A stretch of DNA of 64,000 bases. Source: Nitrososphaerales archaeon (GTDB lineage: Archaea > Thermoproteota > Nitrososphaeria > Nitrososphaerales > Gagatemarchaeaceae). The position numbers and the translations under genes were made by a program. Shown here piece after piece: positions 1 to 64,000 of this stretch. The stretch's first letter is position 1. Each line of letters begins with the position of its first letter. Location of the stretch: NCBI GenBank assembly GCA_032906765.1, contig JAJTZB010000001.1:62001-126000 (forward strand), given 5' to 3'. A model generated the notes under the pieces. It had not been told where the DNA came from and made no database searches. It was given only the letters and a program-made list of their open reading frames with translations.

Positions 1-389
1 ATCGCCCTCCTGTTCCAGTTCAGGACGGACCACTCCATCCTGCCACACCCGCGTCTGGTCGCCTCCTTTACGCACCTCAGGAGGAGGGACCTGCCGATGC
101 CCGAACCCCTGAACTCGTCTAGGACGAAAATGTCTTCGAGGTAGAGCGTCGGCCTTGCCAAGAAGGAAGAATAGGTGTAAAAGTAGAGAGCGTATCCCAC
201 TGGCCTGTCATCACGGATAGCCAAGAGGAGGCTGACCCGCTTCCTCTGGAAGATGTCTCTCAGAATTCTTCTTCGCGCGGCTGGGGTCGGAGGCTCGAGC
301 TTCTCGAATCGTGCGAGGGCGACGAGCAGCTGCTGAAATCCTTCCGAGTCGTCTCTGGTGCCTTTTCTTATCGTCACTCGATCATCCAA
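1..389 (-). CDS. GNAT-family N-acetyltransferase, 3' part cut by window edge
   Basis: Reading the minus strand from TTG at 389 gives an open frame to the window edge (about 129 residues). It contains a GNAT core: LYLEDIFVLDEFRGSGIG, where the R-x-x-G-x-G acetyl-CoA loop is followed by a helix with SLLL and then VLNWNRRA. This order resembles the diamine/spermidine acetyltransferase branch, so a small amine or amino-acid substrate is likely but not shown. TTG 389 is preferred over GTG 377 because a TATA-like box at 414-421 is centred 28 nt upstream. It is divergent from the PhzF gene. The missing C-terminus prevents finer assignment. Confidence 0.8.
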   Translation of the reverse strand, partial: MDDRVTIRKGTRDDSEGFQQLLVALARFEKLEPPTPAARRRILRDIFQRKRVSLLLAIRDDRPVGYALYFYTYSSFLARPTLYLEDIFVLDEFRGSGIGRSLLLRCVKEATRRGCGRMEWSVLNWNRRA

Positions 390-413
390 TGCTAAGGTTG
401 TCTTGCATTCGAC

Positions 414-421
414 TAGATAAG
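414..421 (-). promoter_or_regulatory. TATA box of the GNAT gene
   Basis: On the minus strand CTTATCTA is centred about 28 nt before TTG 389, the spacing for a leaderless archaeal transcript. Confidence 0.45.
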
Positions 422-492
422 CGGGAGGTGAAATACATCTTCGCACCATTGGCTTCGCCTTCCTGAAGATGCCGCTGCGCTTCTCCCGTCAT

Positions 493-500
493 CTATATTA
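493..500 (+). promoter_or_regulatory. TATA box of the PhzF-family gene
   Basis: CTATATTA is centred about 27 nt upstream of TTG 524. It supports that TTG as a leaderless start. Confidence 0.55.
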
Positions 501-523
501 CCCGCAAGCGCGACGCAATCACG

Positions 524-1435
524 TTGACGGCGAGGGGACTGATTTTTCACTTGGTGGACGTCTTCGCAGAATCCCCTTATGGCGGCAACGAGCTTGCGGT
601 GGTACGCGACGCGAAACGACTCTCCACCAAAGAGATGCAGAAGATCGCGCGCGAATTCAACTTCTCGGAAACGACGTTTATCACCTCAAGCGAGAACTCG
701 AAGACCAAGGCCGCTCGTCTCTTCAAGGTGAGGATATTCACTCCCTTGCGGGAGCTGCCGTTCGCCGGCCATCCAACACTGGGAACGGCCTATGTGATAC
801 AGAAGTTCGTCATTAGGAGACGGGTGCCAGAAATAACATTGGATCTCAAGATCGGGAGGATTCCCGTCACTCTCGTCTACGGTCGGGGCGGAGAATTGGA
901 TAAACTCTGGATGAGGCAGGTAGAGCCGACCTTTGGAAAGGAGCAGCTCGCTGCTAGCGAACTCTCCAAGGTCCTTGGAATAGGGTCCGATGACATCGAC
1001 CCGAGGTTTCCCATCGCGGAAGTTTCGACGGGCGTGCCTTTCATCATCGTCCCATTGCGCAACCTCGGCGCTGTCAGGCGCTGCAGGGTTGACGGGAAGT
1101 CATACCGCGAGCTTCTCCAGAGGGTGGGGGAGGAAGGAATACTGGTCTTCTCTCCCGAAGCCCGCGAAACCGGCGACGATCTGAGCGTGCGAGTTTTCGT
1201 CGAAGCGTTCGGAATACCTGAAGACGCGGCAACGGGCAGCGGCAACGGCTGTCTGGCGGCTTATCTCTCACACTACAAGTACTTCCGAAGCGAGGAAGTA
1301 AACGCCAAGGTCGACCAGGGGCACGAAATCGGAAGGCCCTCCAGGATCTACCTGAAGGCTAGCGAAGAGGGAGGGAAACTTCGAGTCTTAGTAGGAGGAC
1401 ATGTCGAGTCAGTCGGCGTGGGTAAGTTCGGATGA
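524..1435 (+). CDS. PhzF-family isomerase/epimerase
   Basis: A 303-residue protein of the usual PhzF length. The N-terminus (LVDVFAESPYGGNELAVV) carries the family motif in which the glycine-asparagine-glutamate stretch lines the active site; the Glu is the general acid/base in characterised members. The mid-protein FAGHPTLGTAY and C-terminal EDAATGSGNGCLAAYL motifs of the duplicated diaminopimelate-epimerase-like fold are both present. Family members isomerise small metabolites such as trans-2,3-dihydro-3-hydroxyanthranilate. No phenazine genes are nearby, so the substrate is unknown. The TTG start is chosen from the upstream TATA box. It is a single gene followed by a convergent tRNA. Confidence 0.9.
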   Translation: MTARGLIFHLVDVFAESPYGGNELAVVRDAKRLSTKEMQKIAREFNFSETTFITSSENSKTKAARLFKVRIFTPLRELPFAGHPTLGTAYVIQKFVIRRRVPEITLDLKIGRIPVTLVYGRGGELDKLWMRQVEPTFGKEQLAASELSKVLGIGSDDIDPRFPIAEVSTGVPFIIVPLRNLGAVRRCRVDGKSYRELLQRVGEEGILVFSPEARETGDDLSVRVFVEAFGIPEDAATGSGNGCLAAYLSHYKYFRSEEVNAKVDQGHEIGRPSRIYLKASEEGGKLRVLVGGHVESVGVGKFG

Positions 1436-1449
1436 ACTCATGAAGCCAG

Positions 1450-1525
1450 CGGGCCCGGAGGGATTTGAACCCTCGACCCCCAGCTCCGCAGGCTGGTGCC
1501 CTGATCCGTGCTAGGCTACGGGCCC
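1450..1525 (-). tRNA. tRNA-Arg, anticodon GCG
   Basis: The minus strand folds as a full cloverleaf. The acceptor stem GGGCCCG pairs with CGGGCCC and a G discriminator follows. The D arm starts GCCTAGC. The anticodon stem CCAGC/GCTGG closes loop CTGCGGA, giving anticodon GCG (reads CGC and CGU). The T arm is GAGGG-TTCAAAT-CCCTC. There is no intron in the canonical position and no encoded CCA. Confidence 0.95.
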
Positions 1526-1579
1526 AAAGAGAAGCTGAAGGCGAGGCTAGTTATGTTTTGGGGAGAATAGGGCACAACA

Positions 1580-1924
1580 TCAGAGGTAGCGCTCAATCTC
1601 CTTTCTCAGGAGTGACCTGTGGCAGCGCGTCTCGTCCTTGTCAGTGCAAAGGAGTGTTACCGTCCCTTTCTTTGACTCTGAGGCCAGCTCCATGAGCACC
1701 TCCTCCTTTCCCTTGAGGCTCTTCACGTACCGCGAGGAGAACTCTTCCCAAGTCACCTTCCCTTGCTTCCATTCGTGAATCAGGTCCATGTCCGTGCCAA
1801 GCTCCTTCAGCCACTTGTCGACCTTGCCCTTGGATATCCCTCTGGGCCAAGTCCTCATCACAAGGATTCTTTCGCCGTCATCTGGCCCGGGCTTGTCGTA
1901 GACCGACTTGGCGGTCTGTATCAT
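1580..1924 (-). CDS. DUF488 family protein (YeaO-like)
   Basis: A 114-residue protein matching the short DUF488/YeaO family: RILVMRTWPRG near the N-terminus, a central WKQGKVTWEEFSSRY stretch, and the C-terminal LLCTDKDETRCHRSLL motif with conserved Cys, Cys and His. The biochemical role of the family is not established. The conserved Cys/His set at the end looks like an active or metal site, which is inference. A GGATAAAGGC box at 1946-1955 is centred 27 nt before the ATG, so the gene probably has its own leaderless promoter inside the end of the upstream uracil-DNA glycosylase gene. Confidence 0.85.
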   Translation of the reverse strand: MIQTAKSVYDKPGPDDGERILVMRTWPRGISKGKVDKWLKELGTDMDLIHEWKQGKVTWEEFSSRYVKSLKGKEEVLMELASESKKGTVTLLCTDKDETRCHRSLLRKEIERYL

Positions 1925-1928
1925 GACA

Positions 1929-2627
1929 TCACTCTGACGTGATTCCGGCCTTTATCCGTTGCAAGAGACTGACAAGCATCGCCCCGGTCAGCTTGCCAGT
2001 GTTCGTGTTCCTCGGGCTCGGATGGTAGCCAGCGTAAAGCCGCCTGCCTCCTGCAAGCGGATAGGAGGCGCCGTGTATGAAACGCATTCCTGAGACGTCC
2101 CTGCCCTTCTTCCTCTCGCTGTCAACGACTGCCCTGAAGGCCATGCTCCCGAGCGCGAGGACCACTTTGGCCCTCTTCAGAAGTGCGAGCTCCGCGTCGA
2201 GGTAGCCGCTGCAGTTTGCGAACTCTGCCCCGGTCGGTCTGTCGCCCGGCGGGGCGCACTTGACTGCCGCTGTCACGTAGCACTTGGTGTAGACAAGGCC
2301 ATCGTCTCTCGACTCCGAGACTGACTGGTTCGCGAAACCTGCAGCGCAGAGCGCCTTGACTAGGAACCTGCCGGAGCCGTCGCCAGTGAAGACGCGGCCA
2401 GTCCTGTTCCCTCCGTGGGCGGCAGGGGCCAGTCCGACCACGACAAGTTCAGCCTCAGGGTCGCCGAAGCCCGGGACCGGCCTCCGCCAGTAGCGCTCTC
2501 CCCTAAAGGCGGCCCTTGGCGCCACTCCCTCCCTGAAACGGACGAGGCGAGGGCAGGCCCTGCAGGTCACTACCTCCTTTCCCACACCTGAGAGCGAACG
2601 AAACGTTGTCCGAAGTGTCAGTTTCAT
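1929..2627 (-). CDS. Uracil-DNA glycosylase, family 5 (UDGb type)
   Basis: A 232-residue DNA repair enzyme that removes uracil, and in this family also hypoxanthine, from DNA. The N-terminus has CRACPRL, part of the Fe-S cluster cysteine set, with further cysteines near CYVTAAVKCAPP and NCSGYL. The catalytic region VVGLAPAAHGGNRTGRVFTG is the family 5 signature, which lacks the Asp/Asn of family 4. The C-terminal GASYPLAGGRRLYAGYHPSP corresponds to the HPSPRN motif. Its start overlaps the lysS stop by four bases (ATGA), so it is probably co-transcribed and translationally coupled with lysS. Family 4 is the main alternative and fits worse. Confidence 0.9.
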   Translation of the reverse strand: MKLTLRTTFRSLSGVGKEVVTCRACPRLVRFREGVAPRAAFRGERYWRRPVPGFGDPEAELVVVGLAPAAHGGNRTGRVFTGDGSGRFLVKALCAAGFANQSVSESRDDGLVYTKCYVTAAVKCAPPGDRPTGAEFANCSGYLDAELALLKRAKVVLALGSMAFRAVVDSERKKGRDVSGMRFIHGASYPLAGGRRLYAGYHPSPRNTNTGKLTGAMLVSLLQRIKAGITSE

Positions 2628-4222
2628 CTCTTCACTGCGTCGAGGAGAGCCTTTCCCACGCTCTTTGGACCCGCGTCCATTACGTACGGACCGAGCCTGG
2701 GCCCTCTGTCAGAGCCAACTAGGATTGAGTAGACCGCCGGGAAGAAGTCGCCCGGCTTGAGACCGTGCCCCTTGACTGCCTCGAAGGCCGCGTTCTGGAC
2801 CTCGTCGGCGTTCTTGGCTGCGACTATCCTCTCTGCGAACTGCTTGATTGCCCTTGAAACGGTAGGGGAGACCTCGACGTGCTCGGGTGTCCTCTTTCCC
2901 TCCCTCATGCCCCAGGCCGACGCCCACGAGATCTTTTGCATCAACTCGGGCGACGACTCCTTGACCATCCCGTATGCGACCAACCGCTTCAGGACAAAGT
3001 CGTGGACTGATCCTTCTGGGGCGACCGAGGCCAGCTGCGCCATTAGCTTGTACGGGACGTGGACAGGCTTCGCATTCGGCGGCCTCAGCAGCATGGTGTA
3101 CTCGTACAGTCCCTTGAGCCGGGCGTCCTTCATCTGGTTGGGGTCCCTTGTCTTCGAGAAGTAGTTCTCCTCCAGGTCGTCGAAGTCCTCCACGTATACG
3201 GGGAGGTCATCGAGCGAGACGCTCCTGGCTCCGATTATCCTCTTGTACATTAACAGTCTAAGGCTCTCCGGGGACGCGTAGTTCAGCCACTCCTGCGGGG
3301 TTACCAGGTTGCCGACCGACTTGGACATCTTCTTACCGCTCTTGTCCTGGAAGAGCTCGTACCTCGCGTGGTGGGGCGGAGGGAACGCGAGGATGTATTC
3401 CGCCACCCAGTCGTTGATCTTGACAGAATCGCCGATCTCCTTCCCGTATGCCTCGAACCTGATGTCCAGCGCCGCCCACCTGGCGGCAAACTCCACTTTC
3501 CACATCAGCTTGCCGTTGCCCTCAAGGACACTCGCCTCTCCCTCGAAGCCACAACCCTTCAGGAAGCTGGAACCCAGCTTGGTCCCCTCACACCTGTAGC
3601 CGACGGTCGCGCGCTTGGCGTCGTACGAATGCGCCTGCGTCGTGTATATCCTGTTGCACTGTTTGCAGACCGGCGTGTACGGCAGGCTCTTCTCGTACTT
3701 CGACTGCCCCACCATCTCTTTGATCTTCCTGCCTATTTCGTCTGCCCTCGAGAGGATGACCTTGATCCGCTCGTTCAGCAGCCCCTTCTCGTAGGCCTCG
3801 GCACCGCTCTGGAACCTGTACTCTATCCCCAGTTTGTCCATCGCCTCCCTCAGGAGGGAGCCCACGTGCTCGGCGTAGGAACCGTGACAGCCAAAGGGGT
3901 CGGGTATGCGTGAGACGGGCTGTGCAATGTAGTCCTTGAGCCACGCCGGGAACCCGGCAGGCACCTTCCTCAGGCCGTCAAAGTCGTCGGAGTATGCGAT
4001 GAGCTCCGATTTGTAGCCCGCCGTCTCGAGCCCCAGTTTCACCCCGTAGCTCCTGATGGCGTCCCCAACGCTGCCGATATGGGGGATGCCCGAAGCGCCC
4101 AGGCCGCTCTCGACCCTCAATAATCCGAGTTTCCTGCCAAGTCTCTCCTCCCTAGCCAACACCTCGGAGGCGACCTTGTCGAGCCACGTGCCCCTGCCAA
4201 TGATGCTCGGCTCCGCTCTCAA
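2624..4222 (-). CDS. lysS: Lysyl-tRNA synthetase, class I
   Basis: A 532-residue class I lysyl-tRNA synthetase, the form typical of many archaea. The HIGH-type motif is PHIGSVGD near residue 47 and the KMSKS loop is KKMSKSVGN near residue 300. Between them is a cysteine-rich zinc-like insertion (CKQCNRIY, then YRCEG and GCGFEG). The C-terminal helical domain binds the tRNA anticodon. It charges tRNA-Lys in the cytoplasm. The TTG start at 4222 gives the expected N-terminus; CTAATTAG at 4250-4257, about 31 nt upstream, could be the TATA box. It heads a two-gene unit with the uracil-DNA glycosylase. Confidence 0.96.
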   Translation of the reverse strand: MRAEPSIIGRGTWLDKVASEVLAREERLGRKLGLLRVESGLGASGIPHIGSVGDAIRSYGVKLGLETAGYKSELIAYSDDFDGLRKVPAGFPAWLKDYIAQPVSRIPDPFGCHGSYAEHVGSLLREAMDKLGIEYRFQSGAEAYEKGLLNERIKVILSRADEIGRKIKEMVGQSKYEKSLPYTPVCKQCNRIYTTQAHSYDAKRATVGYRCEGTKLGSSFLKGCGFEGEASVLEGNGKLMWKVEFAARWAALDIRFEAYGKEIGDSVKINDWVAEYILAFPPPHHARYELFQDKSGKKMSKSVGNLVTPQEWLNYASPESLRLLMYKRIIGARSVSLDDLPVYVEDFDDLEENYFSKTRDPNQMKDARLKGLYEYTMLLRPPNAKPVHVPYKLMAQLASVAPEGSVHDFVLKRLVAYGMVKESSPELMQKISWASAWGMREGKRTPEHVEVSPTVSRAIKQFAERIVAAKNADEVQNAAFEAVKGHGLKPGDFFPAVYSILVGSDRGPRLGPYVMDAGPKSVGKALLDAVKR

Positions 4223-4265
4223 GTCAGGACGAATCTCCAGATGCCTCGGCTAATTAGGTTGCCCC

Positions 4266-4883
4266 TTATTCCCTTATCGCAGCGTTGAACTCCGCGAGGC
4301 CGTTCGGCCTGTAATACCTGCCTCCTGTGAGAGTCGCGATGCCCCTCAGCTCCTGGGAGGCGGAGTTAGAGAGCTCAATCGCGTCGAAGGCCACCTTTGC
4401 AGCCTTTAGCTCCTCCGCGCAGTTCTTCACAGGTTCCCCATCGTTGCCGCCGTCGCTGATCAGCTTGACCCTCTTCTCCCCCCTCAGCGAATCGGCTATC
4501 TCGCCCAAGCTGAACCTGATCGCGTCGACCAACGGGCTCCCGCCCTTGCACGGCATCTCGTTCAGCCTGTACAACTCAAGACTCGCCGGCGCAGGGTTGA
4601 GCGGCACGACAACGTCGAGTTGCGTGCTGCCCGGCGTGCCCAGCAGCCTATAGAACGTGATGCCGATCCTGAGCGGCCACGGTACGTAGGAGACGGCCCA
4701 CCTTTCGTTCACGAACCCCAGCAGGCCCACCCTGACGATGTCCATCCTTCTCATGCCCGAGGCCTTGACCTTGTCGTTCATGCTGCGCGACCCGTCGATG
4801 ATGAAGAACAGGTCCTTGGCCTTCGACTCGTCGTAGCTCAAGGAATCTCGGTCGGGCCGAGAGCTAAACGTATAAAAGCTCAT
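4266..4883 (-). CDS. von Willebrand factor A (vWA) domain protein next to tubulin
   Basis: A 205-residue soluble protein that is almost entirely one vWA domain. The metal-ion-dependent adhesion site is recognisable: DGSRS near residue 31 (DxSxS), GGSPLVDAIR at the usual Thr position with Ser instead, and LISDGGNDGE with the last Asp. There is no signal peptide or membrane segment, so it should act in the cytoplasm, probably by metal-dependent binding of a partner protein. It is divergent from the tubulin gene, and the two first possible start codons share the same CATG at 4881-4884. Its own promoter would lie inside the first codons of the tubulin gene and was not clearly seen. The partner is inferred from position. 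Confidence 0.85.
   Translation of the reverse strand: MSFYTFSSRPDRDSLSYDESKAKDLFFIIDGSRSMNDKVKASGMRRMDIVRVGLLGFVNERWAVSYVPWPLRIGITFYRLLGTPGSTQLDVVVPLNPAPASLELYRLNEMPCKGGSPLVDAIRFSLGEIADSLRGEKRVKLISDGGNDGEPVKNCAEELKAAKVAFDAIELSNSASQELRGIATLTGGRYYRPNGLAEFNAAIRE
4871..4878 (+). promoter_or_regulatory. TATA box of the tubulin gene
   Basis: TATAAAAG centred 28 nt before ATG 4903. It lies inside the first codons of the divergent vWA gene, so binding of TBP here could affect that gene too. The spacing makes ATG 4903, not ATG 4882, the likely start. Confidence 0.7.
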
Positions 4884-4902
4884 GGCCGAAGGACGTGCGG
4901 AT

Positions 4903-6270
4903 ATGGCCTACAGAGTCGCAAGTCAGGCTCCTCTCGCCCCTAATCCTGTCATAATGGCCTGCATGGGGCACGCGGGAGTCGGAATCGGCGCTGAGGCCTA
5001 CAGATGGGTGCTAATCGACGTTGGCGCGGACCCGAAGGCGCCGACTCTGAAGGGCGAGAAGCAGCAGCTCGAAGTGCTCCGTAGATACGGCAGCACGATT
5101 CTGAGGTTCGGTGCGTCCATGAGGAAGGGAGAGACACCGCTCGTCCCGAGGGCTCTGCTGATTGACTTGGACCCCAGGTCTGCCAATCTGATTCTGCAAT
5201 CATACCCTCAACTCTTCGCCATGAAGGACAAGCACGTTGTGTACGGCCTGGGAGGCGCGGCGAGGAACTGGGCGGAAGGGCGTCTGAGATTCAGGAACGA
5301 GATAGTCGGCAAGCAGGACATAAAGTCGAGGATACAGGCGATATCTCCCGAACCCGTCAGGGGCTTCATAGTCCCGTTCAGCATGGGAGGGGGAACAGGA
5401 GGTTCGTTCTCCTCCGAGTTCATGGCCTACGTGAAGGGGGACAACGGCCTAGGCCAGGCAACGATTGCCACCTTTGGCATCCTTCCGGAGTTCGGCTGGG
5501 ACCCGGTGATCTTCGGGCCGGCTCAGATCAGCATCACGCTCAACATGGCGTACCAAATCAGGTACTCCGACGCCCCGATCCTGATGGACAACAAGGAGCT
5601 CAGGTTCCACGCAGACAGGCTGAAGGATATGTTCAAACAGAGGAGCTCCATCGTCGACGAGCTACCCACGCGGTTAAGGGTGGGTTGGCACGACTACAGG
5701 GACAAGAACCTGCTGGCCGCACATGCCATTGCCGAATTCATGAATTCTTTCATCAGGGAGACTGAATGGGATATGTCGAACTACAGGACCTGGCTTGCGG
5801 CGAGCAAGCCGAAGTTCGTAGTTCCGTGGCTGATACCGCTCGTTCCGAAGGGCGGATCGGACCTGAGAGCCATAGAGCAGGCGATGTCGGACGGGAATGA
5901 AGGCGTTCTCTTCGACCTTCAGGCCGACGGAGGAGAGATGGAGAAGGGACCAACCGACTCTGCGTGCGTTCTCGTGAAGACTAGCGGCAGCCTTGAGGCA
6001 GAGGAGCGGGAATTCTTCAAAAAGCTACTGGACGACAGGTACGGCGTGAAGGAAAAGCGCATTATCTTCATCAAGATTCCCACCATGCCAGGGGAGCCCG
6101 CGGCAGCGTGCATTCTCCTGAACTTGAAGGCGGTCGGCAAGAAGCTCCTGCCCATAGTAGCGGAGGCGGAGGACGCTTGGGACTCCTACAAGGATGAGTA
6201 TCAGAAGAAGGAACTCACACACGAGGAGTTCAAGAAGGCTGCGATCGAAGTAACCGGCCACATGGGTTAA
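4903..6270 (+). CDS. Tubulin-superfamily GTPase close to eukaryotic-type tubulin
   Basis: A 455-residue protein, about the length of tubulin. The tubulin signatures are in order: G22-x-x-G-x-x-I-G...W35 (compare GQCGNQIG...W), VPRALLIDLDP at 81-91, GGAARNWAEG at 117-126, RGFIVPFSMGGGTGGS at 153-168 (T4 phosphate loop), ILPEFGWDPVIF around 190-200 (T5) and DNKEL (tubulin DNEAL, where Asn contacts the base). From VPRA to the T4 loop the spacing matches beta-tubulin with only a one-residue shift. The T7 region reads TEWDMSNYRTWL and keeps acidic residues. FtsZ and CetZ lack several of these motifs. A GTP-dependent filament former in the cytoplasm is the natural inference. It lies 6 bp before the coiled-coil gene and is divergent from the vWA gene. 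An artubulin-like or FtsZl-1-type protein is the main alternative name. Confidence 0.9.
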   Translation: MAYRVASQAPLAPNPVIMACMGHAGVGIGAEAYRWVLIDVGADPKAPTLKGEKQQLEVLRRYGSTILRFGASMRKGETPLVPRALLIDLDPRSANLILQSYPQLFAMKDKHVVYGLGGAARNWAEGRLRFRNEIVGKQDIKSRIQAISPEPVRGFIVPFSMGGGTGGSFSSEFMAYVKGDNGLGQATIATFGILPEFGWDPVIFGPAQISITLNMAYQIRYSDAPILMDNKELRFHADRLKDMFKQRSSIVDELPTRLRVGWHDYRDKNLLAAHAIAEFMNSFIRETEWDMSNYRTWLAASKPKFVVPWLIPLVPKGGSDLRAIEQAMSDGNEGVLFDLQADGGEMEKGPTDSACVLVKTSGSLEAEEREFFKKLLDDRYGVKEKRIIFIKIPTMPGEPAAACILLNLKAVGKKLLPIVAEAEDAWDSYKDEYQKKELTHEEFKKAAIEVTGHMG

Positions 6271-6276
6271 GTCAAA

Positions 6277-6822
6277 ATGGACCTGTCGGAACTCGAGGTC
6301 GCAGCAGGAAGGCTCTTGGAGGAGCAGAAGAGGCTCCGCTCCATAGACTCCGAGCTGACTATGCTGAAGCAGGAGCTGAGGGAGATGCCGAGGAGGGAAG
6401 TGAAGGACAAGAGTTTCTACGCTCTGATAGGGCTCAACTACGAAGAGCCGGGACACTCCAACAGGGAGGCCGAACTCAAGAAGGAGAGGGAGTCGGTCCT
6501 CAAAAGCATCCGCGAGGCCGAGGGCACGATAAAGAAGGGCCTCACGTCTCAGGGTCTCGTGATACCCCTCGACCCGAACCCGACAGTCGTTGGGGACATG
6601 TTCACATTCAGGTTCAGGTCGCAGACGACATTCCCAAAGACGATGGAGGAGCTGGGCGAGCTGCTCGGACTGTCGTCGCCGATAAGGATAGGTCCAGTGA
6701 TGATTTACGCGGACAAGATAGTTGTCACAGAGGTCGACCAGTACTTCGCGAAGGAGAAGATTGTAGAGGCCTTCGACAACATCCGTAAGTCCGTGAACCT
6801 CAGGCTGACGCAGAGGCGGTAG
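6277..6822 (+). CDS. Coiled-coil protein in the tubulin operon
   Basis: A 181-residue protein not recognised. Residues 1-40 and 60-95 are heptad-rich and highly charged (for example LLEEQKRLRSIDSELTMLKQ), consistent with a coiled coil interrupted by a short loop. Residues 100-181 form a compact domain with predicted beta strands (TFRFRSQTTFP, GPVMIYADKIVVTEVD) and an amphipathic end. There is no signal peptide or membrane helix. Only six bases separate it from the tubulin stop codon, so the two are almost certainly co-transcribed. An adaptor or filament-binding role is a guess from context. Confidence 0.8.
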   Translation: MDLSELEVAAGRLLEEQKRLRSIDSELTMLKQELREMPRREVKDKSFYALIGLNYEEPGHSNREAELKKERESVLKSIREAEGTIKKGLTSQGLVIPLDPNPTVVGDMFTFRFRSQTTFPKTMEELGELLGLSSPIRIGPVMIYADKIVVTEVDQYFAKEKIVEAFDNIRKSVNLRLTQRR

Positions 6823-6869
6823 TCGCAACAAACATTTAGAACCAGAGGCGCACGGGGGAGCTGAAGGCG

Positions 6870-7847
6870 TTGGAATCCAACAAGAGAATAACCGACCTGT
6901 TCGAACGGGTAAGGGCACCTTTCAAGAAGCTGGGCGAGACGGTCGGCCAGACGGCAAGCAGTGACGACGACCTGATCCACGCAGTGATACAGAGGATAGA
7001 TGTCGAGGGAGAAACGTCGTTGCCGGAGGCTCAGCCCCAGGGTGGATACGACAGGGAGGAGATGTACAAGAGGCTGCTGAGGCGCCTGGACTGGCAGGTC
7101 AGGAAGTCTGGCATAGGCGCGGAGGAGCTGGTCAGGACATACGGGGGCGAGGTGCAAGCTGTTCTCCTGCACAAGTCGTACGAGCGATTCAGGAACAAGA
7201 GCTCCGACGTTTTGAGGGGTAAGTTCATAGAGTTAGGTCTGAAGAACGTCCAGCCTGGCGTATGGGTGCTCCCGCCCAACAGGGTGCCCTCTGGTCTCAC
7301 CACGCAGGATGAGCTCAGGATGTGGGTGCGGCGCGAGCTTGCGAAGCCGCTCGGGAAGGACTTCGATTACGTCTTCTCTTTCGTTGCGGTCGTTGACCTG
7401 AAGAAGGTGATTGCGGAGAGGAAGGGCATAAGGAAGATGCCAGTCGCGAGGACGATATACAACGTGCTGGAGGTCGACGAGGTCGTGCCCCCCAGCCACC
7501 TCTACGCGACGCTGAAGTCAAGGAGCATGGGTGTCAGGGACATAATACTGAGCGGAGACTTCCCGTTCCTCGCGAGCGCGTTCGCCGAAGACGAAGACGT
7601 CGCGGCGATTAAGGAGCACGAGGAGGAGATCGCGACTAGGCTTAGGAACGCGACAGGGTCGAAGAGCGCGGCCCTGGAGGACATAGCCAACCTCGGAGCT
7701 GACATAATCGGGGCATCGCTCGAGGGAATAGTCGCCCACCCGAAGGACCTTGCGCAGAGGCTCATAGTCGAAGCACAGTACTGGATGAGGTTCCTTGGCG
7801 GTTCCGTGCCTGGGATGAGCTTCCTCAGCGGCTCGGCCCCAGAGTGA
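6870..7847 (+). CDS. Unknown protein following the tubulin operon
   Basis: A 325-residue soluble protein not recognised. The N-terminal 60 residues are polar and look disordered. Residues 65-130 are helical with many basic residues (KRLLRRLDWQVRKSG). The middle (DFDYVFSFVAVVDLKK, VARTIYNVLEVDEVVP) looks like an alpha/beta core. The end has a Gly/Ser-rich tail. TTG 6870 is chosen because GGGGAG lies about 10 nt upstream, so this is one of the few starts here relying on a ribosome binding site. That fits an internal gene of a tubulin-coiled-coil-unknown operon with a 47 bp spacer. No catalytic motif was found. Confidence 0.75.
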   Translation: MESNKRITDLFERVRAPFKKLGETVGQTASSDDDLIHAVIQRIDVEGETSLPEAQPQGGYDREEMYKRLLRRLDWQVRKSGIGAEELVRTYGGEVQAVLLHKSYERFRNKSSDVLRGKFIELGLKNVQPGVWVLPPNRVPSGLTTQDELRMWVRRELAKPLGKDFDYVFSFVAVVDLKKVIAERKGIRKMPVARTIYNVLEVDEVVPPSHLYATLKSRSMGVRDIILSGDFPFLASAFAEDEDVAAIKEHEEEIATRLRNATGSKSAALEDIANLGADIIGASLEGIVAHPKDLAQRLIVEAQYWMRFLGGSVPGMSFLSGSAPE

Positions 7848-7850
7848 GCT

Positions 7851-10076
7851 CTACCTGTAGTACGGGACTGCGACCTTCTCCATCGGCTTGCCTTCTCTGG
7901 AGGAGCGGACCTTCTTTATTGCCTCCATGAAGTGCTCCATCTCCACGACCGCCTCTTCCACGTGCTTCGTGGCGTCGTCTGGTTTCGGATACTTCGAGAT
8001 GAACTTCTGCAGGACTATGGAAACCGCAGTGTTGGTGAGGGATGACATGTCGGCACCGCTGAAGCCCTCTGTCATGTCTACTATCCTGTCTATGTCCACA
8101 TCCTTGGTCACTGGCACGCCCTTCATGTGGATCTTCAGGATCTCCCTCCTTGCCTCTTTGTCAGGGAGGGGTATCTGGATCAGCTTGTCGAACCTCCCCG
8201 CCCTCAGCAGCGCAGGGTCGACCATGTCTATCCTGTTTGTGGCTGCGAGCACGACGACTCCTTGGAGGCTCTGGATTCCGTCAAGTTCCGTGAGTAGTTG
8301 GCTGACTACCCTCTCCGTCACCATGCTGTCTCCCCCCATTCCCCTCGTCGGGGCAATGGCGTCCACCTCGTCGAAGAAGATCACGCAAGGCGACGCTTGG
8401 CGGGCTCTCCGGAATACCTCCCTGATTCCTCTCTCGGACTCGCCTACCCACTTGCTGAGCAGCTCAGGTCCGCGGACGCTGATGAAGTTCGCCTCGCTCT
8501 CCGTGGCTACTGCCTTTGCGAGCAGCGTCTTCCCTGTGCCCGACGGGCCGAAGAGCAGTATCCCCCTCGGCATGGTGTACCCAATCTTGTCGTAAAGGTT
8601 CGGGTACTTCAGCGGCCATTCGACGGCCTCCTGAAGCTCCTTCTTCACTGTCTCGAGGCCGCCGATTTCGCTCCACTGGACGTCAGGAGTCTCCAAATAG
8701 ACCTCCCTCATAGCGGAAGGCATCACGTCCTTCAGCGCGTCCTCGAAGTCGACCATCGTGACTATCAGCTTATCCAGCGTCTCGGGGCTGAGCCTGTCCT
8801 CCTTGAGCCTGATGTCAGGGAGGTTCCTCCTCAGCGTCTTCATCGCTGCCTCCTTGCAGAGGCCCTCCAGGTCTGCGCCAACGAATCCGTGGGAGACGGC
8901 AGCTAACCTCTCTAGGTCCACCACCTTGTCCGAACTGACGTTCTTTTCGCCGTCGATGTTCTGGACGAGGGGCATGTGCCTCGTGTGGATTTGGAGAATC
9001 TCAAGCCTTCCCTTCTTGTCCGGCACCTTGATCTCAATCTCCCTGTCGAACCTTCCCGGCCTCCTCAGCGCAGGGTCAATAGCGTTCGGCCTGTTGGTCG
9101 CTGCGATGACTATCACCTTGCCCCTCGCTTCCAGTCCGTCCATCAGTGACAGGAGTTGGCTTACGACCCTCCTCTCAACTTCGCCTGTGACTTCCTCCCT
9201 TTTCGGCGCTATCGAGTCGATCTCGTCGATGAAGATTATTGTCGGCGCCTTCTCCCTCGCCTCCTTGAATATCTCCCTCAGCCTCGCCTCGGACTCTCCG
9301 TAGAACTTGCTCATGATCTCGGGGCCACTGATCGGGATGAAGTGCGCGTTGCTCTCCGTGGCTACTGCCTTTGCGAGCAGCGTCTTCCCTGTGCCCGGGG
9401 GACCATACAGGAGCACTCCCTTTGGAGCCTCAACCCCGAGCTTCTCGAAGATTTCAGGGTGGCGGAGGGGAAGCTCGATCATCTCCCTCACCTTCTGTAT
9501 CTCGTCCTTCAGCCCGCCGATGTCCTCGTAGGTGACCTGTGGGACTCCCCTCAGGGCCTCGCCCTTCTCGGAGATGACGAAGACGGTCCTCTGGGTGATT
9601 AACGCAGCGTCCGCGACCGGGCTGACGCCGACCACCTGGAATGTCAGTCGGCCTCCGAAGTAGGGAATCATTATGTTGTCGCCCTTGGTTACGGGCACGC
9701 TCTCGAGCGCGTCGGCCAGGTACCTCTCGTCGATCGGAGGCACTGCCTCGAGCGGTGCAACCACGACCTTCTCGGCGGGGGGCGCCTTCACCTTCTTGAC
9801 CGCCACCACGTCGCCGATCGCGACACCCGCGTTGTTCCTGATCAGACCATCAATCCTGACTATGCCCCTGCCCTCGTCCGACGGGTAGAGCGGAAGGCAC
9901 TTCGCGACTGTCCTTCGCTTTCCCTTTATCTCGATTACGTCGCCCGTCGAAGCGTCGAGAGCGTCCATGGCGTCATAATCTATCCTGGCCACGCCGCGCC
10001 CCACATCTCTGGTGTACGCTTCTAGGACCTTCAGTTGCACTTGTTGCTGGCTCACGCCCGAACCACTCTCAGACAA
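7851..10076 (-). CDS. Cdc48/VCP-type AAA+ ATPase
   Basis: A 741-residue double-ring AAA ATPase of the Cdc48/p97 family. The N-terminal substrate-binding domain (residues 1-180, with [20 protein letters not shown]) is followed by D1 (Walker A GPPGTGKT, Walker [27 protein letters not shown]) and D2 ([38 protein letters not shown]). D2 Walker A has Ser in place of the usual Pro. It unfolds or extracts proteins, in archaea often feeding the proteasome. The C-terminus PYYR resembles an HbYX-type proteasome docking tail. Its start overlaps the hsp20 end by eight bases, so the two are one operon. Confidence 0.97.
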
Positions 10077-10575
10077 CGTTAACCCTCCTTGAGCCCTTAT
10101 TAGCCTTGTCCTTCAATGAGAACGAAATCTCAAGGACACCGTTCCTGTACTCTGCTTTGCCGGATTCTGGCTCAACCTGTGCCTTGAGTTGGATCTCGGC
10201 CCTGTACTTCCTCCCATCCCTCTCGGCCTTCAGCATGGCATTCCCGTCAGTGGCCGATATTTCGATGTCGCCCTTCTCGACGCCGGGCATGTCGAGCACG
10301 AGTCTGAGCACGCCATTCTTCAGGTCCAGCGCCTGTTCCGTGAGCGGAACCCTGTAGCCGTCCGCATGCTGAGGATTGTCGCCAAAGAACTGGACGCTCG
10401 GCTTGCCTTCTGGCCCCAAGCGCATCTGGAAACCAGCCATGAACGGTTTCGAGAAGATCTTAGACCCGGAGATACCCTCCCTGACTGCCTCCTGGATGTC
10501 CTTCTCGAACTCTTCGAAATACCTGTCGAGTTCGTCGAGCATGTCCCTCAAGTTCCTTCTCTTGTCGTCGCTCAT
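10069..10575 (-). CDS. Hsp20/alpha-crystallin small heat-shock protein
   Basis: A 168-residue small heat-shock protein. The N-terminal 60 residues are helical and acidic (DELDRYFEEFEKD). The alpha-crystallin domain occupies about 75-165 with VLRLVLDMPGVEKGDIEISA and a C-terminal strand GVLEISFSLKD. It holds unfolding proteins in the cytoplasm and here probably hands them to the co-transcribed Cdc48 ATPase, since the coding regions overlap by eight bases. The upstream region has a TATA-like stretch and a perfect palindrome placed where a repressor could block transcription. Confidence 0.93.
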   Translation of the reverse strand: MSDDKRRNLRDMLDELDRYFEEFEKDIQEAVREGISGSKIFSKPFMAGFQMRLGPEGKPSVQFFGDNPQHADGYRVPLTEQALDLKNGVLRLVLDMPGVEKGDIEISATDGNAMLKAERDGRKYRAEIQLKAQVEPESGKAEYRNGVLEISFSLKDKANKGSRRVNVV

Positions 10576-10588
10576 GCGATTAAGAAGA

Positions 10589-10613
10589 GGTTAATTAACC
10601 AGATATTAATTAA
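10589..10613 (-). promoter_or_regulatory. hsp20-cdc48 promoter with palindromic operator candidate
   Basis: On the minus strand TTAATTAATATC (10602-10613) is placed as a TATA element about 33 nt before the ATG. Between it and the start lies the perfect 12-base palindrome GGTTAATTAACC (10589-10600). A palindrome around the transcription start fits repressor control of a heat-shock operon. The regulator is unknown. Confidence 0.5.
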
Positions 10614-10701
10614 CTTTCCCTCGGACGCACCTATTTTGACGCAAGTCGAGTGTAGACGCGACGCAAACCCTCACTTCCCCGTGGCGCAATTTCCCCACCC
10701 T

Positions 10702-11136
10702 TCAGTCGAGGGTCAATAGTCGGAACCCGAATTCTCGAACGGCCTTCCGGACCGAATACGAAAGCCCCACGCGGCCGTTGCAGGCCACATTGACGTACAC
10801 AACGCCGTCAACCTGGCCGCTCTCAATTGCATACTTGTAATCAGTCATCTGGGCCTTGACCTCACTTGAAGGGTAGAGACGGCCAGTCTTCACCTCGTAC
10901 ACGGTTCTGGTGGTGTCGTCGTAGAGGTCAGGATAGATTTTCTCCCGCCGAGAGTTTCGGAATATCCGCCCTGATTCAGGCTTGACCCCTTGGTCAAACA
11001 GCCATCGTCGTGCGATGCTCTTTCCGTAGTCACCTATCGCGTTCGCGCCAAACCTGCTGACTGATTCTTCATCAAGACTACGGTAGATAGCAGTATCGAA
11101 GCGACGCCGCCTACCCTCCCAAGGGTTCGCTTCTTG
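10702..11136 (-). pseudogene. PD-(D/E)XK-like nuclease remnant without a start codon
   Basis: An open minus-strand frame of 144 codons runs from an in-frame TGA at 11137-11139 down to the stop at 10702. It includes YPDLYDD, then YEVKTG and a Q-x-x-DY helix, the arrangement of a restriction-endonuclease-like core (D...ExK...Q). The only standard start, GTG at 10902, falls immediately before YEVKTG and would remove the first catalytic Asp. Residues upstream (EANPWEGRRRRFDTAIYRSL, then GDYGKSIARRWLFDQG) look coding. The likely reading is a 5'-truncated or mutated nuclease gene; some toxin nucleases have a similar C-terminal core. A non-standard start cannot be excluded. Confidence 0.5.
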
Positions 11137-11139
11137 TCA

Positions 11140-11389
11140 GCTCCACACAAATAGCGACAATCTGATTTTAAGCGCCCCCAAAAGAGTATGCTACTGCGAT
11201 GGGATTTCTCGTCTCCTGAGGAGCTGCCTTAGGTGTCTCATGAAGCCGAATATGTGTGGCCACGACGCAAGACCGTGACAACTCGACAGGAATACCCAAT
11301 GGGTCACATAACCGCGAGATCGGTCCGGGAACTGCATAGTTGACCACGACCCAAGAGTGAAATAACTGCACTTGGGGTTAGATCACGAC
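11140..11389. other. Intergenic stretch between nuclease remnant and HTH operon
   Basis: No convincing gene was seen. The only structure noted is GAAATAAC at 11359-11366, centred about 28 nt before GTG 11390 and probably the promoter of the regulator operon. Confidence 0.4.
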
Positions 11390-12001
11390 GTGAACGACAA
11401 TGAATCCTTTGAGCTGTTAGCATCGAGGTCTCGGCTGAGAATCGCGGCCCTCCTTTCAACTAGACCGAGGACCCTCGGTGAATTGGCGAACGAGACTGGA
11501 GTGTCCGTCCAAGCGGTGCTGAAGCACCTCGAGAAGCTCAACAGGCTGGGGATTCTCGAGAAGAGGAAGATTTCGGGGAAGAGCATTTCGGTGCGGAAGC
11601 TGTATTCAATCAAAGGGGCGCATGTGGGAAACTTCTCGACCGGGGACATCACGATAGTCAGCGTGACAAAGAGGCAGCCCGCCGGGCATAGGAGCAAGGA
11701 CCCAGTCGGAGAGATGCAGAACTTGGCAGAGGACGTCCTAGTCCAGAAAAGGAGGATTAGGGAACAGGCCAGGAAACTCGGCCGGGAGATAGGCGAACTT
11801 GTGGAATCAGAGGAAAGACTAAACGGTCTGGTTCAGTCTCTGGATCTCGATGACGAAGAGCGGCTGGTCCTCCTGACTGCATTCACCGAAGAGACCCTCG
11901 AGGATGCTGAGAAGGCGCTTGCGAGGACCCACGGTCTGACCGACCCTAGAAGGTCTTTAGAGAGGGCAATTGGGAAGGCGAGAAGGGTTGGCAAGAAGTA
12001 A
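11390..12001 (+). CDS. ArsR-like winged-helix regulator with C-terminal helical domain
   Basis: A 203-residue cytoplasmic DNA-binding protein. Residues 5-75 form a winged helix: SRLRIAALLSTRP, then TLGELANETGVSVQAVLKHL as the helix-turn-helix, then GILEKRKISGKSISVRKLY as the wing. Residues 110-200 are long charged helices that could form a dimer coiled coil. GTG 11390 is preferred over the in-frame TTG 11372 because the TATA-like box is correctly spaced to it. It heads a run with surE, a membrane protein, ABCE1 and trm5. No ligand-binding cysteines of metal sensors were seen. What it senses is unknown. Confidence 0.85.
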   Translation: MNDNESFELLASRSRLRIAALLSTRPRTLGELANETGVSVQAVLKHLEKLNRLGILEKRKISGKSISVRKLYSIKGAHVGNFSTGDITIVSVTKRQPAGHRSKDPVGEMQNLAEDVLVQKRRIREQARKLGREIGELVESEERLNGLVQSLDLDDEERLVLLTAFTEETLEDAEKALARTHGLTDPRRSLERAIGKARRVGKK

Positions 12002-12833
12002 GAAACTCGTGATGGTGACGAACGACGACAGCGTCCAGAGCAACGGAATCATCGACCTTGCGAGGGCAATAGCGAAGTTCGCAGACGTGACCATAGTCGC
12101 CCCCGAACAGCCGCAGAGCGCGACGGCCCTAAGCCTGACGTTCCACAAACCGCTGCGGGTCAGCCAGGTCGACAGGGAGGAGTTCAGGGCGTACGCTGTG
12201 TCAGGCAGCCCAGGCGACTGCGTCATGATCGGTGTCAACAAGCTCCTGCCAAGGCTTCCTGACCTGGTGGCCTCAGGAATCAACATCGGGGACAACAACA
12301 CATTTCAGGATGTGCTCGCGTCGGGCACGGTCGCGGCTGCTCTCGAGGCTGCGCTGACAGGCATCCCAGCGATAGCCTTTTCCATGGAGGTGAGGAGTGA
12401 ATCCCTCTTCGCCCTCGAGTACGACCAGCCTGATTTCAAAAAGGCGGCAGAGTTCGCCGCCGAGATAGTCAGAGATGTCCTCGAGCACGGGATGCCGAAC
12501 GGAGCCGAGCTGCTGAACGTCAACTTCCCGTCCAAGGTCGACTCGGGGACGGAGATAGAACTCACTGAAGTCGGAAGGAGGAAGTATACTGACAAGGTCC
12601 TCGTGAGGAAGGACCCCCACGGGAGGGCATACTACTGGCTGTTCGGAGAGCGCCTGTCAGAGTTCCCAGAGAACTCGGACGCAGAGGCAGTCCTGATAAA
12701 GAGACGGGTCTCGATCACACCGCTCAATCTCCGGATGTCCGGTCCGATCACTGACGGTCTTCGCAGGATGAGAGAAAGGGTCGAGGAGAGGTTGGAAGGA
12801 ACGAGACGAAGGCGATTCTCGAAGGGTAAATAG
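11988..12833 (+). CDS. surE: SurE-type 5'/3'-nucleotidase
   Basis: A 281-residue SurE phosphatase that dephosphorylates nucleoside monophosphates, needing a divalent metal. The N-terminal metal motif VTNDDSVQSNG carries the Asp-Asp pair; the usual Gly after it is Ser. VAPEQPQSATALSLT and SGSPGDCVMIG are the next conserved loops and SGINIGDNN supplies the last metal-binding Asn. The start lies inside the end of the regulator gene (TTG 11988; TTG 11970 is also possible), which suggests coupled translation. The long C-terminal arm, with basic residues at the very end, is a little longer than in bacterial SurE. Confidence 0.92.
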   Translation: MARSKKLVMVTNDDSVQSNGIIDLARAIAKFADVTIVAPEQPQSATALSLTFHKPLRVSQVDREEFRAYAVSGSPGDCVMIGVNKLLPRLPDLVASGINIGDNNTFQDVLASGTVAAALEAALTGIPAIAFSMEVRSESLFALEYDQPDFKKAAEFAAEIVRDVLEHGMPNGAELLNVNFPSKVDSGTEIELTEVGRRKYTDKVLVRKDPHGRAYYWLFGERLSEFPENSDAEAVLIKRRVSITPLNLRMSGPITDGLRRMRERVEERLEGTRRRRFSKGK

Positions 12834-12834
12834 C

Positions 12835-13362
12835 ATGAATCGCGCAAAGGTCAGAAACGTGAGACCTGCCCCCGGAGGATGGTCCGAGGTGGCTGAGGCG
12901 ATGCGCACACTGAAGCTGTCCCTCCCCGTGAGGCTTCTGGTACCCTCGCTTCTCGTGACGTCCTACCCCAAGAACGCAATCGGATTCTCATTCGGGGGAG
13001 GGAGGGTCGGAGTTGCACTCGGTGCTGGGCTGTTCGGGGCCTCTCTCGCCCTTGGCGCGCTTCTTTATCCCGTCGCAGGCCTGCTGGGAGTAGGTTTCCC
13101 GCTCTGGCTGCTGGGGACGGCGGGGACTGCGATGTTCCTGAGCAGCCTGAAGCCAATCGCGTTTGTGAAGCCCCTCTGCTCCCGATGCAGGCTCTTGCCA
13201 ATCATTCAGGAGCACGAGGCGATCCACCTGTCCGGAGTCGAAAGCGACGACGATGTGTGGCGGTCGATGAGGTCGCGGCACAGCTGCGCGAGTCTCTCCC
13301 TCGACGGCGACCCGAGCATCTGCTGGTTCTGCCCAATTCCAAGGCGATTGAAAGAGCACTGA
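12835..13362 (+). CDS. Cys-rich membrane protein between surE and ABCE1
   Basis: A 175-residue protein not recognised. Residues 45-105 contain two or three membrane segments (VGVALGAGLFGASLALGALL and WLLGTAGTAMFLS). The C-terminal 65 residues are soluble and carry paired cysteines: CSRC near 118, HSC near 150 and CWFC near 164. This spacing suggests one zinc or Fe-S site built from CxxC pairs. It starts one base after the surE stop and ends 10 bp before ABCE1, so it is in the same operon. A link to Fe-S supply for ABCE1 is a guess from position only. Confidence 0.75.
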   Translation: MNRAKVRNVRPAPGGWSEVAEAMRTLKLSLPVRLLVPSLLVTSYPKNAIGFSFGGGRVGVALGAGLFGASLALGALLYPVAGLLGVGFPLWLLGTAGTAMFLSSLKPIAFVKPLCSRCRLLPIIQEHEAIHLSGVESDDDVWRSMRSRHSCASLSLDGDPSICWFCPIPRRLKEH

Positions 13363-13372
13363 GGGTACGGTA

Positions 13373-15184
13373 ATGGTACACAGAGTTGCTGTGGTGGACC
13401 GCGATCTTTGCCAGACGAAAAAGTGCGGGTTGGAGTGCATAAAGGAATGTCCGGTCAACATCAACGGAGAGGAGTGCATCGTCCTCGACAATGAGAAGAT
13501 CGCCCTAATCTCGGAGGAGTTGTGCATCGGCTGCGGAATCTGCGTGAAGGTCTGCCCCTTCGATGCAATAGACATACTGAACCTCAGCGAGGAGCTGAAG
13601 ACCGACAAGATACATCAGTACGGGGTCAACTCCTTCCGCCTCTTCAGGATCCCCATCGTCCGCAAGGGCCAGGTTGTTGGCCTTGTGGGAAGGAACGGTA
13701 TCGGCAAGTCGACCGCGCTGAAGATACTCGCAGGGGCGCTCATCCCGAACCTAGGGGACTACGAGCGGGAGGCGACGTGGGGAAGGTTTCTGTCCTACCT
13801 CAGCGGGCGGGAGATGAAGGAGCACTTCGAAAGGGTTGAGGACGAAGAGCTTAGGGTCTCGCTCAAACCCCAAGCGGTTTACAAGATTCCGGAGGCGTGG
13901 CGGGGCGACGCGGATTCGTTGCTCCGCAAGATGGACGAGACAAAGAGCTTCGACAGGGTGGTGGAAGCGCTGGGCCTTCGGGAAGCCTTGGGGAAGAAGG
14001 TCCCTGACCTGAGCGGAGGAGAGCTTCAGAGAGTCGCAGTAGCTGCCGCAGCGATGAAGAGCGCTGACCTCTACCTCTTCGACGAACCCTCCTCCTACAA
14101 CGACGTCTACCAGAGGCTCGCCGTTTCAAAGCTAATCCGGAGCCTTGCAGAGTCTGGCAAGGCTGTCCTTGTGGTCGAGCACGACATCGCGTTCCTGGAC
14201 TACGTCGCGGACTACGTCCAGATAATCTACGGCGAGCCCGGAGCCTATGGAGTCGTCTCGGGGCTCTACGCTTCGAGGACGGGTATCAATGCGCTCCTCG
14301 ACGGCTACCTTCCACAGGAGAACATCAGGTTCAGGGATCACCCCGTCTCTTTCGGGCAGAGGTCTGCAGTGGAGACAATCGAAAGCGAGACGCCAGTGGC
14401 GAGCTATTCGACGCTGAAGAAGGCGTACGATGCCTTCAAGCTGATTGTGGCCGGGGGCGTCATCAATCAGGGGACGATACTCGGAGTGGTCGGAGCAAAC
14501 GCCCTCGGGAAGACCACATTCCTGAAGATGATTGCGGGCGAGGAGAAGCCTGACGACGGGGAGGTCTCCATCGACGCCAAGGTCGCATACAAGCCGCAGT
14601 ACCTGTCCTCCGAGTTCCAGGGCACTGTCAGCGAATTCTACTCGGCCGTCCTGGGCAACAAGTACGACGACCCCGTCCTCCAAGACTCCCTGGCAACCCC
14701 CCTGAGGATGGAGAAGCTCCTCGCGAGAAACGTGGGGGAGCTGAGCGGCGGCGAGCTGCAGAAGGTGGCGATAGTCGCGACGATGGCCCAGGACGCGGAA
14801 GTCTACGCACTCGACGAGCCCTCTGCATTCCTTGACGTCGAGGACAGGTTCGTGGTTGCTCGCGCGATAAACAGGATGGTGAAGACACGGGGGAAGGCGG
14901 CCATTGTCATAGACCACGACCTTCAGGTGGTCGACCTGATCTCAGACAGGTTGATGGTATTCGGAGGCTCGCCCGGCGTGAGCGGCGAGGCCACGCCGCC
15001 CCTTCAGAAGGACGACGGGATGAACACATTCCTCAAGCAGATTGGATTGACTTACAGGAGGGATGTCAACACAGGCCGCCCGAGGGTCAACAAGCCCGAA
15101 AGCAAACTCGACCGGGAGCAGAAGTCAAGGGGGGCGTACTACTACGTCCCCGCACAGGGTGAGGAAAGTGCCCAGGCCGACTAG
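13373..15184 (+). CDS. ABCE1/Rli1 ribosome-recycling ATPase
   Basis: A 603-residue ABCE1, the Fe-S ABC ATPase that splits ribosomes after termination. The N-terminal ferredoxin-like domain has CxxxxCxxxCxxxCP-type cysteines (CQTKKCGLECIKECP) and CIGCGICVKVCPF, enough for two [4Fe-4S] clusters. The first nucleotide domain has Walker A GRNGIGKST and signature LSGGELQRVA; the second has GANALGKTT and LSGGELQKVA. The hinge and C-terminal stretch are present. The second Walker A has Ala-Leu where Gly is common. It overlaps the start of trm5 by 17 bases, so the two are translated from one message. Confidence 0.97.
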   Translation: MVHRVAVVDRDLCQTKKCGLECIKECPVNINGEECIVLDNEKIALISEELCIGCGICVKVCPFDAIDILNLSEELKTDKIHQYGVNSFRLFRIPIVRKGQVVGLVGRNGIGKSTALKILAGALIPNLGDYEREATWGRFLSYLSGREMKEHFERVEDEELRVSLKPQAVYKIPEAWRGDADSLLRKMDETKSFDRVVEALGLREALGKKVPDLSGGELQRVAVAAAAMKSADLYLFDEPSSYNDVYQRLAVSKLIRSLAESGKAVLVVEHDIAFLDYVADYVQIIYGEPGAYGVVSGLYASRTGINALLDGYLPQENIRFRDHPVSFGQRSAVETIESETPVASYSTLKKAYDAFKLIVAGGVINQGTILGVVGANALGKTTFLKMIAGEEKPDDGEVSIDAKVAYKPQYLSSEFQGTVSEFYSAVLGNKYDDPVLQDSLATPLRMEKLLARNVGELSGGELQKVAIVATMAQDAEVYALDEPSAFLDVEDRFVVARAINRMVKTRGKAAIVIDHDLQVVDLISDRLMVFGGSPGVSGEATPPLQKDDGMNTFLKQIGLTYRRDVNTGRPRVNKPESKLDREQKSRGAYYYVPAQGEESAQAD

Positions 15185-15995
15185 GGGAGCCCTGGAGAAG
15201 ACAGGAGTCGATGCAGCATCCGGGCGCACTGAGACAGGAATCGACGTCATTGGCGATATCGCAATCGTGAGGCTGACCGGGGCGGCGTCGGAAGGCGAGA
15301 AGCTTGCCGCAGCTGTTCTTTCGGAGATGAAGAACGTGAAGTGCGTCTTCGGTCAGGAGGGCGGGATCGAGGGGGAGTTCAGGCTGAGGCGATTGAGACA
15401 CCTGGCAGGAGAAGACAGGACTCTCACGACACACAGGGAGAACGGCTGCTCGTACAAAGTCGATGTCGCGAAGTGCTATTTCTCTCCCCGGCTTTCGACA
15501 GAGAGGCTGAGGGTCGCTGAGTCGGTGAGGAGCGGGGAGGACGTGCTGAACATGTTCGCAGGGGTCGGACCGTTCTCAATCCCGATAGCGAAGAAGAGGA
15601 AGACGAGGGTGACCAGCTGCGAGCTGAACCCCTACGCATGCGACCTGCACAGGGAGAACAACGAGCTGAACAGGGTATCTAGACTCGTCGACGTAATACA
15701 CTCGGACGCGATGATGCTGCCCTCGAGGGTCGGGTTCAAATTCGACCGAATACTGATGCCCCATCCTTCTGCGACCTTCAGGTTCCTGCCAGTCGCCCTG
15801 TCCCTGCTGAAGCCCGGGGGAGTGATTCACTACTATCGCCACGTGTTGGGAAGAGACGTTGCAGAGGCTTCCGAGAACCTGGACAGAGAGCTCTCCGCCG
15901 CCCTGACCGCTGGGACGAAGTGGACCGTCAGGAGGGTAAGAGAGGTCGGCCCGAGGTGGGTCGAGATGGCGGCAGAGATCCGGCCTGCCAGCTAG
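15168..15995 (+). CDS. Trm5-type tRNA (guanine37-N1)-methyltransferase
   Basis: A 275-residue class I SAM methyltransferase of the Trm5/TYW2 family, which modifies G37 of tRNAs next to the anticodon. The SAM loop is NMFAGVGPFSIPIAK near residue 130, followed by CELNPYACDLH and the catalytic-site stretch RILMPHPSA (family form N/MPxP). HYYRHVLG near the end is also typical. The order of domains fits Trm5 better than the aminocarboxypropyl transferase Taw2. GTG 15168 is chosen because GGTGAGGAAA precedes it and because further upstream the frame lies wholly inside ABCE1. Confidence 0.9.
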   Translation: MPRPTRGALEKTGVDAASGRTETGIDVIGDIAIVRLTGAASEGEKLAAAVLSEMKNVKCVFGQEGGIEGEFRLRRLRHLAGEDRTLTTHRENGCSYKVDVAKCYFSPRLSTERLRVAESVRSGEDVLNMFAGVGPFSIPIAKKRKTRVTSCELNPYACDLHRENNELNRVSRLVDVIHSDAMMLPSRVGFKFDRILMPHPSATFRFLPVALSLLKPGGVIHYYRHVLGRDVAEASENLDRELSAALTAGTKWTVRRVREVGPRWVEMAAEIRPAS

Positions 15996-17308
15996 AATGG
16001 AAGGCTCTGGCTGTACCTGTAGATGTGAGCGATAATCCCGAACGAGACCAAGACCGCCCCGACGTCGAAGAGGGCCATGTTCCTCAACCCCTGCGATATC
16101 GCGGAGACGGCTAGGCCGTTCAGCGCCACCTGGGCGAAGACAAGGAGGAAGAACAAGGTGACCACCCACTTCTTCGAGAGAATCTGACCCATCGGCGAGA
16201 CCGCCTTCCTGACACGCTCCTTCGACTTGATGTACCTGAGGAACGCATACGTCAGCCCGAATGAGATGATTGTGACTCCAATTATGGAGGCGAAGTAAAG
16301 CTGGGGGGGGACGAGGAGCCTCGCGAGAGTCGGCAGCGACGTGTTGGGGTTGATGTAGAAGCCCCAGGCTGTAGTGACTAGGATCTGCGCGATGCTCGTG
16401 ATGCCGAGAGCTGTGAAGAATGGCCTGTCCCTCCAGTTCAGCTTCTTGGAGGTGTCGACGAACGGGATGACCAGCGCCATTAGGAAGAGGAGACCAGGCA
16501 TCAGGCCGCCCATCACGAACTTGTCGAACTCCGTCCTGAGGAGCGCGTAGATCCCGGTCAAATACCACTCGGGGATCGTGAGTGCAGGGTTGCTCGGGCT
16601 GTAGGGGATGCTGAGCTGGACTGGGAATATGCCCGCGATTATGAAGATTCCACCCATCACGGCTGAGACGATTGGCAGGTCGAAGACTAGGTACCGCGGA
16701 AAATGTATGAACACGAGAACAATCATAATCATCGGCAGTACGAAGACGTGATAGGAGTAGAGCCTCAGGACGAAGTCAGTGAAGCCGGACCCGAAGGTCG
16801 CCAGCCTCAGCGCCCCCCCAATCAGCGGGGAGGCGTTCGCCAAAGATGAGCCGATCTCGATTGCGAGGCCCGCCCTCTGGTTGAAGATCAGGTCGTAGCC
16901 GGTGTAAGCTTCGACCCCAGTTATGATTCCGAGGATGATCCCGGTCACCCAGAGCACCTCGTTCTTGATCTTGAACCTGCCGCTGAAGTACTGATAGTAC
17001 ATGTGGAGAATCGCAAGAAGGACCATCGCATTGGATGCCGTGTAGTGGATGTTCCGGAGCAGCCAGCCATACGGAACCTGGTCGTTGATTCGCGCGACGC
17101 TGCTGAAAGCGCATGTGATGCTGCCGCAGCCCGCGAGCGTTGGCTGGTAGTAGATCATGAGGAACCCGCCGGTCACACCGAGGAGAAGGAAGGTTATCCC
17201 CGTGAGGACGCCCAAGTATCCTAGAGGGCTCACGAACCTCTTCGGGAAGGTATACTGTATCCCCATCCAGACCGTCCTCTCTAGCCCGTCGACGATCCAG
17301 TGGTACAA
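15992..17308 (-). CDS. Cytochrome b of a bc-type complex
   Basis: A 438-residue polytopic membrane protein joining the cytochrome b N- and C-terminal parts. The two haem-ligating helices each carry two His: IHYTASNAMVLLAILHMYY and YSYHVFVLPMIMIVLVFIHF. The quinol-site motif PEWYL (family PEWY) is at IPEWYLTGIYALLRTEFD. With the Rieske protein immediately upstream it should form the quinol-oxidising core of a respiratory bc complex; no cytochrome c1 is encoded here. TTG 17308 is the first standard start. The frame stays open upstream (PPRNLISK), so a non-standard CTG start a little earlier is possible. It overlaps the trm5 end by four bases convergently. Confidence 0.95.
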   Translation of the reverse strand: MYHWIVDGLERTVWMGIQYTFPKRFVSPLGYLGVLTGITFLLLGVTGGFLMIYYQPTLAGCGSITCAFSSVARINDQVPYGWLLRNIHYTASNAMVLLAILHMYYQYFSGRFKIKNEVLWVTGIILGIITGVEAYTGYDLIFNQRAGLAIEIGSSLANASPLIGGALRLATFGSGFTDFVLRLYSYHVFVLPMIMIVLVFIHFPRYLVFDLPIVSAVMGGIFIIAGIFPVQLSIPYSPSNPALTIPEWYLTGIYALLRTEFDKFVMGGLMPGLLFLMALVIPFVDTSKKLNWRDRPFFTALGITSIAQILVTTAWGFYINPNTSLPTLARLLVPPQLYFASIIGVTIISFGLTYAFLRYIKSKERVRKAVSPMGQILSKKWVVTLFFLLVFAQVALNGLAVSAISQGLRNMALFDVGAVLVSFGIIAHIYRYSQSLPF

Positions 17309-17360
17309 CTTCGATATCAGGTTCCTCGGCGGCTCTGCTTGCTGCGCCTGACTCGTCAGA

Positions 17361-18284
17361 TCACCCTTTGCCCTCCGCGGCCGGCAGGATGTATGTGTCG
17401 TAGCTCCCGTAGTTCCTGCCGTACCCTATCACACCGTTGTGGTCCACGTCCCAGATGGGTGGTTCGATGTACAGGTCACCGTTTGGGTCTGCGGTCAGCG
17501 TCAGCATCGGTATCGCGTTTGTCGGTGACGGTTGCTGCGAGGCGGGGCCTGCCTTGGCCAAGCCGTCGGGTATCTCGTAGATGCTACCGTGGCACGGGCA
17601 TTCGTATTGCTCGTGGGTCGGCGCCGGGTTGTAGTTCGGGCTGCACCAGAGGTGGACGCATACCTTGCTGAAGGCCACGAACGCGGCCGCGTCCTTGGCG
17701 TCCCCGTTGAAGGGCGCACCAGCTGGCAGCCTAATCAACTCGAACTTCACGAAGGTGTCTGGGTTCTGCGCGTCCAGGGTTGCGTCACCAGTCGAGGGGT
17801 ACGTCACAGCCCAGTGCGAGTTTGAGGGGAAAGTGTTGAGGTCGTTCACGTTGACTGCCTTCCCCGCCGCCTGGCCGAATTTCGGGTCGTTGTCTATCAC
17901 CGCCTTCTGCCTCTGGTACTTGCCTGAGCTGCCCACCGAAGAGGAGAGGAATGTACCCCAAGGGACAAACGGCGTGATCGAGAGTATCGCACCCACGGCG
18001 ACCATGGCCTTCAGGAAGTTCCGCCGGCCCGAGCTCTTGGGCGGCAGCGGTCTCGAAGGGGGAGTCGGCGGCGGAGTCACCGCTGGGCGGGGAGGAATAG
18101 GCGGCGCAGCAGCCACAGGGAGAGGAGGGACGGCAACTGGCGGTCGCTGCGGAGGCTGAGTCTGAGGGGGAGCTGCAGGTGTCGGTGGGACTCGTGGCGT
18201 CGGCGGTACCGCGGCCTGCTTCTGCTTCTTTTCCTCTTCAGGCTGAGAGGTGGAGGAAGACGTTTGCTTGGAATCCTCCGACAT
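17361..18284 (-). CDS. Rieske iron-sulfur protein with proline-rich N-terminus
   Basis: A 307-residue Rieske protein. Residues 1-90 are proline, glutamine and alanine rich, unusually long for this family, and should lie in the cytoplasm. GRRNFLKAMVAVGAILSI at about 90-110 is a twin-arginine-type signal or anchor. The globular domain holds the [2Fe-2S] ligands CVHLWC (family CTHLGC) and CPCHGS. The box-1 cysteine is followed by Trp where Gly is usual and the gap to box 2 is longer than average. It passes electrons from quinol at cytochrome b to a soluble or anchored acceptor. The cupredoxin encoded divergently upstream is the obvious candidate. It lies 52 bp before cytochrome b on the same strand. 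Confidence 0.95.
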   Translation of the reverse strand: MSEDSKQTSSSTSQPEEEKKQKQAAVPPTPRVPPTPAAPPQTQPPQRPPVAVPPLPVAAAPPIPPRPAVTPPPTPPSRPLPPKSSGRRNFLKAMVAVGAILSITPFVPWGTFLSSSVGSSGKYQRQKAVIDNDPKFGQAAGKAVNVNDLNTFPSNSHWAVTYPSTGDATLDAQNPDTFVKFELIRLPAGAPFNGDAKDAAAFVAFSKVCVHLWCSPNYNPAPTHEQYECPCHGSIYEIPDGLAKAGPASQQPSPTNAIPMLTLTADPNGDLYIEPPIWDVDHNGVIGYGRNYGSYDTYILPAAEGKG

Positions 18285-18404
18285 ACTTGCCGAGTGGGGT
18301 GCCTAGGCGGCATTTTTAACTTTGATATGGAGAAATTGAAAACCGACAACATCGTGACAATAATTTTATAGACCGTTGTGGGGTCGCCGACCTAGTAAGC
18401 GATT

Positions 18405-18848
18405 TTGGCCAAACCCAACAGTGGCACGGCAGCGGTAGGCGTGGTGGTGGCGATTCTCATCATCGTCTCTGTGGCGGCCATAGGGTACTTCCAGTTCAAC
18501 GTCGCGCCGACGCTGTTCACAAGCACCACGACGACCACAACCACGTCGGGCGGACTGCCGCCTCCGGGCCACTTCGTCAACGTGTCCATCATCCAGGGGG
18601 CGTCCGTGTCCGGAGATGGTTTCAGCCCGGCCGTTGTGACTGTAGTGATAGGAGTCAACAACACGATAGTCTGGACGAACAACGATCAAGCTCCACACAC
18701 GGTCACAGCCAAGGACAACTCGTTCAACAGCGGGAACATGAACCCAGGCGCCGTTTTCCAGTTCACTTTCAGCAACCCAGGGACTTACAGGTACGGCTGC
18801 AACTACCACTCGTGGATGGCCGGAACCGTCGTAGTCAAGTCTGGCTGA
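18405..18848 (+). CDS. Membrane-anchored cupredoxin (plastocyanin-like)
   Basis: A 147-residue blue-copper protein. Residues 10-32 are an uncleaved membrane anchor (VGVVVAILIIVSVAAIGYF), then a Thr-rich linker and a cupredoxin domain on the outer face. The type 1 copper ligands are all present: His in QAPHTVTA and the Cys-x-x-x-His-x-x-Met set in YGCNYHSWMAG. It should carry electrons between the Rieske/cytochrome b pair and a terminal oxidase. TTG 18405 is used; TTTTATAG at 18364-18371, about 37 nt upstream, is a plausible TATA box. Confidence 0.92.
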   Translation: MAKPNSGTAAVGVVVAILIIVSVAAIGYFQFNVAPTLFTSTTTTTTTSGGLPPPGHFVNVSIIQGASVSGDGFSPAVVTVVIGVNNTIVWTNNDQAPHTVTAKDNSFNSGNMNPGAVFQFTFSNPGTYRYGCNYHSWMAGTVVVKSG

Positions 18849-18889
18849 AGCGACAACGCGGAAATAGCAGTCAGTGCCGAGCCGGACCA

Positions 18890-20341
18890 TTGAAGATACT
18901 CGCTTCCGCAGACGACCTTGACGAGCTCTCAAGGGACGCTGGCTTCATAGTCAAGCGCCCAGCAGCTGCGTACGTTGCAGAGACCGAGGAGGACGTGTTG
19001 ACCGTTCTCCGGTCGGCCTCGCAGCTTGGCCTGTCCGTCACTCCGAGGGGGTCTGGGACCTCGATACCAAGCCAGGCTGTGGGCAGCGGCTACGTGCTGC
19101 TGCAGAACGCGAGGCGCGCAGACCTAAGCGATCCCGGCACCATAAGCTGCGACCCGGCCTTGGTCAAGGCTGACCTGAATGCGGCGCTGGACCCGCTGGG
19201 AGTCTGGATGCCAGTAGACCCCTCGAGCTACAAGTCGTGCAGCGTTGGCGGGATGGTCTCGAACAACGCGTCTGGCGCAAGGACCTACAAGTACGGCTCG
19301 ACCATCGACTACGTGCAGGAGCTGCGAGTTGTCCTTCCCGAGGAGGGATTGAAGGTCGTGAAGCCTGTCGGCATCGAGGAAGCCCTGCATTCGGGGGGTT
19401 CGACAGCCAAGGTCTCGAGCCTCCTCATCGAAAACGGGAAGGCGATAAGGGATGATTCTCCTAAGGTCACGAAGAACTCCTCTGGCTACAGGTTGGAGAA
19501 GATCATCCACGATGGCATGGTCGACCTGCCAAGACTCTTCGTCGGGTCGGAGGGGACTCTTGCAGTGACGACAAAGATCAGGCTGGCCACCAGACCGAAA
19601 CCAGTTGAGCGACTCCTGATCGTCATCGAGACTTCGCTGGCCGAACTTGACAAGGTCGCGGCTGCCCTGAGGGAGCACGGTCCCAGCGCCGTTGAGCTCG
19701 TGGACAAGTCAGTGTTCAGACAGACAGGAAGGGAGGAAAGAATCAAGTCGCTCTCCAGGACGGAGGAGGACTATCTGGTCTTCTGCGAGTTCGACGGGCT
19801 TGTTCGGGGCGAGACCTCGCGAAACTTGGAAGAGGTCGCACGGGACAAGACTCTGGTGCAGTTCGACCCCGTGGTGCTGGAAGACGCTGCCGAAGTCTCT
19901 CGGGCCTGGGAGGTCAGGAACGAGACACTGACGATAGCAGGCGAGATTAGAAGAGGGTCAAGGGTCCCCCTGCCCGGGGTGGAAGACCTCGTCGTTCCCC
20001 CGCAGTTGCTCGGCACGATGGTCAGGCTGCTCCGCGACTCGTTCGAGTCGAGGGGGCTCGAGTACATCTCCTATGGCCACGCAGGAGACGCCAACCTGCA
20101 CATGAGGCCTCTCTTGGACCCAGGCTCGAGCAGCGACGTAAGCTTGCTGAGGGAGATCATGGATGAGTGCTTCGAGGCCGTGTGGAAGATGGGAGGGTCA
20201 ATCACGGGGGAGCACGGCGACGGCCTTCTGAGGGCGCCATTTGTGGAGAGGCAGTACAGGCGTACCTACTGGATAATGAAGGAGGTAAAGAAGCTGTACG
20301 ACCCGAAGAACCTACTCAACCCTGGCGTCAAGGTGACCTAG
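18890..20341 (+). CDS. FAD-linked oxidase, GlcD / D-lactate dehydrogenase type
   Basis: A 483-residue flavoprotein of the vanillyl-alcohol-oxidase fold. The FAD pyrophosphate loop is TPRGSGTSIPSQAVGSG, followed by VGGMVSNNASGARTYKYG. The C-terminal SITGEHGDGLLR carries the conserved His-Gly-Asp, and YGHAGDANLHMRPL is the metal/substrate site of glycolate and D-lactate oxidases. It oxidises a 2-hydroxy acid and passes electrons on. Which acid cannot be told from sequence. TTG 18890 gives the right N-terminus; earlier in-frame starts lie inside the cupredoxin. The order cupredoxin then oxidase, 41 bp apart, suggests electrons may enter the same chain. Confidence 0.9.
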   Translation: MKILASADDLDELSRDAGFIVKRPAAAYVAETEEDVLTVLRSASQLGLSVTPRGSGTSIPSQAVGSGYVLLQNARRADLSDPGTISCDPALVKADLNAALDPLGVWMPVDPSSYKSCSVGGMVSNNASGARTYKYGSTIDYVQELRVVLPEEGLKVVKPVGIEEALHSGGSTAKVSSLLIENGKAIRDDSPKVTKNSSGYRLEKIIHDGMVDLPRLFVGSEGTLAVTTKIRLATRPKPVERLLIVIETSLAELDKVAAALREHGPSAVELVDKSVFRQTGREERIKSLSRTEEDYLVFCEFDGLVRGETSRNLEEVARDKTLVQFDPVVLEDAAEVSRAWEVRNETLTIAGEIRRGSRVPLPGVEDLVVPPQLLGTMVRLLRDSFESRGLEYISYGHAGDANLHMRPLLDPGSSSDVSLLREIMDECFEAVWKMGGSITGEHGDGLLRAPFVERQYRRTYWIMKEVKKLYDPKNLLNPGVKVT

Positions 20342-20903
20342 CACCGGCGAACGCACGCGCGAGCAGCCTGGCGACTCTCACTGGCTCTGGGATGGAACCC
20401 TGGAGGGTGAACTTGTCGACGATGGACAAGGCATCCTTCTCCGCGATACCGCTTGTTCTGGCATAGACAGCGTGACCCGAAGAGAGCTTGAGGCGTTTCC
20501 TTGCTCCCAGCCTTCGGTATGCCTTGAGCTTCTCGTCGGCGTGGCCGGGGAAGTGTCTGATGATTGAGGATTCTATCCCAGACGTCTCCTTGTAGGTAAG
20601 GCAGATCACCGGGACCTTCGTGCGGCTTGAGAGCAGGTCGACGTCGATGATGTTGTAGAGGCTGAGGATGGCGCCTGAAACCATCAAGAGGTTGACGTCG
20701 TTCCTCTCGAACGACCTGAAGAGCCTAGCTACTGAAGCGGTAGCGTCGTCGCCGCCGACCGACGTCCGGTCGAAGGCAGCCCCGTCGACAATGAAGTCGC
20801 CACGCATCACGGCACCGGCCAAGACCGACCACCTCTCGGTCTGCCTGAAGCTCTCTGCAACGCCAAGAACTCGGATGCCCTTCTTGTTCAGATGGAGGCG
20901 CAA
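20328..20903 (-). CDS. DUF99 family protein (UPF0215, endonuclease V-like)
   Basis: A 191-residue archaeal DUF99 protein. The family starts K-x-G-I-R-V-L-G-V-A-E-S-F, seen here as KKGIRVLGVAESF, and has DGAAFDRTSVGGDDAT and NLLMVSGAILSLYNIIDV. The fold is distantly related to endonuclease V, but the catalytic role is not established. It converges on the flavoprotein gene with a 14-base overlap of the ends. A CTTTTAAC box at 20931-20938 is shared back-to-back with the PPC-domain gene and is about 31 nt from TTG 20903. Confidence 0.88.
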   Translation of the reverse strand: MRLHLNKKGIRVLGVAESFRQTERWSVLAGAVMRGDFIVDGAAFDRTSVGGDDATASVARLFRSFERNDVNLLMVSGAILSLYNIIDVDLLSSRTKVPVICLTYKETSGIESSIIRHFPGHADEKLKAYRRLGARKRLKLSSGHAVYARTSGIAEKDALSIVDKFTLQGSIPEPVRVARLLARAFAGARSP

Positions 20904-20930
20904 CCCGAAGGATGGAGAGGCCCTCCCAAG

Positions 20931-20938
20931 CTTTTAAC
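20931..20938. promoter_or_regulatory. Shared TATA element for DUF99 and PPC genes
   Basis: CTTTTAAC is centred 27 nt before GTG 20961 on the plus strand and 31 nt before TTG 20903 on the minus strand, so one element could serve both divergent genes. Confidence 0.45.
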
Positions 20939-20960
20939 CTTGGCAGACCCGGTCGGGTGT

Positions 20961-21368
20961 GTGGCTAGGATCTACAAGCTCGAGAAGGGGATGGGGATAA
21001 CTGACGAGATACTGAGGATAGCGAAGAAAGAGAAGATCAGGACAGCGAGGGTAGAGGCGATAGGCGGCGTGAACAAGCTAGAGCTTGCGTTCTTCAACCA
21101 TGAGGAGAAGAAGTACGAAAAGCGCAAGTTCAACGAGTTCATGGAGGTGACTTCGCTTCTCGGGAACATAACCCTGAAGGACGGCAAGCCGTTCCTTCAC
21201 ATGCACGGCACCTTCGGGAGGAGGGACAGTTCGGTAGTCGGCGGCCACCTTGTATCAGGATCTGTGTTCCCGATGCTGGAAGCCATTATCACCCCAACCA
21301 AGAACAGGGCCAAGCGGAGGTTTGACGAGGAGATGGGCCTGAACGTAATCTACAAGGTTGAAGCTTAG
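20961..21368 (+). CDS. PPC/DUF296 domain protein
   Basis: A 135-residue protein that is one PPC (DUF296) domain, the same fold as in plant AT-hook PPC proteins but without the AT-hook. Visible parts are GMGITDEILRIAKKEKIRTARVEAIGG split over the first helix and strand, LLGNITLKDGKPFLHMHGTF with conserved His residues, and VVGGHLVSGSVFPMLEAII. Stand-alone PPC proteins form trimers; the function is unknown. GTG 20961 is chosen from the TATA spacing and because upstream codons lack family similarity. Confidence 0.88.
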   Translation: MARIYKLEKGMGITDEILRIAKKEKIRTARVEAIGGVNKLELAFFNHEEKKYEKRKFNEFMEVTSLLGNITLKDGKPFLHMHGTFGRRDSSVVGGHLVSGSVFPMLEAIITPTKNRAKRRFDEEMGLNVIYKVEA

Positions 21369-21479
21369 CACACGCCAAGTAACTGGGAGTGAGGCTCAGA
21401 CAAATGCCTTCTCTTCACTAGTATGACCAAGTCGTAACTCTGAATCATCACGGCCTCGATGTTTCGGAGCTCGCTTGCG

Positions 21480-21486
21480 TTATAAA
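21480..21486. promoter_or_regulatory. TATA-like box without an assigned gene
   Basis: TTATAAA between the PPC gene and the convergent dehydrogenase gene does not serve either. Towards the minus strand it would start a transcript near 21456, just before a possible 28-codon frame (GTG 21451). Towards the plus strand it would read antisense into the dehydrogenase gene. Confidence 0.3.
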
Positions 21487-21530
21487 GGGTTCTCGGCTGG
21501 CGGCTGGGAAGGATTGGGCGGTGGGCCCGC

Positions 21531-22466
21531 TCAGCGCGTGACTAGCGGCAACTCCAAGATTGTGATCAGCCCGGGTCTCGCCCGCATGACCCTCTCGGCG
21601 GCGTTGACGGCGAGTGCTACCGTGGCTGAGTCACCGAAAACGCCGTTTTCAAACCGCAGTTTCAGATTCGGTTCACCGCTCACCTCGATCAGGTCGAAGT
21701 CGCTGGAGGATGTCGTCATCTCCAAGTCGAGCCTTATCCTGCATTCGCCAGCGCGGCCCTCCGCGAACTGGGCGGCCCCCATCACGTAGTCCGCTGCGCC
21801 GAGGACTGGCTTGATCCCCCATGTTACGTCCGTTGCCTCCCTCCCCAGGGAAGAAGCGATCAGCTGCAGCGACTCGACCAGCCCGACGTGGCCTATCCCC
21901 CCTTTCTCGAGGCCCTTCTCGAACTTCGCTTTCGAGAGCCCGACCCCCATCTTCGCCTGCAGCTGCCTCCTCCTCCTACCGACGTTGACGCTCCTCGTGA
22001 CCCTGATGCTCCTCGGGCTCTTGGAGGCAGACGCCACAACGGCGGGGACCCAGTCCATCACGAACCCGGGGTTGACGCCGACACCGACCACCGTAGAGCC
22101 GCTCTGCCTAGCGATTCCGTCGAGCCGCACGGCGTCCTCGGAGTTCGCCCAGGAGGGGAAGGCCAGCTCCTCGCAAGTGCTGACTACCCTGATTCCTTTC
22201 CTGAGGACGAACTCGACGTCCTCGACCATATCGGAGAGCCGTGAGCTCGTCGCCATGATCGCGACTTGAACGTCGTCGAGGGGGATGTCCCTCACGTTCT
22301 GCATCACGCGGACATCACTGTTCAGGTTGGAGAGCTCCCGAAGCGTCTTCCCGGCCTTCGCTGGGCTGCTGTCGATGACGACAAGCAGGTCGTGCCTCTT
22401 CTCCAGGCAGTGCGCTGCTATCGCGCTTCCTATCGCCCCGAATCCGAAGAGAGCGATCCTGACCAT
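21531..22466 (-). CDS. DapB-like NAD(P)-dependent dehydrogenase (2,4-diaminopentanoate dehydrogenase type)
   Basis: A 311-residue oxidoreductase. The Rossmann motif LFGFGAIGSAIAAH is at the N-terminus. ATSSRLSDMV and the later GVGVNPGFVMDWVP match the branch that contains 2,4-diaminopentanoate dehydrogenase, related to dihydrodipicolinate reductase and homoserine dehydrogenase. VTRSVNVGRRR begins the substrate domain. It probably deaminates or reduces an amino-acid derivative; the true substrate is unknown. GATTAAATG at 22489-22497 is centred 27 nt before ATG 22466, so the transcript is leaderless. Confidence 0.85.
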   Translation of the reverse strand: MVRIALFGFGAIGSAIAAHCLEKRHDLLVVIDSSPAKAGKTLRELSNLNSDVRVMQNVRDIPLDDVQVAIMATSSRLSDMVEDVEFVLRKGIRVVSTCEELAFPSWANSEDAVRLDGIARQSGSTVVGVGVNPGFVMDWVPAVVASASKSPRSIRVTRSVNVGRRRRQLQAKMGVGLSKAKFEKGLEKGGIGHVGLVESLQLIASSLGREATDVTWGIKPVLGAADYVMGAAQFAEGRAGECRIRLDLEMTTSSSDFDLIEVSGEPNLKLRFENGVFGDSATVALAVNAAERVMRARPGLITILELPLVTR

Positions 22467-22516
22467 GAAGGTGGCACTCCCCTCCCTTCATTTAATCGAT
22501 ACGCCTGGAACTCAAA

Positions 22517-22525
22517 GGATAAATC
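22517..22525 (+). promoter_or_regulatory. TATA box of the DUF1028 gene
   Basis: GGATAAATC centred 28 nt before TTG 22549. It decides that start; in-frame ATGs further upstream lie antisense to the dehydrogenase gene. Confidence 0.55.
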
Positions 22526-22548
22526 GACTGGGGCGCACTCAGAAAGGG

Positions 22549-23442
22549 TTGACCTACTCGATAGTCGCGCGCGACCCCAAGACGGGCGAGATGGGGGTGG
22601 CCGTTCAGTCGCATTATTTCTCAGTGGGCTCGGTTGTGACCTGGGCGAGGGCAGGCATCGGAGCGGTCGCCACACAGTCGATGACCGAGATCAGATACGG
22701 CCCGTTGGGCTTGGAGCTAATGGCTGCAGGAAAGAGCGCCGCGGAGGCCCTCAGAGGGCTGCTCGCGGTCGACCCTAAGCCTGACATCAGACAGGTGGCA
22801 ATGGTTGACTCGAAGGGAAGGACCGCTGCCCACACAGGAAAGAGATGCATCCCCTACGCTGGTAACACGCAAGGGAAGAGCGTCAGCTGCCAGGGCAACA
22901 TAATGAGGAACGGGAGGGTCTGGACAGCGATGAGGAAGAGCTACGAGAAGAACGCCAGGCTTCCCCTCCCAGAAAGGCTTGTTGCCGCCCTAGAAGCTGG
23001 CGAAGCTGCCGGAGGCGATGCTCGCGGCAAGCAGTCGGCCGCGATACTTGTTGTCTCTGGAGAAAAGACCTCCTCGTATTGGGAGGGGAGGGTGGTCGAG
23101 CTGCGCGTGGAAGACCATCCGGAGCCTGTACCAGAGCTGAAAAGGCTCCTTAGATTCAAGAGGGGCTACGATTGGGTGGACAAAGGTGACGGCTATATCG
23201 CTTCCGGCAAACTCGCGGCCGCCCTGAAGGCGTACGAGAGGGCACTCGAGCTCGTCCCCGAAGTAGACGAAATAAAGTACTGGGTCGGCGTGAGCCTGCT
23301 CCCGACCAAGCGGAGGGAACGGGGCCTGGACCTGTTGAAAGAGGTCTTTGCGAAGGACCGTAGTTACGTCAAGATGACGAAGGCAATCGTGAAAGCCGGG
23401 TCCCTGCCCATCGACCCCTCCGTGAGAGAAGCCTACCCCTAG
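22549..23442 (+). CDS. DUF1028 Ntn-hydrolase-like protein with TPR-like tail
   Basis: A 297-residue protein. Residues 1-205 are DUF1028: LTYSIVARDPKTGEMGVAVQ, GAVATQSMTEIRYGPLGLEL, CIPYAGNTQGKSVSCQGN. This family has an Ntn-hydrolase-like fold and is often found near amino-acid or peptide genes; its reaction is unproven. Residues 225-285 look like one or two TPR helical pairs (GKLAAALKAYERALELVPE), a known C-terminal addition. It converges with the nuclease-like gene and the two stops overlap by four bases. Confidence 0.88.
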   Translation: MTYSIVARDPKTGEMGVAVQSHYFSVGSVVTWARAGIGAVATQSMTEIRYGPLGLELMAAGKSAAEALRGLLAVDPKPDIRQVAMVDSKGRTAAHTGKRCIPYAGNTQGKSVSCQGNIMRNGRVWTAMRKSYEKNARLPLPERLVAALEAGEAAGGDARGKQSAAILVVSGEKTSSYWEGRVVELRVEDHPEPVPELKRLLRFKRGYDWVDKGDGYIASGKLAAALKAYERALELVPEVDEIKYWVGVSLLPTKRRERGLDLLKEVFAKDRSYVKMTKAIVKAGSLPIDPSVREAYP

Positions 23443-24008
23443 TCGAACTCGAGCATCACGGAGTATCCAGCTATCCCATCAAGGAAGCTGCCCAGAGTGC
23501 GAACAGGCACGACCGCCGCCCCGCCCACGAACCTCAGGGTCTCGTCCGCAAGCAGGAGAATCACGGTTGCGATTGGTTTGAGGGATTCTCTCCCTTCCCT
23601 GAGGAGCCTCGCCCTTCTCCTCTGCGCCTCCGCGCAGCGGGCGAGAGACGGCACCCCCATCGTCCGCTTCCAGTGCTTGCAATCTACTGCGAGGGAGACA
23701 AGGTCGGAATGGGCGAGCAGGTCAAGCTGGGCCCTCGGACGCCTGATCACAAGATTCTCCTCCACAACGAACCCTCGGATTCGAAACAGGTCAGCGCAGA
23801 ACGATTCGAACTCCTCCCAGTCCAAGCCGCCGGCCACCTCCTCGAGCCTGGCACCGAGCCTGCAGGCCAGGATAGCCCGAATGACCCGGGGGCTCCCCTT
23901 CCCCGCTGACCCGCGGAGCTCGAACTCCAGCTGCCTGAACTCCTCCTCGGCCTTGCCCGTCAGCTCTCCGTTGAGGACCCTTCTGGCGTTCGACTGTTCC
24001 GGGATCAA
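23439..24008 (-). CDS. Mrr-like PD-(D/E)XK nuclease domain protein
   Basis: A 189-residue protein. Residues 65-150 look like an Mrr-type restriction-endonuclease fold: GLDWEEFESFCADLFRIRGF, then AQLDLLAHS (catalytic Asp), LAVDCKHWKR (D/E-x-K form with Asp-Cys-Lys), and a following Gln/Arg-rich helix. The first 60 residues are a charged helical region. It would cut DNA or be an inactive relative; the C in D-C-K is seen in some Mrr-like proteins. There is no adjacent methyltransferase, so a classical restriction system is unlikely. The TTG start fits an ATTATAAG box at 24033-24040. Confidence 0.75.
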   Translation of the reverse strand: MIPEQSNARRVLNGELTGKAEEEFRQLEFELRGSAGKGSPRVIRAILACRLGARLEEVAGGLDWEEFESFCADLFRIRGFVVEENLVIRRPRAQLDLLAHSDLVSLAVDCKHWKRTMGVPSLARCAEAQRRRARLLREGRESLKPIATVILLLADETLRFVGGAAVVPVRTLGSFLDGIAGYSVMLEFD

Positions 24009-24032
24009 TGCTAAGAGATGAAGGCTGGCAGG

Positions 24033-24040
24033 ATTATAAG
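24033..24040. promoter_or_regulatory. Symmetric TATA box upstream of the nuclease gene
   Basis: ATTATAAG is centred 28 nt before TTG 24008 on the minus strand. On the plus strand it would lead to GTG 24061, the start of a 37-codon frame (MARQQRSGTQSAMAHLN...), whose coding status is unsupported. Confidence 0.45.
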
Positions 24041-24113
24041 CCGCCCCCCGTGGTCCGAAGGTGGCAAGGCAACAGCGCTCTGGTACGCAGTCGGCGATGG
24101 CCCACTTGAATCC

Positions 24114-24122
24114 GTTAAATCC
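24114..24122 (+). promoter_or_regulatory. TATA box of the 24146 gene
   Basis: GTTAAATCC centred 28 nt before GTG 24146. Confidence 0.4.
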
Positions 24123-24145
24123 ATGGGCAGAGAACCTCTCGGACA

Positions 24146-24532
24146 GTGCGGACTGTCAGCAGCGTCGAGTATGCTAGGCTCGTGGGGTTCGTTGAGCAGA
24201 CTCTACGACAGTTGAGTTTCCGCTATTACACGAACGCTACAAGGAGAGTGACGGAATACGAGGTGTTCGACCCGGCGAGGTTCAGGATTCTTGTGGAGGA
24301 CGCATTGGTCGAACCGGCTGCTCTTGGCCCGATTGGTGCTGGGAGGAAAGTCACAGCCATTGAAGTCCGGCGCGACATTGGGGCATCTGAGCCGGTTGAA
24401 GACGCTAGGCGCCACGCTAGGGAGTTCGTCACCAAGCTCATCTCACTTATGCCCATGGAACCGTGGAAGGGGTTGGGACTGGTTAGGTCAAGGACGGTGA
24501 AGGCGAGGTGGCTGGAGCTCGGGAAGCTCTAG
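24146..24532 (+). CDS. Unknown 128-residue protein, probably frameshifted before a membrane anchor
   Basis: Not recognised. The protein is soluble with a mixed alpha/beta pattern: helix SSVEYARLVGFVEQTLRQLS, strands RRVTEYEVF and GRKVTAIEVRRD, and helix DARRHAREFVTKLISLM. GTG 24146 is set by the TATA box. The stop at 24530-24532 looks premature: a one-base shift there joins it to an open frame encoding a charged linker and one membrane helix (see 24531-24737). The intact gene may therefore have encoded a tail-anchored protein of about 197 residues. The end lies just before the convergent dppF-like gene. Confidence 0.7.
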   Translation: MRTVSSVEYARLVGFVEQTLRQLSFRYYTNATRRVTEYEVFDPARFRILVEDALVEPAALGPIGAGRKVTAIEVRRDIGASEPVEDARRHAREFVTKLISLMPMEPWKGLGLVRSRTVKARWLELGKL

Positions 24533-24737
24533 GGAAGAAGAGCGGGTTGACGACGGGCAGGTACCCGCCCAGGAGAAGGCGGACGAAGACAAGAGGAGCA
24601 GGGAGCCCAATGAGAGTCCAGCGCGCCTAGGTTGGAAGGACTACATCGCGCTCTTGATCGCGGCGCTGGAGACCGTCTTCCTGCCTCTGCTTGTCGTGAT
24701 CGTGGTACTGGTCTTGCTGGTCCTCCTCGTCCGCTGA
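24531..24737 (+). pseudogene. Out-of-frame continuation with charged linker and membrane helix
   Basis: Shifted by one base from the preceding gene, this frame is open to TGA 24735-24737 and has no ATG, GTG or TTG of its own before the membrane segment. It reads REEERVDDGQVPAQEKADED..., a charged linker of about 35 residues, then DYIALLIAALETVFLPLLV and an unbroken hydrophobic run ending in Arg. The composition is that of a C-terminal anchor. It is either the lost tail of the 24146 gene, a sequence error, or a programmed shift. Confidence 0.55.
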
Positions 24738-24739
24738 AT

Positions 24740-25747
24740 TCAGGCCTCGACGGCCGTCTTCTTCGCAAAGTCAATGTCGTACAGGCATTCGACCCAGTGA
24801 CCCCTAACCGTCCGCCGGAGCTCGGGTACAACCTTTGAGCACTTATCCGTCGCGAAGGGGCACCTGGTCCTGAACCTGCAACCCGAGGGGATCGCTATGG
24901 GACTCGGGACGTCGCCCTGCAGGGCTGCCCTTCCCTTCCTCTTCGCAGGGTCCGGGACCGGGGCTGAGGAGAGAAGAGCAACCGTGTATGGGTGCTTCGG
25001 GTGATCGTAAATCTCGGAAGCTCCTGCCACTTCGACGATGCGCCCCAGGTACATCACTGCTATCCTGCGACACATGTACCTGATGACGGACAGGTTGTGC
25101 GAGATGAAGAAGTAGGTGAGTGAAAGTTCTGACTGCAGACTGACCAGAAGGTTCAGGATTTGGGCCTGCACAGAAACGTCGAGCGAGGAGGTTGGCTCGT
25201 CGAGGACAAGGAACTCGGGCTGGACAGCGAGCGCCCTAGCGATTGCTACCCTCTGCCTCTGCCCGCCGCTGAACTCGTGAGGGAACCTAGATAGGTGGTC
25301 CGGGTTCAGACCAACCAGTTCTATGAGCCTGCTCGCTTCGTGCTCCGCTTCCACAGAGCTAGAGGCGATTCCGTGGATTCGCATCGGCTCAGTGAGTGCA
25401 GACTTTACTGACTGTCGCGGGTCTAGGGACGCGTATGGGTCTTGGAAGACGACCTGCATCTTCCTCCTGAATGGCTTTAGTCTCCTGCCCTTGAGTCGGG
25501 TTATGTCCGTCCCTTCGTAGATCAGCCTGCCCCTAGTGGCATCTGTCAATCGCATGATGGCCCTGGCCAGCGTAGTCTTTCCGCAGCCTGATTCCCCTAC
25601 GAGGCCGATGGTCTCGCCCCGGACTACCTCCAGGCTGACGCCGTCCACGGCCTTCACGTATCCCTCGACCCTTCCTAGGAGACCGCCCTTGATTGGGAAC
25701 CACTTGTAGAGGTCGGAAACCTGGAGGAGTGGAGCTCCCTCGCTCAT
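24740..25747 (-). CDS. Peptide ABC transporter ATP-binding protein, DppF/OppF type (system 1)
   Basis: A 335-residue ATPase of the oligopeptide importer family. Walker A is GESGCGKTT, the signature is [15 protein letters not shown] and Walker B is [12 protein letters not shown]. The C-terminal [14 protein letters not shown] is the family's Cys-rich tail. It powers uptake from the cytoplasmic face together with the DppD-type ATPase just upstream (four-base gap) and two permeases. It is the last gene of the minus-strand unit. GTG or ATG at 25747 gives the standard N-terminus [16 protein letters not shown]. Confidence 0.95.
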
Positions 25748-25751
25748 CCCT

Positions 25752-26876
25752 TCATCCTCCGTAGAGCAAGCAGGCTACCTTGTGGCCCGGCCTGACCTCA
25801 ATCAGAGGAGGTTTGACCTTCGGGCAACGCTCAAAGGCCTTGGGGCACCTCGGGTGGAACCTGCAACCGGGAGGCGGGTAGATTAGGTCCGGCACCGAAC
25901 CTCCGATTGTTTCGAGCTTGATATTCTCCATGTCGGGCCTCGGTATTGCCGCCAACAATCCCACAGTGTAGGGGTGGAGAGGGGACGCGAACAGCTCCTC
26001 AACGCCCGCCACCTCCACGATGTTGCCAGCGTACATCACAGCGACCCTGTCGCAAACCTCGGCCACCACCGCCAGGTCGTGCGTTATCAGTATGATCGCA
26101 GCATCTATCTTGTCTCGCAGGTCCCTCAGAAGCTCCAGAATCTGGGCCTGGACGGTCACGTCCAGGGCCGTCGTTATCTCATCCGCGAGCAGCACCTTCG
26201 GTCTCCTCACCAGGGCCATCGCAATCATTGCCCTCTGGCGCATGCCACCAGAAAGCTCGAATGGATACATCTTGAAGACTCTCTCAGGCTCCGGAAGCCT
26301 GACGAGGTGGAGGTATTCGAGGACCATCTTCTTGGCGAGCCTCCTCCTCTCCCCCCTAGAGAGGGTTGCGCCCGGACTGCCGAGACTCTGCCTCTCGCGG
26401 CGGGCGTGCACATTTCCCGGTTGCTTGACGAGCAGCTGGTCGATCTCCTTCAGCTTGAGGCTGAGCAGAGAGTCTAGGTGAGCCCTCTTGTCGGCTGTTA
26501 GAACCTCGGTAAGTTGAGAGCCCACAGACAGCACGGGGTTGAGGTACGTCATCGGGTCTTGGAAGACGAAGGCGATGTCTTTGAGACGGGACAGCCGCAG
26601 CTCGTTCTTCCTGAGCGACAGGAGGTTCCTCCCGCCCAGTGTCACCTCTCCGCCAATCACCTTGGCGTTCTCGGGCAAGAGGCCAGCTATCGAAAGTGCG
26701 GTCACTGACTTGCCACAGCCGCTCTCGCCCACCAATCCGAGTATCTCACCGCTCCTCACCTCCAGGTCAACACCGTCGAGTGCCTTGACCTCACCGGCGT
26801 AGGTGTGGAAGACCACCCGGAGGTCCTTTACCACGAGGGTCAGCCGTCCCGCTGAGCCCTCCTGCTTGGTCGCCAA
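25752..26876 (-). CDS. Peptide ABC transporter ATP-binding protein, DppD/OppD type with insertion (system 1)
   Basis: A 374-residue ATPase. Walker A GESGCGKSV, Q-loop VFQDPMTYLNP, signature LSGGMRQRAMIAMAL, Walker B VLLADEITTALD. About 45 extra residues lie between the Q-loop and the signature (about 127-170, SLLSLKLKEIDQLL, then NVHARRERQSLG), in the helical subdomain that touches the permease. The same gene of system 2 lacks it. The Cys-rich tail CRFHPRCP is present. TTG 26876, 14 nt after the dppC stop, is chosen; the open frame further upstream is antisense-like and has no similarity. Confidence 0.93.
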   Translation of the reverse strand: MATKQEGSAGRLTLVVKDLRVVFHTYAGEVKALDGVDLEVRSGEILGLVGESGCGKSVTALSIAGLLPENAKVIGGEVTLGGRNLLSLRKNELRLSRLKDIAFVFQDPMTYLNPVLSVGSQLTEVLTADKRAHLDSLLSLKLKEIDQLLVKQPGNVHARRERQSLGSPGATLSRGERRRLAKKMVLEYLHLVRLPEPERVFKMYPFELSGGMRQRAMIAMALVRRPKVLLADEITTALDVTVQAQILELLRDLRDKIDAAIILITHDLAVVAEVCDRVAVMYAGNIVEVAGVEELFASPLHPYTVGLLAAIPRPDMENIKLETIGGSVPDLIYPPPGCRFHPRCPKAFERCPKVKPPLIEVRPGHKVACLLYGG

Positions 26877-26890
26877 GTATCTGTCTCCGG

Positions 26891-27829
26891 CTACCTTCTC
26901 AGTCGGGGGTCCAGTACGTCCCGTATCCCGTCCCCGAGGAGGTTGAATCCCAACGCAATCAGGAGTATCGCGAGGCCAGGAAAAAGGACGATCCAGGGTG
27001 AGGTGAAGACGCTTGCCTTTGTGATGCCGTCGTTGACGAGGTTGCCCAACTCTGGCAGCAAAGGCGAGGGCGAGAAGCCCAAGAACATGAGAGCAGCGAA
27101 TGTCAGTATCACGCCTCCCACGTCCAGCGTCGCCTGGACCAAGACAGGGTAGATTGAATTGGGCAAGAGGTGCCTGAACACGATCCTCAGTCCTCCTGCC
27201 CCCATCGCCCTGAGAGCCTCCACGTATGGCTTCTCCTTCTCGCTTAGCACCTGAGACCTGGAAAGCCTGACGTACGTCGGCCACCAGATGACTAAGACTG
27301 CGAGCTCGAGGGCCCAAAGCTGGCGCGCCACGACGGTGGCCAGGATTATTGCAAGGGGTAGCACCGGGAATGCCAGGAACACGTCTGTGACCCTGAGGAC
27401 AGCCTCGTCCGCAAGGCCTCCGGCGTACGCGGCTACTGCTCCGAGTGTGACGCCAACCGCGAAGGCGGCGCTGACTATCTCAAAGGCCACCTCGATGTCG
27501 GTAGGAATTGAGAGGAGGATCATCTGCCAGAGGTCTCTGCCGTAAGCGTCAGTCCCCAGCGGGTGCGGAGCGGAGGCGGGGCACGTGTAGATGTTCGCTA
27601 TGTGCCAATCTATCAGAGGATTGTTCCAGCAGTTCCTCAGGGCGAAGTCTATGGACTTCCAGGCGCCGGGGTCGACTAGCAGCGGGGAGAGGAGGGCCAG
27701 GATTACAGAAATCGCGGCAAGCGCAGAACCGATCAGCACCAGCGGATTCCTGAATAGCACGTGAACGGCGTACCTGCTTTCGGAGGTTGGCTTGCCCTCA
27801 TTCGCACCTGGTATCTTCCATCGCCTCAG
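26891..27829 (-). CDS. Peptide ABC transporter permease, DppC/OppC type (system 1)
   Basis: A permease of about 312 residues with roughly six membrane segments. The N-terminal first helix PLVLIGSALAAISVILALL is followed by a large outer loop with Cys residues, then the EAA loop VEALRAMGAGGLRIVFRHLLP that docks to the ATPases. The frame has no ATG, GTG or TTG near the expected N-terminus. CTG at 27829 overlaps the dppB stop (CTGA), so translational coupling from a CTG start is the best reading. This is unusual and uncertain. Confidence 0.88.
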   Translation of the reverse strand: MRRWKIPGANEGKPTSESRYAVHVLFRNPLVLIGSALAAISVILALLSPLLVDPGAWKSIDFALRNCWNNPLIDWHIANIYTCPASAPHPLGTDAYGRDLWQMILLSIPTDIEVAFEIVSAAFAVGVTLGAVAAYAGGLADEAVLRVTDVFLAFPVLPLAIILATVVARQLWALELAVLVIWWPTYVRLSRSQVLSEKEKPYVEALRAMGAGGLRIVFRHLLPNSIYPVLVQATLDVGGVILTFAALMFLGFSPSPLLPELGNLVNDGITKASVFTSPWIVLFPGLAILLIALGFNLLGDGIRDVLDPRLRR

Positions 27830-28959
27830 TATCGGATCCTTGGATCCAGCTTCGCGTAGATCAGGTCGACCGAGAGGTTTGCCAGAACGATAATCCCTAC
27901 CGTCGCGAGGGTATAGAGCTCGAGGAAGCCCGTGTCGAAAGAGAGCGACGCCTGGACGGCCGCGGCACCTATTCCGGGCCAAGAGAACACGATCTCGATC
28001 AGAACGACTCCTCCGAACAGGGTCGCCACTATCAGGCCCGCAATCGTTACCGCTGGAAGGAGAGCGTTCCTGAGCGCGTGCCTGTAGATTACTACCCTGT
28101 CACTGAGGCCCTTGGACCTAGCGAGGAGGATGTAGTCTTGTCGCAGCACCTCCAGCATGCTGGAGCGGAGCACCCTTGTGAGGGCGGCGATGGTCCCTGT
28201 GGCCAGCGTGAATGCAGGAAGGAAGACGGCCACCAGCGCGTCCCAGAAGTAAGCCGGATTCCCAGAAAGGATAGCGTCGAAGAGAGGCGCGCCAGTGTAG
28301 GCCGTGACCTGCCCCGGGTTGGCGAAGCAGATAGCGCAGGTGGTGCCGACCTGTCCCTCAACAGGCAGGAGGCCTACAGCGAAACCTCCGTGGGGGACTG
28401 TCAGGTAGAGCCCGAAGAAAAGCTGATAGACGTAGCCCAATACGAAGAGTGGCACGGAGTAGCCGAGGAGCGCGAACAGCCTCGATGTGTGGTCGGGAAT
28501 GCTGTTGTTGTGGGTGGCGGAGATGACACCGAGGGGAAGGGCTATCAAGATCGTTAGAATCGAGCCGACCAAGGCAAGTTCGGCTGTATAGGGGAACCTC
28601 CCCGCGAAGACCTCCCAGGTCGTCTCGCCCGTCCCCGATATTCCAGGAAGGAAACTGTAGCCCCAGTTGCCGCTCAACGCGTTGGAGAGCCAGCCGAAGT
28701 ACTGCTGCCACAGAGGCACAACGCATCCTGCAACGTGCTGGGAGAGTGCCGAGTAGGAGGGGCAGGATGACGTCGCCACGCCCAGAGTCTGTGCCAACTG
28801 CAGCTTCTCCGGGTCGTTCATCTTCGGAGTTATGTAGGCAGCGAGGACGGATTCCGGAGGTAGGGGCCCCCTGAGGAGCCAAAAGACAATCACGCTGCAC
28901 GCGAGCAGGACGAATACGGCAAAGATCAGGCGCCGGAGGACATATTGATAGAGCCTCAA
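27826..28959 (-). CDS. Peptide ABC transporter permease, DppB/OppB type (system 1)
   Basis: A 377-residue permease. The N-terminal LRRLIFAVFVLLACSVIVFWLL is the first membrane helix; a large external loop with four cysteines follows. The EAA loop is DYILLARSKGLSDRVVIYRHALRNA split by the usual Gly, then four more membrane segments and the end IYAKLDPRIRY. It is first of four transport genes with a TATA-like CTTATAATG at 28986-28994, about 31 nt upstream, separate from the binding-protein promoter. Confidence 0.95.
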   Translation of the reverse strand: MRLYQYVLRRLIFAVFVLLACSVIVFWLLRGPLPPESVLAAYITPKMNDPEKLQLAQTLGVATSSCPSYSALSQHVAGCVVPLWQQYFGWLSNALSGNWGYSFLPGISGTGETTWEVFAGRFPYTAELALVGSILTILIALPLGVISATHNNSIPDHTSRLFALLGYSVPLFVLGYVYQLFFGLYLTVPHGGFAVGLLPVEGQVGTTCAICFANPGQVTAYTGAPLFDAILSGNPAYFWDALVAVFLPAFTLATGTIAALTRVLRSSMLEVLRQDYILLARSKGLSDRVVIYRHALRNALLPAVTIAGLIVATLFGGVVLIEIVFSWPGIGAAAVQASLSFDTGFLELYTLATVGIIVLANLSVDLIYAKLDPRIRY

Positions 28960-28985
28960 CGAACCTCGGCGAATGACCGCGCTCG

Positions 28986-28994
28986 CATTATAAG
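28986..28994 (-). promoter_or_regulatory. Internal promoter for dppBCDF-like genes (system 1)
   Basis: CTTATAATG on the minus strand lies between the binding-protein gene and the permease, about 31 nt before the permease start. It would let transport genes be made apart from the binding protein. Confidence 0.45.
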
Positions 28995-29002
28995 CTTTGA
29001 CG

Positions 29003-29010
29003 GAAAAAAG
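29003..29010 (-). terminator. T-rich terminator after binding-protein gene (system 1)
   Basis: On the minus strand CTTTTTTCCG follows the binding-protein stop by about 16 nt. Archaeal transcription ends at such T-runs, so some transcripts may stop here before the permease genes. Confidence 0.4.
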
Positions 29011-29025
29011 GTTGGGCGCCCTCTA

Positions 29026-31200
29026 CTATTTGATGTAGAGGGTCGCGAAGTACTCAGGGCCGGTCCCGCCGGCCGCCGATGTTGATAGAGCAGCGTTGTA
29101 GTAGAAGCCGCCTATATTCGAGGTCATGGCCATGAAGTTCAGTGGATACTGAGTCCATAGGTACATCACCTGGTCGTTGGCCACGACGTTCATTTCGTGC
29201 GTGGCTTGGTTCAAGGCTGCTATGTTGTTGTGCGAACTCGCGTTCAGGACCTGTGACCACAGCGTCGCCATAGAGCCGAGGTTCCATCCGTCTGGGCCTG
29301 TGTACGTATTCGCTGGGGCGTACATCGGGCCGAGGAAGTCGACCGACCAAGGATAGTCAGCGAACCATCCGAGTGCGTACATGTACAGGTGTGTTGGTGA
29401 GGCGAACGCCTCGTTCAGGAGCTGTCCTGTTGGCAGCGGCACCACCGCCACCTGGAGGCCCATGTTGTATGTCGCACTGATGTTGTTGATGTTGCCGGCT
29501 ATGGTGTCCATGATTCCCTCGTCGACTGTGTCGCCTACGCCCCAGTACAGGTTAACTGTCTGAGGGGTCGGATGTCCGCAGGTGCCGCTGGACCCCAGTG
29601 TGGCGCATCCGAAGGTGTTGTTGAACAGCCCGGGTCTGGCGGCCGTTCCATTGACGAAATGGAAGCTTGTGAGCGGGTGCTTCATCGCGTCCAGGAGCAT
29701 GTTCTGAGCCTGGACCAGGTTGTAGCTGTACGCTGGCTTGTCGTTGGGGAAGAAGGACCCGGCTGGCGGTAGGCCAGGCGCGACGACGTTAATCGCTGGT
29801 TGGCCGAGCTTGTTGTTCAGCGTGAGCATGATGTTGGTGATGTTCACAGCGTCGGCGAAGGCAAGCCTGATCCGCTTGTCAGCGAACGGTTGGAAGGAGT
29901 AATACTGGCCTGTTATTGCGTTCGTAACGTTGGTGTCGAACGGGTCGAAGAGCACAGAGAGACCGGAGTATGTCCCGTACAGCGTCACGCCTGGAACTGT
30001 TGACTGAAGAGTGTTCTGGGTCAACCACGCATTCCTGTTCGCGAGGTCATAGAGGTGGGTCGCGTCCGGGTCGATGACCATCGCCTGGCCGGACTTCGCG
30101 GCGTTCTGTAGGTCGAGTTCCCTAGTGGTGATGTCAGCCACGTAGTTCACCTTGACCGTCTGGATGCTCGGATGTATGTTCCCTGACGGGCCGCCCCAGT
30201 AGTGGGGATTGGCCGTGAGGACGAAGTCGTTCGTGTTCTTGTTGTAGCTGGTCATGACGTAGGGACCTGTTCCTGCCATCGCGCCTGAATACGAGCCGTC
30301 CAGGTAGGTTGCGGCGCAACCACCTGGGGTGGCTCCGCTGTTGCAGGTCGCGCTCAGGTCGTACAGATACTGGGTCACCTTCGTTGTGAAGTTGCCGCTG
30401 AGGGTAGGGTAGGGGAGGGTGTAGCCGTTGCTGCTCCGACTCCAGAGCTGAAGGTCCTGGTGCATCACGTAGGTCGGAGCCAGAATCGAGGCCCACTCGC
30501 CAGCCATGAGGAACGGGAACGCGGCGTTCGGGCTCATCACGTTGACCGTGAATGTGTTCGGGCCTGTGACACGGATGAAGTTCTCACCCAGGACCGCGTC
30601 GACGTAGGACTTGCCGTACGTCTGAGCGGCTCCGCTCTGTTGGGTGCTCAAACTCTTGTCAAGGAGTTGCTGGAGTATCCAGCTCGCCTGGGTGCCGTGC
30701 GCCGTGGGCGTACTGGCGTCGAAGACGAGGAGCCTGTTCAGAGAGAAGTAGACAGCTGACGCGTTGAGGGTCTCGGCGTCTTGGAATCGGATGCCCTGCC
30801 TCAGTGTGAATTGGTAGGACTTGGCGTCGGGAGATGCGGTGTAGCTCTGTGCCAGCCAAGGCACGACGGAGCCGGAGGTGGTTCCGTTGAACCAGAGCAG
30901 CTGCTCATAGACCTGCTGGAAGATGGTGTAGTCGTACGAGAAGTACGACACCCCAGTGTCCAGGTACTGCGGTGTCGCAGGCGTCTCGTAAGTCAGGACG
31001 CTCGGCACCGAGGTGGTCGTTGTGGGCGGAGCTGTTGTGCTCGTCGTCGGTGGGGTTGTCGTCGTTGTGGGTGGAGTGGTGGTAGTGGTCGACGGCGCAC
31101 TTGACGTGTACAGGAAGATTGTCGCACCGGCCGCTACGACTAGAATTACAATTACTACGACTGCTAGGGTTGTGGATATAGCGCTTTTTCCGTTGCGCAT
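29026..31200 (-). CDS. Extracellular peptide-binding protein, SBP family 5, N-terminally anchored (system 1)
   Basis: A 724-residue solute-binding protein of the DppA/OppA class. Residues 8-30 are a single membrane anchor (TTLAVVVIVILVVAAGATIFL); the next 35 residues are a Thr/Pro-rich linker, likely glycosylated, spanning the cell envelope. The binding domain follows, with family motifs YQFTLRQGIRFQDAETLNAS and later GTGPYVMTSYNKNTNDFVLT. It captures peptides outside the cell for the permease genes downstream. The ATG is leaderless: CTTAAATAC at 31225-31233 is centred 29 nt upstream. Confidence 0.95.
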   Translation of the reverse strand: MRNGKSAISTTLAVVVIVILVVAAGATIFLYTSSAPSTTTTTPPTTTTTPPTTSTTAPPTTTTSVPSVLTYETPATPQYLDTGVSYFSYDYTIFQQVYEQLLWFNGTTSGSVVPWLAQSYTASPDAKSYQFTLRQGIRFQDAETLNASAVYFSLNRLLVFDASTPTAHGTQASWILQQLLDKSLSTQQSGAAQTYGKSYVDAVLGENFIRVTGPNTFTVNVMSPNAAFPFLMAGEWASILAPTYVMHQDLQLWSRSSNGYTLPYPTLSGNFTTKVTQYLYDLSATCNSGATPGGCAATYLDGSYSGAMAGTGPYVMTSYNKNTNDFVLTANPHYWGGPSGNIHPSIQTVKVNYVADITTRELDLQNAAKSGQAMVIDPDATHLYDLANRNAWLTQNTLQSTVPGVTLYGTYSGLSVLFDPFDTNVTNAITGQYYSFQPFADKRIRLAFADAVNITNIMLTLNNKLGQPAINVVAPGLPPAGSFFPNDKPAYSYNLVQAQNMLLDAMKHPLTSFHFVNGTAARPGLFNNTFGCATLGSSGTCGHPTPQTVNLYWGVGDTVDEGIMDTIAGNINNISATYNMGLQVAVVPLPTGQLLNEAFASPTHLYMYALGWFADYPWSVDFLGPMYAPANTYTGPDGWNLGSMATLWSQVLNASSHNNIAALNQATHEMNVVANDQVMYLWTQYPLNFMAMTSNIGGFYYNAALSTSAAGGTGPEYFATLYIK

Positions 31201-31487
31201 TAAGCGCGGCAGAAACGTTTCATTGTATTTAAGGGTTGAAGACTGAAAAGCGGTTTTGCTCCGTCTTCGGCTGTTCCTTTCGGTATTCTCGGTAGCAGTT
31301 GTCCCCGCCTCAATATTTCCCTGAAGGATGTGTAGAACCTCCGATATTCAGCATAGAGAGAAGGTCCGCCATTAAAATGTGATTAGGATTGCTCACGGCG
31401 ACACTCGCCAACCAAAGCTGAAGAAGGGGGCGACCGATTGAAGACGGAACATTACTTGAATTGGCCATTTCGCATCTCGTGGTGGTG
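31201..31487. other. Intergenic stretch upstream of binding protein 1
   Basis: Beyond the binding-protein promoter nothing convincing was seen. Reading frames here are short and mutually overlapping. Confidence 0.35.
31225..31233 (-). promoter_or_regulatory. TATA box of peptide-binding protein gene (system 1)
   Basis: CTTAAATAC on the minus strand, centred 29 nt before ATG 31200; one of the strongest matches to the archaeal consensus here. Confidence 0.65.
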
Positions 31488-31730
31488 CTACTCCACCAGT
31501 CTCACGTACTGTGTCAGCTGCGTTGTCGACCCTACCTCGGTCGCTTCGACAAAGGAACTGTAGACTGTGAACTTGTGGGCGTTCAGATAGGCCGAGCGGA
31601 CGTCGGTCCACTGGGCGAGAGAGGGTACGTGATATAAGGCGAGCAGGTAGGGACTTCCAATCCAGGGAGAGGTGAATGAACGGAATCCGCAGGGTCTCCA
31701 ATCCCGCCGAGTATGACAGGAGACAGTCAA
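31488..31730 (-). pseudogene. Possible gene remnant, 80 codons
   Basis: The frame from TTG 31730 reads PWIGSPYLLALYHVPSLAQW, then YLNAHKFTVYSSFVEATEVG and ends in VRLVE. The second half has coding-like codon use. The first part seems better continued in the neighbouring minus frame (LLSYSAGLETLRIPFIHLSL, 31650-31743), as if one base had been gained or lost near 31650. It lies 31 bp downstream of the secreted protein gene. No family is recognised. It could also be a real small gene. Confidence 0.3.
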
Positions 31731-31761
31731 GACTGCCCTTCAACTTTCCTTCCCTCTCCAG

Positions 31762-32769
31762 TCAAGGAACCGGAAAGGCGACGCTGTAGGAGGTTACCGA
31801 TACGTGCGATTCCGAACCCAAAGCCGTGCCGTTTACGAAGTACTGGAAGGGCCTACCGTTGAACATCGTGTCATGCCCGGAAGGCGAATCGTAGACGGCC
31901 ACGTCTGTCAATGCCATACCCAGTGAGGGCGAGGGGGAGAAGACTCCTTGCTCGAGAACGCTGGCGGTCTCGATTCCTAGGGCTATTCCTCTCGAGCTCA
32001 GGCACGGACCACCGAATGTTGAGCCTGTCAAGTCGTTCCCTGTGAGCTCATGCATGAAGTTAGGGAGGGAGAAATCGAAGTCGTACCAACCCGAGCTGTT
32101 CGGGAGGGCGTCAAGATGAAAGACAACGACATACCCGTTGGTGAAAGACCCGTTCGACTTCTGCCAAATCGACCCCAGGACCAGGATCACCGAAGAGAAT
32201 TCCTGATTGGTGGAGTTTAGGCTGTCTATCGCGAAATGGATCCTCGTGCTCGAGTTGACCGTGGTCGGGCCGAGCAACTGCAGGAGCGATATCCTTCCGC
32301 CCTCCCCTGGGGACATTCCTGCGACGAAGGCGTTCCTCGAATCAACTGTGGAAACACCGTAGATTGCCCTCGAGCGATTACCGAGCATTATGTCGTTCTC
32401 GGCGTGGAGCATCCCCCATTTGTGGTTGATGGGACTGGGGCTGCCGAGAGGCGAGGGGCAGAAGTAGACAGGGCCCAGACTGAACCCGTTGATGTAAGCG
32501 ATGCCGCTCGGGTCGCTGAAGTCCCCGTTTCCAACGGCGTTCTGAGTAGTGTTGAAGCGATGGGGCGGGTTCCAGAAGGGCTGGAGAAGTCCTGTGTAGG
32601 CCGCGAGTCCCACCATTACAGCCAGCAGGACAGCGACGCTGGCCCATCGCAAGGGAAACAAAGGACGATAATTCCTGGCCGCCTTCTCCAGATTTAAGCG
32701 TAGCCGCTCGGCAGCCGAGGGTGCACCCGGGCTGACTGACCGCAAAGGGAGACCCTTCGGCATCTCCAA
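31762..32769 (-). CDS. Membrane-anchored secreted protein, unknown
   Basis: A 335-residue protein not recognised. Residues 42-64 are one membrane helix (WASVAVLLAVMVGLAAYTGLL); the N-terminal 40 residues are basic and cytoplasmic. The outer 270 residues are rich in Asn, Ser, Gly and aromatic residues with many N-x-S/T sites and read as a beta-sandwich (FEFDFSLP-like strands such as GWYDFDFSLPNF). The pattern resembles carbohydrate-binding or concanavalin-like domains, but no catalytic pair was identified. The start may be TTG 32769, ATG 32763 or TTG 32745; the last best fits a CCTATAGG box at 32773-32780. Confidence 0.7.
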   Translation of the reverse strand: MEMPKGLPLRSVSPGAPSAAERLRLNLEKAARNYRPLFPLRWASVAVLLAVMVGLAAYTGLLQPFWNPPHRFNTTQNAVGNGDFSDPSGIAYINGFSLGPVYFCPSPLGSPSPINHKWGMLHAENDIMLGNRSRAIYGVSTVDSRNAFVAGMSPGEGGRISLLQLLGPTTVNSSTRIHFAIDSLNSTNQEFSSVILVLGSIWQKSNGSFTNGYVVVFHLDALPNSSGWYDFDFSLPNFMHELTGNDLTGSTFGGPCLSSRGIALGIETASVLEQGVFSPSPSLGMALTDVAVYDSPSGHDTMFNGRPFQYFVNGTALGSESHVSVTSYSVAFPVP

Positions 32770-32816
32770 AAGCCTATAGGCCGAGGGCTGGGTCGAATGC
32801 GTGGACGCGCCTGCCT

Positions 32817-33086
32817 TTGAGGAAAGGTAGATTGGAGAAGCTCGTGGCTTTCGCGGCCATGATGATAGCAGCCGGCGTCGGGATCTCGGCGTACGGGTTC
32901 AGTCTTCTGCACAGCCTTGAGTTCGGACCGGTGGGGTACCTGTGCCCGGCCTACGTTTGCACGTTCGACGAGTTGTTCCAAGCGGGCTACGGATGGATCG
33001 TCGTGCTCTCCTACGGCGGCATCGCCTCGTTCGCAGCAGGCGTAGCCATCCTTACGGGTTCGCTTCTCGCAAAGATGCAGGATTAG
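32817..33086 (+). CDS. Small two-helix membrane protein
   Basis: An 89-residue protein not recognised. Two membrane segments (LVAFAAMMIAAGVGISAYGF and VLSYGGIASFAAGVAILTGS) flank an outer loop with two cysteines (LCPAYVC) that could form a disulfide. It is divergent from the preceding secreted protein. The CCTATAGG element between them could serve both. TTG 32817 or GTG 32844 may be the true start. Confidence 0.65.
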   Translation: MRKGRLEKLVAFAAMMIAAGVGISAYGFSLLHSLEFGPVGYLCPAYVCTFDELFQAGYGWIVVLSYGGIASFAAGVAILTGSLLAKMQD

Positions 33087-33102
33087 GGCAGAGCGGTCAG
33101 CG

Positions 33103-33363
33103 TCATGGGATGGCGACCCTCTCCGCTGTCGCACCAGTCGTGATGCCCGGGTCGCAGGTGAGGAAAACGTGCCCATAGGTGGCGTAGGTCAAACCCAGCC
33201 CGGGTGCTTCGCAGCTGAGCGTCCTGTAGACCCCGTACACTCTCTCGTTGTGTGTGGGGGGCGTCGACCTGTAGAAGTTGAACCAGTAGACGACCGGGGC
33301 CAGAAAATAGAAGGAGACCGCGGTCACAATCAGAATGGCAACAGCCAATCTGAACTTCTGCAA
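33103..33363 (-). CDS. Small single-helix exported protein
   Basis: An 86-residue protein not recognised. Residues 4-28 are hydrophobic (LAVAILIVTAVSFYFLAPVV) and the remaining 55 residues face outwards, with two cysteines (LSCEAPG and LTCDPG) that could pair. It converges on the two-helix protein gene, 16 bp away. A GGCTTATGAG element about 32 nt upstream is a weak TATA candidate. Confidence 0.6.
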   Translation of the reverse strand: MQKFRLAVAILIVTAVSFYFLAPVVYWFNFYRSTPPTHNERVYGVYRTLSCEAPGLGLTYATYGHVFLTCDPGITTGATAERVAIP

Positions 33364-33457
33364 ACCGAAACGTTCCCAGTCCGCGAGGCACTCATAAGCC
33401 TACTGCCAATCCTCTGGTCTTCTTGCAGTTTCCCCGTTTCCGCCCTGGCCGACCTGG

Positions 33458-33679
33458 TTATTTCTTTGTGAGGAAATCTGGCGGCCTGTCCGACACGTCG
33501 CCGGTATAGTTGCATTCTATGTACCCCTTTCCCCTTACGTCATCCTCGTCGAGCCTCGTCAGCTCGTGTGTCGCGTTCATGGGGCAACGCAGGCACCGCG
33601 AAATGGAGACCTTGTCCTCCACCCAGGGGCAAAAGACACCATCGGGTTTGAACTTGTGGACGAAAACGTGCCTAGGCAA
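33458..33679 (-). CDS. Small Cys-containing protein, 73 residues
   Basis: Not recognised. The protein is soluble, with cysteines in FCPWVED, RCLRCP and IECNYTG. A CxxC pair plus two more cysteines suggests a single metal site. TTG 33679 is supported by a GCTTTTATCC box (33703-33712) centred 28 nt upstream; the longer frame to 33934 runs antisense to the next gene's end. It lies downstream of the 33721 gene but with its own promoter inside that gene's 3' end. Confidence 0.6.
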   Translation of the reverse strand: MPRHVFVHKFKPDGVFCPWVEDKVSISRCLRCPMNATHELTRLDEDDVRGKGYIECNYTGDVSDRPPDFLTKK

Positions 33680-33720
33680 GCGCTTTGGCGACGACCGGTG
33701 TCGGATAAAAGCTTGCAGAA

Positions 33721-34650
33721 TCAGAGGCTGTTTATCGGGGTCCTGGCTTGACTCCAAGGAAAACTCCGCGTCTGGACTATGAAATTGCCTATGATGTAAG
33801 AATTCGCGAAGTTTGGCGAGAGGATCTCGGTGGCCGCGGTCTGGTACATCTGTGTGGCGTTCTGCTGTGTGTTGTAGGCGTAGAAGTTTGCAAGGCCGAT
33901 GGTGTCGGTCGCGTCGTAAACTGCTGCCACCCACTCGTGGGTGCCTGCCACCGTCGTACTCGGGAGTACGCTGAAACCCATCATCTTTGCCTCAGTGGTG
34001 GACGCAAGGTAGTACTCGGCATGTCTCTCCTGCGTGGAAAAGAAGTTCGGCAGGTTGCCGTCGTGGTTCTGGAGGACCTTCACTACAGACCTGTACGCGG
34101 AGGGGCCGCCCGTTGCTTGGAAGACCATCCCATCTCGGAAGACGGCGTAGACCCGAATCACAGCCGAAGAGTTCTCACGGTAGACGAAAAACTGGTAACC
34201 GCCGAGGCTCTGGCTCTGCAGGCTCGAGCTCGCGTAGTTGTAAAAGGCATGGTACGCTTCCGGTTTCAGCGCGAACACGTCGACCCCCCCTCCGGGCCTA
34301 GAGCTGACCTCGAAGGAGTACAGGGCCTGGTCGACACTCACGTTGTATCCTGTGTCATATACCCTGATCAGGGTATTGTTCTGGATGGCGTACTGGGCGC
34401 CGGGCGAGGAGACTATTCGACTGAAGTTGTAGAATCTCACGAGGGTAGCGTCAGTAGGGACGTAGGTCATCCAGGCCTGCTCCTTGAACGGGATCTGGCT
34501 TGGCAGGGAAAGGACCTCAGGTCCCCTTGGAATCAAGGCGACGACGATGACCACGGTAAGCAGGGCCGCAGGAATCCCTAGGGCGATCAGGGGCTTGGTT
34601 ATCCTACCGCTGCCCTTTCCTGACTTCGGCCTGGGCCTAAGCTTTACCAA
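33721..34650 (-). CDS. Membrane-anchored secreted protein, unknown
   Basis: A 309-residue protein not recognised. A basic N-terminus (KLRPRPKSGKGSGR) precedes one membrane helix (PLIALGIPAALLTVVIVVAL); the outer 270 residues contain repeated strand patterns such as ATLVRFYNFSRIV and GMVFQATGGPSAYRSVVKVL. TTG 34650 is chosen over TTG 34665 because GGTTATAAGG at 34676-34685 is then 30 nt upstream. That element also faces the presenilin-like gene, so the two are divergent from one promoter region. Confidence 0.7.
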   Translation of the reverse strand: MVKLRPRPKSGKGSGRITKPLIALGIPAALLTVVIVVALIPRGPEVLSLPSQIPFKEQAWMTYVPTDATLVRFYNFSRIVSSPGAQYAIQNNTLIRVYDTGYNVSVDQALYSFEVSSRPGGGVDVFALKPEAYHAFYNYASSSLQSQSLGGYQFFVYRENSSAVIRVYAVFRDGMVFQATGGPSAYRSVVKVLQNHDGNLPNFFSTQERHAEYYLASTTEAKMMGFSVLPSTTVAGTHEWVAAVYDATDTIGLANFYAYNTQQNATQMYQTAATEILSPNFANSYIIGNFIVQTRSFPWSQARTPINSL

Positions 34651-34675
34651 GAATTCTGTCCGCAATCCGAACCGA

Positions 34676-34685
34676 GGTTATAAGG
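34676..34685. promoter_or_regulatory. Shared TATA element for secreted protein and presenilin-like gene
   Basis: GGTTATAAGG is about 30 nt before TTG 34650 (minus) and 34 nt before GTG 34714 (plus). Confidence 0.45.
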
Positions 34686-34713
34686 GAATCGCAAGAAGTT
34701 TCGGAATCGTTAA

Positions 34714-35586
34714 GTGTCCTTTCGCATATTCACTTCTGTGGTCCTGGCCGAGTGGAGGGAGGAACACGGAGATGCGATGGCCTTCATCATGGTTGCCGCT
34801 TCGACGCTTTTGTCAGGCATCCTTGCAGCGTACATGAATGTCGCCGAGCAGGGCGCCGATACCGTCTACATCACGGAGGTCTTCGGGACAAGGCTGTACC
34901 TCAGCGCCGTGGGGATGGGAGTCCTTCTTACCGGTCTGATAGCAGGCGAAGTCTATGTAGTCTCCAAGATGGAGCGGACCAGGAGCGTTGCCGAGGGAAT
35001 CGTGCTGTTCAGCTTTGCACTTCTGTCGGGCATGCTCGCCCTCCTGTTCACGCAGACCTTCGCGTATTCCTACTTCCCGATAGGCGGGGGTGTTCTGGTC
35101 CTGGTTGTCAGCGCGGGCGTCTTCATCTCCATCTATCTGACATTCCTTGTGTTGATAGGAGAGTACTCAGAGGGAATGAAGAACGTCCTGCTCCTGACAT
35201 TCAGCGGCACCATAGGGGCCTTCTTCAGCCTGCTGATTCCAACTGCAGGAATGGTCTTCGTCCTGCTGATCGTGGTCAGCATCGACGTGTTGATGACATA
35301 CATCAGGGCGCGCCAGGCCGGACCTGAAGAGCCCCTCAAGCTCTCAGTCACCACCGGGGATTGGGGAGTGGGCATGGGAGACTTGATAGTGTTCGCGATG
35401 GTCACCGACAAGGCGCTCGTCTCGGCCGGAATCCAGGGATATCTTGTCTCCATTGGCCTGCTGACCGCAGGCTTCTGGGGCGCGATGAGGCTCATTAGGT
35501 CGGGAGACCACAGGCTAGTTCCAGGCACCCTTCTGGCTGCCCTGCCCGCCGCGCTGCCCATCTTCTTCGTAGTAATTCTGAGATAG
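34714..35586 (+). CDS. Presenilin-type intramembrane aspartyl protease
   Basis: A 290-residue membrane protein with about nine hydrophobic segments, the size of archaeal presenilin homologues. Three features match the presenilin/signal-peptide-peptidase clan: an Asp in the sixth helix (VVSIDVLMTYI), GVGMGDLIVFAMV as the GxGD motif of the seventh helix with the second catalytic Asp, and a PAL-like element in the last helix (AALPAALPIFF). Such enzymes cut membrane-spanning segments of other proteins. The substrate is unknown, though many single-helix proteins are encoded next to it. The YD of presenilin is ID here. Confidence 0.82.
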   Translation: MSFRIFTSVVLAEWREEHGDAMAFIMVAASTLLSGILAAYMNVAEQGADTVYITEVFGTRLYLSAVGMGVLLTGLIAGEVYVVSKMERTRSVAEGIVLFSFALLSGMLALLFTQTFAYSYFPIGGGVLVLVVSAGVFISIYLTFLVLIGEYSEGMKNVLLLTFSGTIGAFFSLLIPTAGMVFVLLIVVSIDVLMTYIRARQAGPEEPLKLSVTTGDWGVGMGDLIVFAMVTDKALVSAGIQGYLVSIGLLTAGFWGAMRLIRSGDHRLVPGTLLAALPAALPIFFVVILR

Positions 35587-35598
35587 GCGGAATCCTTT

Positions 35599-35970
35599 TT
35601 GAGTGTTTGGCGTTCCCACTTCGACATGGGTGTCCTCGGCAGGTCCGCAAGGCCCGTCCTCGCCCTCAACGTCGTCTCCCTGGTCGCAGGGGGCCTGGGG
35701 TTCCTCTTTGGCGGCGACTTCCGGACGGTCTTCTTCCTGGCGATGCTGGCATTGACGGGATTCATATTCGTGTCCGCCAGCCTCGAGGACATCCGCATGA
35801 CTCCGACCGGGACCCAAATCAGGCGCGCCCTTTTCAAGGAGGGGGCGCCATATTCCGCTCAGAGGCACAAGGAAGCGCTTGAGACTGCCAATGTCATGGT
35901 GGCGATTGGGGGAATCATGCTCGCTGAAACCATCGGGATCTCCCTGGTCGTCGCGATTCTTGGTCTATAG
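35599..35970 (+). CDS. Three-helix membrane protein, unknown
   Basis: A 123-residue protein not recognised. Membrane segments are PVLALNVVSLVAGGLGFLFG, VFFLAMLALTGFIFVSASL and a C-terminal TANVMVAIGGIMLAETIGI. A cytoplasmic loop (RMTPTGTQIRRALFKEGAP) separates the second and third. It starts 12 bp after the presenilin-like gene and is probably co-transcribed. TTG 35599 is used; ATG 35626 is also possible. Confidence 0.65.
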   Translation: MSVWRSHFDMGVLGRSARPVLALNVVSLVAGGLGFLFGGDFRTVFFLAMLALTGFIFVSASLEDIRMTPTGTQIRRALFKEGAPYSAQRHKEALETANVMVAIGGIMLAETIGISLVVAILGL

Positions 35971-35986
35971 CCTCCGCTGGGGCAGT

Positions 35987-36003
35987 GAAAAAAGGGAAAA
36001 GGG
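35987..36003 (-). terminator. T-rich terminator after binding-protein gene 2
   Basis: The minus strand reads CCTTTTCCCTTTTTTCAC just past the stop of binding protein 2, a typical archaeal T-run terminator. Confidence 0.5.
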
Positions 36004-36017
36004 GTGCTAATTTCTTC

Positions 36018-38576
36018 TCAGGATGGTTTCCTTCGAGCGAAGACGAAGCCTGCGATTCCCACTATGATGGCTATGGCGATCGCGCCGTAGGCCACTGTAG
36101 TGAGTGTCGAGACCTGTCCCTGAAGGCTATTGATGCTATTCTGCAGAGTGGTGATTTGGGAACTGGCGCTGTTCAGTGCTGTTTGTAGTGAGTTGAGGTT
36201 GCTCTGTGATGCGAGGCCACCCAGTACCGAGGACAGCGAACCCGCAGTCACCTCGACCGGACTGGTGTACTGAGGAGCTGCGACCGGCACTGAGCCAGGC
36301 AAGACAGTGATGTTCCCGCCGCCGCGAACACGCTGGCTGTAGATTCCAGAAGTTGGCGTCGTGTACCCGGTGAAGTAGACTCTCAGCGAGACTGACCCTG
36401 GTGAGGTGGGTGTGTACAGGAAGTAGAAGGCACCGTTGGCGTCCGTGGTGGAACCCTGGACCCCGGACCAGGTCTTGTTGTCAGAGCTGGACTGCAGGAC
36501 CACTTCGTAGTTGGTCCCACCGCCGCTCGCGTAGGGCTGGCCGGTGACCGGGTTGGTGAATGTGCCAGCTATCGGCTGGCTCATGCCTACGTAGAAGGCC
36601 GGAATTGGGCTACTCGTGAAGGTGCCTCCTCCGACGGTCGGATTGTATCCGGCCAATTTCAGGAGGGCCGCCGCTGTCGTTGGATCGTATGGCCTTGGCG
36701 TCAAGGAGGAGTCCTTGTAGCCGCCGACAGCGAATGGAACGTCGCCTGGGGAAGCACTGCCTACGAGCAGTTGTGAGATGATGAGGTCTCTTGGGATCAG
36801 ATAGTCGATTGCCAGTCTGATGTCACGGGCGGCAGCCGCGGTGCCCGCTGGTGTTCCCTTACCCGTTCCGAGTATGGGATGCTCCATGTTGATGCCGATC
36901 TCTTGCTGGCCCGCGTTGGGCTCAGCGTAGACTTTGGCAAAGCTCAGGAGGCCTGCCTTCGCCTGGACGGCGTAGTGGTACTGTGGGTCCAGCGCGTCGA
37001 CCGTCCCTGACTTCAGGGCTGCAATGGCCGGGTCTGTCTCCGAAATGTATTGGACGTAGTAGTTAGTGAGGGTGTACTCGCCACTCTTCTGAAGGGCTGT
37101 CGCGTTCCAGTAGTTTGAGAACTTCTTCAGGTGTGTTACTGCGTTGACTGGATCATAGCCAGTGAAGTTGTATGGACCGGTTCCGAAGGGGCCGGTAAAC
37201 GTATGCCCGTTCGATTTGTAGGACCCAGCCTGAGCAGTGTTGAAGGCTGAGCTGGCCCAGTTGCAGGTCGTCTTGCCGTTGAGACATCCTGCATCTACCC
37301 TTTGACCGTTCAGGTAGTGCATCGGCAGTATCGCGATACTGTCGAATTCAGGATGGAAGATGGCTGCCGGAGACGTGAGGCCTTGGAAGTTACCCAATGT
37401 GACAGTGACTGTCAATCCGTCGCTGGAAGCCACCATCGAAGCAGGTCTGGCCGGGCTGTCTGGCAAAGCCGACGCCGGCTTGCCGGCGGCGGGGCCGTAG
37501 TAGACAGTCGTACCAGCTACGTTGTCGTTGACCAGCTCGGTGGTTGTTCCGTTCGTCCATGTGAACCGGATGTCGTTGCCCAGAGCAGATGTCAGCGCAG
37601 CCGCAGAGGCAGATCCGCTGTTGAAATCGGAGTAGGCTAGGAATGAGTAGAGGACATCGTTCGCTGTGAATGGAACACCGTCTTGGAAGGTGACACCCGA
37701 CCTAAGGGTGTAGGTCAGTTTGTTGCCGGCCTGGCTGAATCCCGTGGCTAGGTCTGGGATAATCTGTGGAGCTCCGCAGCTGCTTCCGCAGGTTGGGAAC
37801 CCGGACGGGTAGCCCAGAAGGAAGAGGGAGTCGTAGACTGGTACGAACGACTCGAAGTCGTAGTAGGACGAGGTGAGCAATGGCAACATCTGCTCGAAGT
37901 CGCCCGTGGTCCCAACGACCATACTTGTCTTGGAACCGTAGCTCACGAACTGCGGGACAGGACCAATGTTAGCGTAGTATGCATCCCACCCGTGGTAGTT
38001 GATACCTGGGTTGGTGGCATACTGCGCGGTGTCGTACTCGATCGGAATTTCAGGCCTGTCCTGGTACTGAATATTCTCCCACGCCTTCAGGTCTGCGACC
38101 CCTTGCGACGTGTAGCCTTCAGCGACTGCGGCCCTGATCTTGGCATCCGCAGTCGAATTGGTCCACAGGTAATAGTTGCCGCTGGATGGCGCAAACTGCG
38201 AAGAGTCGAATTGTAGGAACTCCGCGCTGATTGGGAAGAGCGCCGGAGTGTATCCGACCAGCTGGAGGTCGAAGCCGCCTTGGTCGAATGTCTTTCCTCT
38301 GACCGACAGGTCAGGCAGAAGGACCCTCCCGTAGACGGTACTCCAGGGCAGGAACACCTCTTTCGCGTTGATACCGACGTTCTGCAGTGAGTTGGCTATG
38401 ACTGCGCCCCATTCTCGCCTGGCCGGGTTCGCATTACCCGGGGCGATGATTGTGACGCTGAAGAGGTTGGACGTAGCTGCATGTGTAGGAAGTGGAATTG
38501 CACTGAGGATGAATATGGATAAAATTGCACCCGCTAATATAGCGTTTTTGTTTTCATTCATTGCTTCGTTAAGCAA
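36018..38576 (-). CDS. Extracellular peptide-binding protein, SBP family 5, C-terminally anchored (system 2)
   Basis: An 852-residue solute-binding protein. An N-terminal signal (AILAGAILSIFILSAIPLP) precedes the family 5 domain (YTLRSGVTFQDGVPFTANDV, then GTGPYNFTGYDPVNAVTHL). Around 640-740 there is an Ig-like beta domain (PAFYVGMSQPIAGTFTNP and GSVSLRVYFTG). The end is a short heptad coiled coil (about 785-825) and one membrane helix (AIAIAIIVGIAGFVFARR). It is thus anchored at the opposite end from binding protein 1. A leaderless TTG 38576 fits GATAAATAC at 38599-38607; ATG 38561 is also possible. Confidence 0.94.
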   Translation of the reverse strand: MLNEAMNENKNAILAGAILSIFILSAIPLPTHAATSNLFSVTIIAPGNANPARREWGAVIANSLQNVGINAKEVFLPWSTVYGRVLLPDLSVRGKTFDQGGFDLQLVGYTPALFPISAEFLQFDSSQFAPSSGNYYLWTNSTADAKIRAAVAEGYTSQGVADLKAWENIQYQDRPEIPIEYDTAQYATNPGINYHGWDAYYANIGPVPQFVSYGSKTSMVVGTTGDFEQMLPLLTSSYYDFESFVPVYDSLFLLGYPSGFPTCGSSCGAPQIIPDLATGFSQAGNKLTYTLRSGVTFQDGVPFTANDVLYSFLAYSDFNSGSASAAALTSALGNDIRFTWTNGTTTELVNDNVAGTTVYYGPAAGKPASALPDSPARPASMVASSDGLTVTVTLGNFQGLTSPAAIFHPEFDSIAILPMHYLNGQRVDAGCLNGKTTCNWASSAFNTAQAGSYKSNGHTFTGPFGTGPYNFTGYDPVNAVTHLKKFSNYWNATALQKSGEYTLTNYYVQYISETDPAIAALKSGTVDALDPQYHYAVQAKAGLLSFAKVYAEPNAGQQEIGINMEHPILGTGKGTPAGTAAAARDIRLAIDYLIPRDLIISQLLVGSASPGDVPFAVGGYKDSSLTPRPYDPTTAAALLKLAGYNPTVGGGTFTSSPIPAFYVGMSQPIAGTFTNPVTGQPYASGGGTNYEVVLQSSSDNKTWSGVQGSTTDANGAFYFLYTPTSPGSVSLRVYFTGYTTPTSGIYSQRVRGGGNITVLPGSVPVAAPQYTSPVEVTAGSLSSVLGGLASQSNLNSLQTALNSASSQITTLQNSINSLQGQVSTLTTVAYGAIAIAIIVGIAGFVFARRKPS

Positions 38577-38598
38577 TACCCGTCTTTGAGACTTTGGC

Positions 38599-38607
38599 GT
38601 ATTTATC
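38599..38607 (-). promoter_or_regulatory. TATA box of peptide-binding protein gene (system 2)
   Basis: GATAAATAC on the minus strand, centred 27 nt before TTG 38576. Confidence 0.65.
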
Positions 38608-38703
38608 TGTTCCTAACCTCTCATCATCGTGAAAGGGGTCTCGCGGCACGCAAAGGAGGTCCGACCCGAGGAATGATTGAGACGAATGAGAGCCTAGCAA
38701 TAG

Positions 38704-38712
38704 ATAAATACG
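38704..38712 (+). promoter_or_regulatory. TATA box of transport operon 2
   Basis: GATAAATAC, identical to the box of the divergent binding-protein gene, centred 30 nt before ATG 38738. Confidence 0.65.
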
Positions 38713-38737
38713 TTGAGAGGGCAATGAATCATCGGAA

Positions 38738-39718
38738 ATGGGCCTAGGGCGGTACATAATTAGACGGCTCATCTACATGGTTCCCCTCTTCATCGGGATA
38801 TCGCTCGTCAGTTTTGTGGTGATGTACGCCGCAGGAGACCCCATCAAGATTGTGACGGCCGCGAACCCTAGGATTTCTCAGGCCCAGAGAGCCGCCTTGT
38901 CGGCATATTATGGCCTCAACCTGCCCCTCCCCGAGCAGTATCTCCGATGGCTAACCAACCTCGCCCAGGGCAACTTCGGCACTTCCTTCTTCGCGGGTCT
39001 GCCTGTCTCTCAGCTTATCTGGAACTGGCTTCCGAACACGGTGGAGCTTCAGGTCGTGTCGATAGCCCTTTCCCTGGTAATCGGCATCCCCATTGGAATC
39101 TACTCGGCCCTGCACCGATATTCGAAACCAGACGTCGGTATGACCGTCTTTGCCCTTTTCGGGATTTCGATGCCCACATTCTGGATCGGGATAATACTGA
39201 TCTTCATTTTCTCCTACGTTCTGGGTTGGTTCCCGAGCGCAGGAGCATACGGTTATCCTGTAATGTGGTGTCCGGGAGGGGTGTGCAACCCACTGCTCGA
39301 CCACCTGGGTCACCTGTTCCTGCCGACCATGGTTCTCACCTACGTGAGCCTCGCACTCAACGTGCGGGTGATGAGGTCAGCGATGCTTGACGTCATGCGG
39401 CAGGACTACATCCTCGCAGCCAGAGCCAGCGGCCTCAAGGAGAGGCTCGTGGTGTACAAACATGCCGCGAGGAACGCGATAACACCGGTCGTAACGTTCC
39501 TGGGCCTTAGCATAGGAGCAATCCTCGGAGGTGCCCCCCTGACCGAGACTGTGTTCAACTGGCCAGGCCTGGGTCGCCTCTTCGTGAACAGGGTTGGAGT
39601 TTTGGACTTCCCCACGATAATGGGAATCACCATGATCATCACTCTAATGACGCTAATAGCGAACCTAATCACGGACCTTTCGTACGCTTGGATTGACCCA
39701 AGGATCAGGATAGAGTAA
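38738..39718 (+). CDS. Peptide ABC transporter permease, DppB/OppB type (system 2)
   Basis: A 326-residue permease. First helix: LIYMVPLFIGISLVSFVVMY. The outer loop has ARISQAQRAALSAYYGLNLP-type spacing common in this family. The EAA loop is DYILAARASGLKERLVVYKH and the end is SYAWIDPRIRIE. It forms the membrane channel with DppC. Its stop codon overlaps the next start (TAATG), so translation is coupled. Confidence 0.96.
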   Translation: MGLGRYIIRRLIYMVPLFIGISLVSFVVMYAAGDPIKIVTAANPRISQAQRAALSAYYGLNLPLPEQYLRWLTNLAQGNFGTSFFAGLPVSQLIWNWLPNTVELQVVSIALSLVIGIPIGIYSALHRYSKPDVGMTVFALFGISMPTFWIGIILIFIFSYVLGWFPSAGAYGYPVMWCPGGVCNPLLDHLGHLFLPTMVLTYVSLALNVRVMRSAMLDVMRQDYILAARASGLKERLVVYKHAARNAITPVVTFLGLSIGAILGGAPLTETVFNWPGLGRLFVNRVGVLDFPTIMGITMIITLMTLIANLITDLSYAWIDPRIRIE

Positions 39719-40680
39719 TGGCGACACAGCCAGCCACAGAGATAACTCCCCAGACCAAGCGGAGGAGCGCCAGCCAGGCCGCCGTCGCATGGAGACGCTT
39801 CAAGAAAAACAAGGCTGCGCTTGTAGGGGCTTTCCTCATCGGAGGACTGGTCTTCATGGCCGTCTTTAACCAGCAGCTGGCAAGGTTCCCCGCACAGCCC
39901 GCCTACGACGCCTATTACCCCCTGCACCACCAGCAGTCTGCCGGGCCGCCATCCTGGGAGTATCCCCTTGGAACGAGCTTCGGAGGGACTGACGTACTTT
40001 CGGAGATAATACACGGGTCGGTCTGGACACTGTATGTGGCGTTAGGTGCGACAGCAATCACGATGGCGATAGCAATAGTCGTTGGTCTAGCTGCGGGTTA
40101 TTACGGCAAGTACGTCGATGACGGCCTAATGAGGTTCACCGAAGTCTTCCTCGTCTTCCCATCACTTCTACTGATTCTGGTGGCCGCGAGAGAATTCACA
40201 CTGGTTTACCACAGTGCGACGTTCACTGTACCCGTGGTCAACATCGAGCTCCCGGTGGGACTGACAGCTGTGGTCGTCATCCTGGCCGTCTTCGGCTGGG
40301 CCGGGATAGCCAGGTTGGTGAGGGGGCAGCTTCTGTCACTGAAGGAGTTGGAGTACATTCAGGCGGCCAAGACAATCGGCGCGGGGGGAAAACGGATCAT
40401 GTTTAGGCACATGTTCCCGAACATCCTCTCGCAGATAATCGTGGTGGCCACCCTCAACATGGCCGGGTTCGTAATCGCCGAGGCGGCGGTGAGCTTCCTC
40501 GGCTTCGGGGACCCCAACACGGTGACCTGGGGACAGATATTAGAGAACAACTTCTCGTATGTCACTGTCGTGCCCTGGGCGGAGATATTCCCCGGGCTCG
40601 CAATACTGTTCACGGTCTTGGGCTTCAACCTTCTGGGGGACGGACTTGCAGACGCGCTGAATCCGAGGATCAGGGACTGA
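39718..40680 (+). CDS. Peptide ABC transporter permease, DppC/OppC type (system 2)
   Basis: A 320-residue permease. An N-terminal cytoplasmic segment rich in Thr and Lys leads to the first helix (AALVGAFLIGGLVFMAVF). The outer loop contains PLGTSFGGTDVLSEII, a family hallmark. The EAA loop is EYIQAAKTIGAGGKRIMFRH and the end LGDGLADALNPRIRD. It abuts the ATPase gene without a gap (stop 40678-40680, ATG 40681). Confidence 0.96.
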   Translation: MATQPATEITPQTKRRSASQAAVAWRRFKKNKAALVGAFLIGGLVFMAVFNQQLARFPAQPAYDAYYPLHHQQSAGPPSWEYPLGTSFGGTDVLSEIIHGSVWTLYVALGATAITMAIAIVVGLAAGYYGKYVDDGLMRFTEVFLVFPSLLLILVAAREFTLVYHSATFTVPVVNIELPVGLTAVVVILAVFGWAGIARLVRGQLLSLKELEYIQAAKTIGAGGKRIMFRHMFPNILSQIIVVATLNMAGFVIAEAAVSFLGFGDPNTVTWGQILENNFSYVTVVPWAEIFPGLAILFTVLGFNLLGDGLADALNPRIRD

Positions 40681-41682
40681 ATGTCCTCGGCGCACGACGG
40701 CGGACCACTGCTTAATGTAAAAGGCCTGAAGACATATTTCTTCACCGAGGCAGGGGTAGTCAAGGCCCTCGACGATATCAACTTCAAAATCGGCAAGGGG
40801 GAATCGGTGGGGCTGGTAGGCGAATCAGGCTCGGGCAAGACGGTGACCGCGCTCTCGGTGATGAGGATAGTTCCGACGCCTGGCAAGATATTGGAGGGCG
40901 AAGTCGAATTCGACGGCGAGGACCTGCTCACCAAGAGAGAGGAGGAGATGAGGAAGGTGAGAGGGCCGAAAATATCCATGATCTTCCAGGACCCCACATC
41001 GTCCTTGAACCCGGTGCTCAACATCGAGACCCAGCTCGTCGACATCCTGCTCGAGCACACGGACATAACCAAGGCCCAGGCCAAGGATGAGGCGGCCAAG
41101 CTCCTGGAAGTGGTTGGCCTCCCCGAAGCCGAGAAGAGAATCGCGGACTTTCCTCACCAGTTCAGCGGGGGGATGAAACAGAGGATTGCGATAGCCAGGG
41201 CGCTGGCCCTCAAGCCTCAGCTCCTGTTCGCGGACGAGCCCACGACCAGCCTCGATGTGACTATCCAGGCGCAGGTCCTCGAGCTCCTCAGGGGACTCCG
41301 CAAAGAGTTCGGTATGTCTCTCGTCATGATCACCCACGACATGGGCATCATTGCCGACCTCACGGAGAGGGTCGTTGTCCTTTATGCGGGCAGGGTCGCG
41401 GAGGTTAGCACCACGAGAGACCTCTACAGGAACCCGAAGCACCCCTACACCGAAGCGCTGCTATCCGCTGTCCCCAGGCTCGACAAGCGCAAGGTCCTGG
41501 AAGTTATCCCGGGGAACATACCGAACCTCATCGAAGCACCCACGGGGTGCAGGTTCCACCCCAGATGCAGGTACGCCACGCAGATCTGCATGGGGAAGGT
41601 CCCTCCGCTCGAGGACACGGGCGAAGGCCACCTGGTCTCCTGCCACCACTGGAAGGAGCTCACACTAAAAGGAGAGGAGTAG
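40681..41682 (+). CDS. Peptide ABC transporter ATP-binding protein, DppD/OppD type (system 2)
   Basis: A 333-residue ATPase. Walker A GESGSGKTV, Q-loop IFQDPTSSLNP, signature FSGGMKQRIAIARAL, Walker B LLFADEPTTSLD, and the tail CRFHPRCRYATQIC. It is standard in length, without the insertion of the system 1 counterpart. It couples ATP hydrolysis to import together with the DppF-type protein encoded next. Confidence 0.96.
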   Translation: MSSAHDGGPLLNVKGLKTYFFTEAGVVKALDDINFKIGKGESVGLVGESGSGKTVTALSVMRIVPTPGKILEGEVEFDGEDLLTKREEEMRKVRGPKISMIFQDPTSSLNPVLNIETQLVDILLEHTDITKAQAKDEAAKLLEVVGLPEAEKRIADFPHQFSGGMKQRIAIARALALKPQLLFADEPTTSLDVTIQAQVLELLRGLRKEFGMSLVMITHDMGIIADLTERVVVLYAGRVAEVSTTRDLYRNPKHPYTEALLSAVPRLDKRKVLEVIPGNIPNLIEAPTGCRFHPRCRYATQICMGKVPPLEDTGEGHLVSCHHWKELTLKGEE

Positions 41683-41683
41683 G

Positions 41684-42685
41684 GTGCAGGATAACAACCA
41701 GGTACTGGTAGAAGTCAAGGGACTGATCAAGTACTTCCCGGTATACTCGAGGGGAGTGCTGCTAAAGAGGAGGGTCGGGAGCGTTCACGCTGTGGACAAT
41801 GTTTCGTTCCAGATCAGGAAGGGCGAGACCTTGGCTCTGGTGGGAGAGAGCGGGTGCGGTAAGACGACCACTGCCAAGTGCATCCTTGACCTGGAGCACG
41901 CGGACGAGGGTGACGTCCTGTTCAATGGCCAGAGCATCTACGGGAGTCTCAGATCAGGGAGAGAAAGGAGGATGGCGGTGAGGAGGAAGATGCAGTACAT
42001 CTTCCAGAACCCGTTCGCCAGCCTCGACCCCAGGATGACCGTCTACGACATACTGCTGGAACCTCTGGAGGTACACAGGCACCTCCCCAAGAAGGAGTGG
42101 GGGGAGAGGGTCTATGCACTGCTCAAGCTTGTGGGACTGGAGGAGTATCACGCCGAGAGGTATCCACACGAGTTCAGCGGAGGACAGAGGCAGAGAATTT
42201 GCATAGCGAGAGCCCTGGCTGTGGACCCGGACTTCGTCATCGCCGACGAGCCGGTGTCGTCGCTCGACGTCTCGATCAGGGCCCAGATTCTGAACCTGCT
42301 GGGAGACCTAAAGGAGGAGAAGGGCCTGACCTACTTGTACATTTCTCACGACTTGGCGAGCGTCAGGCAAATCAGCGACAGGGTCGCCGTCATGTACCTG
42401 GGTGAGATCGTGGAGATCGCTGCCACCGACGAGATATTCGACAGGCCGCTGCACCCCTACACCCAGGCGTTGATTTCTGCGGTGCCGATTCCAGACCCTG
42501 ACAAGAAGACCAAGAGGATAATCCTCTCCGGAGAGGTCCCAAGCCCGATTTCGCCGCCAAGGGCATGCAGGTTCCACCCCAGGTGCCTGTACGCTACGGA
42601 CATCTGCAGAACCGAGGCTCCGCCGTTGATTGAGGCGAAGAAGGACCACTGGGTGTCCTGCCACTGGTGGCAGAAATTCGCGTGA
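41684..42685 (+). CDS. Peptide ABC transporter ATP-binding protein, DppF/OppF type (system 2)
   Basis: A 333-residue ATPase with GTG start directly after the previous stop (TAGGGTG). Walker [11 protein letters not shown]-loop IFQNPFASLDP, signature [15 protein letters not shown], Walker B FVIADEPVSSLD and tail CRFHPRCLYATDIC. It is the last gene of the plus-strand transport operon. The unknown winged-helix-like gene converges on it 5 bp away. Confidence 0.96.
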   Translation: MQDNNQVLVEVKGLIKYFPVYSRGVLLKRRVGSVHAVDNVSFQIRKGETLALVGESGCGKTTTAKCILDLEHADEGDVLFNGQSIYGSLRSGRERRMAVRRKMQYIFQNPFASLDPRMTVYDILLEPLEVHRHLPKKEWGERVYALLKLVGLEEYHAERYPHEFSGGQRQRICIARALAVDPDFVIADEPVSSLDVSIRAQILNLLGDLKEEKGLTYLYISHDLASVRQISDRVAVMYLGEIVEIAATDEIFDRPLHPYTQALISAVPIPDPDKKTKRIILSGEVPSPISPPRACRFHPRCLYATDICRTEAPPLIEAKKDHWVSCHWWQKFA

Positions 42686-42690
42686 TTGCT

Positions 42691-43044
42691 CTAGCCGATT
42701 CTTCTTCTCTGTGCCTCGACGAGGGCCTCGCCGTAACTAAGGTCGATTAGGTGTCGTCCCGGGGTGTAGACGTTCCGGGAGTAAGACATCGCGCCTGTCC
42801 CGCTCGCCTTGTGGACCACCAAGAGCCCTTTCGTGCTCAGGCCTCGAAGGGCGCCCTTGACGACGGCCTCCACAGGGAGTCCCGGGGCCTGCTTCGAAAT
42901 CCTGGTGTCCAGTTCAGATTTATGTGCGGAGTAGAATTCCCTGCAGGTGAATGATTCAGTGGAGAACCTGCTGTTTGTGAGCACCTCCCAGACTATCATC
43001 CTGGCTGTGCTTATCCTGGCGCTCTTTCCTCTGTAGAGGTACAC
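42691..43044 (-). CDS. Unknown 117-residue protein, possibly a winged helix
   Basis: Not firmly recognised. The order helix (TARMIVWEVLTNSRFS), helix-turn (SELDTRISKQ, then VEAVVKGALRGLSTKGLLVV) and a beta hairpin (YSRNVYTPGRHLIDL) is compatible with a winged-helix DNA-binding protein. The GTG start at 43044 is set by TTATATC at 43069-43077, 29 nt upstream; a longer frame to 43200 would run through that promoter. It converges on the transport operon end. A regulator of peptide uptake is a guess. Confidence 0.65.
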   Translation of the reverse strand: MYLYRGKSARISTARMIVWEVLTNSRFSTESFTCREFYSAHKSELDTRISKQAPGLPVEAVVKGALRGLSTKGLLVVHKASGTGAMSYSRNVYTPGRHLIDLSYGEALVEAQRRRIG

Positions 43045-43068
43045 GAGGGCTGACTTCGCCGCACGCAG

Positions 43069-43077
43069 ATATAAGAC
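43069..43077. promoter_or_regulatory. TATA box of the 42691-43044 gene
   Basis: GATATAAGA on the plus strand, read as TCTTATATC on the minus, is centred 29 nt before GTG 43044. It might also drive the divergent membrane protein with a leader of about 30 nt. Confidence 0.5.
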
Positions 43078-43129
43078 ATTCGACGAAGTTGCGAATGTAC
43101 AAGCGACTCGCCTTGGACTCCCAGACGGA

Positions 43130-43717
43130 ATGAGGGCGACTCGTGGCCGCGAGATAACTGACGTTATCCTCGTCGCGTCGCTCGTGTTCCTCGCGCTCAC
43201 ACTCGTGCTGCCGACTGTGAAGCTCCCTGAGAGCGAGAACCACCTTGTAACTGGATCTCATGTGAACGGGACGAGTTATCAGATCGAGTTCTACGATGTG
43301 CCTCCGGTCGACGCTGGCACGCAGGTCAACATTGCATTCACTGGCTTCGCCGCGCACGGCGTACAATTCGCTCTCTCTCCCCTGCAGGGAGACACGCTGC
43401 TCAAGGCGCTCGCGTACGGAACAGTCGGCGCGGGGGAGAACTACTCATTCTCTGTGGTGCCGAACATGACGGCGGACCTCAGGTTGCTTGTCGTCTCGTT
43501 CAACGGCACGGGCTACACTGTGCAAATCAGTTCAATCTGGTCGCCGTTCTACGACCTCAGGGTCTACACCGCCCCCGCAGTCTTCCTCATACTCGCGAGC
43601 GGTGTCGCGGCTTACTACTTCAGGCAATTGGTCCCGCAGCAAAGAGACGAGGAGAAGGTTAGGGAGGAGCTTCACGCGGAAGCCCGCAAGTCCGCCTCTG
43701 GCGGCGATCTGGCCTGA
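43130..43717 (+). CDS. Membrane protein with outer beta domain, unknown
   Basis: A 195-residue protein not recognised. It has an N-terminal helix (VILVASLVFLALTLVLPTV), an outer domain of about 120 residues with strand patterns and N-glycosylation-type sites (TSYQIEFYDVPPVDAGTQVN), then a second helix (VFLILASGVAAYYF) and a charged cytoplasmic tail. The layout, signal helix, beta domain, C-terminal anchor, fits a surface or envelope sensor. Its end overlaps the convergent two-helix gene by 46 bases. Confidence 0.7.
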   Translation: MRATRGREITDVILVASLVFLALTLVLPTVKLPESENHLVTGSHVNGTSYQIEFYDVPPVDAGTQVNIAFTGFAAHGVQFALSPLQGDTLLKALAYGTVGAGENYSFSVVPNMTADLRLLVVSFNGTGYTVQISSIWSPFYDLRVYTAPAVFLILASGVAAYYFRQLVPQQRDEEKVREELHAEARKSASGGDLA

Positions 43718-44019
43718 GCCGACCGCGGCCTGACAATCCCGTAGACGTAGATCAAGTCGAGTATCACGAGTGCTAGGACAATTGCTTGCACCCAGTCGAG
43801 AGTCAGCGGACTGGTCAGTTGGCCGTTCCTGCCCGAGAGGGTAGTTGTGAAGGAGAGCGGAAACCTCGCGAAGAGGAAAGCGAGACCTTCCTGGGCGGCG
43901 TAACCTGCCCTGTTCGCCTGCTCGAGGATAACCCAGTAGAGCGCTGACACGAGGACGACGTTTAGCACCACCGCCTCGGCGATCGTACTGAGCTTCAAGG
44001 TCAGAAACGCTCGGACCAT
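43672..44019 (-). CDS. Two-helix membrane protein, unknown
   Basis: A 115-residue protein not recognised. Helices at IAEAVVLNVVLVSALYWVIL and VQAIVLALVILDLIYVYGIV are joined by an outer loop with Phe and Ser residues. The C-terminal 20 residues are basic and acidic and lie antisense to the end of the convergent gene. Confidence is moderate because of that overlap. Confidence 0.6.
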   Translation of the reverse strand: MVRAFLTLKLSTIAEAVVLNVVLVSALYWVILEQANRAGYAAQEGLAFLFARFPLSFTTTLSGRNGQLTSPLTLDWVQAIVLALVILDLIYVYGIVRPRSAQARSPPEADLRASA

Positions 44020-44274
44020 GGGGAATTAAGCGTTCGGGAGCTTCAATGCGAGGACATAGGGTCCGGGGCGAGGAGATCGCAGTATTTCCACGGTAACGGT
44101 CCGACAATCCGACTGGAGGAATTACGCACACCGACCTCGAGGACACGGCCAGTCGCTGAACCCGAGGCCTGATGATAGAGAGACTTGGCTTGAACTCGAA
44201 TTGCATGCGGAATCCAACGGCCTTCATGGAGCCAATGGTTCGACCTTCGAGATACCCGGGGGGCGCCCACCGTC
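44020..44274. other. Intergenic stretch upstream of signal peptidase
   Basis: No gene was seen. No strong TATA box was found at the right distance from ATG 44275; GAGATACC near 44249 is a weak candidate. Confidence 0.3.
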
Positions 44275-44835
44275 ATGGCAACAGGAGCCAACTTTAACCG
44301 CCGCCAAGAACGAGGTCTTGAGCCAAGCTTGAGCGCAGCCAGAAATGTAGCGGCAGTACTGCTCGTGATAGTGCTTCTCGCCGGCTCTGCGCTCTTCATT
44401 TACACTTACACGAGGAAGGTGACTGGAATCAGCATGCTGCCGACCTTGGAGCAGGGAGACCTTGTGGTCGTGCAGCAAGTTCCAATCAACCAACTGGCCG
44501 TCGGGGACATAATCGTGTACGACCCTCCCTGCTCAGCGGAGGGCACGGCTGTGATTCACAGAGTCATCATTGTCGCGGGGAACGGCTTCATAACCAAGGG
44601 AGACAACAACGGCCTGACCGACCAGGGTGCTGACATAGCGAATGGGCCAGTGACGCAGGGCTGCATCGAGGGGAAGGTCGTCTTCGTAGTTCCCTACATT
44701 GAAAGGCTGTCCGAGCTCCCCTACGGAATCAACTACCTGCTGGCTGCCCTTATCGTCATCTTCGTCGTCTACGGAGAGCTGAGGTCAGGAAGAGACGGCA
44801 GGCGGCCCGAGGCAGCCGAGCTCGGGGACACGTGA
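44275..44835 (+). CDS. Archaeal-type signal peptidase I (S26B)
   Basis: A 186-residue membrane protease that removes signal peptides from exported proteins. A membrane helix (NVAAVLLVIVLLAGSALFIY) precedes the catalytic region: Ser in GISMLPTLEQGD, His in VIHRVI (archaeal and eukaryotic signal peptidases use His where bacteria use Lys) and Asp in FITKGDNN. A second helix near the end (YLLAALIVIFVVYG) is common in archaea. It could process the many secreted proteins of this region. It is followed by a GNAT gene after six bases. Confidence 0.93.
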   Translation: MATGANFNRRQERGLEPSLSAARNVAAVLLVIVLLAGSALFIYTYTRKVTGISMLPTLEQGDLVVVQQVPINQLAVGDIIVYDPPCSAEGTAVIHRVIIVAGNGFITKGDNNGLTDQGADIANGPVTQGCIEGKVVFVVPYIERLSELPYGINYLLAALIVIFVVYGELRSGRDGRRPEAAELGDT

Positions 44836-44841
44836 GGGACC

Positions 44842-45459
44842 GTGCAGGAAGGCAGGATCGGCCCCTGTACCTTAGTGGGAAAGTGGGTCCGACTCGAACC
44901 GTTGGAGGAGAAACACTGCGAGTCGCTTCTCGAAGCAGGGAGAGGGTTCGACCGGGCTTGGCCCCCCCGCGACCTGAGCACCATCGACGGGGTGCGCCAG
45001 TGGGTTCGCGAGGCGCTGGAGGCTCAGGGCGGGGGTACGGTGTATCCATTCGTAGTTGTTTCCCAGACCGACGGCAATGTCATCGGGTCGACGCGCTACT
45101 TGGAGGCAATCCAAGAGCACAGGACGGTAGAGATTGGGTGGACGTGGTATTCGCCACGAACCTGGGGGACGGCCGTCAACCCCGAGTGCAAGTTGCTTCT
45201 TCTAAGGCACGCCTTCGAGGACTGGAATGCGATCCGCGTCCAGCTCAAGACTGATGTCAACAACCTCCGCTCCCAGCGCGCAATCCTCAAGCTAGGCGCA
45301 CGGTTCGAGGGTAGACTGCGAAATCAGATGGTGAGGCGGGACGGATCGGTTCGAGACTCGGTGATGTACTCGATTGTGCAATCGGAATGTCCAGACGTCA
45401 AGATCGGACTGGAGTCCCGGCTCAAGGCCTTGTCCAAGGGAGGAGCATCCGAAGGATGA
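44842..45459 (+). CDS. RimJ/RimL-type GNAT N-acetyltransferase
   Basis: A 205-residue acetyltransferase. Family motifs: GKWVRLEPLEEKHCESLL at the N-terminus, VIGSTRYLEAIQEHRTVEIG with the strand-turn-strand, and NNLRSQRAILKLGARFEG near the C-terminus, typical of the RimJ/RimL group. The acetyl-CoA loop is less obvious than in RimI (WGTAVNPECKLLLLRHAFED). The substrate could be a protein N-terminus or a small amine. GTG start 44842, six bases after the signal peptidase stop. Confidence 0.85.
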   Translation: MQEGRIGPCTLVGKWVRLEPLEEKHCESLLEAGRGFDRAWPPRDLSTIDGVRQWVREALEAQGGGTVYPFVVVSQTDGNVIGSTRYLEAIQEHRTVEIGWTWYSPRTWGTAVNPECKLLLLRHAFEDWNAIRVQLKTDVNNLRSQRAILKLGARFEGRLRNQMVRRDGSVRDSVMYSIVQSECPDVKIGLESRLKALSKGGASEG

Positions 45460-45834
45460 TGATTGTTGCGCTCGCATCGTAGGCTTCTTGGAAGCTCATG
45501 GCTTCAGTTCTTGTAACTCTTCGGGAGATGGACAGGTAGGCGTTCGACTTGTAACTAGGGGAGATGCTAATCGTTATGGTTGGGTTGCATGAAATCAAGA
45601 CAATCTCACCCAGTGAACTTGAGACCTAGAGAAGGCTATGTTCGGGAAGGCGATGTGCTTCTCGAAACCGAGCATCTAGCGAAGAGGCTTGCTCAGTGGT
45701 GACAGAGGTCAATCGCCCGCACCCTACGCATTCTGACGAAACAGGAATGATACGCGGAATGACTATAACCTACGAATTTCCATGAAAGATTAGCACACAA
45801 ATTATATATACTCTAAGAGCACAACCCTCCGATT
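45460..45834. other. Long intergenic region with possible micro-genes
   Basis: 375 bp of lower G+C. Two short plus-strand frames are arranged head to tail with an ATGA overlap: one from TTG 45487 ending at 45592 (LEAHGFSSCNSSGDGQVGVR...) and one of 37 residues at 45589-45702 (MKSRQSHPVNLRPREGY...). Neither is recognised. The last 35 bases hold the strong TATA box of the secreted protein gene. Confidence 0.3.
45801..45811 (+). promoter_or_regulatory. TATA box of the secreted protein gene
   Basis: ATTATATATAC centred 28 nt before GTG 45835; leaderless. Confidence 0.65.
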
Positions 45835-46746
45835 GTGATTACGCGCGAGTTACGGCCGAACTTCACCATGCCTGCGTTGTTAATCGCACTGTTGTTACTA
45901 ACCGCTATCCAAGCGGTGAATGCTGCTCCCTCTCAACACGATACAGACAAGAAGTGCTTTGTCGAGCTGCCAAGTGGCAGTACCGTTGTGAGCCAAACGG
46001 CCGAAGAAACCGTGGCCATCTGGCCGGATGGCAGCAGACACGCGTATTCGTTGTCGGAAGGGAACTGCAGTGCAACGGAAGGTTACGAGGCGACGATAAA
46101 CGGTTATATTGAGTCGGTCAGCAGCACGGCGAGCGTATCCTATACCTCCTTGCAAGATCAGTGGTCCGTGGTTCCGGCCCCTTCAAATCAGAACGGCGCA
46201 ATTGGAGGTAATCTGATTTTCTTCTTTGACGCAATACAGGATAGCACCCCCGTCATATTTCAGCCGATTCTCGCCTGGGGATGCCAGTTCGCCACGGCCG
46301 GAGTGTGTACCCATGGGGGAGGATTCTGGTGGATATCGGCCACAATTTGCAGTGTCTCCACTTGTTCGTATACACCGGTGATTGGAGTCAATGCGGGGGA
46401 CACAATGGTTGGACAAATTAGTTGGCAGACGGTTGTCAATTGTGTAGGGCCGGTCTACTTCACAGGCTACAAGGTAACTGTCACAGACCAGACGACTGGA
46501 TTAAGTGCGACTCTCTATGGTTGCAGCGGGGGAGGGACGTTGGCGCTTTCTGCAGCGTTTGAAGCTCACAACATCAATTCCTGCAATCAGCTTCCCAGCG
46601 CGACATCTTTGACATTCAGCGGCGTAGGCACAAACCCCAGTTCCAATTGGTCTGGCAGTTTGACGAGCGGCCTTACGCCTTGGTGCTCCTTTGCCAACCC
46701 AACTTCTAGTCCGACCTCGGCAACCGTTTATTGGAGCTATTCATAG
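45835..46746 (+). CDS. Secreted Cys-containing beta-rich protein, unknown
   Basis: A 303-residue exported protein. A signal peptide (MPALLIALLLLTAIQAVNAA) is predicted to be cut near residue 30. The mature part is rich in Ser, Thr, Gly and aromatics with about ten cysteines (for example WGCQFATAGVCTHGGGFWW). Motifs such as GVNAGDTMVGQISW (V-x-x-GD) occur in secreted concanavalin-like sandwich proteins including glutamic-peptidase-like families, but the catalytic residues of that family could not be confirmed. Base composition is lower in G+C than the neighbours, which suggests recent transfer. Confidence 0.75.
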   Translation: MITRELRPNFTMPALLIALLLLTAIQAVNAAPSQHDTDKKCFVELPSGSTVVSQTAEETVAIWPDGSRHAYSLSEGNCSATEGYEATINGYIESVSSTASVSYTSLQDQWSVVPAPSNQNGAIGGNLIFFFDAIQDSTPVIFQPILAWGCQFATAGVCTHGGGFWWISATICSVSTCSYTPVIGVNAGDTMVGQISWQTVVNCVGPVYFTGYKVTVTDQTTGLSATLYGCSGGGTLALSAAFEAHNINSCNQLPSATSLTFSGVGTNPSSNWSGSLTSGLTPWCSFANPTSSPTSATVYWSYS

Positions 46747-46778
46747 ACGCGCCATGTGTGGGGTGAGTTCGCCGCACA

Positions 46779-46787
46779 TTTTATATT
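46779..46787 (+). promoter_or_regulatory. TATA box of the tandem membrane-protein pair
   Basis: TTTTATATT about 35 nt before ATG 46818, giving a leader of roughly 8 nt. Confidence 0.4.
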
Positions 46788-46817
46788 GTAACATATTCAC
46801 TCACGCTTCGTGATCGC

Positions 46818-47075
46818 ATGAGTTCGGATGAGAAGATGCTGGACGGAGAGCTGAAAGGGAGACCCTGGGTCCTCCTCATTCTGGGGGTGACTCTCCTGGT
46901 GCTCGGTTTCATCGCATCCGCGTATTACTTTTGTAGTCTGGGCCCCCGCGGCGGATGTACGCCACCCTTTAGTTCGCGCTCGCTTATCGCGTTTATGCCT
47001 GGTTTGGGCTTCATGCTTGCTTCGATGTACGACTTCAGAAGGGCGCTGGTCAAGAAAGGTATTGGGCACTCTTAG
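46818..47075 (+). CDS. Small membrane protein, first of a tandem pair
   Basis: An 85-residue protein not recognised. A polar start (MSSDEKMLDGELKG) leads to helix WVLLILGVTLLVLGFIASAY, an outer loop with two cysteines and TPPF, then helix SLIAFMPGLGFMLASMYDFR and a basic tail. It is clearly a paralogue of the next gene (shared PW-LLILG, TPPFS-RSLI, PGL-F-ASMYDFRR). Confidence 0.7.
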   Translation: MSSDEKMLDGELKGRPWVLLILGVTLLVLGFIASAYYFCSLGPRGGCTPPFSSRSLIAFMPGLGFMLASMYDFRRALVKKGIGHS

Positions 47076-47099
47076 CGAGAAACTTCAATTAGTGATAGT

Positions 47100-47351
47100 A
47101 TGAGGTCGGATGAAAGAAGGCTACACGAGGACCCGAGGAGACCTTGGGCCCTCCTAATTCTAGGGGCGATTCTCCTAGTTCCCGCCTTCATCGGAGCCTC
47201 ATTTTCTGGTTATAATTCGGGCTTCGGCGGATATACGCCACCTTTTAGCCCGCGGTCGCTCATCTTGTTTATACCGGGTTTAGTCTTCATATTCGCTTCG
47301 ATGTACGACTTCAGAAGGCGCTTATCAAGAAAGATCATTGGACACCGATAG
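47100..47351 (+). CDS. Small membrane protein, second of a tandem pair
   Basis: An 83-residue paralogue of the preceding protein, with the same two helices and the same TPPFSPRSLI and ASMYDFRR motifs. Its outer loop (SFSGYNSGFGGY) has lost the two cysteines. The 24 bp gap and shared orientation suggest one transcript and a recent local duplication. Confidence 0.7.
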   Translation: MRSDERRLHEDPRRPWALLILGAILLVPAFIGASFSGYNSGFGGYTPPFSPRSLILFIPGLVFIFASMYDFRRRLSRKIIGHR

Positions 47352-47530
47352 CGAGAAACCGCAATTCCTCCAAAACTCTCGATTTATTGCGTCGCTAGTC
47401 GAGTCGGCGGTTGGAGTTACACCACACAATCCTTCGACGTTGGGTTGACAAGCCACCTAGGCTCACCGCCGAGCCCAGCACGTCCGTTGGATTCGTCTCC
47501 TTCCCGCGATTTGAGCCGTCCTGAGGAAGA

Positions 47531-47597
47531 AGATACTTCATCTCCCGACAGCTACAAGCCTATCTTAGAGATACCTCATCTCCCTAAGAGTTACAAG
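47531..47597 (+). repeat. Imperfect direct repeat upstream of the TBP promoter
   Basis: Copy 1 (47531-47558) and copy 2 (47569-47597) share AGATAC, TCATCTCCC and TACAAG at the same order, with 38-39 nt between starts. This could be a pair of regulator sites controlling TBP. Confidence 0.5.
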
Positions 47598-47625
47598 AAC
47601 TAGAGGTCCAGTTCCTTAAATACGA

Positions 47626-47633
47626 TTTATATA
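47626..47633 (+). promoter_or_regulatory. TATA box of the TBP gene
   Basis: TTTATATA centred 28 nt before ATG 47658; leaderless. Confidence 0.65.
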
Positions 47634-47657
47634 GTCAGGCAAGTCCGCTCGGCTGAA

Positions 47658-48215
47658 ATGCCTCAGACAAAGGCAATAATTAGCATCGAGAACGTTGTTG
47701 CGTCAGCATCCATCAATCAGACAGTGGACCTGAACCTTATCACGAAGAACTTCGTGGACGTCGAGTACCACCCGGACCAATTCCCGGGCCTCGTCTTCAG
47801 ACTGAAGAACCCGAAGACGGCCACGCTGATCTTCAGTTCGGGGAAGATGGTGTGCACAGGGGCGAAGTCGGAGGAGCAGGCCAGGAAGGCCGTCGATGAG
47901 GTCGTCCGCAGGCTCAAGAAGGGGAACATACCCATCAAGAACGAGGCGGAGGTTCAGATCCAGAACATCGTCGCATCCGCCAGCCTAGGAGGCAAGGTCC
48001 ACCTCGAAGAGGCAGCCAGAACCCTTCCAAAGTCGATGTACGAACCCGAGCAGTTTCCGGGCCTCATCCACAGAATGGCAGACCCGAAGACTGTCATACT
48101 GCTCTTCGCTTCCGGAAAGCTGGTTTGCACCGGCGCGAAGAAGGAAAGCGAAGTCTATCGGGCCGTTAACAATCTGCATGTGACTCTCGAAGAGAAGAGT
48201 CTCATGGTATATTGA
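47658..48215 (+). CDS. tbp: TATA-box-binding protein
   Basis: A 185-residue archaeal TBP. The two-fold repeat is plain: IENVVASASINQTVDLNLI and IQNIVASASLGGKVHLEEA; QFPGLVFRLKNPKTATLIF and QFPGLIHRMADPKTVILLF; then SGKMVCTGAKSEEQARKAV and SGKLVCTGAKKESEVYRAV. The phenylalanines that kink DNA are in place. It recruits TFB and RNA polymerase to the TATA boxes described in this window. The C-terminal tail is short, with no acidic extension. Confidence 0.98.
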   Translation: MPQTKAIISIENVVASASINQTVDLNLITKNFVDVEYHPDQFPGLVFRLKNPKTATLIFSSGKMVCTGAKSEEQARKAVDEVVRRLKKGNIPIKNEAEVQIQNIVASASLGGKVHLEEAARTLPKSMYEPEQFPGLIHRMADPKTVILLFASGKLVCTGAKKESEVYRAVNNLHVTLEEKSLMVY

Positions 48216-48254
48216 GCCCTTTCCCCGTCATTCGCGATTAGAGATACAGGTTAG

Positions 48255-48271
48255 GCCTCTCGATAAGAGGC
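48255..48271. repeat. Perfect hairpin between TBP gene and tnpB
   Basis: GCCTCT-cgata-AGAGGC, a six-base-pair stem with a five-base loop, about 40 nt after the TBP stop. It may aid termination or belong to the left end of the insertion sequence. Confidence 0.5.
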
Positions 48272-48323
48272 GCAGCTAGGAGTCTATGATTGGAATTCGG
48301 CAATCGAAAACCTGTTCACTTTC

Positions 48324-48377
48324 AGCGGGCCGTCTCCTCGAGACCGCTCTATTTTCGCGCGGGCTTTTATCACCCGC
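48324..48377. repeat. Inverted repeats at the tnpB 5' side, enclosing its TATA box
   Basis: A stem AGCG...GTCTC-ctc-GAGAC-CGCT (48324-48348) with a bulge is followed by GCGGG...CCCGC (48359-48377), whose loop CTTTTATCA contains the TATA element centred 30 nt before GTG 48397. Subterminal imperfect palindromes are expected at IS605-type ends; here one would also sequester the promoter. Confidence 0.5.
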
Positions 48378-48396
48378 ACTCTCCTGACAGTAACCC

Positions 48397-50151
48397 GTGA
48401 GGTACACAATCAGAGTCTATGTCAGAGATCATGATGAACGACTCGATGAGATCTGCAGAACGTTCTGCTCGATGGAGAGGGTGGCGTACAATCTTTTCCT
48501 AGAAGGAGCGGGCGAGGGCGCAATCAAGGCGATTCTCCGCGAAAGATACTGTATAGGGAACGCAAGATGGATTCAGGCTGCAATGAATCAGGGTAGAGCA
48601 GTGATGAGCTCGCAGGGGGCGAGCATGAAGTACAGAGTTGAGATGTATGAAGAGAAGGTCAGAAACACGCGAGAGAGCATGAATAAGTTGTCAAAGCCTC
48701 TCGAGATTCGGGGATGTGAAGCGAAAGTTACGAAACTCCAGTCAAGAATAGACGAGCTGAGGAGTCAAATCACTAGGAAGTCGTACCCGAGAGCCGTGTT
48801 CGGTTCGAGGAATTTCCTACACCGACTTTCAATCGCAAACGGCAAGAGGCGGAACGAGCTCAGAGAGGAATGGAAGGAAAGGAGGTCGAACCACTTCTTC
48901 TCAGTAGGAGAAGCTAGCCACCGGGGGAATGCGAATACAAGGCTGCTGCACAACAATGCTGATAACAGGTTCTATCTCGAAGTGAGGAACTGGCACGATA
49001 AGGACTTCAGGATTGAACTTCGCGTTCCAGAACACTGGTCGGGTGCTGTCAAGAGTATCATAGGGAAGGCCGGTTCGGTGAAGCTCGGAAGCAGGGGTGA
49101 GCTCCTCGAAGGAGGGCTTCCTTATTCTATCAGGATCGTTCGCTCAGCCTTTGGTTACCAAGTGCTCGCTTCGTTCGAGCTCGAAGAACCTCTCATTGAA
49201 TGGAGTGGTAGGATGGCGGGCATAGACGTGAACCCTGAAGGCATCGCATGCACCATCGTATCGAGGGACGGAAACCTCATTGCGACCAGGTTCTATAGGG
49301 ACAACCGCCTGATCACTGCGTCGAGGAACAAGAGAAAGTGGGTACTGGAGAACCTAGTCAACGGAATGCTAAGGTGGGCAAGGGACACACATGGATGCAA
49401 CGCGGTCGCGGTCGAGAGGCTGAAACTCAAAGGAGCCTTCGACTCCTCACCCAAGACGAACTTCAAGCGCTCTAACTTCATGACAAGGAAGATGGTTGAG
49501 ACGGTCAAACTTCACTCTTTGAGGATGTGCTTGGTGAACATCGAGGTGAACCCGGCCTACACGAGCATCGTGGCGATTACAAAATATGGGAAGCAGTTCG
49601 GAGGGTTCAACAGGCATCAGCTAGCAGCATTCGTAATCGCTCGGAGAGCGCTGGGACATGGAGAGGCTCCTGTATTGAGCTGTCTCCCTAAGACGAGGAA
49701 AGAAGGACGAATGTGGAACTATTGTATAAGGTATTACGGTTATCAGCCTCAAATCCAGACTTTGCTCCATCATGAACCTGTGGAATGGAAGAGTGATGGG
49801 GATGGTAATGGAGGAGGGGTGATAACAAAGCTGCTCAGAGCACCACCCGCTATTACCTCATCTCAGATGGGGTCAAGCCACTCTCTGCAAGGAGTTACTG
49901 CAATCCCAGGTACAAACGAGCGAGCGGGTAGGGTCCATCCAAACCGCCATGCCAGCGGGGGAGGTGGAGCTAGAGGGTATAGAGTTAGCCCTCCTGATGT
50001 CGAGGGGCGTCAGTCGGCGGTTATCATCTGTGATGAGGAAGATAACGCGGTTGCCAACTCTACTAGCGGCTCCCTACAGATTTTGTTATCGCCTTCAGGT
50101 CACCCTCCCGAATCAGTTCCATCGAGAAGAGCGTGTCCGCCAACTCCATGA
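48397..50151 (+). CDS. tnpB: TnpB-like RNA-guided nuclease / IS605 OrfB, zinc-finger-less type
   Basis: A 584-codon frame. RuvC-like pieces: GIDVNPEGIA near 275 (first Asp), VAVERLKLKG near 335 (Glu), and NPAYTSIVAITKYG followed by FNRHQLAAFVIARRALG near 395-420. The last motif has His where canonical TnpB has the final Asp, and the CPxCG zinc finger is missing; both are seen in one known OrfB subgroup. No tnpA is nearby. The last 150 codons are Gly/Arg/Ser-rich and run 89 bases into pyrE antisense; this part may be guide-RNA sequence rather than protein. GTG 48397 is set by the TATA box. Confidence 0.85.
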   Translation: MRYTIRVYVRDHDERLDEICRTFCSMERVAYNLFLEGAGEGAIKAILRERYCIGNARWIQAAMNQGRAVMSSQGASMKYRVEMYEEKVRNTRESMNKLSKPLEIRGCEAKVTKLQSRIDELRSQITRKSYPRAVFGSRNFLHRLSIANGKRRNELREEWKERRSNHFFSVGEASHRGNANTRLLHNNADNRFYLEVRNWHDKDFRIELRVPEHWSGAVKSIIGKAGSVKLGSRGELLEGGLPYSIRIVRSAFGYQVLASFELEEPLIEWSGRMAGIDVNPEGIACTIVSRDGNLIATRFYRDNRLITASRNKRKWVLENLVNGMLRWARDTHGCNAVAVERLKLKGAFDSSPKTNFKRSNFMTRKMVETVKLHSLRMCLVNIEVNPAYTSIVAITKYGKQFGGFNRHQLAAFVIARRALGHGEAPVLSCLPKTRKEGRMWNYCIRYYGYQPQIQTLLHHEPVEWKSDGDGNGGGVITKLLRAPPAITSSQMGSSHSLQGVTAIPGTNERAGRVHPNRHASGGGGARGYRVSPPDVEGRQSAVIICDEEDNAVANSTSGSLQILLSPSGHPPESVPSRRACPPTP

Positions 50152-50677
50152 TGTCTGTAACACAGTGGAGCGTGATTCCCTCCTTGCTAAGCCGCTCCCG
50201 CGCCCCCTCCATCCTGTCTATCAAGACGACTGCGTGCTTCACCTCTGCGCCCTCCTGTTCCATTGAACGGGCGGCCGAGAGGATCGTCTTCCCAGAAGCA
50301 GCGAGGTCGTCAATCACAACCACCTTCCAGCCAGGCCTGAGCTCCCCTTCGACCACCCTCTCGTTCGCCTGCCTCAGCTGCCGCACGTAGACCAGGGGCT
50401 TGCCTAGAGCCAGCGCTGTCGGAGCTGCGACCGCCAGTCCGGCGACGGGGATGCCACAGAAGGCGTCGGCCTTCGCTGCCTTCGAGCGGACCAGGCCGAC
50501 CATCGAGTCCACCACAAGCTTGTACATCCCTGGGTAGCTCGGCAGCCCTCTCAGGTTGACCAGGTATGAGCTCTCTGAACCGTTGGAGAGTGTGAATGAG
50601 CCGAACTGGAGCGAACCGACCTTGACCAGACCCTCGGCCAGGCCCTTGAGCATTCCCCGCCTCTTCCTCCAAGCCAT
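50063..50677 (-). CDS. pyrE: Orotate phosphoribosyltransferase
   Basis: A 204-residue enzyme joining orotate and PRPP to make orotidine 5'-monophosphate in pyrimidine synthesis. FTLSNGSESSYLVNLRGL is the orotate-binding start; the PRPP loop is VVVIDDLAASGKTIL (D-D-L-A-A-S-G-K-T). The mid-region FCGIPVAGLAVAAPTALALG and KPLVYVRQLRQ is typical. ATG 50677 is leaderless. Both neighbours are TnpB genes: the upstream one ends 36 bp before it and the downstream one overlaps its end antisense. Confidence 0.93.
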   Translation of the reverse strand: MAWRKRRGMLKGLAEGLVKVGSLQFGSFTLSNGSESSYLVNLRGLPSYPGMYKLVVDSMVGLVRSKAAKADAFCGIPVAGLAVAAPTALALGKPLVYVRQLRQANERVVEGELRPGWKVVVIDDLAASGKTILSAARSMEQEGAEVKHAVVLIDRMEGARERLSKEGITLHCVTDIMELADTLFSMELIREGDLKAITKSVGSR

Positions 50678-50700
50678 GGAGGCGAGGCGGCCTGTTCTAA

Positions 50701-50708
50701 CTTATAGG
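50701..50708 (-). promoter_or_regulatory. TATA box of pyrE
   Basis: CCTATAAG on the minus strand, centred 27 nt before ATG 50677 and only a few bases from the end of the upstream tnpB. Confidence 0.6.
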
Positions 50709-50713
50709 TTCTG

Positions 50714-51908
50714 TCAAGTCTTCGGAACATGTCGACGAAGACCAACTTCCACCCGTCTGCTCGGAGGATTGCTCGCGGCCTCCTGCGTCCGAGGTTCCCC
50801 TTCACGGCTTCCTTTGGATGGCCGAGCCGCACAAACCAATGCGGCCATGATGTTTTTCGAGGCGAGTTCGTCCCTATCCCAGATGATGTCGCACTCCGCG
50901 CAGTAGAGTTTCCTCCCCTGCAACGGCGCGACGCGGGAGCCACATTTCGGGCATTTTCGGGATGTGCCTCTCGGCTTAATGTAATCGACTGGGATTCCAT
51001 CCCATGCCGCCTTGTATGCTATCTGCCTCTGTGCTTCCCTGAATGGCCATGAGTTCATTCTACCTCTGAACGAAGTCCCCTGTCCGTTCCCCTTTCGGTA
51101 GAGCTTGCGGATTCCCTTCAGATTCTCCATGGCGATGCCGAACCGATTATCTTTTGCATGGTTGACAATCTTCTTGCTGACACTGTGGATGGGTTGGATG
51201 GTGCGATTCTTCTCCCTCCTGCCGTACTTGGCAAGAAGCCTCTGCCGGATTCGCCTGTCGTGCTGAGTCTTCTGCGCAATCTTAGCCCTGATCGCCCTGT
51301 ATCGGACCTTGACTTCGGCGATATCAGAAGTATCGATTCTCTCCGTCCTGCCCGTCGTATCAGACCAAGTGATGTTCCTCTCGTTGACGTCGATTCCGAT
51401 TTGCCCGCGAGGCTCAATCCCGGCGATCTCCTTCGAGAAGGCGATGCTCACAGTGCGACCTGTAAGTGTAATCGAACCGCGCCTGAGGCTCGGGTCGTCG
51501 ATGAAGGAGAGGTGGTAGTTGGAACCCTTGAGCGTGAGGGAGATGAAGTGCCTCGGTCTCGTCGGGATTCTGAGGAGCAAGTGGTTCAGCGAGTATGTCT
51601 GGCTGTCGAGCTTCAGGAACGCCTTCCTGACACAGGGGTCGGACTTCCTGTCCTTGTTGCGATATACTGCAAATGCGATCTCGCAGGCAGAGAGGATGTA
51701 GTGGGTGTGGAGGCCGTATTCCTTAAGGCGTGCATAAGCGAGTTCGATTAGAACAAACCTGTTCCTCGGCTTCTCCTTAAGTGCAATGCGAATCGCATCG
51801 TTGCACATCAGGCGGAAGTCTTCGAGTAGTGAGGATAGCTCTTCGGAGGATGTGAACTGGAACTTGACTGCCTTTGCAGGTCGCGTGTACTCAGTAGCTG
51901 CCTTCCAT
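50714..51908 (-). pseudogene. tnpB: Canonical TnpB (IS1341 type) with a 5' frameshift
   Basis: The frame from ATG 51808 gives 364 residues of a classic TnpB: QIGIDVNERNITWS (Asp), RFGIAMENLKGIRK (Glu), zinc finger CPKCGSRV...CAEC and the final WDRDELASKNIMAA (Asp). Upstream of this ATG the same frame still encodes the family N-terminus (AVKFQFTSSEELSSLLEDF) but has no start before an in-frame TAA. ATG 51908 (MEGSY, then stop) lies one base out of frame. One extra base in its first codons therefore seems to have broken the gene. It would lose about 33 residues. The 3' tail may include guide RNA. Confidence 0.75.
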
Positions 51909-51945
51909 ACTTAAGCACCACGTCCCGAAAACTCAACAGAGTTAA

Positions 51946-51955
51946 CCTATAAAAC
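51946..51955 (+). promoter_or_regulatory. TATA box of the 51978 gene
   Basis: CCTATAAAAC centred 27 nt before ATG 51978. In the other direction it may have served the tnpB. Confidence 0.6.
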
Positions 51956-51977
51956 AACGCGGGACGCGAGCTGACGC

Positions 51978-53066
51978 ATGCCTGAGGTTTGGATTCCATA
52001 CGGCGAGGTGGAAGCCATGATCACTCTTCAAGCGGAGAACCTCGGCGTGCTAGTCGACCCCGAGGCTGAGAAGAGCACCGGGGAGACGGACAGGCTGGCA
52101 GAGAAGATCAGGAGGTCCGGGCATCTTTTCGTCTGCGACTCGAGCCCCACGACCATGGAGCTCCTCAAGGAAATCGTCAGCACGATAGCGGCTGCCCCAG
52201 ACCTGAAGGTCCACTCTATCAATCCCAAGAGGCTCGAGTCATTGATCCCGGACCTGAAAGGCAGGGTGATACCTCCATCCGCCGGGCCTCCTGAGGGCCC
52301 GCAGCACCCGGGTGAGTTGATGTCCGCGAATGAGAAGCTCTTCGTCGCCACGGCCAAGCCCGATCCCTTCTTCGGCATAGTCGATGCAAAGGTGGCCGCA
52401 TGCCTTGGTTGGGTGGGAGGGGCCAGGTCGGCCGCTGCCGAGGCTCGCAAGGACTTCGAGCCGACACCCTTCGAAAAGACCGAGGCTTATGACGCTGTAC
52501 AGGAGATGGTTGCACGGATAGGAGGCGCGTCCTTTCTGACAGTTGTGCCGAGGTCCGGGAAGGTCAGGTCGGCCCTGGAGGACGCCCCCTTCGACGCGAT
52601 AAAGAACGGATTCTACAACACTTCGATGAGCCCAGCCAGGGCGATGATAGTCGGAGCTGGCGGGATTGGATACGACGACACACTCTCGAGTGCGCTCAGG
52701 GTCGTCTGGTCCAGCCTTGGCGGCGTCAGGAAGCCAGGGGAGTTGCTCCTGTTCGCGGAATGCTCGTCAGGTCTGGGTTCTAGGGCCCTTGAGATGCTGG
52801 TGACTGGCAGGATGGGAGCTGAGGTGAGAAAGAGGGAGAAGTACGTTGACGGGCTGGAGGAGGTCTACTACCTGAACAAGCTCAAAGAGGAGTACAACGT
52901 CCTCCTGCTCTCCGGCCTCCCGGAGCTGTACGCGAAGTCGAAGCTAGGGTTCACGACTGCCAAGGGTTCCGGCGAGGCGCTGGGCAAGCTCCTGCACAGG
53001 CTCGGCAAGACTGCCAAGGTCAACGTTGTGACGAGGGCCGCGGAGTGCAGGATATCGTCAGCCTAA
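51978..53066 (+). CDS. LarA/DUF2088-like conserved archaeal protein
   Basis: A 362-residue cytoplasmic protein. The N-terminus (MPEVWIPYGEVEAMITLQAE) and middle (VRSALEDAPFDAIKNGFYNT, VWSSLGGVRKPGELLLFAEC, TTAKGSGEALGKLL) resemble the lactate racemase/DUF2088 superfamily and a version conserved in archaea. The His residues that hold the nickel-pincer cofactor in LarA are not evident, so racemase activity is doubtful. No accessory LarB/C/E gene is nearby. The function is unknown. The ATG is leaderless. It converges with the S2P protease with a nine-base overlap. Confidence 0.65.
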   Translation: MPEVWIPYGEVEAMITLQAENLGVLVDPEAEKSTGETDRLAEKIRRSGHLFVCDSSPTTMELLKEIVSTIAAAPDLKVHSINPKRLESLIPDLKGRVIPPSAGPPEGPQHPGELMSANEKLFVATAKPDPFFGIVDAKVAACLGWVGGARSAAAEARKDFEPTPFEKTEAYDAVQEMVARIGGASFLTVVPRSGKVRSALEDAPFDAIKNGFYNTSMSPARAMIVGAGGIGYDDTLSSALRVVWSSLGGVRKPGELLLFAECSSGLGSRALEMLVTGRMGAEVRKREKYVDGLEEVYYLNKLKEEYNVLLLSGLPELYAKSKLGFTTAKGSGEALGKLLHRLGKTAKVNVVTRAAECRISSA

Positions 53067-54167
53067 CGGAAAAGAAGCAAGGTTCTGGGGGATGGGCACG
53101 CAGAGGAACGCAAGCACAATCATGAGCAGGAATAGGGCACGTTTGGTTGGAGAGATGCCCGACACCTCGTCCAGCACCTGTGCATTCGCCTGCCTTGCGC
53201 CTATCACAATGAAAAGAAAGGCAACGACCCAATAGGTGGGAGAGTCGAGTGTCACCAGTGCTACCATGCTGAGGTAGGTGGCAACCCTCGCAGTCCTTGG
53301 CCCAAGGACAGTGGCCGCCATCTGACCCCCGTCGAAGAGAGAAATCGGCAGGAGGCTGAGAAAAGTCAGTACGAAGCCGACGGACGCGGCATCGGCGACC
53401 GGCGACAACCTGAGGTACCCTCCAGTGACTCCGGGGACGAAGGAGGAGAAGGCCGAGTCGATGGCGAACTGAATCGTGCTCGGGTTGTAGATTTGGGCGT
53501 TCTGCAGCTGCGCCCCCAACATTGGCACAGCTGATTGGACTGCGGCGAACTCACTCACGATGTAAAGCAGGACAGTGACAGCAAAGGCAGCGAGCGGCCC
53601 AGCGAGTGACAGGTCGAACAGGGCATCCCTGTTCACAGCTGGCCTGCGGGGAAGCGAGATAATGCCGAGCGAGGGGAGGAAGGCCGTGACTACTGGAATC
53701 CCTGGGATGAAGTAAGGCGTGGGAGGTGGCACGCCGTTCTTCTCTGAAGCATACCTGTGACCGAACTCGTGGGCCGCGAGTATCGCCACCATGCAGGCTG
53801 CGTAGGAGATGAATACTACGTAGTCTGGTATCCCTGGCGCGAACTGCCCGAAAGTCTGACGCTCGACCAGACCGAACACAAGAACCGAACCGACGGTGAG
53901 AAGAGCGAGTATTACAGGAATCCTCGAAGCGGAAGGTTTCAGTTGCTGTCTCTTCCTTACCTGCAGGGTGCAATCCGTCCCTCTCCCGGAGAGCCACGGG
54001 GTCAGGTCCTTGGGCTCAAGCTCCGCGCACAGCTCCTCAAACTTCTCCTTGGAACTTGGCTCGTACTGGATTCTGTACTCGACTTCGCCGTCCGGGAGCT
54101 GGAAGGTGTCATTGACCTTGAACTTGGACTTCACAATGGACTCGACTTCGAGAGGCACCCCAGACAA
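53058..54167 (-). CDS. Site-2-type intramembrane metalloprotease (M50)
   Basis: A 369-residue membrane protease. The zinc motif AHEFGHRYASEKNGV is in a membrane segment after VVFISYAACMVAILA; the third ligand is in LFDGGQMAATVLG. The N-terminal 80 residues are a soluble domain (DTFQLPDGEVEYRIQYEP) and about seven helices follow. FFIPGIPVV-type loop (YFIPGIPVVTAFLPSLGII) is common in archaeal S2P-like proteins. It cuts membrane-embedded proteins, often to free a regulator. With the presenilin-like protein this window encodes two different intramembrane proteases. Confidence 0.93.
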   Translation of the reverse strand: MSGVPLEVESIVKSKFKVNDTFQLPDGEVEYRIQYEPSSKEKFEELCAELEPKDLTPWLSGRGTDCTLQVRKRQQLKPSASRIPVILALLTVGSVLVFGLVERQTFGQFAPGIPDYVVFISYAACMVAILAAHEFGHRYASEKNGVPPPTPYFIPGIPVVTAFLPSLGIISLPRRPAVNRDALFDLSLAGPLAAFAVTVLLYIVSEFAAVQSAVPMLGAQLQNAQIYNPSTIQFAIDSAFSSFVPGVTGGYLRLSPVADAASVGFVLTFLSLLPISLFDGGQMAATVLGPRTARVATYLSMVALVTLDSPTYWVVAFLFIVIGARQANAQVLDEVSGISPTKRALFLLMIVLAFLCVPIPQNLASFPLG

Positions 54168-54257
54168 GGAAGCTGTGGCTTTCGTGGCGCCGATAATAAT
54201 CTATCGCGAGCCCAGAGCAAGACTTAACCAATGGTCTGAACCGACGAGACAGGGAGC

Positions 54258-54761
54258 TTGCAGAAGGCAGTTCTCGCGCGGATAGCCGAGTACGGCATCA
54301 GACGCTGCGACAGAGACGACATACCAGCGGTCATCGGGATAAACGCGAAGACGCTGCCTGAACACTACTCCGATTACTTCTACCACGAGATTCTAGCGGA
54401 ATTCCCCGAAACGTTCCTCGTCGCTGAGTTGCATGACGAAGTCGTCGGGTACATCATGTGCAGGGTCGAATATGGCTTCTCTCACCTGAAACGTCTTAGT
54501 CTTGCTAGGAAGGGGCACGTCGTCTCCGTAGCTGTCCTCGAGGAACATAGAGGCAGAGGGGTCGGCACAAAGCTCATCCAACTTGCTGAAGACGAGATGG
54601 TCGCGAAGTCTGCAAATGAATGCTACCTCGAGGTACGGGCGTCCAACCAGGGGGCAATCAGCCTCTACGAAAAGATGGGTTTCAAGGTGACCGGCAAGCT
54701 CGAGGCGTACTACCGCGACGGCGCGCCGGCTTACCTGATGGCTGTCCCGATCGGCTCATGA
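54258..54761 (+). CDS. rimI: RimI-type protein N-terminal acetyltransferase
   Basis: A 167-residue GNAT enzyme of the archaeal RimI/Ard1 type, which acetylates protein N-termini. YGIRRCDRDDIPAVIGIN starts the fold; VVSVAVLEEHRGRGVGTKLI is the acetyl-CoA loop (R-G-x-G-x-G form) and NECYLEVRASNQGAISLYEK is the classic Ard1 stretch. TTG 54258 is placed 31 nt after a weak GACTTAACC element. Its stop overlaps the ATG of the DNA ligase (ATGA). Confidence 0.93.
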   Translation: MQKAVLARIAEYGIRRCDRDDIPAVIGINAKTLPEHYSDYFYHEILAEFPETFLVAELHDEVVGYIMCRVEYGFSHLKRLSLARKGHVVSVAVLEEHRGRGVGTKLIQLAEDEMVAKSANECYLEVRASNQGAISLYEKMGFKVTGKLEAYYRDGAPAYLMAVPIGS

Positions 54762-56422
54762 GGAAGAGCGCTCGATTCTCTGCGCTGGCTGCGACCCTCG
54801 AATCCGTGAGGGGGACGAGCAGCAAGAACGAAAAGGTGAGCATCCTTGCGTCTTTCATCGCCTCTCTAGGGCCCGAGGATGCGGAGGTCGCCGCCAGGGT
54901 GGCAACAGGCAGGGCCTCGCCGAGGGGGAGCAAGGACGAGGCCCAGGTGGGTTACTCGACACTTCTTGACGTCATCCAAGAGGTCTCCGGGGCGAGTAGG
55001 GCAGAGTCGTCGAAGGTCTACCTGAAGTTTGGCGACCTGGGAGAGGTCGCGCAGGTGTTGCTCAAGGAGAAGAAGGAAACGACCCTCTTCTCAGAGCCTC
55101 TGACAATCTCTGACCTCGAGGACGCCTTCGGGAGGATGCGATCGGCCAGAGGGAAGGGCTCGGCTGCCGCGAGGAAGGGCGTCGCGAAGTCTCTCCTTCT
55201 GAGGGCATCCCCGCTGGAGGCGAAGTACGTAGTGAAGGTGCTGACTGGCGAGATGAGAACTGGGCTGGTGCATGGGCTTCTGGAGGAAGCCGTGGCCAAG
55301 GCCCACGGACTTCCAGGACCCGAGGTGGCCAGGGCACACCTTCTCCTCGGGGATGCCGGTCTGCTCGCGGCAGCGGCCGCGAGGGGGGAATTGGGGAGGG
55401 TGAAGATGACCCCTTTCAGGCCCGTGAACTTCATGCTGGCTGAACCGATGTCGACTCCAGATGAGATTGCGGAACGGTTCGACGGGGTCGCCTACGCCGA
55501 GTTCAAGTACGACGGGGTGAGGGCGCAGGTTCACAAGCTCGCGAACGAAGTGAGGATCTACTCGAGGAGGCTGGAGGAGATAACCTCGGCCTTCCCGGAA
55601 GTGGTGAGTGCAGCGCGCGAGTTGGCGCACGACTGGGTGATGGACGGTGAGATCGTTCCCTTCAGCGGGGGGAAACCACTTCCATTCCAGCTCCTTCAGA
55701 GGCGGCTGCGTCGGATGGAGGGGTTCGAAGAGGCGGCGAAAAACGCTCCCGTGAACTACTTCGCCTTCGACCTCCTCTACCTGGACGGGAAAGAGCTCTA
55801 TGGGTTGCCCCTGAGGGAGAGGAGCGAGGAGCTCTCGGCTCTCCTTGCAGGGCACGGGATACCGACGGCGGAGAGGTCGGTTGTGGAGGGGGCCGGCCAG
55901 ATAGCCAGCATGTTCAGGCGGAGCCGGGAGTCGGGCTACGAAGGGCTCGTGCTGAAGGATCCCGAGAGTGTCTACACAATGGGCAAGAGGGGGGCGGGAT
56001 GGGTCAAACTGAAGGAGGAGCTCGACTCGATAGACGCCGTGATAGTTGGCGCGGAATACGGACACGGCAAGCGAGCGGGCGTGATAAGCGACTACACCTT
56101 TGCCGTCAGAGACGGGGAGATGCTCAAGACAATAGGAAAGGCGTACTCCGGACTTACGGACGAAGAGATTGACCAGATGACAGAGAGGCTCAAGAGGATA
56201 ACAGTGAAGGACTTTGGATACAGCAGGGCTGTGAAGCCTGAGATCGTCATCGAGGTCGCCTTCGACAGCATCCAGCGGAGCGACAGGCACGACAGCGGTT
56301 TTGCGCTGAGGTTCCCGAGGATCAAGAGGATCAGGGACGACAAGTCGCCGTCGGATGTTGACACGCTGGACAGGGTCAGGTCCATCTTCGCCAGTCAGAA
56401 GGTCAAGCTCGGCGAAGCATAG
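54758..56422 (+). CDS. lig: ATP-dependent DNA ligase
   Basis: A 554-residue archaeal replicative DNA ligase. Residues 1-210 are the helical DNA-binding domain; the nucleotidyltransferase motif I EFKYDGVRAQVH carries the AMP-accepting Lys; motif III is YFAFDLLYLDG, motif IV YEGLVLKDP and motif V GWVKLKEEL. The C-terminal OB domain ends in RSIFASQKVKLGEA. It seals nicks in DNA replication and repair. Translation is probably coupled to rimI. The 3' end overlaps the convergent pilus ATPase by 28 bases. Confidence 0.96.
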   Translation: MRKSARFSALAATLESVRGTSSKNEKVSILASFIASLGPEDAEVAARVATGRASPRGSKDEAQVGYSTLLDVIQEVSGASRAESSKVYLKFGDLGEVAQVLLKEKKETTLFSEPLTISDLEDAFGRMRSARGKGSAAARKGVAKSLLLRASPLEAKYVVKVLTGEMRTGLVHGLLEEAVAKAHGLPGPEVARAHLLLGDAGLLAAAAARGELGRVKMTPFRPVNFMLAEPMSTPDEIAERFDGVAYAEFKYDGVRAQVHKLANEVRIYSRRLEEITSAFPEVVSAARELAHDWVMDGEIVPFSGGKPLPFQLLQRRLRRMEGFEEAAKNAPVNYFAFDLLYLDGKELYGLPLRERSEELSALLAGHGIPTAERSVVEGAGQIASMFRRSRESGYEGLVLKDPESVYTMGKRGAGWVKLKEELDSIDAVIVGAEYGHGKRAGVISDYTFAVRDGEMLKTIGKAYSGLTDEEIDQMTERLKRITVKDFGYSRAVKPEIVIEVAFDSIQRSDRHDSGFALRFPRIKRIRDDKSPSDVDTLDRVRSIFASQKVKLGEA

Positions 56423-57915
56423 AACAACCTCAGCTCCCTCGCGAGGGAGCCGTAGTCAGTGACTCCGCGCCCGACAAGACCTGAGATGAAATCTGCTCGA
56501 CGCTGAAGCTCGGTCGCAAGTCTCTTAGGCGAGTAGCCGTTCGCCGCTGCCCTTGCCCCCAAGACGCGCGACTCCTCGGCAGAACCATCCCATCCAAGAC
56601 CTGATTTTGAGAATAGGGGGTCATTGCCCCTACCCATCTCCACAACATGGCTGACACTCCTGTGCCCCCCGTCAGGCTCTCTGACCAAGTATACAACGGC
56701 GTCAATCAATTGAAGCAGCGAAGGCGACACTGAGAGGGGAGGCTGCGTGAGCCTGGCAATCATGGAATCAATGTCCGGGGAGTGGAACGTGGTGATACAA
56801 CCCGAGCCTGCCGCCGCGCTCTGGAAGAGCGCCTGGACTTCCTGACCCCTCGCCTCGCCGAGGATAACGAAGTCGGGCCTCTCCCGGAGGCTCAACTTAA
56901 CTAGGTCAAAGAGCGTGATGCTCGCGCCTCCGCGGAGTGTCCTTGTGTGGAGGGGTTTCCACCCGGTGTGAGGGAGCCTTATCTCTCTCGTGTCCTCGAT
57001 CGAAACAATCTTCCACGATGGGTTGAGGACCGTTGCCATCGAGTTGAGAAGTGTCGTCTTGCCCGTCGCCGTCACGCCCGAGACTACGACGAAGCCCTTC
57101 AGGTCGAGCAGCATCCAGAGGTATGCGGCGATCTGGGGGCTCAGAGTTCCCGCTTTCACGAGTTCAGAGACGGAGAAGGGCTCCGCTCGCTGCTTCCGAA
57201 TGCTGAAACTGCTTCCCAGGCTCGTCACCTCACGCCCCCACGTCGCAGCAAGCCTGAAGCCTTCTGGAAGCACAGAGTCGACTATCGGCGAGAACGCGGA
57301 GATGGACTTGCCCGACCTGTGGACTAGCCTCGAGACAACCGAGTCCATCGCCTCCTGGTCGGGGAAACTCACGTTGGTCTCGAGCCAACCGTTGGCGTTC
57401 ATCCTCCTGTGCCAGACCTTGACCGGCCTCAACACGCCTTCACAGGAGACGTCTTCGATCTCTCCGTCCCTGAGCAGTGGGTCTAACAGCCAGTAGCCCA
57501 GGATGTCCCTCGCCAAGAAGTGCGTCGCGGCCTGGAGCTCCTCAGAGGTGACTTCCTTTAGCATTCCGAACCTCTCCATCTCAGCGATGAGATACCCTAT
57601 CGGGTCCAGGTCAACGACAGGAGAGGGAGCCAGCCAAGTGGAGAGGGAAGATATCGCAGCGGAGACAACCGACCTCAACCTCGGGTCCAGGTACGGTTCC
57701 TTGACCAAGTAGAGCCACCTCCCTGCCGCGTCGTAGATGTAGACGGCGAAGGAGCTTCTGTAACTGACGCCGCTTCTGGCCGGGATTTCGTACTGGACGA
57801 GATAGTTTGAGAGCACCCTGCCCTCCCTCGGCGGGTCGAACGGGAGGACATCGGGAGGCGACACCTCCGCATTCGCGCGGTCGCGGATTTCAGACAGACG
57901 CGCCAAGCGAGACAC
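56395..57915 (-). CDS. Type IV pilus / archaellum-type assembly ATPase
   Basis: A 506-residue secretion ATPase of the FlaI/TadA/GspE clan. The N-terminal region (1-210) has the family FPLIDPLLRDGEIED-type segment (LLDPLLRDGEIEDVSCEG). Walker A is GVTATGKTT, with VSIEDTREIRLPHTGW as the Asp-box neighbourhood and a His-box later (TTFHSPDIDSMIARL). It powers extension of a pilus made from the prepilins encoded just upstream. GTG start; overlaps the third prepilin gene by 26 bases. Confidence 0.94.
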   Translation of the reverse strand: MSRLARLSEIRDRANAEVSPPDVLPFDPPREGRVLSNYLVQYEIPARSGVSYRSSFAVYIYDAAGRWLYLVKEPYLDPRLRSVVSAAISSLSTWLAPSPVVDLDPIGYLIAEMERFGMLKEVTSEELQAATHFLARDILGYWLLDPLLRDGEIEDVSCEGVLRPVKVWHRRMNANGWLETNVSFPDQEAMDSVVSRLVHRSGKSISAFSPIVDSVLPEGFRLAATWGREVTSLGSSFSIRKQRAEPFSVSELVKAGTLSPQIAAYLWMLLDLKGFVVVSGVTATGKTTLLNSMATVLNPSWKIVSIEDTREIRLPHTGWKPLHTRTLRGGASITLFDLVKLSLRERPDFVILGEARGQEVQALFQSAAAGSGCITTFHSPDIDSMIARLTQPPLSVSPSLLQLIDAVVYLVREPDGGHRSVSHVVEMGRGNDPLFSKSGLGWDGSAEESRVLGARAAANGYSPKRLATELQRRADFISGLVGRGVTDYGSLARELRLFYASPSLTF

Positions 57916-58300
57916 CCCCCATCACGATAGTCACCTGACCCTTCTCTGCCGCCGGTAGCGAGACGATGCACAGCGACCCTGACCAGTCGCCCCCACAGTT
58001 GAAGGACCAACTCGCGGTCTCCCCGTTGATGAAGACCGCCTGGACTGGGGCGCTCTCCCATCCGTAGTCGTACAGCCAAACGTAGGTCCCCGAGCTGTTG
58101 GACTGTGTGCCTACCACGTCGACGAGCATACCCGCTTCGCGCTGCCGTTGCTCCCCTGCAGTGGAGACAAGCTCGGCGGCGTTGTGGATGGAGAGGAGGG
58201 CTACGGCAGAAGTCCCGGCGAGGAGGGCGATGGTTATCGCGAGCATGGATACGGAGCCGACGACTTCGCCGATGCCCGGCCTAGAATCCGTACGTCTCAA
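57890..58300 (-). CDS. Type IV prepilin-like protein 3
   Basis: A 136-residue protein with a class III signal-like start: a short polar and basic leader (RRTDSRPGIGEV), then VVGSVSMLAITIALLAGTSAV as the hydrophobic helix. The body is beta-rich with a Cys pair (FNCGGDWSGSLCIVSLP). TTG 58300 makes it overlap prepilin 2 by 20 bases; the longer frame to 58435 is antisense-like and improbable. It should be trimmed by the prepilin peptidase and form a minor or major pilin. Confidence 0.78.
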   Translation of the reverse strand: MRRTDSRPGIGEVVGSVSMLAITIALLAGTSAVALLSIHNAAELVSTAGEQRQREAGMLVDVVGTQSNSSGTYVWLYDYGWESAPVQAVFINGETASWSFNCGGDWSGSLCIVSLPAAEKGQVTIVMGGVSLGASV

Positions 58301-58922
58301 CTCTCCCGGTGAACGCAATGGAAATCTCGTGGCCTGACGTCCTGAAGGGAACCAGAAAGACGAAAGACTGCGAGGCGGTCTGCTCCATGGGGACGGCCGA
58401 CAGGAGGCTAGATGGGTAGGTGGGAGTGACACCACCGGGCAGGGTTACCTGGCAGGTCGACGAGTTGGAGATAGTCACCTCATGCCATCCCTGGGTGACG
58501 GAGAGCGAGGCAGTACTGTCGCCATCAATCCAAGTGGCTCCGTTGGCTGCTACTTCCAACACGCCGGCGCCAGAGTAGACGGAGAAGAATGTGGTGAAGC
58601 CCGGGCCGCAGAGCAAATCCGTCGTGGAGTACCCTGACCCGCTCAGGTCGAGTATCCCATTAAGGGAGGAAGCTGCGTCAAGCCTGAACTCTGCAACGGA
58701 AGAAGGGGCCGAAGACGTGACCTCAAGAGTGAGCACTGAAGGAGCACCGTACACCTCATATTCGCTTGAGGAGTAGACCGGTTGAGCCTGGACCGGAAAC
58801 CTGGCTTGTGAGTAGACGGTGTAAGAGAGGGCTAGCGTGACTGCAACGATAATCAATGCCGAGTAGACTTCCGCCACCGCCCTAGCGGCCGCACTATGCC
58901 TGGACCGCAAAGGCTCTCGCAA
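58281..58922 (-). CDS. Type IV prepilin-like protein 2
   Basis: A 213-residue protein. A basic leader (LRSRHSAAARAVAEVY) precedes the helix SALIIVAVTLALSYTVY, an archaeal pilin pattern. The outer body is Ser/Thr-rich and beta-rich with two cysteines, larger than the other two pilins, so it may be a tip adhesin. TTG start at 58922; overlaps prepilin 1 by 29 bases. Confidence 0.8.
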   Translation of the reverse strand: MREPLRSRHSAAARAVAEVYSALIIVAVTLALSYTVYSQARFPVQAQPVYSSSEYEVYGAPSVLTLEVTSSAPSSVAEFRLDAASSLNGILDLSGSGYSTTDLLCGPGFTTFFSVYSGAGVLEVAANGATWIDGDSTASLSVTQGWHEVTISNSSTCQVTLPGGVTPTYPSSLLSAVPMEQTASQSFVFLVPFRTSGHEISIAFTGRVETYGF

Positions 58923-59319
58923 GCTGGTCGGACACCAAGGTTAGGGTGTACGTTGAGAAACCAGGGAGTGTCAAGCCGGTCAGAGTGAACTTCAGAGAGA
59001 CAACGTCACCTGGTTTCAGTGTCGGGCTTCCTGCTATCACGGAAGCGTTGGTTCCGAGCTTGAAGTGCTCGCTATTGGATTGATACTGGAAGAGTACTTC
59101 GGAGAGGGTGAGCTGGACGTTTCCGTCGTTCTTGACATCCACGACCAGCGTCTGTCCGTCCCCGCCTACGCTCGCGTCAAGAAGAGACATAGACGGGTTC
59201 CTCACCTCCGCCGTCACCACCTGCCTGAACTGCGTGTAGAGCACACCTCCGAGCGCGAGGGTTATCGCCACCAGGACGACGGTTGCGATGAAAGGGCTGA
59301 TACCCTTGCGGCTTGACAC
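58894..59319 (-). CDS. Type IV prepilin-like protein 1 (archaeal pilin N-domain)
   Basis: A 141-residue pilin. SSRKGISPFIATVVLVAITL is the textbook archaeal class III signal: cleavage follows Gly in RKG and the helix starts ISPFIATVV. The body GQTLVVDVKNDGNVQLTLSE is the Ig-like archaellin/pilin fold. It is probably the main structural subunit. GTG 59319; TTATTTAA at 59338-59345 upstream is a promoter candidate though a little close. Confidence 0.9.
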   Translation of the reverse strand: MSSRKGISPFIATVVLVAITLALGGVLYTQFRQVVTAEVRNPSMSLLDASVGGDGQTLVVDVKNDGNVQLTLSEVLFQYQSNSEHFKLGTNASVIAGSPTLKPGDVVSLKFTLTGLTLPGFSTYTLTLVSDQLARAFAVQA

Positions 59320-59357
59320 GCAAGATTAGCGTCGTCAGTTATTTAACCTCCAACCGC

Positions 59358-60959
59358 TCAGGCGCTTCCGAAGATTAGGAAGGAGATCAGGGCCGAAGCC
59401 AGCAGTGGCGGGACCCCAACCATGCTCCGCAGAGATTGGGAGTACGCCTTCGAGACGATGAGTCCCGCCAACAGCGAGGAAGCCACTATGGAGCCACCGG
59501 TGCCCGAGGCGCCGCTCTGGATCGCAAAAAGGGGAAGGACTGGGCCTAGCGATTGCATGCTGCGCAGGAACCAGAAGGAGGCTGAAGAGACGACCGGGAC
59601 GACGACGCCCAGGAGGGCGAATGGAATTACGGAAGCCTGTATCGACCTGCGTGCATCGGAAAGCCTCCTGAAGGACAGGGAGAGTTTGTCGAGCTGGTCG
59701 TAGCCCCCGCCCGTCTCGAAGGAGACAGCAAGAAGCGCGAACGAGACCTTCACCAGCCACGACGGATGGGCCAGTCTTCTTCGAGCGGCGAGGGGCGACT
59801 GGCCGAGTAAGAGCAGCCTGGAGAACGCGGATAGGTCATCCCCGATTGACCTGAATCCCGCGGAACCGTCGATGAGCCTTGAAAGGGCCGGGGGCAACTC
59901 GACCCCTGCCCTGGTCAATTCGGCAAGGTCGTGCAACATTACCGCAACTTCCTTCTCGCCTTCACCCAACCTTCCAAAGAAGCCACGAACGCGGTATTCG
60001 TAAGCGGAGGCGCACCCTAAGCTCAGGGCTGCCGCGACCACAGAGTCGATCAAGCCTGCCTGATACAGCGCCAGAATCACGAGGAAGCCGAGAACAAGAC
60101 AGACGAGGAGGGCCGGTGGATAGCGTGCGTCGTGGGACGGAGGTTGGGCGAAATCCATCCAGAGCAACAGAGCAACTGTCACTACCGAGAGCAAGGCGAG
60201 AGAGGTGAGCAGGAGGAATGAGGCGCCCACGCCTGGAAAGGTCCCTGCTATCATCTGGACGCCCACCGGGAAGACTGCCAAGAAAATGAAAGAAACCTCG
60301 GTCATGGACGACAGGAGAGCTGTGAACGAACGCCAGCGGTCCTCCTGAGTTGTCAGGAACCTCTCTGACTCGACCCTCACAAACTCGTGAACGTCTCTGC
60401 CTGTCTCAAGTGTCGTCAGGTACCCGTGGATGAACTCTCTCAGTTGGCGGCTGGGGTGGGACACGAAGGTCCTTTCTGCCGTCCCCAGTTCCGGCTCGAT
60501 CCCGTAGGTGAGGTTCCTGGCTAGGTTCTGCGCCTCCGCGAAGAAAGCCGGGAAGATCTCGGGGCCCAGCTGTTCGATCTTCTTGAATGCGTCTGGAAGG
60601 TTGGCGTACGACTCGTGGGAGAGGATGAAGAAAAGCATGGCTACGAACGGCAGCTCGCCCTCGACCGCCCGCCTACGCCGCGAAGTTCTGTGGACTATCA
60701 CCAAGACGGAAGAGACTTGCACCGGCAGGAGAGCCGCTGAAATTGGGAGCCAGATCGTTGTAGGAAGAACAGCGAAGGTAACAAGCTGGAAGATCGCGGG
60801 AATTGCTGCGACAGCGATGGCGAACCTCGCGAAGACGGAGGGGGTGACGAAGAGCATCGCGGCCTCAAGTCTAGGGGCGAAGAACGAGAGGACGGACGAG
60901 GGCGGATCGACCGGAAATAGCTTCGAGGCCGCCCCAACTACGGTCTCTATCCGGGGCAC
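59358..60959 (-). CDS. Type IV pilus membrane platform protein (FlaJ/TadC type)
   Basis: A 533-residue membrane protein with two T2SF-like halves. The first spans helices around ARFAIAVAAIPAIFQLVTFA and a large cytoplasmic loop (HESYANLPDAFKKIEQLGPE); the second repeats this pattern (GEKEVAVMLHDLAELTRAGV). It anchors the ATPase to the membrane and guides pilus growth. It starts 28.5 nt-symmetric promoter-side opposite the prepilin peptidase: both genes leave the GCTTATAAGC element. GTG start at 60959. Confidence 0.9.
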   Translation of the reverse strand: MPRIETVVGAASKLFPVDPPSSVLSFFAPRLEAAMLFVTPSVFARFAIAVAAIPAIFQLVTFAVLPTTIWLPISAALLPVQVSSVLVIVHRTSRRRRAVEGELPFVAMLFFILSHESYANLPDAFKKIEQLGPEIFPAFFAEAQNLARNLTYGIEPELGTAERTFVSHPSRQLREFIHGYLTTLETGRDVHEFVRVESERFLTTQEDRWRSFTALLSSMTEVSFIFLAVFPVGVQMIAGTFPGVGASFLLLTSLALLSVVTVALLLWMDFAQPPSHDARYPPALLVCLVLGFLVILALYQAGLIDSVVAAALSLGCASAYEYRVRGFFGRLGEGEKEVAVMLHDLAELTRAGVELPPALSRLIDGSAGFRSIGDDLSAFSRLLLLGQSPLAARRRLAHPSWLVKVSFALLAVSFETGGGYDQLDKLSLSFRRLSDARRSIQASVIPFALLGVVVPVVSSASFWFLRSMQSLGPVLPLFAIQSGASGTGGSIVASSLLAGLIVSKAYSQSLRSMVGVPPLLASALISFLIFGSA

Positions 60960-60977
60960 GCAAGAGATTCTGGCGGC

Positions 60978-60987
60978 GCTTATAAGC
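60978..60987. promoter_or_regulatory. Palindromic TATA box shared by pilus platform and prepilin peptidase
   Basis: GCTTATAAGC is a perfect palindrome centred 28 nt before GTG 61011 (plus) and 23 nt before GTG 60959 (minus). One element could set both divergent pilus genes. Confidence 0.55.
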
Positions 60988-61010
60988 CGCGCCGAGGTCT
61001 GAATTGCGCT

Positions 61011-61616
61011 GTGTATTCGCAGATCCTCATCTGCGCTTCGCTCGCAGTCGCAGCCTATCAGGATATCAATGACAGGTCTGTTTACGACCTCGTCTGGCTG
61101 CCGGCATTAGCCGGTGCGGCTTTGGTCGCGTTCGGGGAATACCCGGACCTGCAACTCTTCCTGGTGAAGGTCGCCATCGTCGGGGGCATTGCGCTCGTCT
61201 TCACTCTTGCCGGCTACCTCGGTCAGGCGGACGCGATTGCCATGGTGCTCGTCGCAGCGGACCCCTATCGTCTCTCACCGATACCTCCGCTCTTCGCAGC
61301 AGCGGTGATTGCTTTAGGCCACATAGGCTACGAGTTTGCTGTGGGCAACGCGAGGGGGACAAAGACGATACCCATCGAGAAGTTCTTGAAGGAGCAGAGG
61401 TGGATACCGAAGGCAGTGTTGGCTGACGGAAGGCGAACAGAGATGAGCAAGGATGTTAACGTGGCAAGAGAGGAAGCAGCGACAAACTCGATGCGCGGCT
61501 CCAGCGTTGAGGTGACATACGGCGTCCCAACGGTCGCTTACCTCGGTGTGGGATACGTCGTGTTCCTGGTCTACCTTCTCTTCTTCAATACTCCCGCCTT
61601 CGTTTCTCTCCCATGA
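61011..61616 (+). CDS. Prepilin peptidase, archaeal A24 type
   Basis: A 201-residue membrane aspartyl protease that cuts prepilin leaders. The first catalytic Asp is in AYQDINDRSVYDLVWLP near the N-terminus; the second is in GYLGQADAIAMVLVAAD (family G-x-A/G-D). About five membrane segments are seen, plus a cytoplasmic loop (KEQRWIPKAVLADGRRTEMS). It sits divergent from the platform protein, so the locus holds a complete pilin-processing and assembly set. GTG start from TATA spacing. Confidence 0.9.
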   Translation: MYSQILICASLAVAAYQDINDRSVYDLVWLPALAGAALVAFGEYPDLQLFLVKVAIVGGIALVFTLAGYLGQADAIAMVLVAADPYRLSPIPPLFAAAVIALGHIGYEFAVGNARGTKTIPIEKFLKEQRWIPKAVLADGRRTEMSKDVNVAREEAATNSMRGSSVEVTYGVPTVAYLGVGYVVFLVYLLFFNTPAFVSLP

Positions 61617-61702
61617 TTCATTGTGGCGTCTCCCTTCCGCCGAAGGGCATGGGTCTCCGCTCTCGCAAGTCATAATTACACCCAAGAGGGCAGCGTTGCG
61701 AA

Positions 61703-62290
61703 TTGGTCTTCATCGTGCTGGAGGGGTTCTCGGGTACGGGTAAGACCACTCTCGCAAAGCGACTGGAGGAGCAAGGATGGATTCGGCTAAAGGAGTCGGC
61801 TCACGCAGTCCCGAAGCAAGTGCCAGTCGCGGAGAGGGCCGACACGTATGCGGACTACAGCCTCCTCGGCGCGACAATGGTCTACGCGTCTGAAATCTCA
61901 AAGCTGCGTGGGAAGAGGAGGTTGGTCTCCGAAGGGTACCTCCTGTCCGACCTGGCCTACGCGAGGATAAGGTATGACTTGAAGAAAAGCAGGGCCTTCC
62001 CTGCCATGCTCTCCCTCTGCAAGCAGATCATTTCGGAGCCTGCCATGCGACCCGACCTCTACATACTACTCAAGGCAAGGACAGGAACGATTAGCGCACG
62101 GCAGAAGAGGAAGAACAGTAGGGAGAAGAATCTGAACGATTTCTTCAGGAAACGCTACTACTCTGCAATCCAGGACATTCACGAGAGGCTAGGGGAGGAC
62201 AGGGTGGAAATCGTCTACACGGACTCCGACTCCAGCGCTACGCTGGGCGAGATCCACGCCCGCCTCAAGAAGAGGAAGCTGGAAACGTGA
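61703..62290 (+). CDS. P-loop nucleotide kinase-like protein
   Basis: A 195-residue P-loop protein. Walker A GFSGTGKTTLAKRL is at residues 8-21. RRLVSEGYLLSDLAYARIRY and DLYILLKARTGTISARQKRK (a lid-like basic stretch) follow. The layout resembles thymidylate-kinase or deoxynucleoside-kinase-like folds, but the phosphate acceptor is unknown. TTG 61703 is set by a CATAATTAC element at 61670-61678, 29 nt upstream. The IMPase-like gene starts 11 bp after it. Confidence 0.82.
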   Translation: MVFIVLEGFSGTGKTTLAKRLEEQGWIRLKESAHAVPKQVPVAERADTYADYSLLGATMVYASEISKLRGKRRLVSEGYLLSDLAYARIRYDLKKSRAFPAMLSLCKQIISEPAMRPDLYILLKARTGTISARQKRKNSREKNLNDFFRKRYYSAIQDIHERLGEDRVEIVYTDSDSSATLGEIHARLKKRKLET

Positions 62291-62300
62291 AGAAGACGCC

Positions 62301-63110
62301 GTGACCAACTGGGAGAAGCTCCTGACAGACGCCACTTCGCGCGTTCAGGAAGCTGTGAACGCGGTCCTTCAGGGAAGCGAGAAATCGAAGGTCTTGGGGG
62401 TGGGAGCTTCAGGTGACTTGACCCTGGTCGCCGACAGCAGAGCAGAGAGAGAGCTGATCGATTCACTCACTCAGGCCATCGATGTACGAATACTCAGCGA
62501 GGAGATTGGGCAGCTAGGCGCGAAGGACGCTCGCTATCTGGCCGTGCTGGACCCGCTAGATGGCTCCTCCAATTTCAGCAGGGGCATACCGTTCTACTGC
62601 ACATCTGTCGGTGTAATAGAAGGGAACAGATTGAGGGAGGAAAAATACGCCCTTGTGCGGAACCTTGTAACGGGCGACGTCTATTACGCTGAAGCAGGCA
62701 ATGGTGCAAGAAAGAACGGCAAGCGCATCAGGGCATCCAGCTTGGGGGAGGTCTCCGAGGCGGTGGTCGGGGTGGACATCTCGAGGGCGTCCCCAGCAGT
62801 GATCGAGGAAACCGTTCCTTTGATTGCATCAATCAAGCGGCAGGTCCACTTCGGAGCGAACGCTCTCGAACTTTGCCTCGTTGCCGAGGGGATTCTGGAC
62901 GCGTTTGTGGACATCAGGGGAAAGATGAGAGTGACCGACTTCGCAGCTGCCCATCTCATCGCAAGGGAAGCTGGCGCCGTGATTACCTCCGCTGAGGCCA
63001 AGGAAATCGACCCGCAAATCGAGCTTGGCTCAAGGTTTGGCTACGTCGCAGCGGGGAATGAGACACTCCACAGGCAGCTCATCTCGAGACTCCGCTCTCA
63101 CGCAAGGTAG
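62301..63110 (+). CDS. Inositol-monophosphatase-family phosphatase (SuhB / archaeal FBPase type)
   Basis: A 269-residue metal-dependent sugar phosphatase. The metal-binding motifs are LDPLDGSSNFSRGIPF (D-P-x-D-G-S/T) and, near the end, VTDFAAAHLIAREAGA (W/x-D-x-A-A). The Glu of the first site is in RILSEEIG. Archaeal members act on inositol-1-phosphate or fructose-1,6-bisphosphate. GTG start. Its end overlaps the convergent HAD gene by 13 bases. Confidence 0.92.
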   Translation: MTNWEKLLTDATSRVQEAVNAVLQGSEKSKVLGVGASGDLTLVADSRAERELIDSLTQAIDVRILSEEIGQLGAKDARYLAVLDPLDGSSNFSRGIPFYCTSVGVIEGNRLREEKYALVRNLVTGDVYYAEAGNGARKNGKRIRASSLGEVSEAVVGVDISRASPAVIEETVPLIASIKRQVHFGANALELCLVAEGILDAFVDIRGKMRVTDFAAAHLIAREAGAVITSAEAKEIDPQIELGSRFGYVAAGNETLHRQLISRLRSHAR

Positions 63111-63712
63111 GCCCTCAACTCTACCAGACTCGCGAAGTTGTAGTTTGGCTTCGGGTCCTTCACCGCGTCCCGACCGACAAGAGCGACGTCCAATCCGACC
63201 TTCCTCGCGCAGACCACATCGTTGAGCCTGTCGCCAGTGAAGAGAGTCGCCCTGGCCTCCGCGCCGAGCCTGTTCAGTGCGATCAAGAGCTGCTCGGACC
63301 TGTCCATGGAGTCCTCCCTCGTGACTACTGCTTCAAAGAGGTCGTCCAGCTTGTGCTTCTGGAGTATCTCCCCACACGCCTTCTTTCCCTGCAAAGTGAC
63401 AAGGGCGATTCTAGCCACCTCGAAGAGGGAATACAGCAGCTCAGAGGCGCCCGGCATCGCCTTTGCAGAGCCCACAGCTCTGAGCTCGTAGGAATCGATG
63501 ACCGACAGCAGACGTTCCCTCATCCCGGGCTTGCTGGCGGCGAGCTGCTGGAGCTTCAGGAAGAGGGGCGTATCGCTAAAGTCCTCGCCGACCAGCGCAG
63601 AAATCTCTCTCCTCACCCCTGCCCAGTCTACGGGTATCGAGAACAGAGTCCCGTCGAGGTCGAAGATGTAGGAGCGGTACTCTCCTACCTTTACAGCACT
63701 CTTTCCTTCCAT
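63098..63712 (-). CDS. HAD-superfamily phosphatase
   Basis: A 204-residue haloacid-dehalogenase-like hydrolase. Motif I is FDLDGTLF near residue 17, motif II is a Thr in IALVTLQGKK, motif III Lys lies near KKACGEILQK and motif IV is FTGDRLNDVVCARKVG (GDxxND). A helical cap occupies about 25-90. It resembles phosphoglycolate-phosphatase-like members; the substrate is unknown. ATG 63712 overlaps the ATP-grasp gene end by 22 bases; the frame further upstream runs antisense to that overlap and has no family match. Confidence 0.9.
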   Translation of the reverse strand: MEGKSAVKVGEYRSYIFDLDGTLFSIPVDWAGVRREISALVGEDFSDTPLFLKLQQLAASKPGMRERLLSVIDSYELRAVGSAKAMPGASELLYSLFEVARIALVTLQGKKACGEILQKHKLDDLFEAVVTREDSMDRSEQLLIALNRLGAEARATLFTGDRLNDVVCARKVGLDVALVGRDAVKDPKPNYNFASLVELRAYLA

Positions 63713-64000
63713 CCGTCCTCCCTCCAAAGCAGAACCCCTGAATCGATGTTCCTGATCATGTAGTAACCGGCCGGGAGCAGGTCGTGTTTCGGAGCCCCTG
63801 TCGGGGGCCCTTCTCCCATGCCGAGCCTCACGTAGAGGTCGGCCAAGTTGGAGTACCAGGGGAGCTTGAGGTGCTTGAGAGCGACGTATCCCCATAGCGG
63901 CATGGTCGTGTGGAACTTCCCAGAATCGACCTCTGTCACACACGGTCTCCCTTCGGAGTCTTCCTTCATGTCCACAGAGAATGCGCCCTGCGGCGTCTTC
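63691..64000 (-). CDS. ATP-grasp protein, carbamoyl-phosphate-synthase-like, cut by window edge
   Basis: The C-terminal 102 residues of a protein that continues past the window. KTPQGAFSVDMKED, then PCVTEVDSGKFHTTMP match the end of an ATP-grasp domain: GxFSVDMKxD and ExxxGKFxTT are the metal- and ATP-binding pieces. This version occurs as carbamoyl-phosphate-synthase-like proteins in archaea. The substrate domain is not visible. It overlaps the HAD gene by 22 bases. Confidence 0.75.
   Translation of the reverse strand, partial: KTPQGAFSVDMKEDSEGRPCVTEVDSGKFHTTMPLWGYVALKHLKLPWYSNLADLYVRLGMGEGPPTGAPKHDLLPAGYYMIRNIDSGVLLWREDGWKERVL

Follow-up and report, generated by a model that had tools for sequence, protein, structure and literature searches.

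An artubulin gene of the Nitrososphaerales and the protein encoded directly downstream

Introduction

Tubulin is the microtubule protein of eukaryotic cells, and a gene with tubulin-like motifs in an archaeal genome raises the questions of whether it encodes a true tubulin relative and what that protein might do. Such a gene lies in the window studied here, by which we mean the whole 64,000-nucleotide stretch of DNA analysed from a Nitrososphaerales archaeon. An earlier note on this DNA had described it as coding for an archaeal protein with eukaryotic-style tubulin signatures. Since 2012, artubulins, whose function is purely predicted, have been named as potential tubulin ancestors or sister proteins; they were described in Nitrosarchaeum with genes for Snf7 and dCMP deaminase alongside (Yutin & Koonin 2012, PMC3349469). 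The artubulin of N. uzonensis is ~79% identical to that of Nitrosarchaeum and has no Snf7 neighbour (PMC3835317). Artubulins have been placed in the tubulin family (PMC9871819), with their exact position left unsettled (PMC13394414).

Identification of the gene as an artubulin

All five motifs that the earlier note had claimed were located in the open reading frame at 4882-6270 (Table 1). Its statement that FtsZ and CetZ do not share this set also held in our alignment, where the VPRA..DLxP and NWAxG blocks are missing from both. The match to beta-tubulin had been called almost gapless over about 80 residues, which is roughly right, apart from small indels, such as 2-3 extra residues behind LFAM, and a larger indel close to residue 60. 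The start had been put at 4903; the open reading frame opens at 4882, and 4903 is an in-frame methionine (Met8) that is as plausible a start, because the divergent gene on the other strand starts at 4883.

Table 1 Features of the artubulin locus, in window coordinates
Feature	Position	Strand	Basis
Divergent VWA-domain gene, 205 aa, MIDAS motif DGSRS	4266..4883	-	PF00092, 25.6 bits (cut-off 23.8)
Artubulin open reading frame, 462 aa	4882..6270	+	PF00091, 44.2 bits; homologs in 46/201 genomes of the order; groups with tubulins in tree
T1 loop GHAGVGIG (aa 29-36), tubulin GQxGxxIG	4966..4989	+	Alignment with alpha-, beta- and gamma-tubulin
VPRALLIDLDP (aa 88-98), tubulin VPRAxxVDLEP	5143..5175	+	Alignment; not in FtsZ/CetZ
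T3 region GGAARNWAEG (aa 124-133), tubulin (S)GAGNNWAKG	5251..5280	+	Alignment; invariant in 27 sequences
T4 signature GGGTGGS (aa 169-175), tubulin GGGTGSG	5386..5406	+	Alignment
T6 DNKEL (aa 236-240), tubulin DNEAL	5587..5601	+	Alignment
T7 loop RETEWDMSNYR, ExDxxN versus NxDxxE/D of tubulin/FtsZ	5755..5787	+	77/79 copies; MAFFT register
C-terminal helices resembling tubulin H11-H12, without acidic tail	6127..6264	+	Alignment, AF2 model, hhalign
Partner gene, 181 aa, helical hairpin (aa 3-51, 60-90) and small alpha/beta domain	6277..6822	+	6 bp after artubulin
G3, 325 aa, no known family, third gene of apparent operon in f1	6870..7847	+	Co-occurrence with artubulin

In a Pfam search, PF00091, the tubulin/FtsZ GTPase model (cut-off 33), was alone in matching the window protein, and the models for FtsZ, CetZ and Tubulin_2 (PF13809) did not match it; weak matches to PF13809, with E values of at least 0.0086, were seen in 3 of 27 relatives. 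Searched with the sequence by itself, the PDB gave Asgard AtubB as the best match (5.8e-15), followed by beta- and alpha-tubulins, and a search with the family profile gave AtubB (1.9e-21), AtubA and then gamma-tubulin. The comparison of profiles that had been proposed as a check favoured tubulin (hhalign E of 6.5e-16 over 380 columns, the full length) over CetZ (4.4e-4 over 102 columns) and FtsZ (0.031).

The maximum-likelihood tree, with references comprising alpha-, beta- and gamma-tubulin, CetZ1/2, 3ZID and M. jannaschii FtsZ (sequences taken from PDB alignments), split the tubulins and artubulins from FtsZ and CetZ with a support of 100/100. Forcing the artubulins together with FtsZ or CetZ made the tree ~36-39 log units worse, with AU p values of 0.0003-0.0026. 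The window protein thus falls on the tubulin side, and the FtsZ/CetZ grouping that the earlier note had named as refuting its reading was rejected. The artubulins formed a separate clade (100/100) on a long branch, and its attachment point within the tubulin side received weak support (76/72), partly because the Asgard sequences in the tree are fragments. The AF2 model of artubulin was poor (pLDDT 55); the best 50 Foldseek matches obtained with it were all full-length tubulins (E ~1e-13, ~475 columns), at an rmsd too high for geometry to be read from them.

The window protein is 51-54% identical over its full length to the artubulins of Nitrosarchaeum and Nitrosotenuis. The Nitrosarchaeum homologs are flanked by Snf7 and dCMP deaminase genes, as published, and a Nitrosotenuis copy is 79.2% identical to a Nitrosarchaeum copy, matching the published value. 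Because of this identity, neighbourhood and match, we conclude that the window gene is almost certainly a genuine archaeal tubulin relative belonging to the artubulins, a family that had been named before. The reading as a tubulin-type protein is therefore supported, with the refinement that the protein belongs to a known family and is not a new kind.

Membership of other families was rejected: for FtsZ, by the lack of a model match, a T7 loop unlike NxDxxD and an AU p < 0.003; for CetZ, by an AU p of 0.0007 (grouping with CetZ1/CetZ2/3ZID) and by tubulin-only blocks that are present here and missing in CetZ; and for FtsZl1 (Tubulin_2, PF13809), by a size of 462 aa at full tubulin length, a clear T6 and no PF13809 match for the window protein. 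Convergence of a diverged FtsZ or CetZ on tubulin motifs, or contamination with a eukaryotic gene, might fit the long branch and the unsettled position within the tubulin side, but is extremely improbable given the rejected grouping, the absence of any FtsZ/CetZ family match and the retention of the gene, together with a conserved neighbour, in different families of archaea.

The best-scoring relatives of solved structure, the Asgard (AtubA/AtubB, OdinTubulin) and eukaryotic tubulins, have the VPRA/DLxP, NWAxG and DNxxL blocks and, as judged by sequence alignment over the full length, H11-H12 in common with artubulin, whereas artubulin lacks their acidic C-terminal tail and forms its own long-branch clade.

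Distribution of artubulins

Homologs 51-86% identical over their full length were found in 46 of the 201 genomes sampled from the order, far more than chance would produce, and a phylum-wide sample of 398 genomes yielded 23 matches, all within the order. The 80 named artubulin loci belong to Thaumarchaeota/Nitrososphaeria, covering Nitrosotalea, Nitrosotenuis, Nitrosarchaeum and metagenome-assembled genomes from soil, groundwater and mines (habitats taken from isolate names). The amoA gene was detected in families f2, f3, f8 and f10 and in none of the genomes of f13 or of f1, the window's family, so artubulins reach lineages without this ammonia-oxidation gene. The deep amoA-less branch broadens the known range of the family and may help to place the root of tubulins. 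No homologs were found in plasmids, phages or viral contigs and no PHROG matched, and a mobile or viral origin was rejected on these grounds.

Within f1 (46 genomes), 23 genomes carry artubulin; one that lacks it (G010) is a single contig listed as 100% complete. The window's genome itself encodes two FtsZ-type proteins and has two Snf7-like matches, both weak and located on other contigs. In f1, the presence of canonical FtsZ is independent of that of artubulin, and both are absent from some genomes; this speaks for an accessory role of artubulin. The idea that artubulin replaces canonical FtsZ was rejected, as genomes with both, either or neither occur in no clear pattern.

It should be noted that a contig titled Gammaproteobacteria bacterium BBSC-SA02 (L096) carries an archaeal artubulin-partner pair and is probably mislabelled or from a mixed assembly. 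One genome of f3 (G002) has two such pairs, on the different contigs C7 and C69 (L028).

The downstream partner gene

A homolog of the 181-aa gene (Table 1) follows artubulin directly in 76 of the 76 loci with a continuing contig, usually after a gap of 2-18 bp, with partners located by a six-frame profile search; the remaining 4 of the 80 loci end at artubulin and were excluded from this count. In the genome sample, the gene was present in 46 of 46 artubulin genomes, including beside both copies in G002. In its AF2 model (pLDDT 89.6), the partner has a pair of long antiparallel helices together with a small alpha/beta domain. Searches gave it neither a Pfam family nor a confident PDB fold; tubulin cofactor A appeared at an E value of only 0.87, a likeness between helical hairpins that we discounted.

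Loss of the two genes is coupled in artubulin-bearing families. In f1 the partner occurs in the same 23 of 46 genomes as artubulin, so that genomes without one also lack the other. A broken partner gene in G013 (L151) and a mere remnant in G183 (L152), two genomes in which no artubulin was detected, suggest recent loss of the pair. The 181-aa protein is probably the working partner of artubulin, and a gene found at every complete locus gives biochemical and structural work a definite starting point.

Lineage-specific neighbours

The remaining neighbours differ between lineages, and artubulin plus partner is the core common to all loci. G3 was found in 22 of the 23 artubulin-positive f1 genomes and in 0 of the 23 artubulin-negative ones. 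In three f1 genomes it lies on a contig other than that of artubulin, so its presence there is independent of a shared contig. The VWA gene was found in 21 of the 23 artubulin-positive genomes; further matches were a weak paralog in G115 and, in G184, a fragment at the end of a contig. Fisher P values for co-occurrence with artubulin were 6e-12 for G3 and 2e-8 for the VWA gene, both calculated as if the genomes shared no ancestry. In f1, the genes for the VWA protein, artubulin, the hairpin partner and G3 thus form a co-inherited four-gene set that is kept or lost jointly. The earlier note had called the neighbours unassigned; they constitute a conserved module with artubulin and are not incidental.

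In Nitrosotalea-type loci, the module consists of a TPR gene and a gene for a ~99-aa protein, both present in 33 loci. At L070 (8731-9841) and 32 similar loci these two genes lie upstream of the artubulin-partner pair. Snf7 stands beside artubulin only in seven Nitrosarchaeum-type loci among the 80, and no such homolog was found in the rest of these loci or in the window. One f13 locus (L150, 457-1092) encodes a predicted protein that resembles the Snf7 of Nitrosarchaeum, located ~3 kb from the partner and scoring below the Pfam Snf7 model. The window's artubulin therefore shares its family, motifs and downstream partner with those of Nitrosarchaeum and Nitrosotenuis, but its host lineage lacks amoA and its locus has a VWA gene and G3 instead of Snf7.

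BtubA and BtubB are bacterial tubulins encoded in an operon of Prosthecobacter together with the TPR protein BtubC. They resemble the present case in being tubulin relatives in a prokaryotic operon, and a TPR gene likewise stands upstream in Nitrosotalea-type artubulin loci; in contrast, the artubulin loci encode a single tubulin, and the window locus has no TPR gene.

The T7 loop and GTP hydrolysis

The T7 sequence RETEWDMSNYR occurs in 77 of 79 artubulin copies, the exceptions being RETEWDMSNFR (L050) and RDTEWDMSSYR (L087). In 15 of 16 MAFFT variants, tubulin N249-D251-E254 is aligned with artubulin E295-D297-N300. The hhalign register differs, with S299-Y301-W304 opposite these tubulin residues, and in both registers no acid stands at the catalytic T7 position (alpha-tubulin E254). 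Compared with the T7 of tubulin sensu stricto, eukaryotic and Asgard (NxDxxE), artubulin has neither N249 nor the alpha-type catalytic E254.

In alpha-tubulin and FtsZ, the T7 acid of one subunit is what completes the GTPase site of the subunit next to it. By this established mechanism, the change to ExDxxN suggests that artubulin may hydrolyse GTP slowly, as judged from the residues present. The near-invariance of the change makes this a specific and falsifiable prediction on GTP turnover.

Possible functions of the artubulin system

We propose that artubulin would bind GTP via its conserved T1-T6 loops and that its subunits would stack head to tail into tubulin-like protofilaments. With no catalytic acid in T7, hydrolysis would be slow and the filaments long-lived. 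The partner may bind artubulin through its helical hairpin and either control assembly or anchor the filaments, and in f1 the VWA protein and G3 could serve as further metal-dependent or adaptor subunits. The filament would then support cell shape or membrane organisation as an accessory scaffold rather than act as the essential division machine, and such a scaffold is the most likely role; the accessory nature is argued by the half of f1 genomes, including G010, that lack artubulin, some of which also lack canonical FtsZ. Taken jointly, the identity as an artubulin and this mechanism are what we regard, with slightly better than even confidence, as the best explanation of the locus.

More broadly, these genes may represent an undescribed cytoskeletal system, made up of a slow- or non-hydrolysing tubulin, a universal hairpin protein and lineage modules (VWA and G3 in f1, Snf7 in Nitrosarchaeum, and in Nitrosotalea-type loci TPR and the ~99-aa protein), which was present early in the Nitrososphaerales and was repeatedly lost as a unit. 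We advance this wider reading tentatively, at a little under even chances. The universal hairpin partner, the four-gene co-inheritance in f1 and the ExDxxN T7 loop appear to be unreported: none was found in open-licence PMC papers.

Several other functions can be weighed against the scaffold. Systems of FtsZl1 and VWA genes combine a tubulin-superfamily gene, a VWA gene and coiled-coil content; most FtsZl1 proteins are fused to an extended coiled coil, with a length of 1051 aa for the type protein, and T6-H7 is unidentifiable in them (Makarova & Koonin 2010, PMC2875224). By analogy, artubulin could form the filament in a membrane-remodelling system linked to VWA, in which separate genes encode the filament, the coiled coil and the VWA domain. 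The window locus has the corresponding parts, namely an adjacent, MIDAS-bearing VWA gene co-inherited in f1 and a coiled-coil partner. However, no VWA gene was seen beside artubulin outside f1, and artubulin, at 462 aa with a clear T6 and with its partners encoded separately, is not an FtsZl1 by sequence or architecture. We consider this analogy rather unlikely to hold.

On the basis of the Snf7 gene next to artubulin in Nitrosarchaeum, a role in cell division together with ESCRT-III (CdvB/Snf7) has been proposed (Yutin & Koonin 2012, PMC3349469). This published prediction agrees with the seven Nitrosarchaeum-type loci, but the neighbour on which it is based is restricted to that one lineage. 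Moreover, the only Snf7-like matches of the window's genome are weak and lie on other contigs, and closely related genomes exist without artubulin. We think this role unlikely, and somewhat more so than the VWA-linked system.

Artubulin could also be a GTP-binding regulator that kept the tubulin fold and lost the filament function, since T7, which forms part of both the longitudinal contact and the active site, has been rewritten and yet is almost invariant. The protein nevertheless retains tubulin length, the GTP loops and H11-H12 under strong conservation, and beta-tubulin also lacks the T7 acid at 254 and polymerises. A non-polymerising regulator is accordingly the least probable of these functions in our estimate, and the polymerising scaffold remains preferred.

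Partner homologs without artubulin

Homologs of the partner occur without artubulin in two families, full-length in f2 and short in f8, so the partner fold has other uses. No hidden divergent artubulin was seen beside these solo homologs in the neighbourhoods inspected. At L145 (4375-5949), from an ammonia oxidiser with a large genome, the C-terminal domain of the partner has a short homolog beside the genes for Nep1 (PF03587) and Rpp21 (PF04032), and short forms of this kind are present in many f8 genomes. In f2, a full-length homolog lies 3' of a radical SAM gene (L142, 5090-6766; L144, 4517-6163), and a similar radical SAM gene is found two genes downstream of the artubulin-partner pair at L060.
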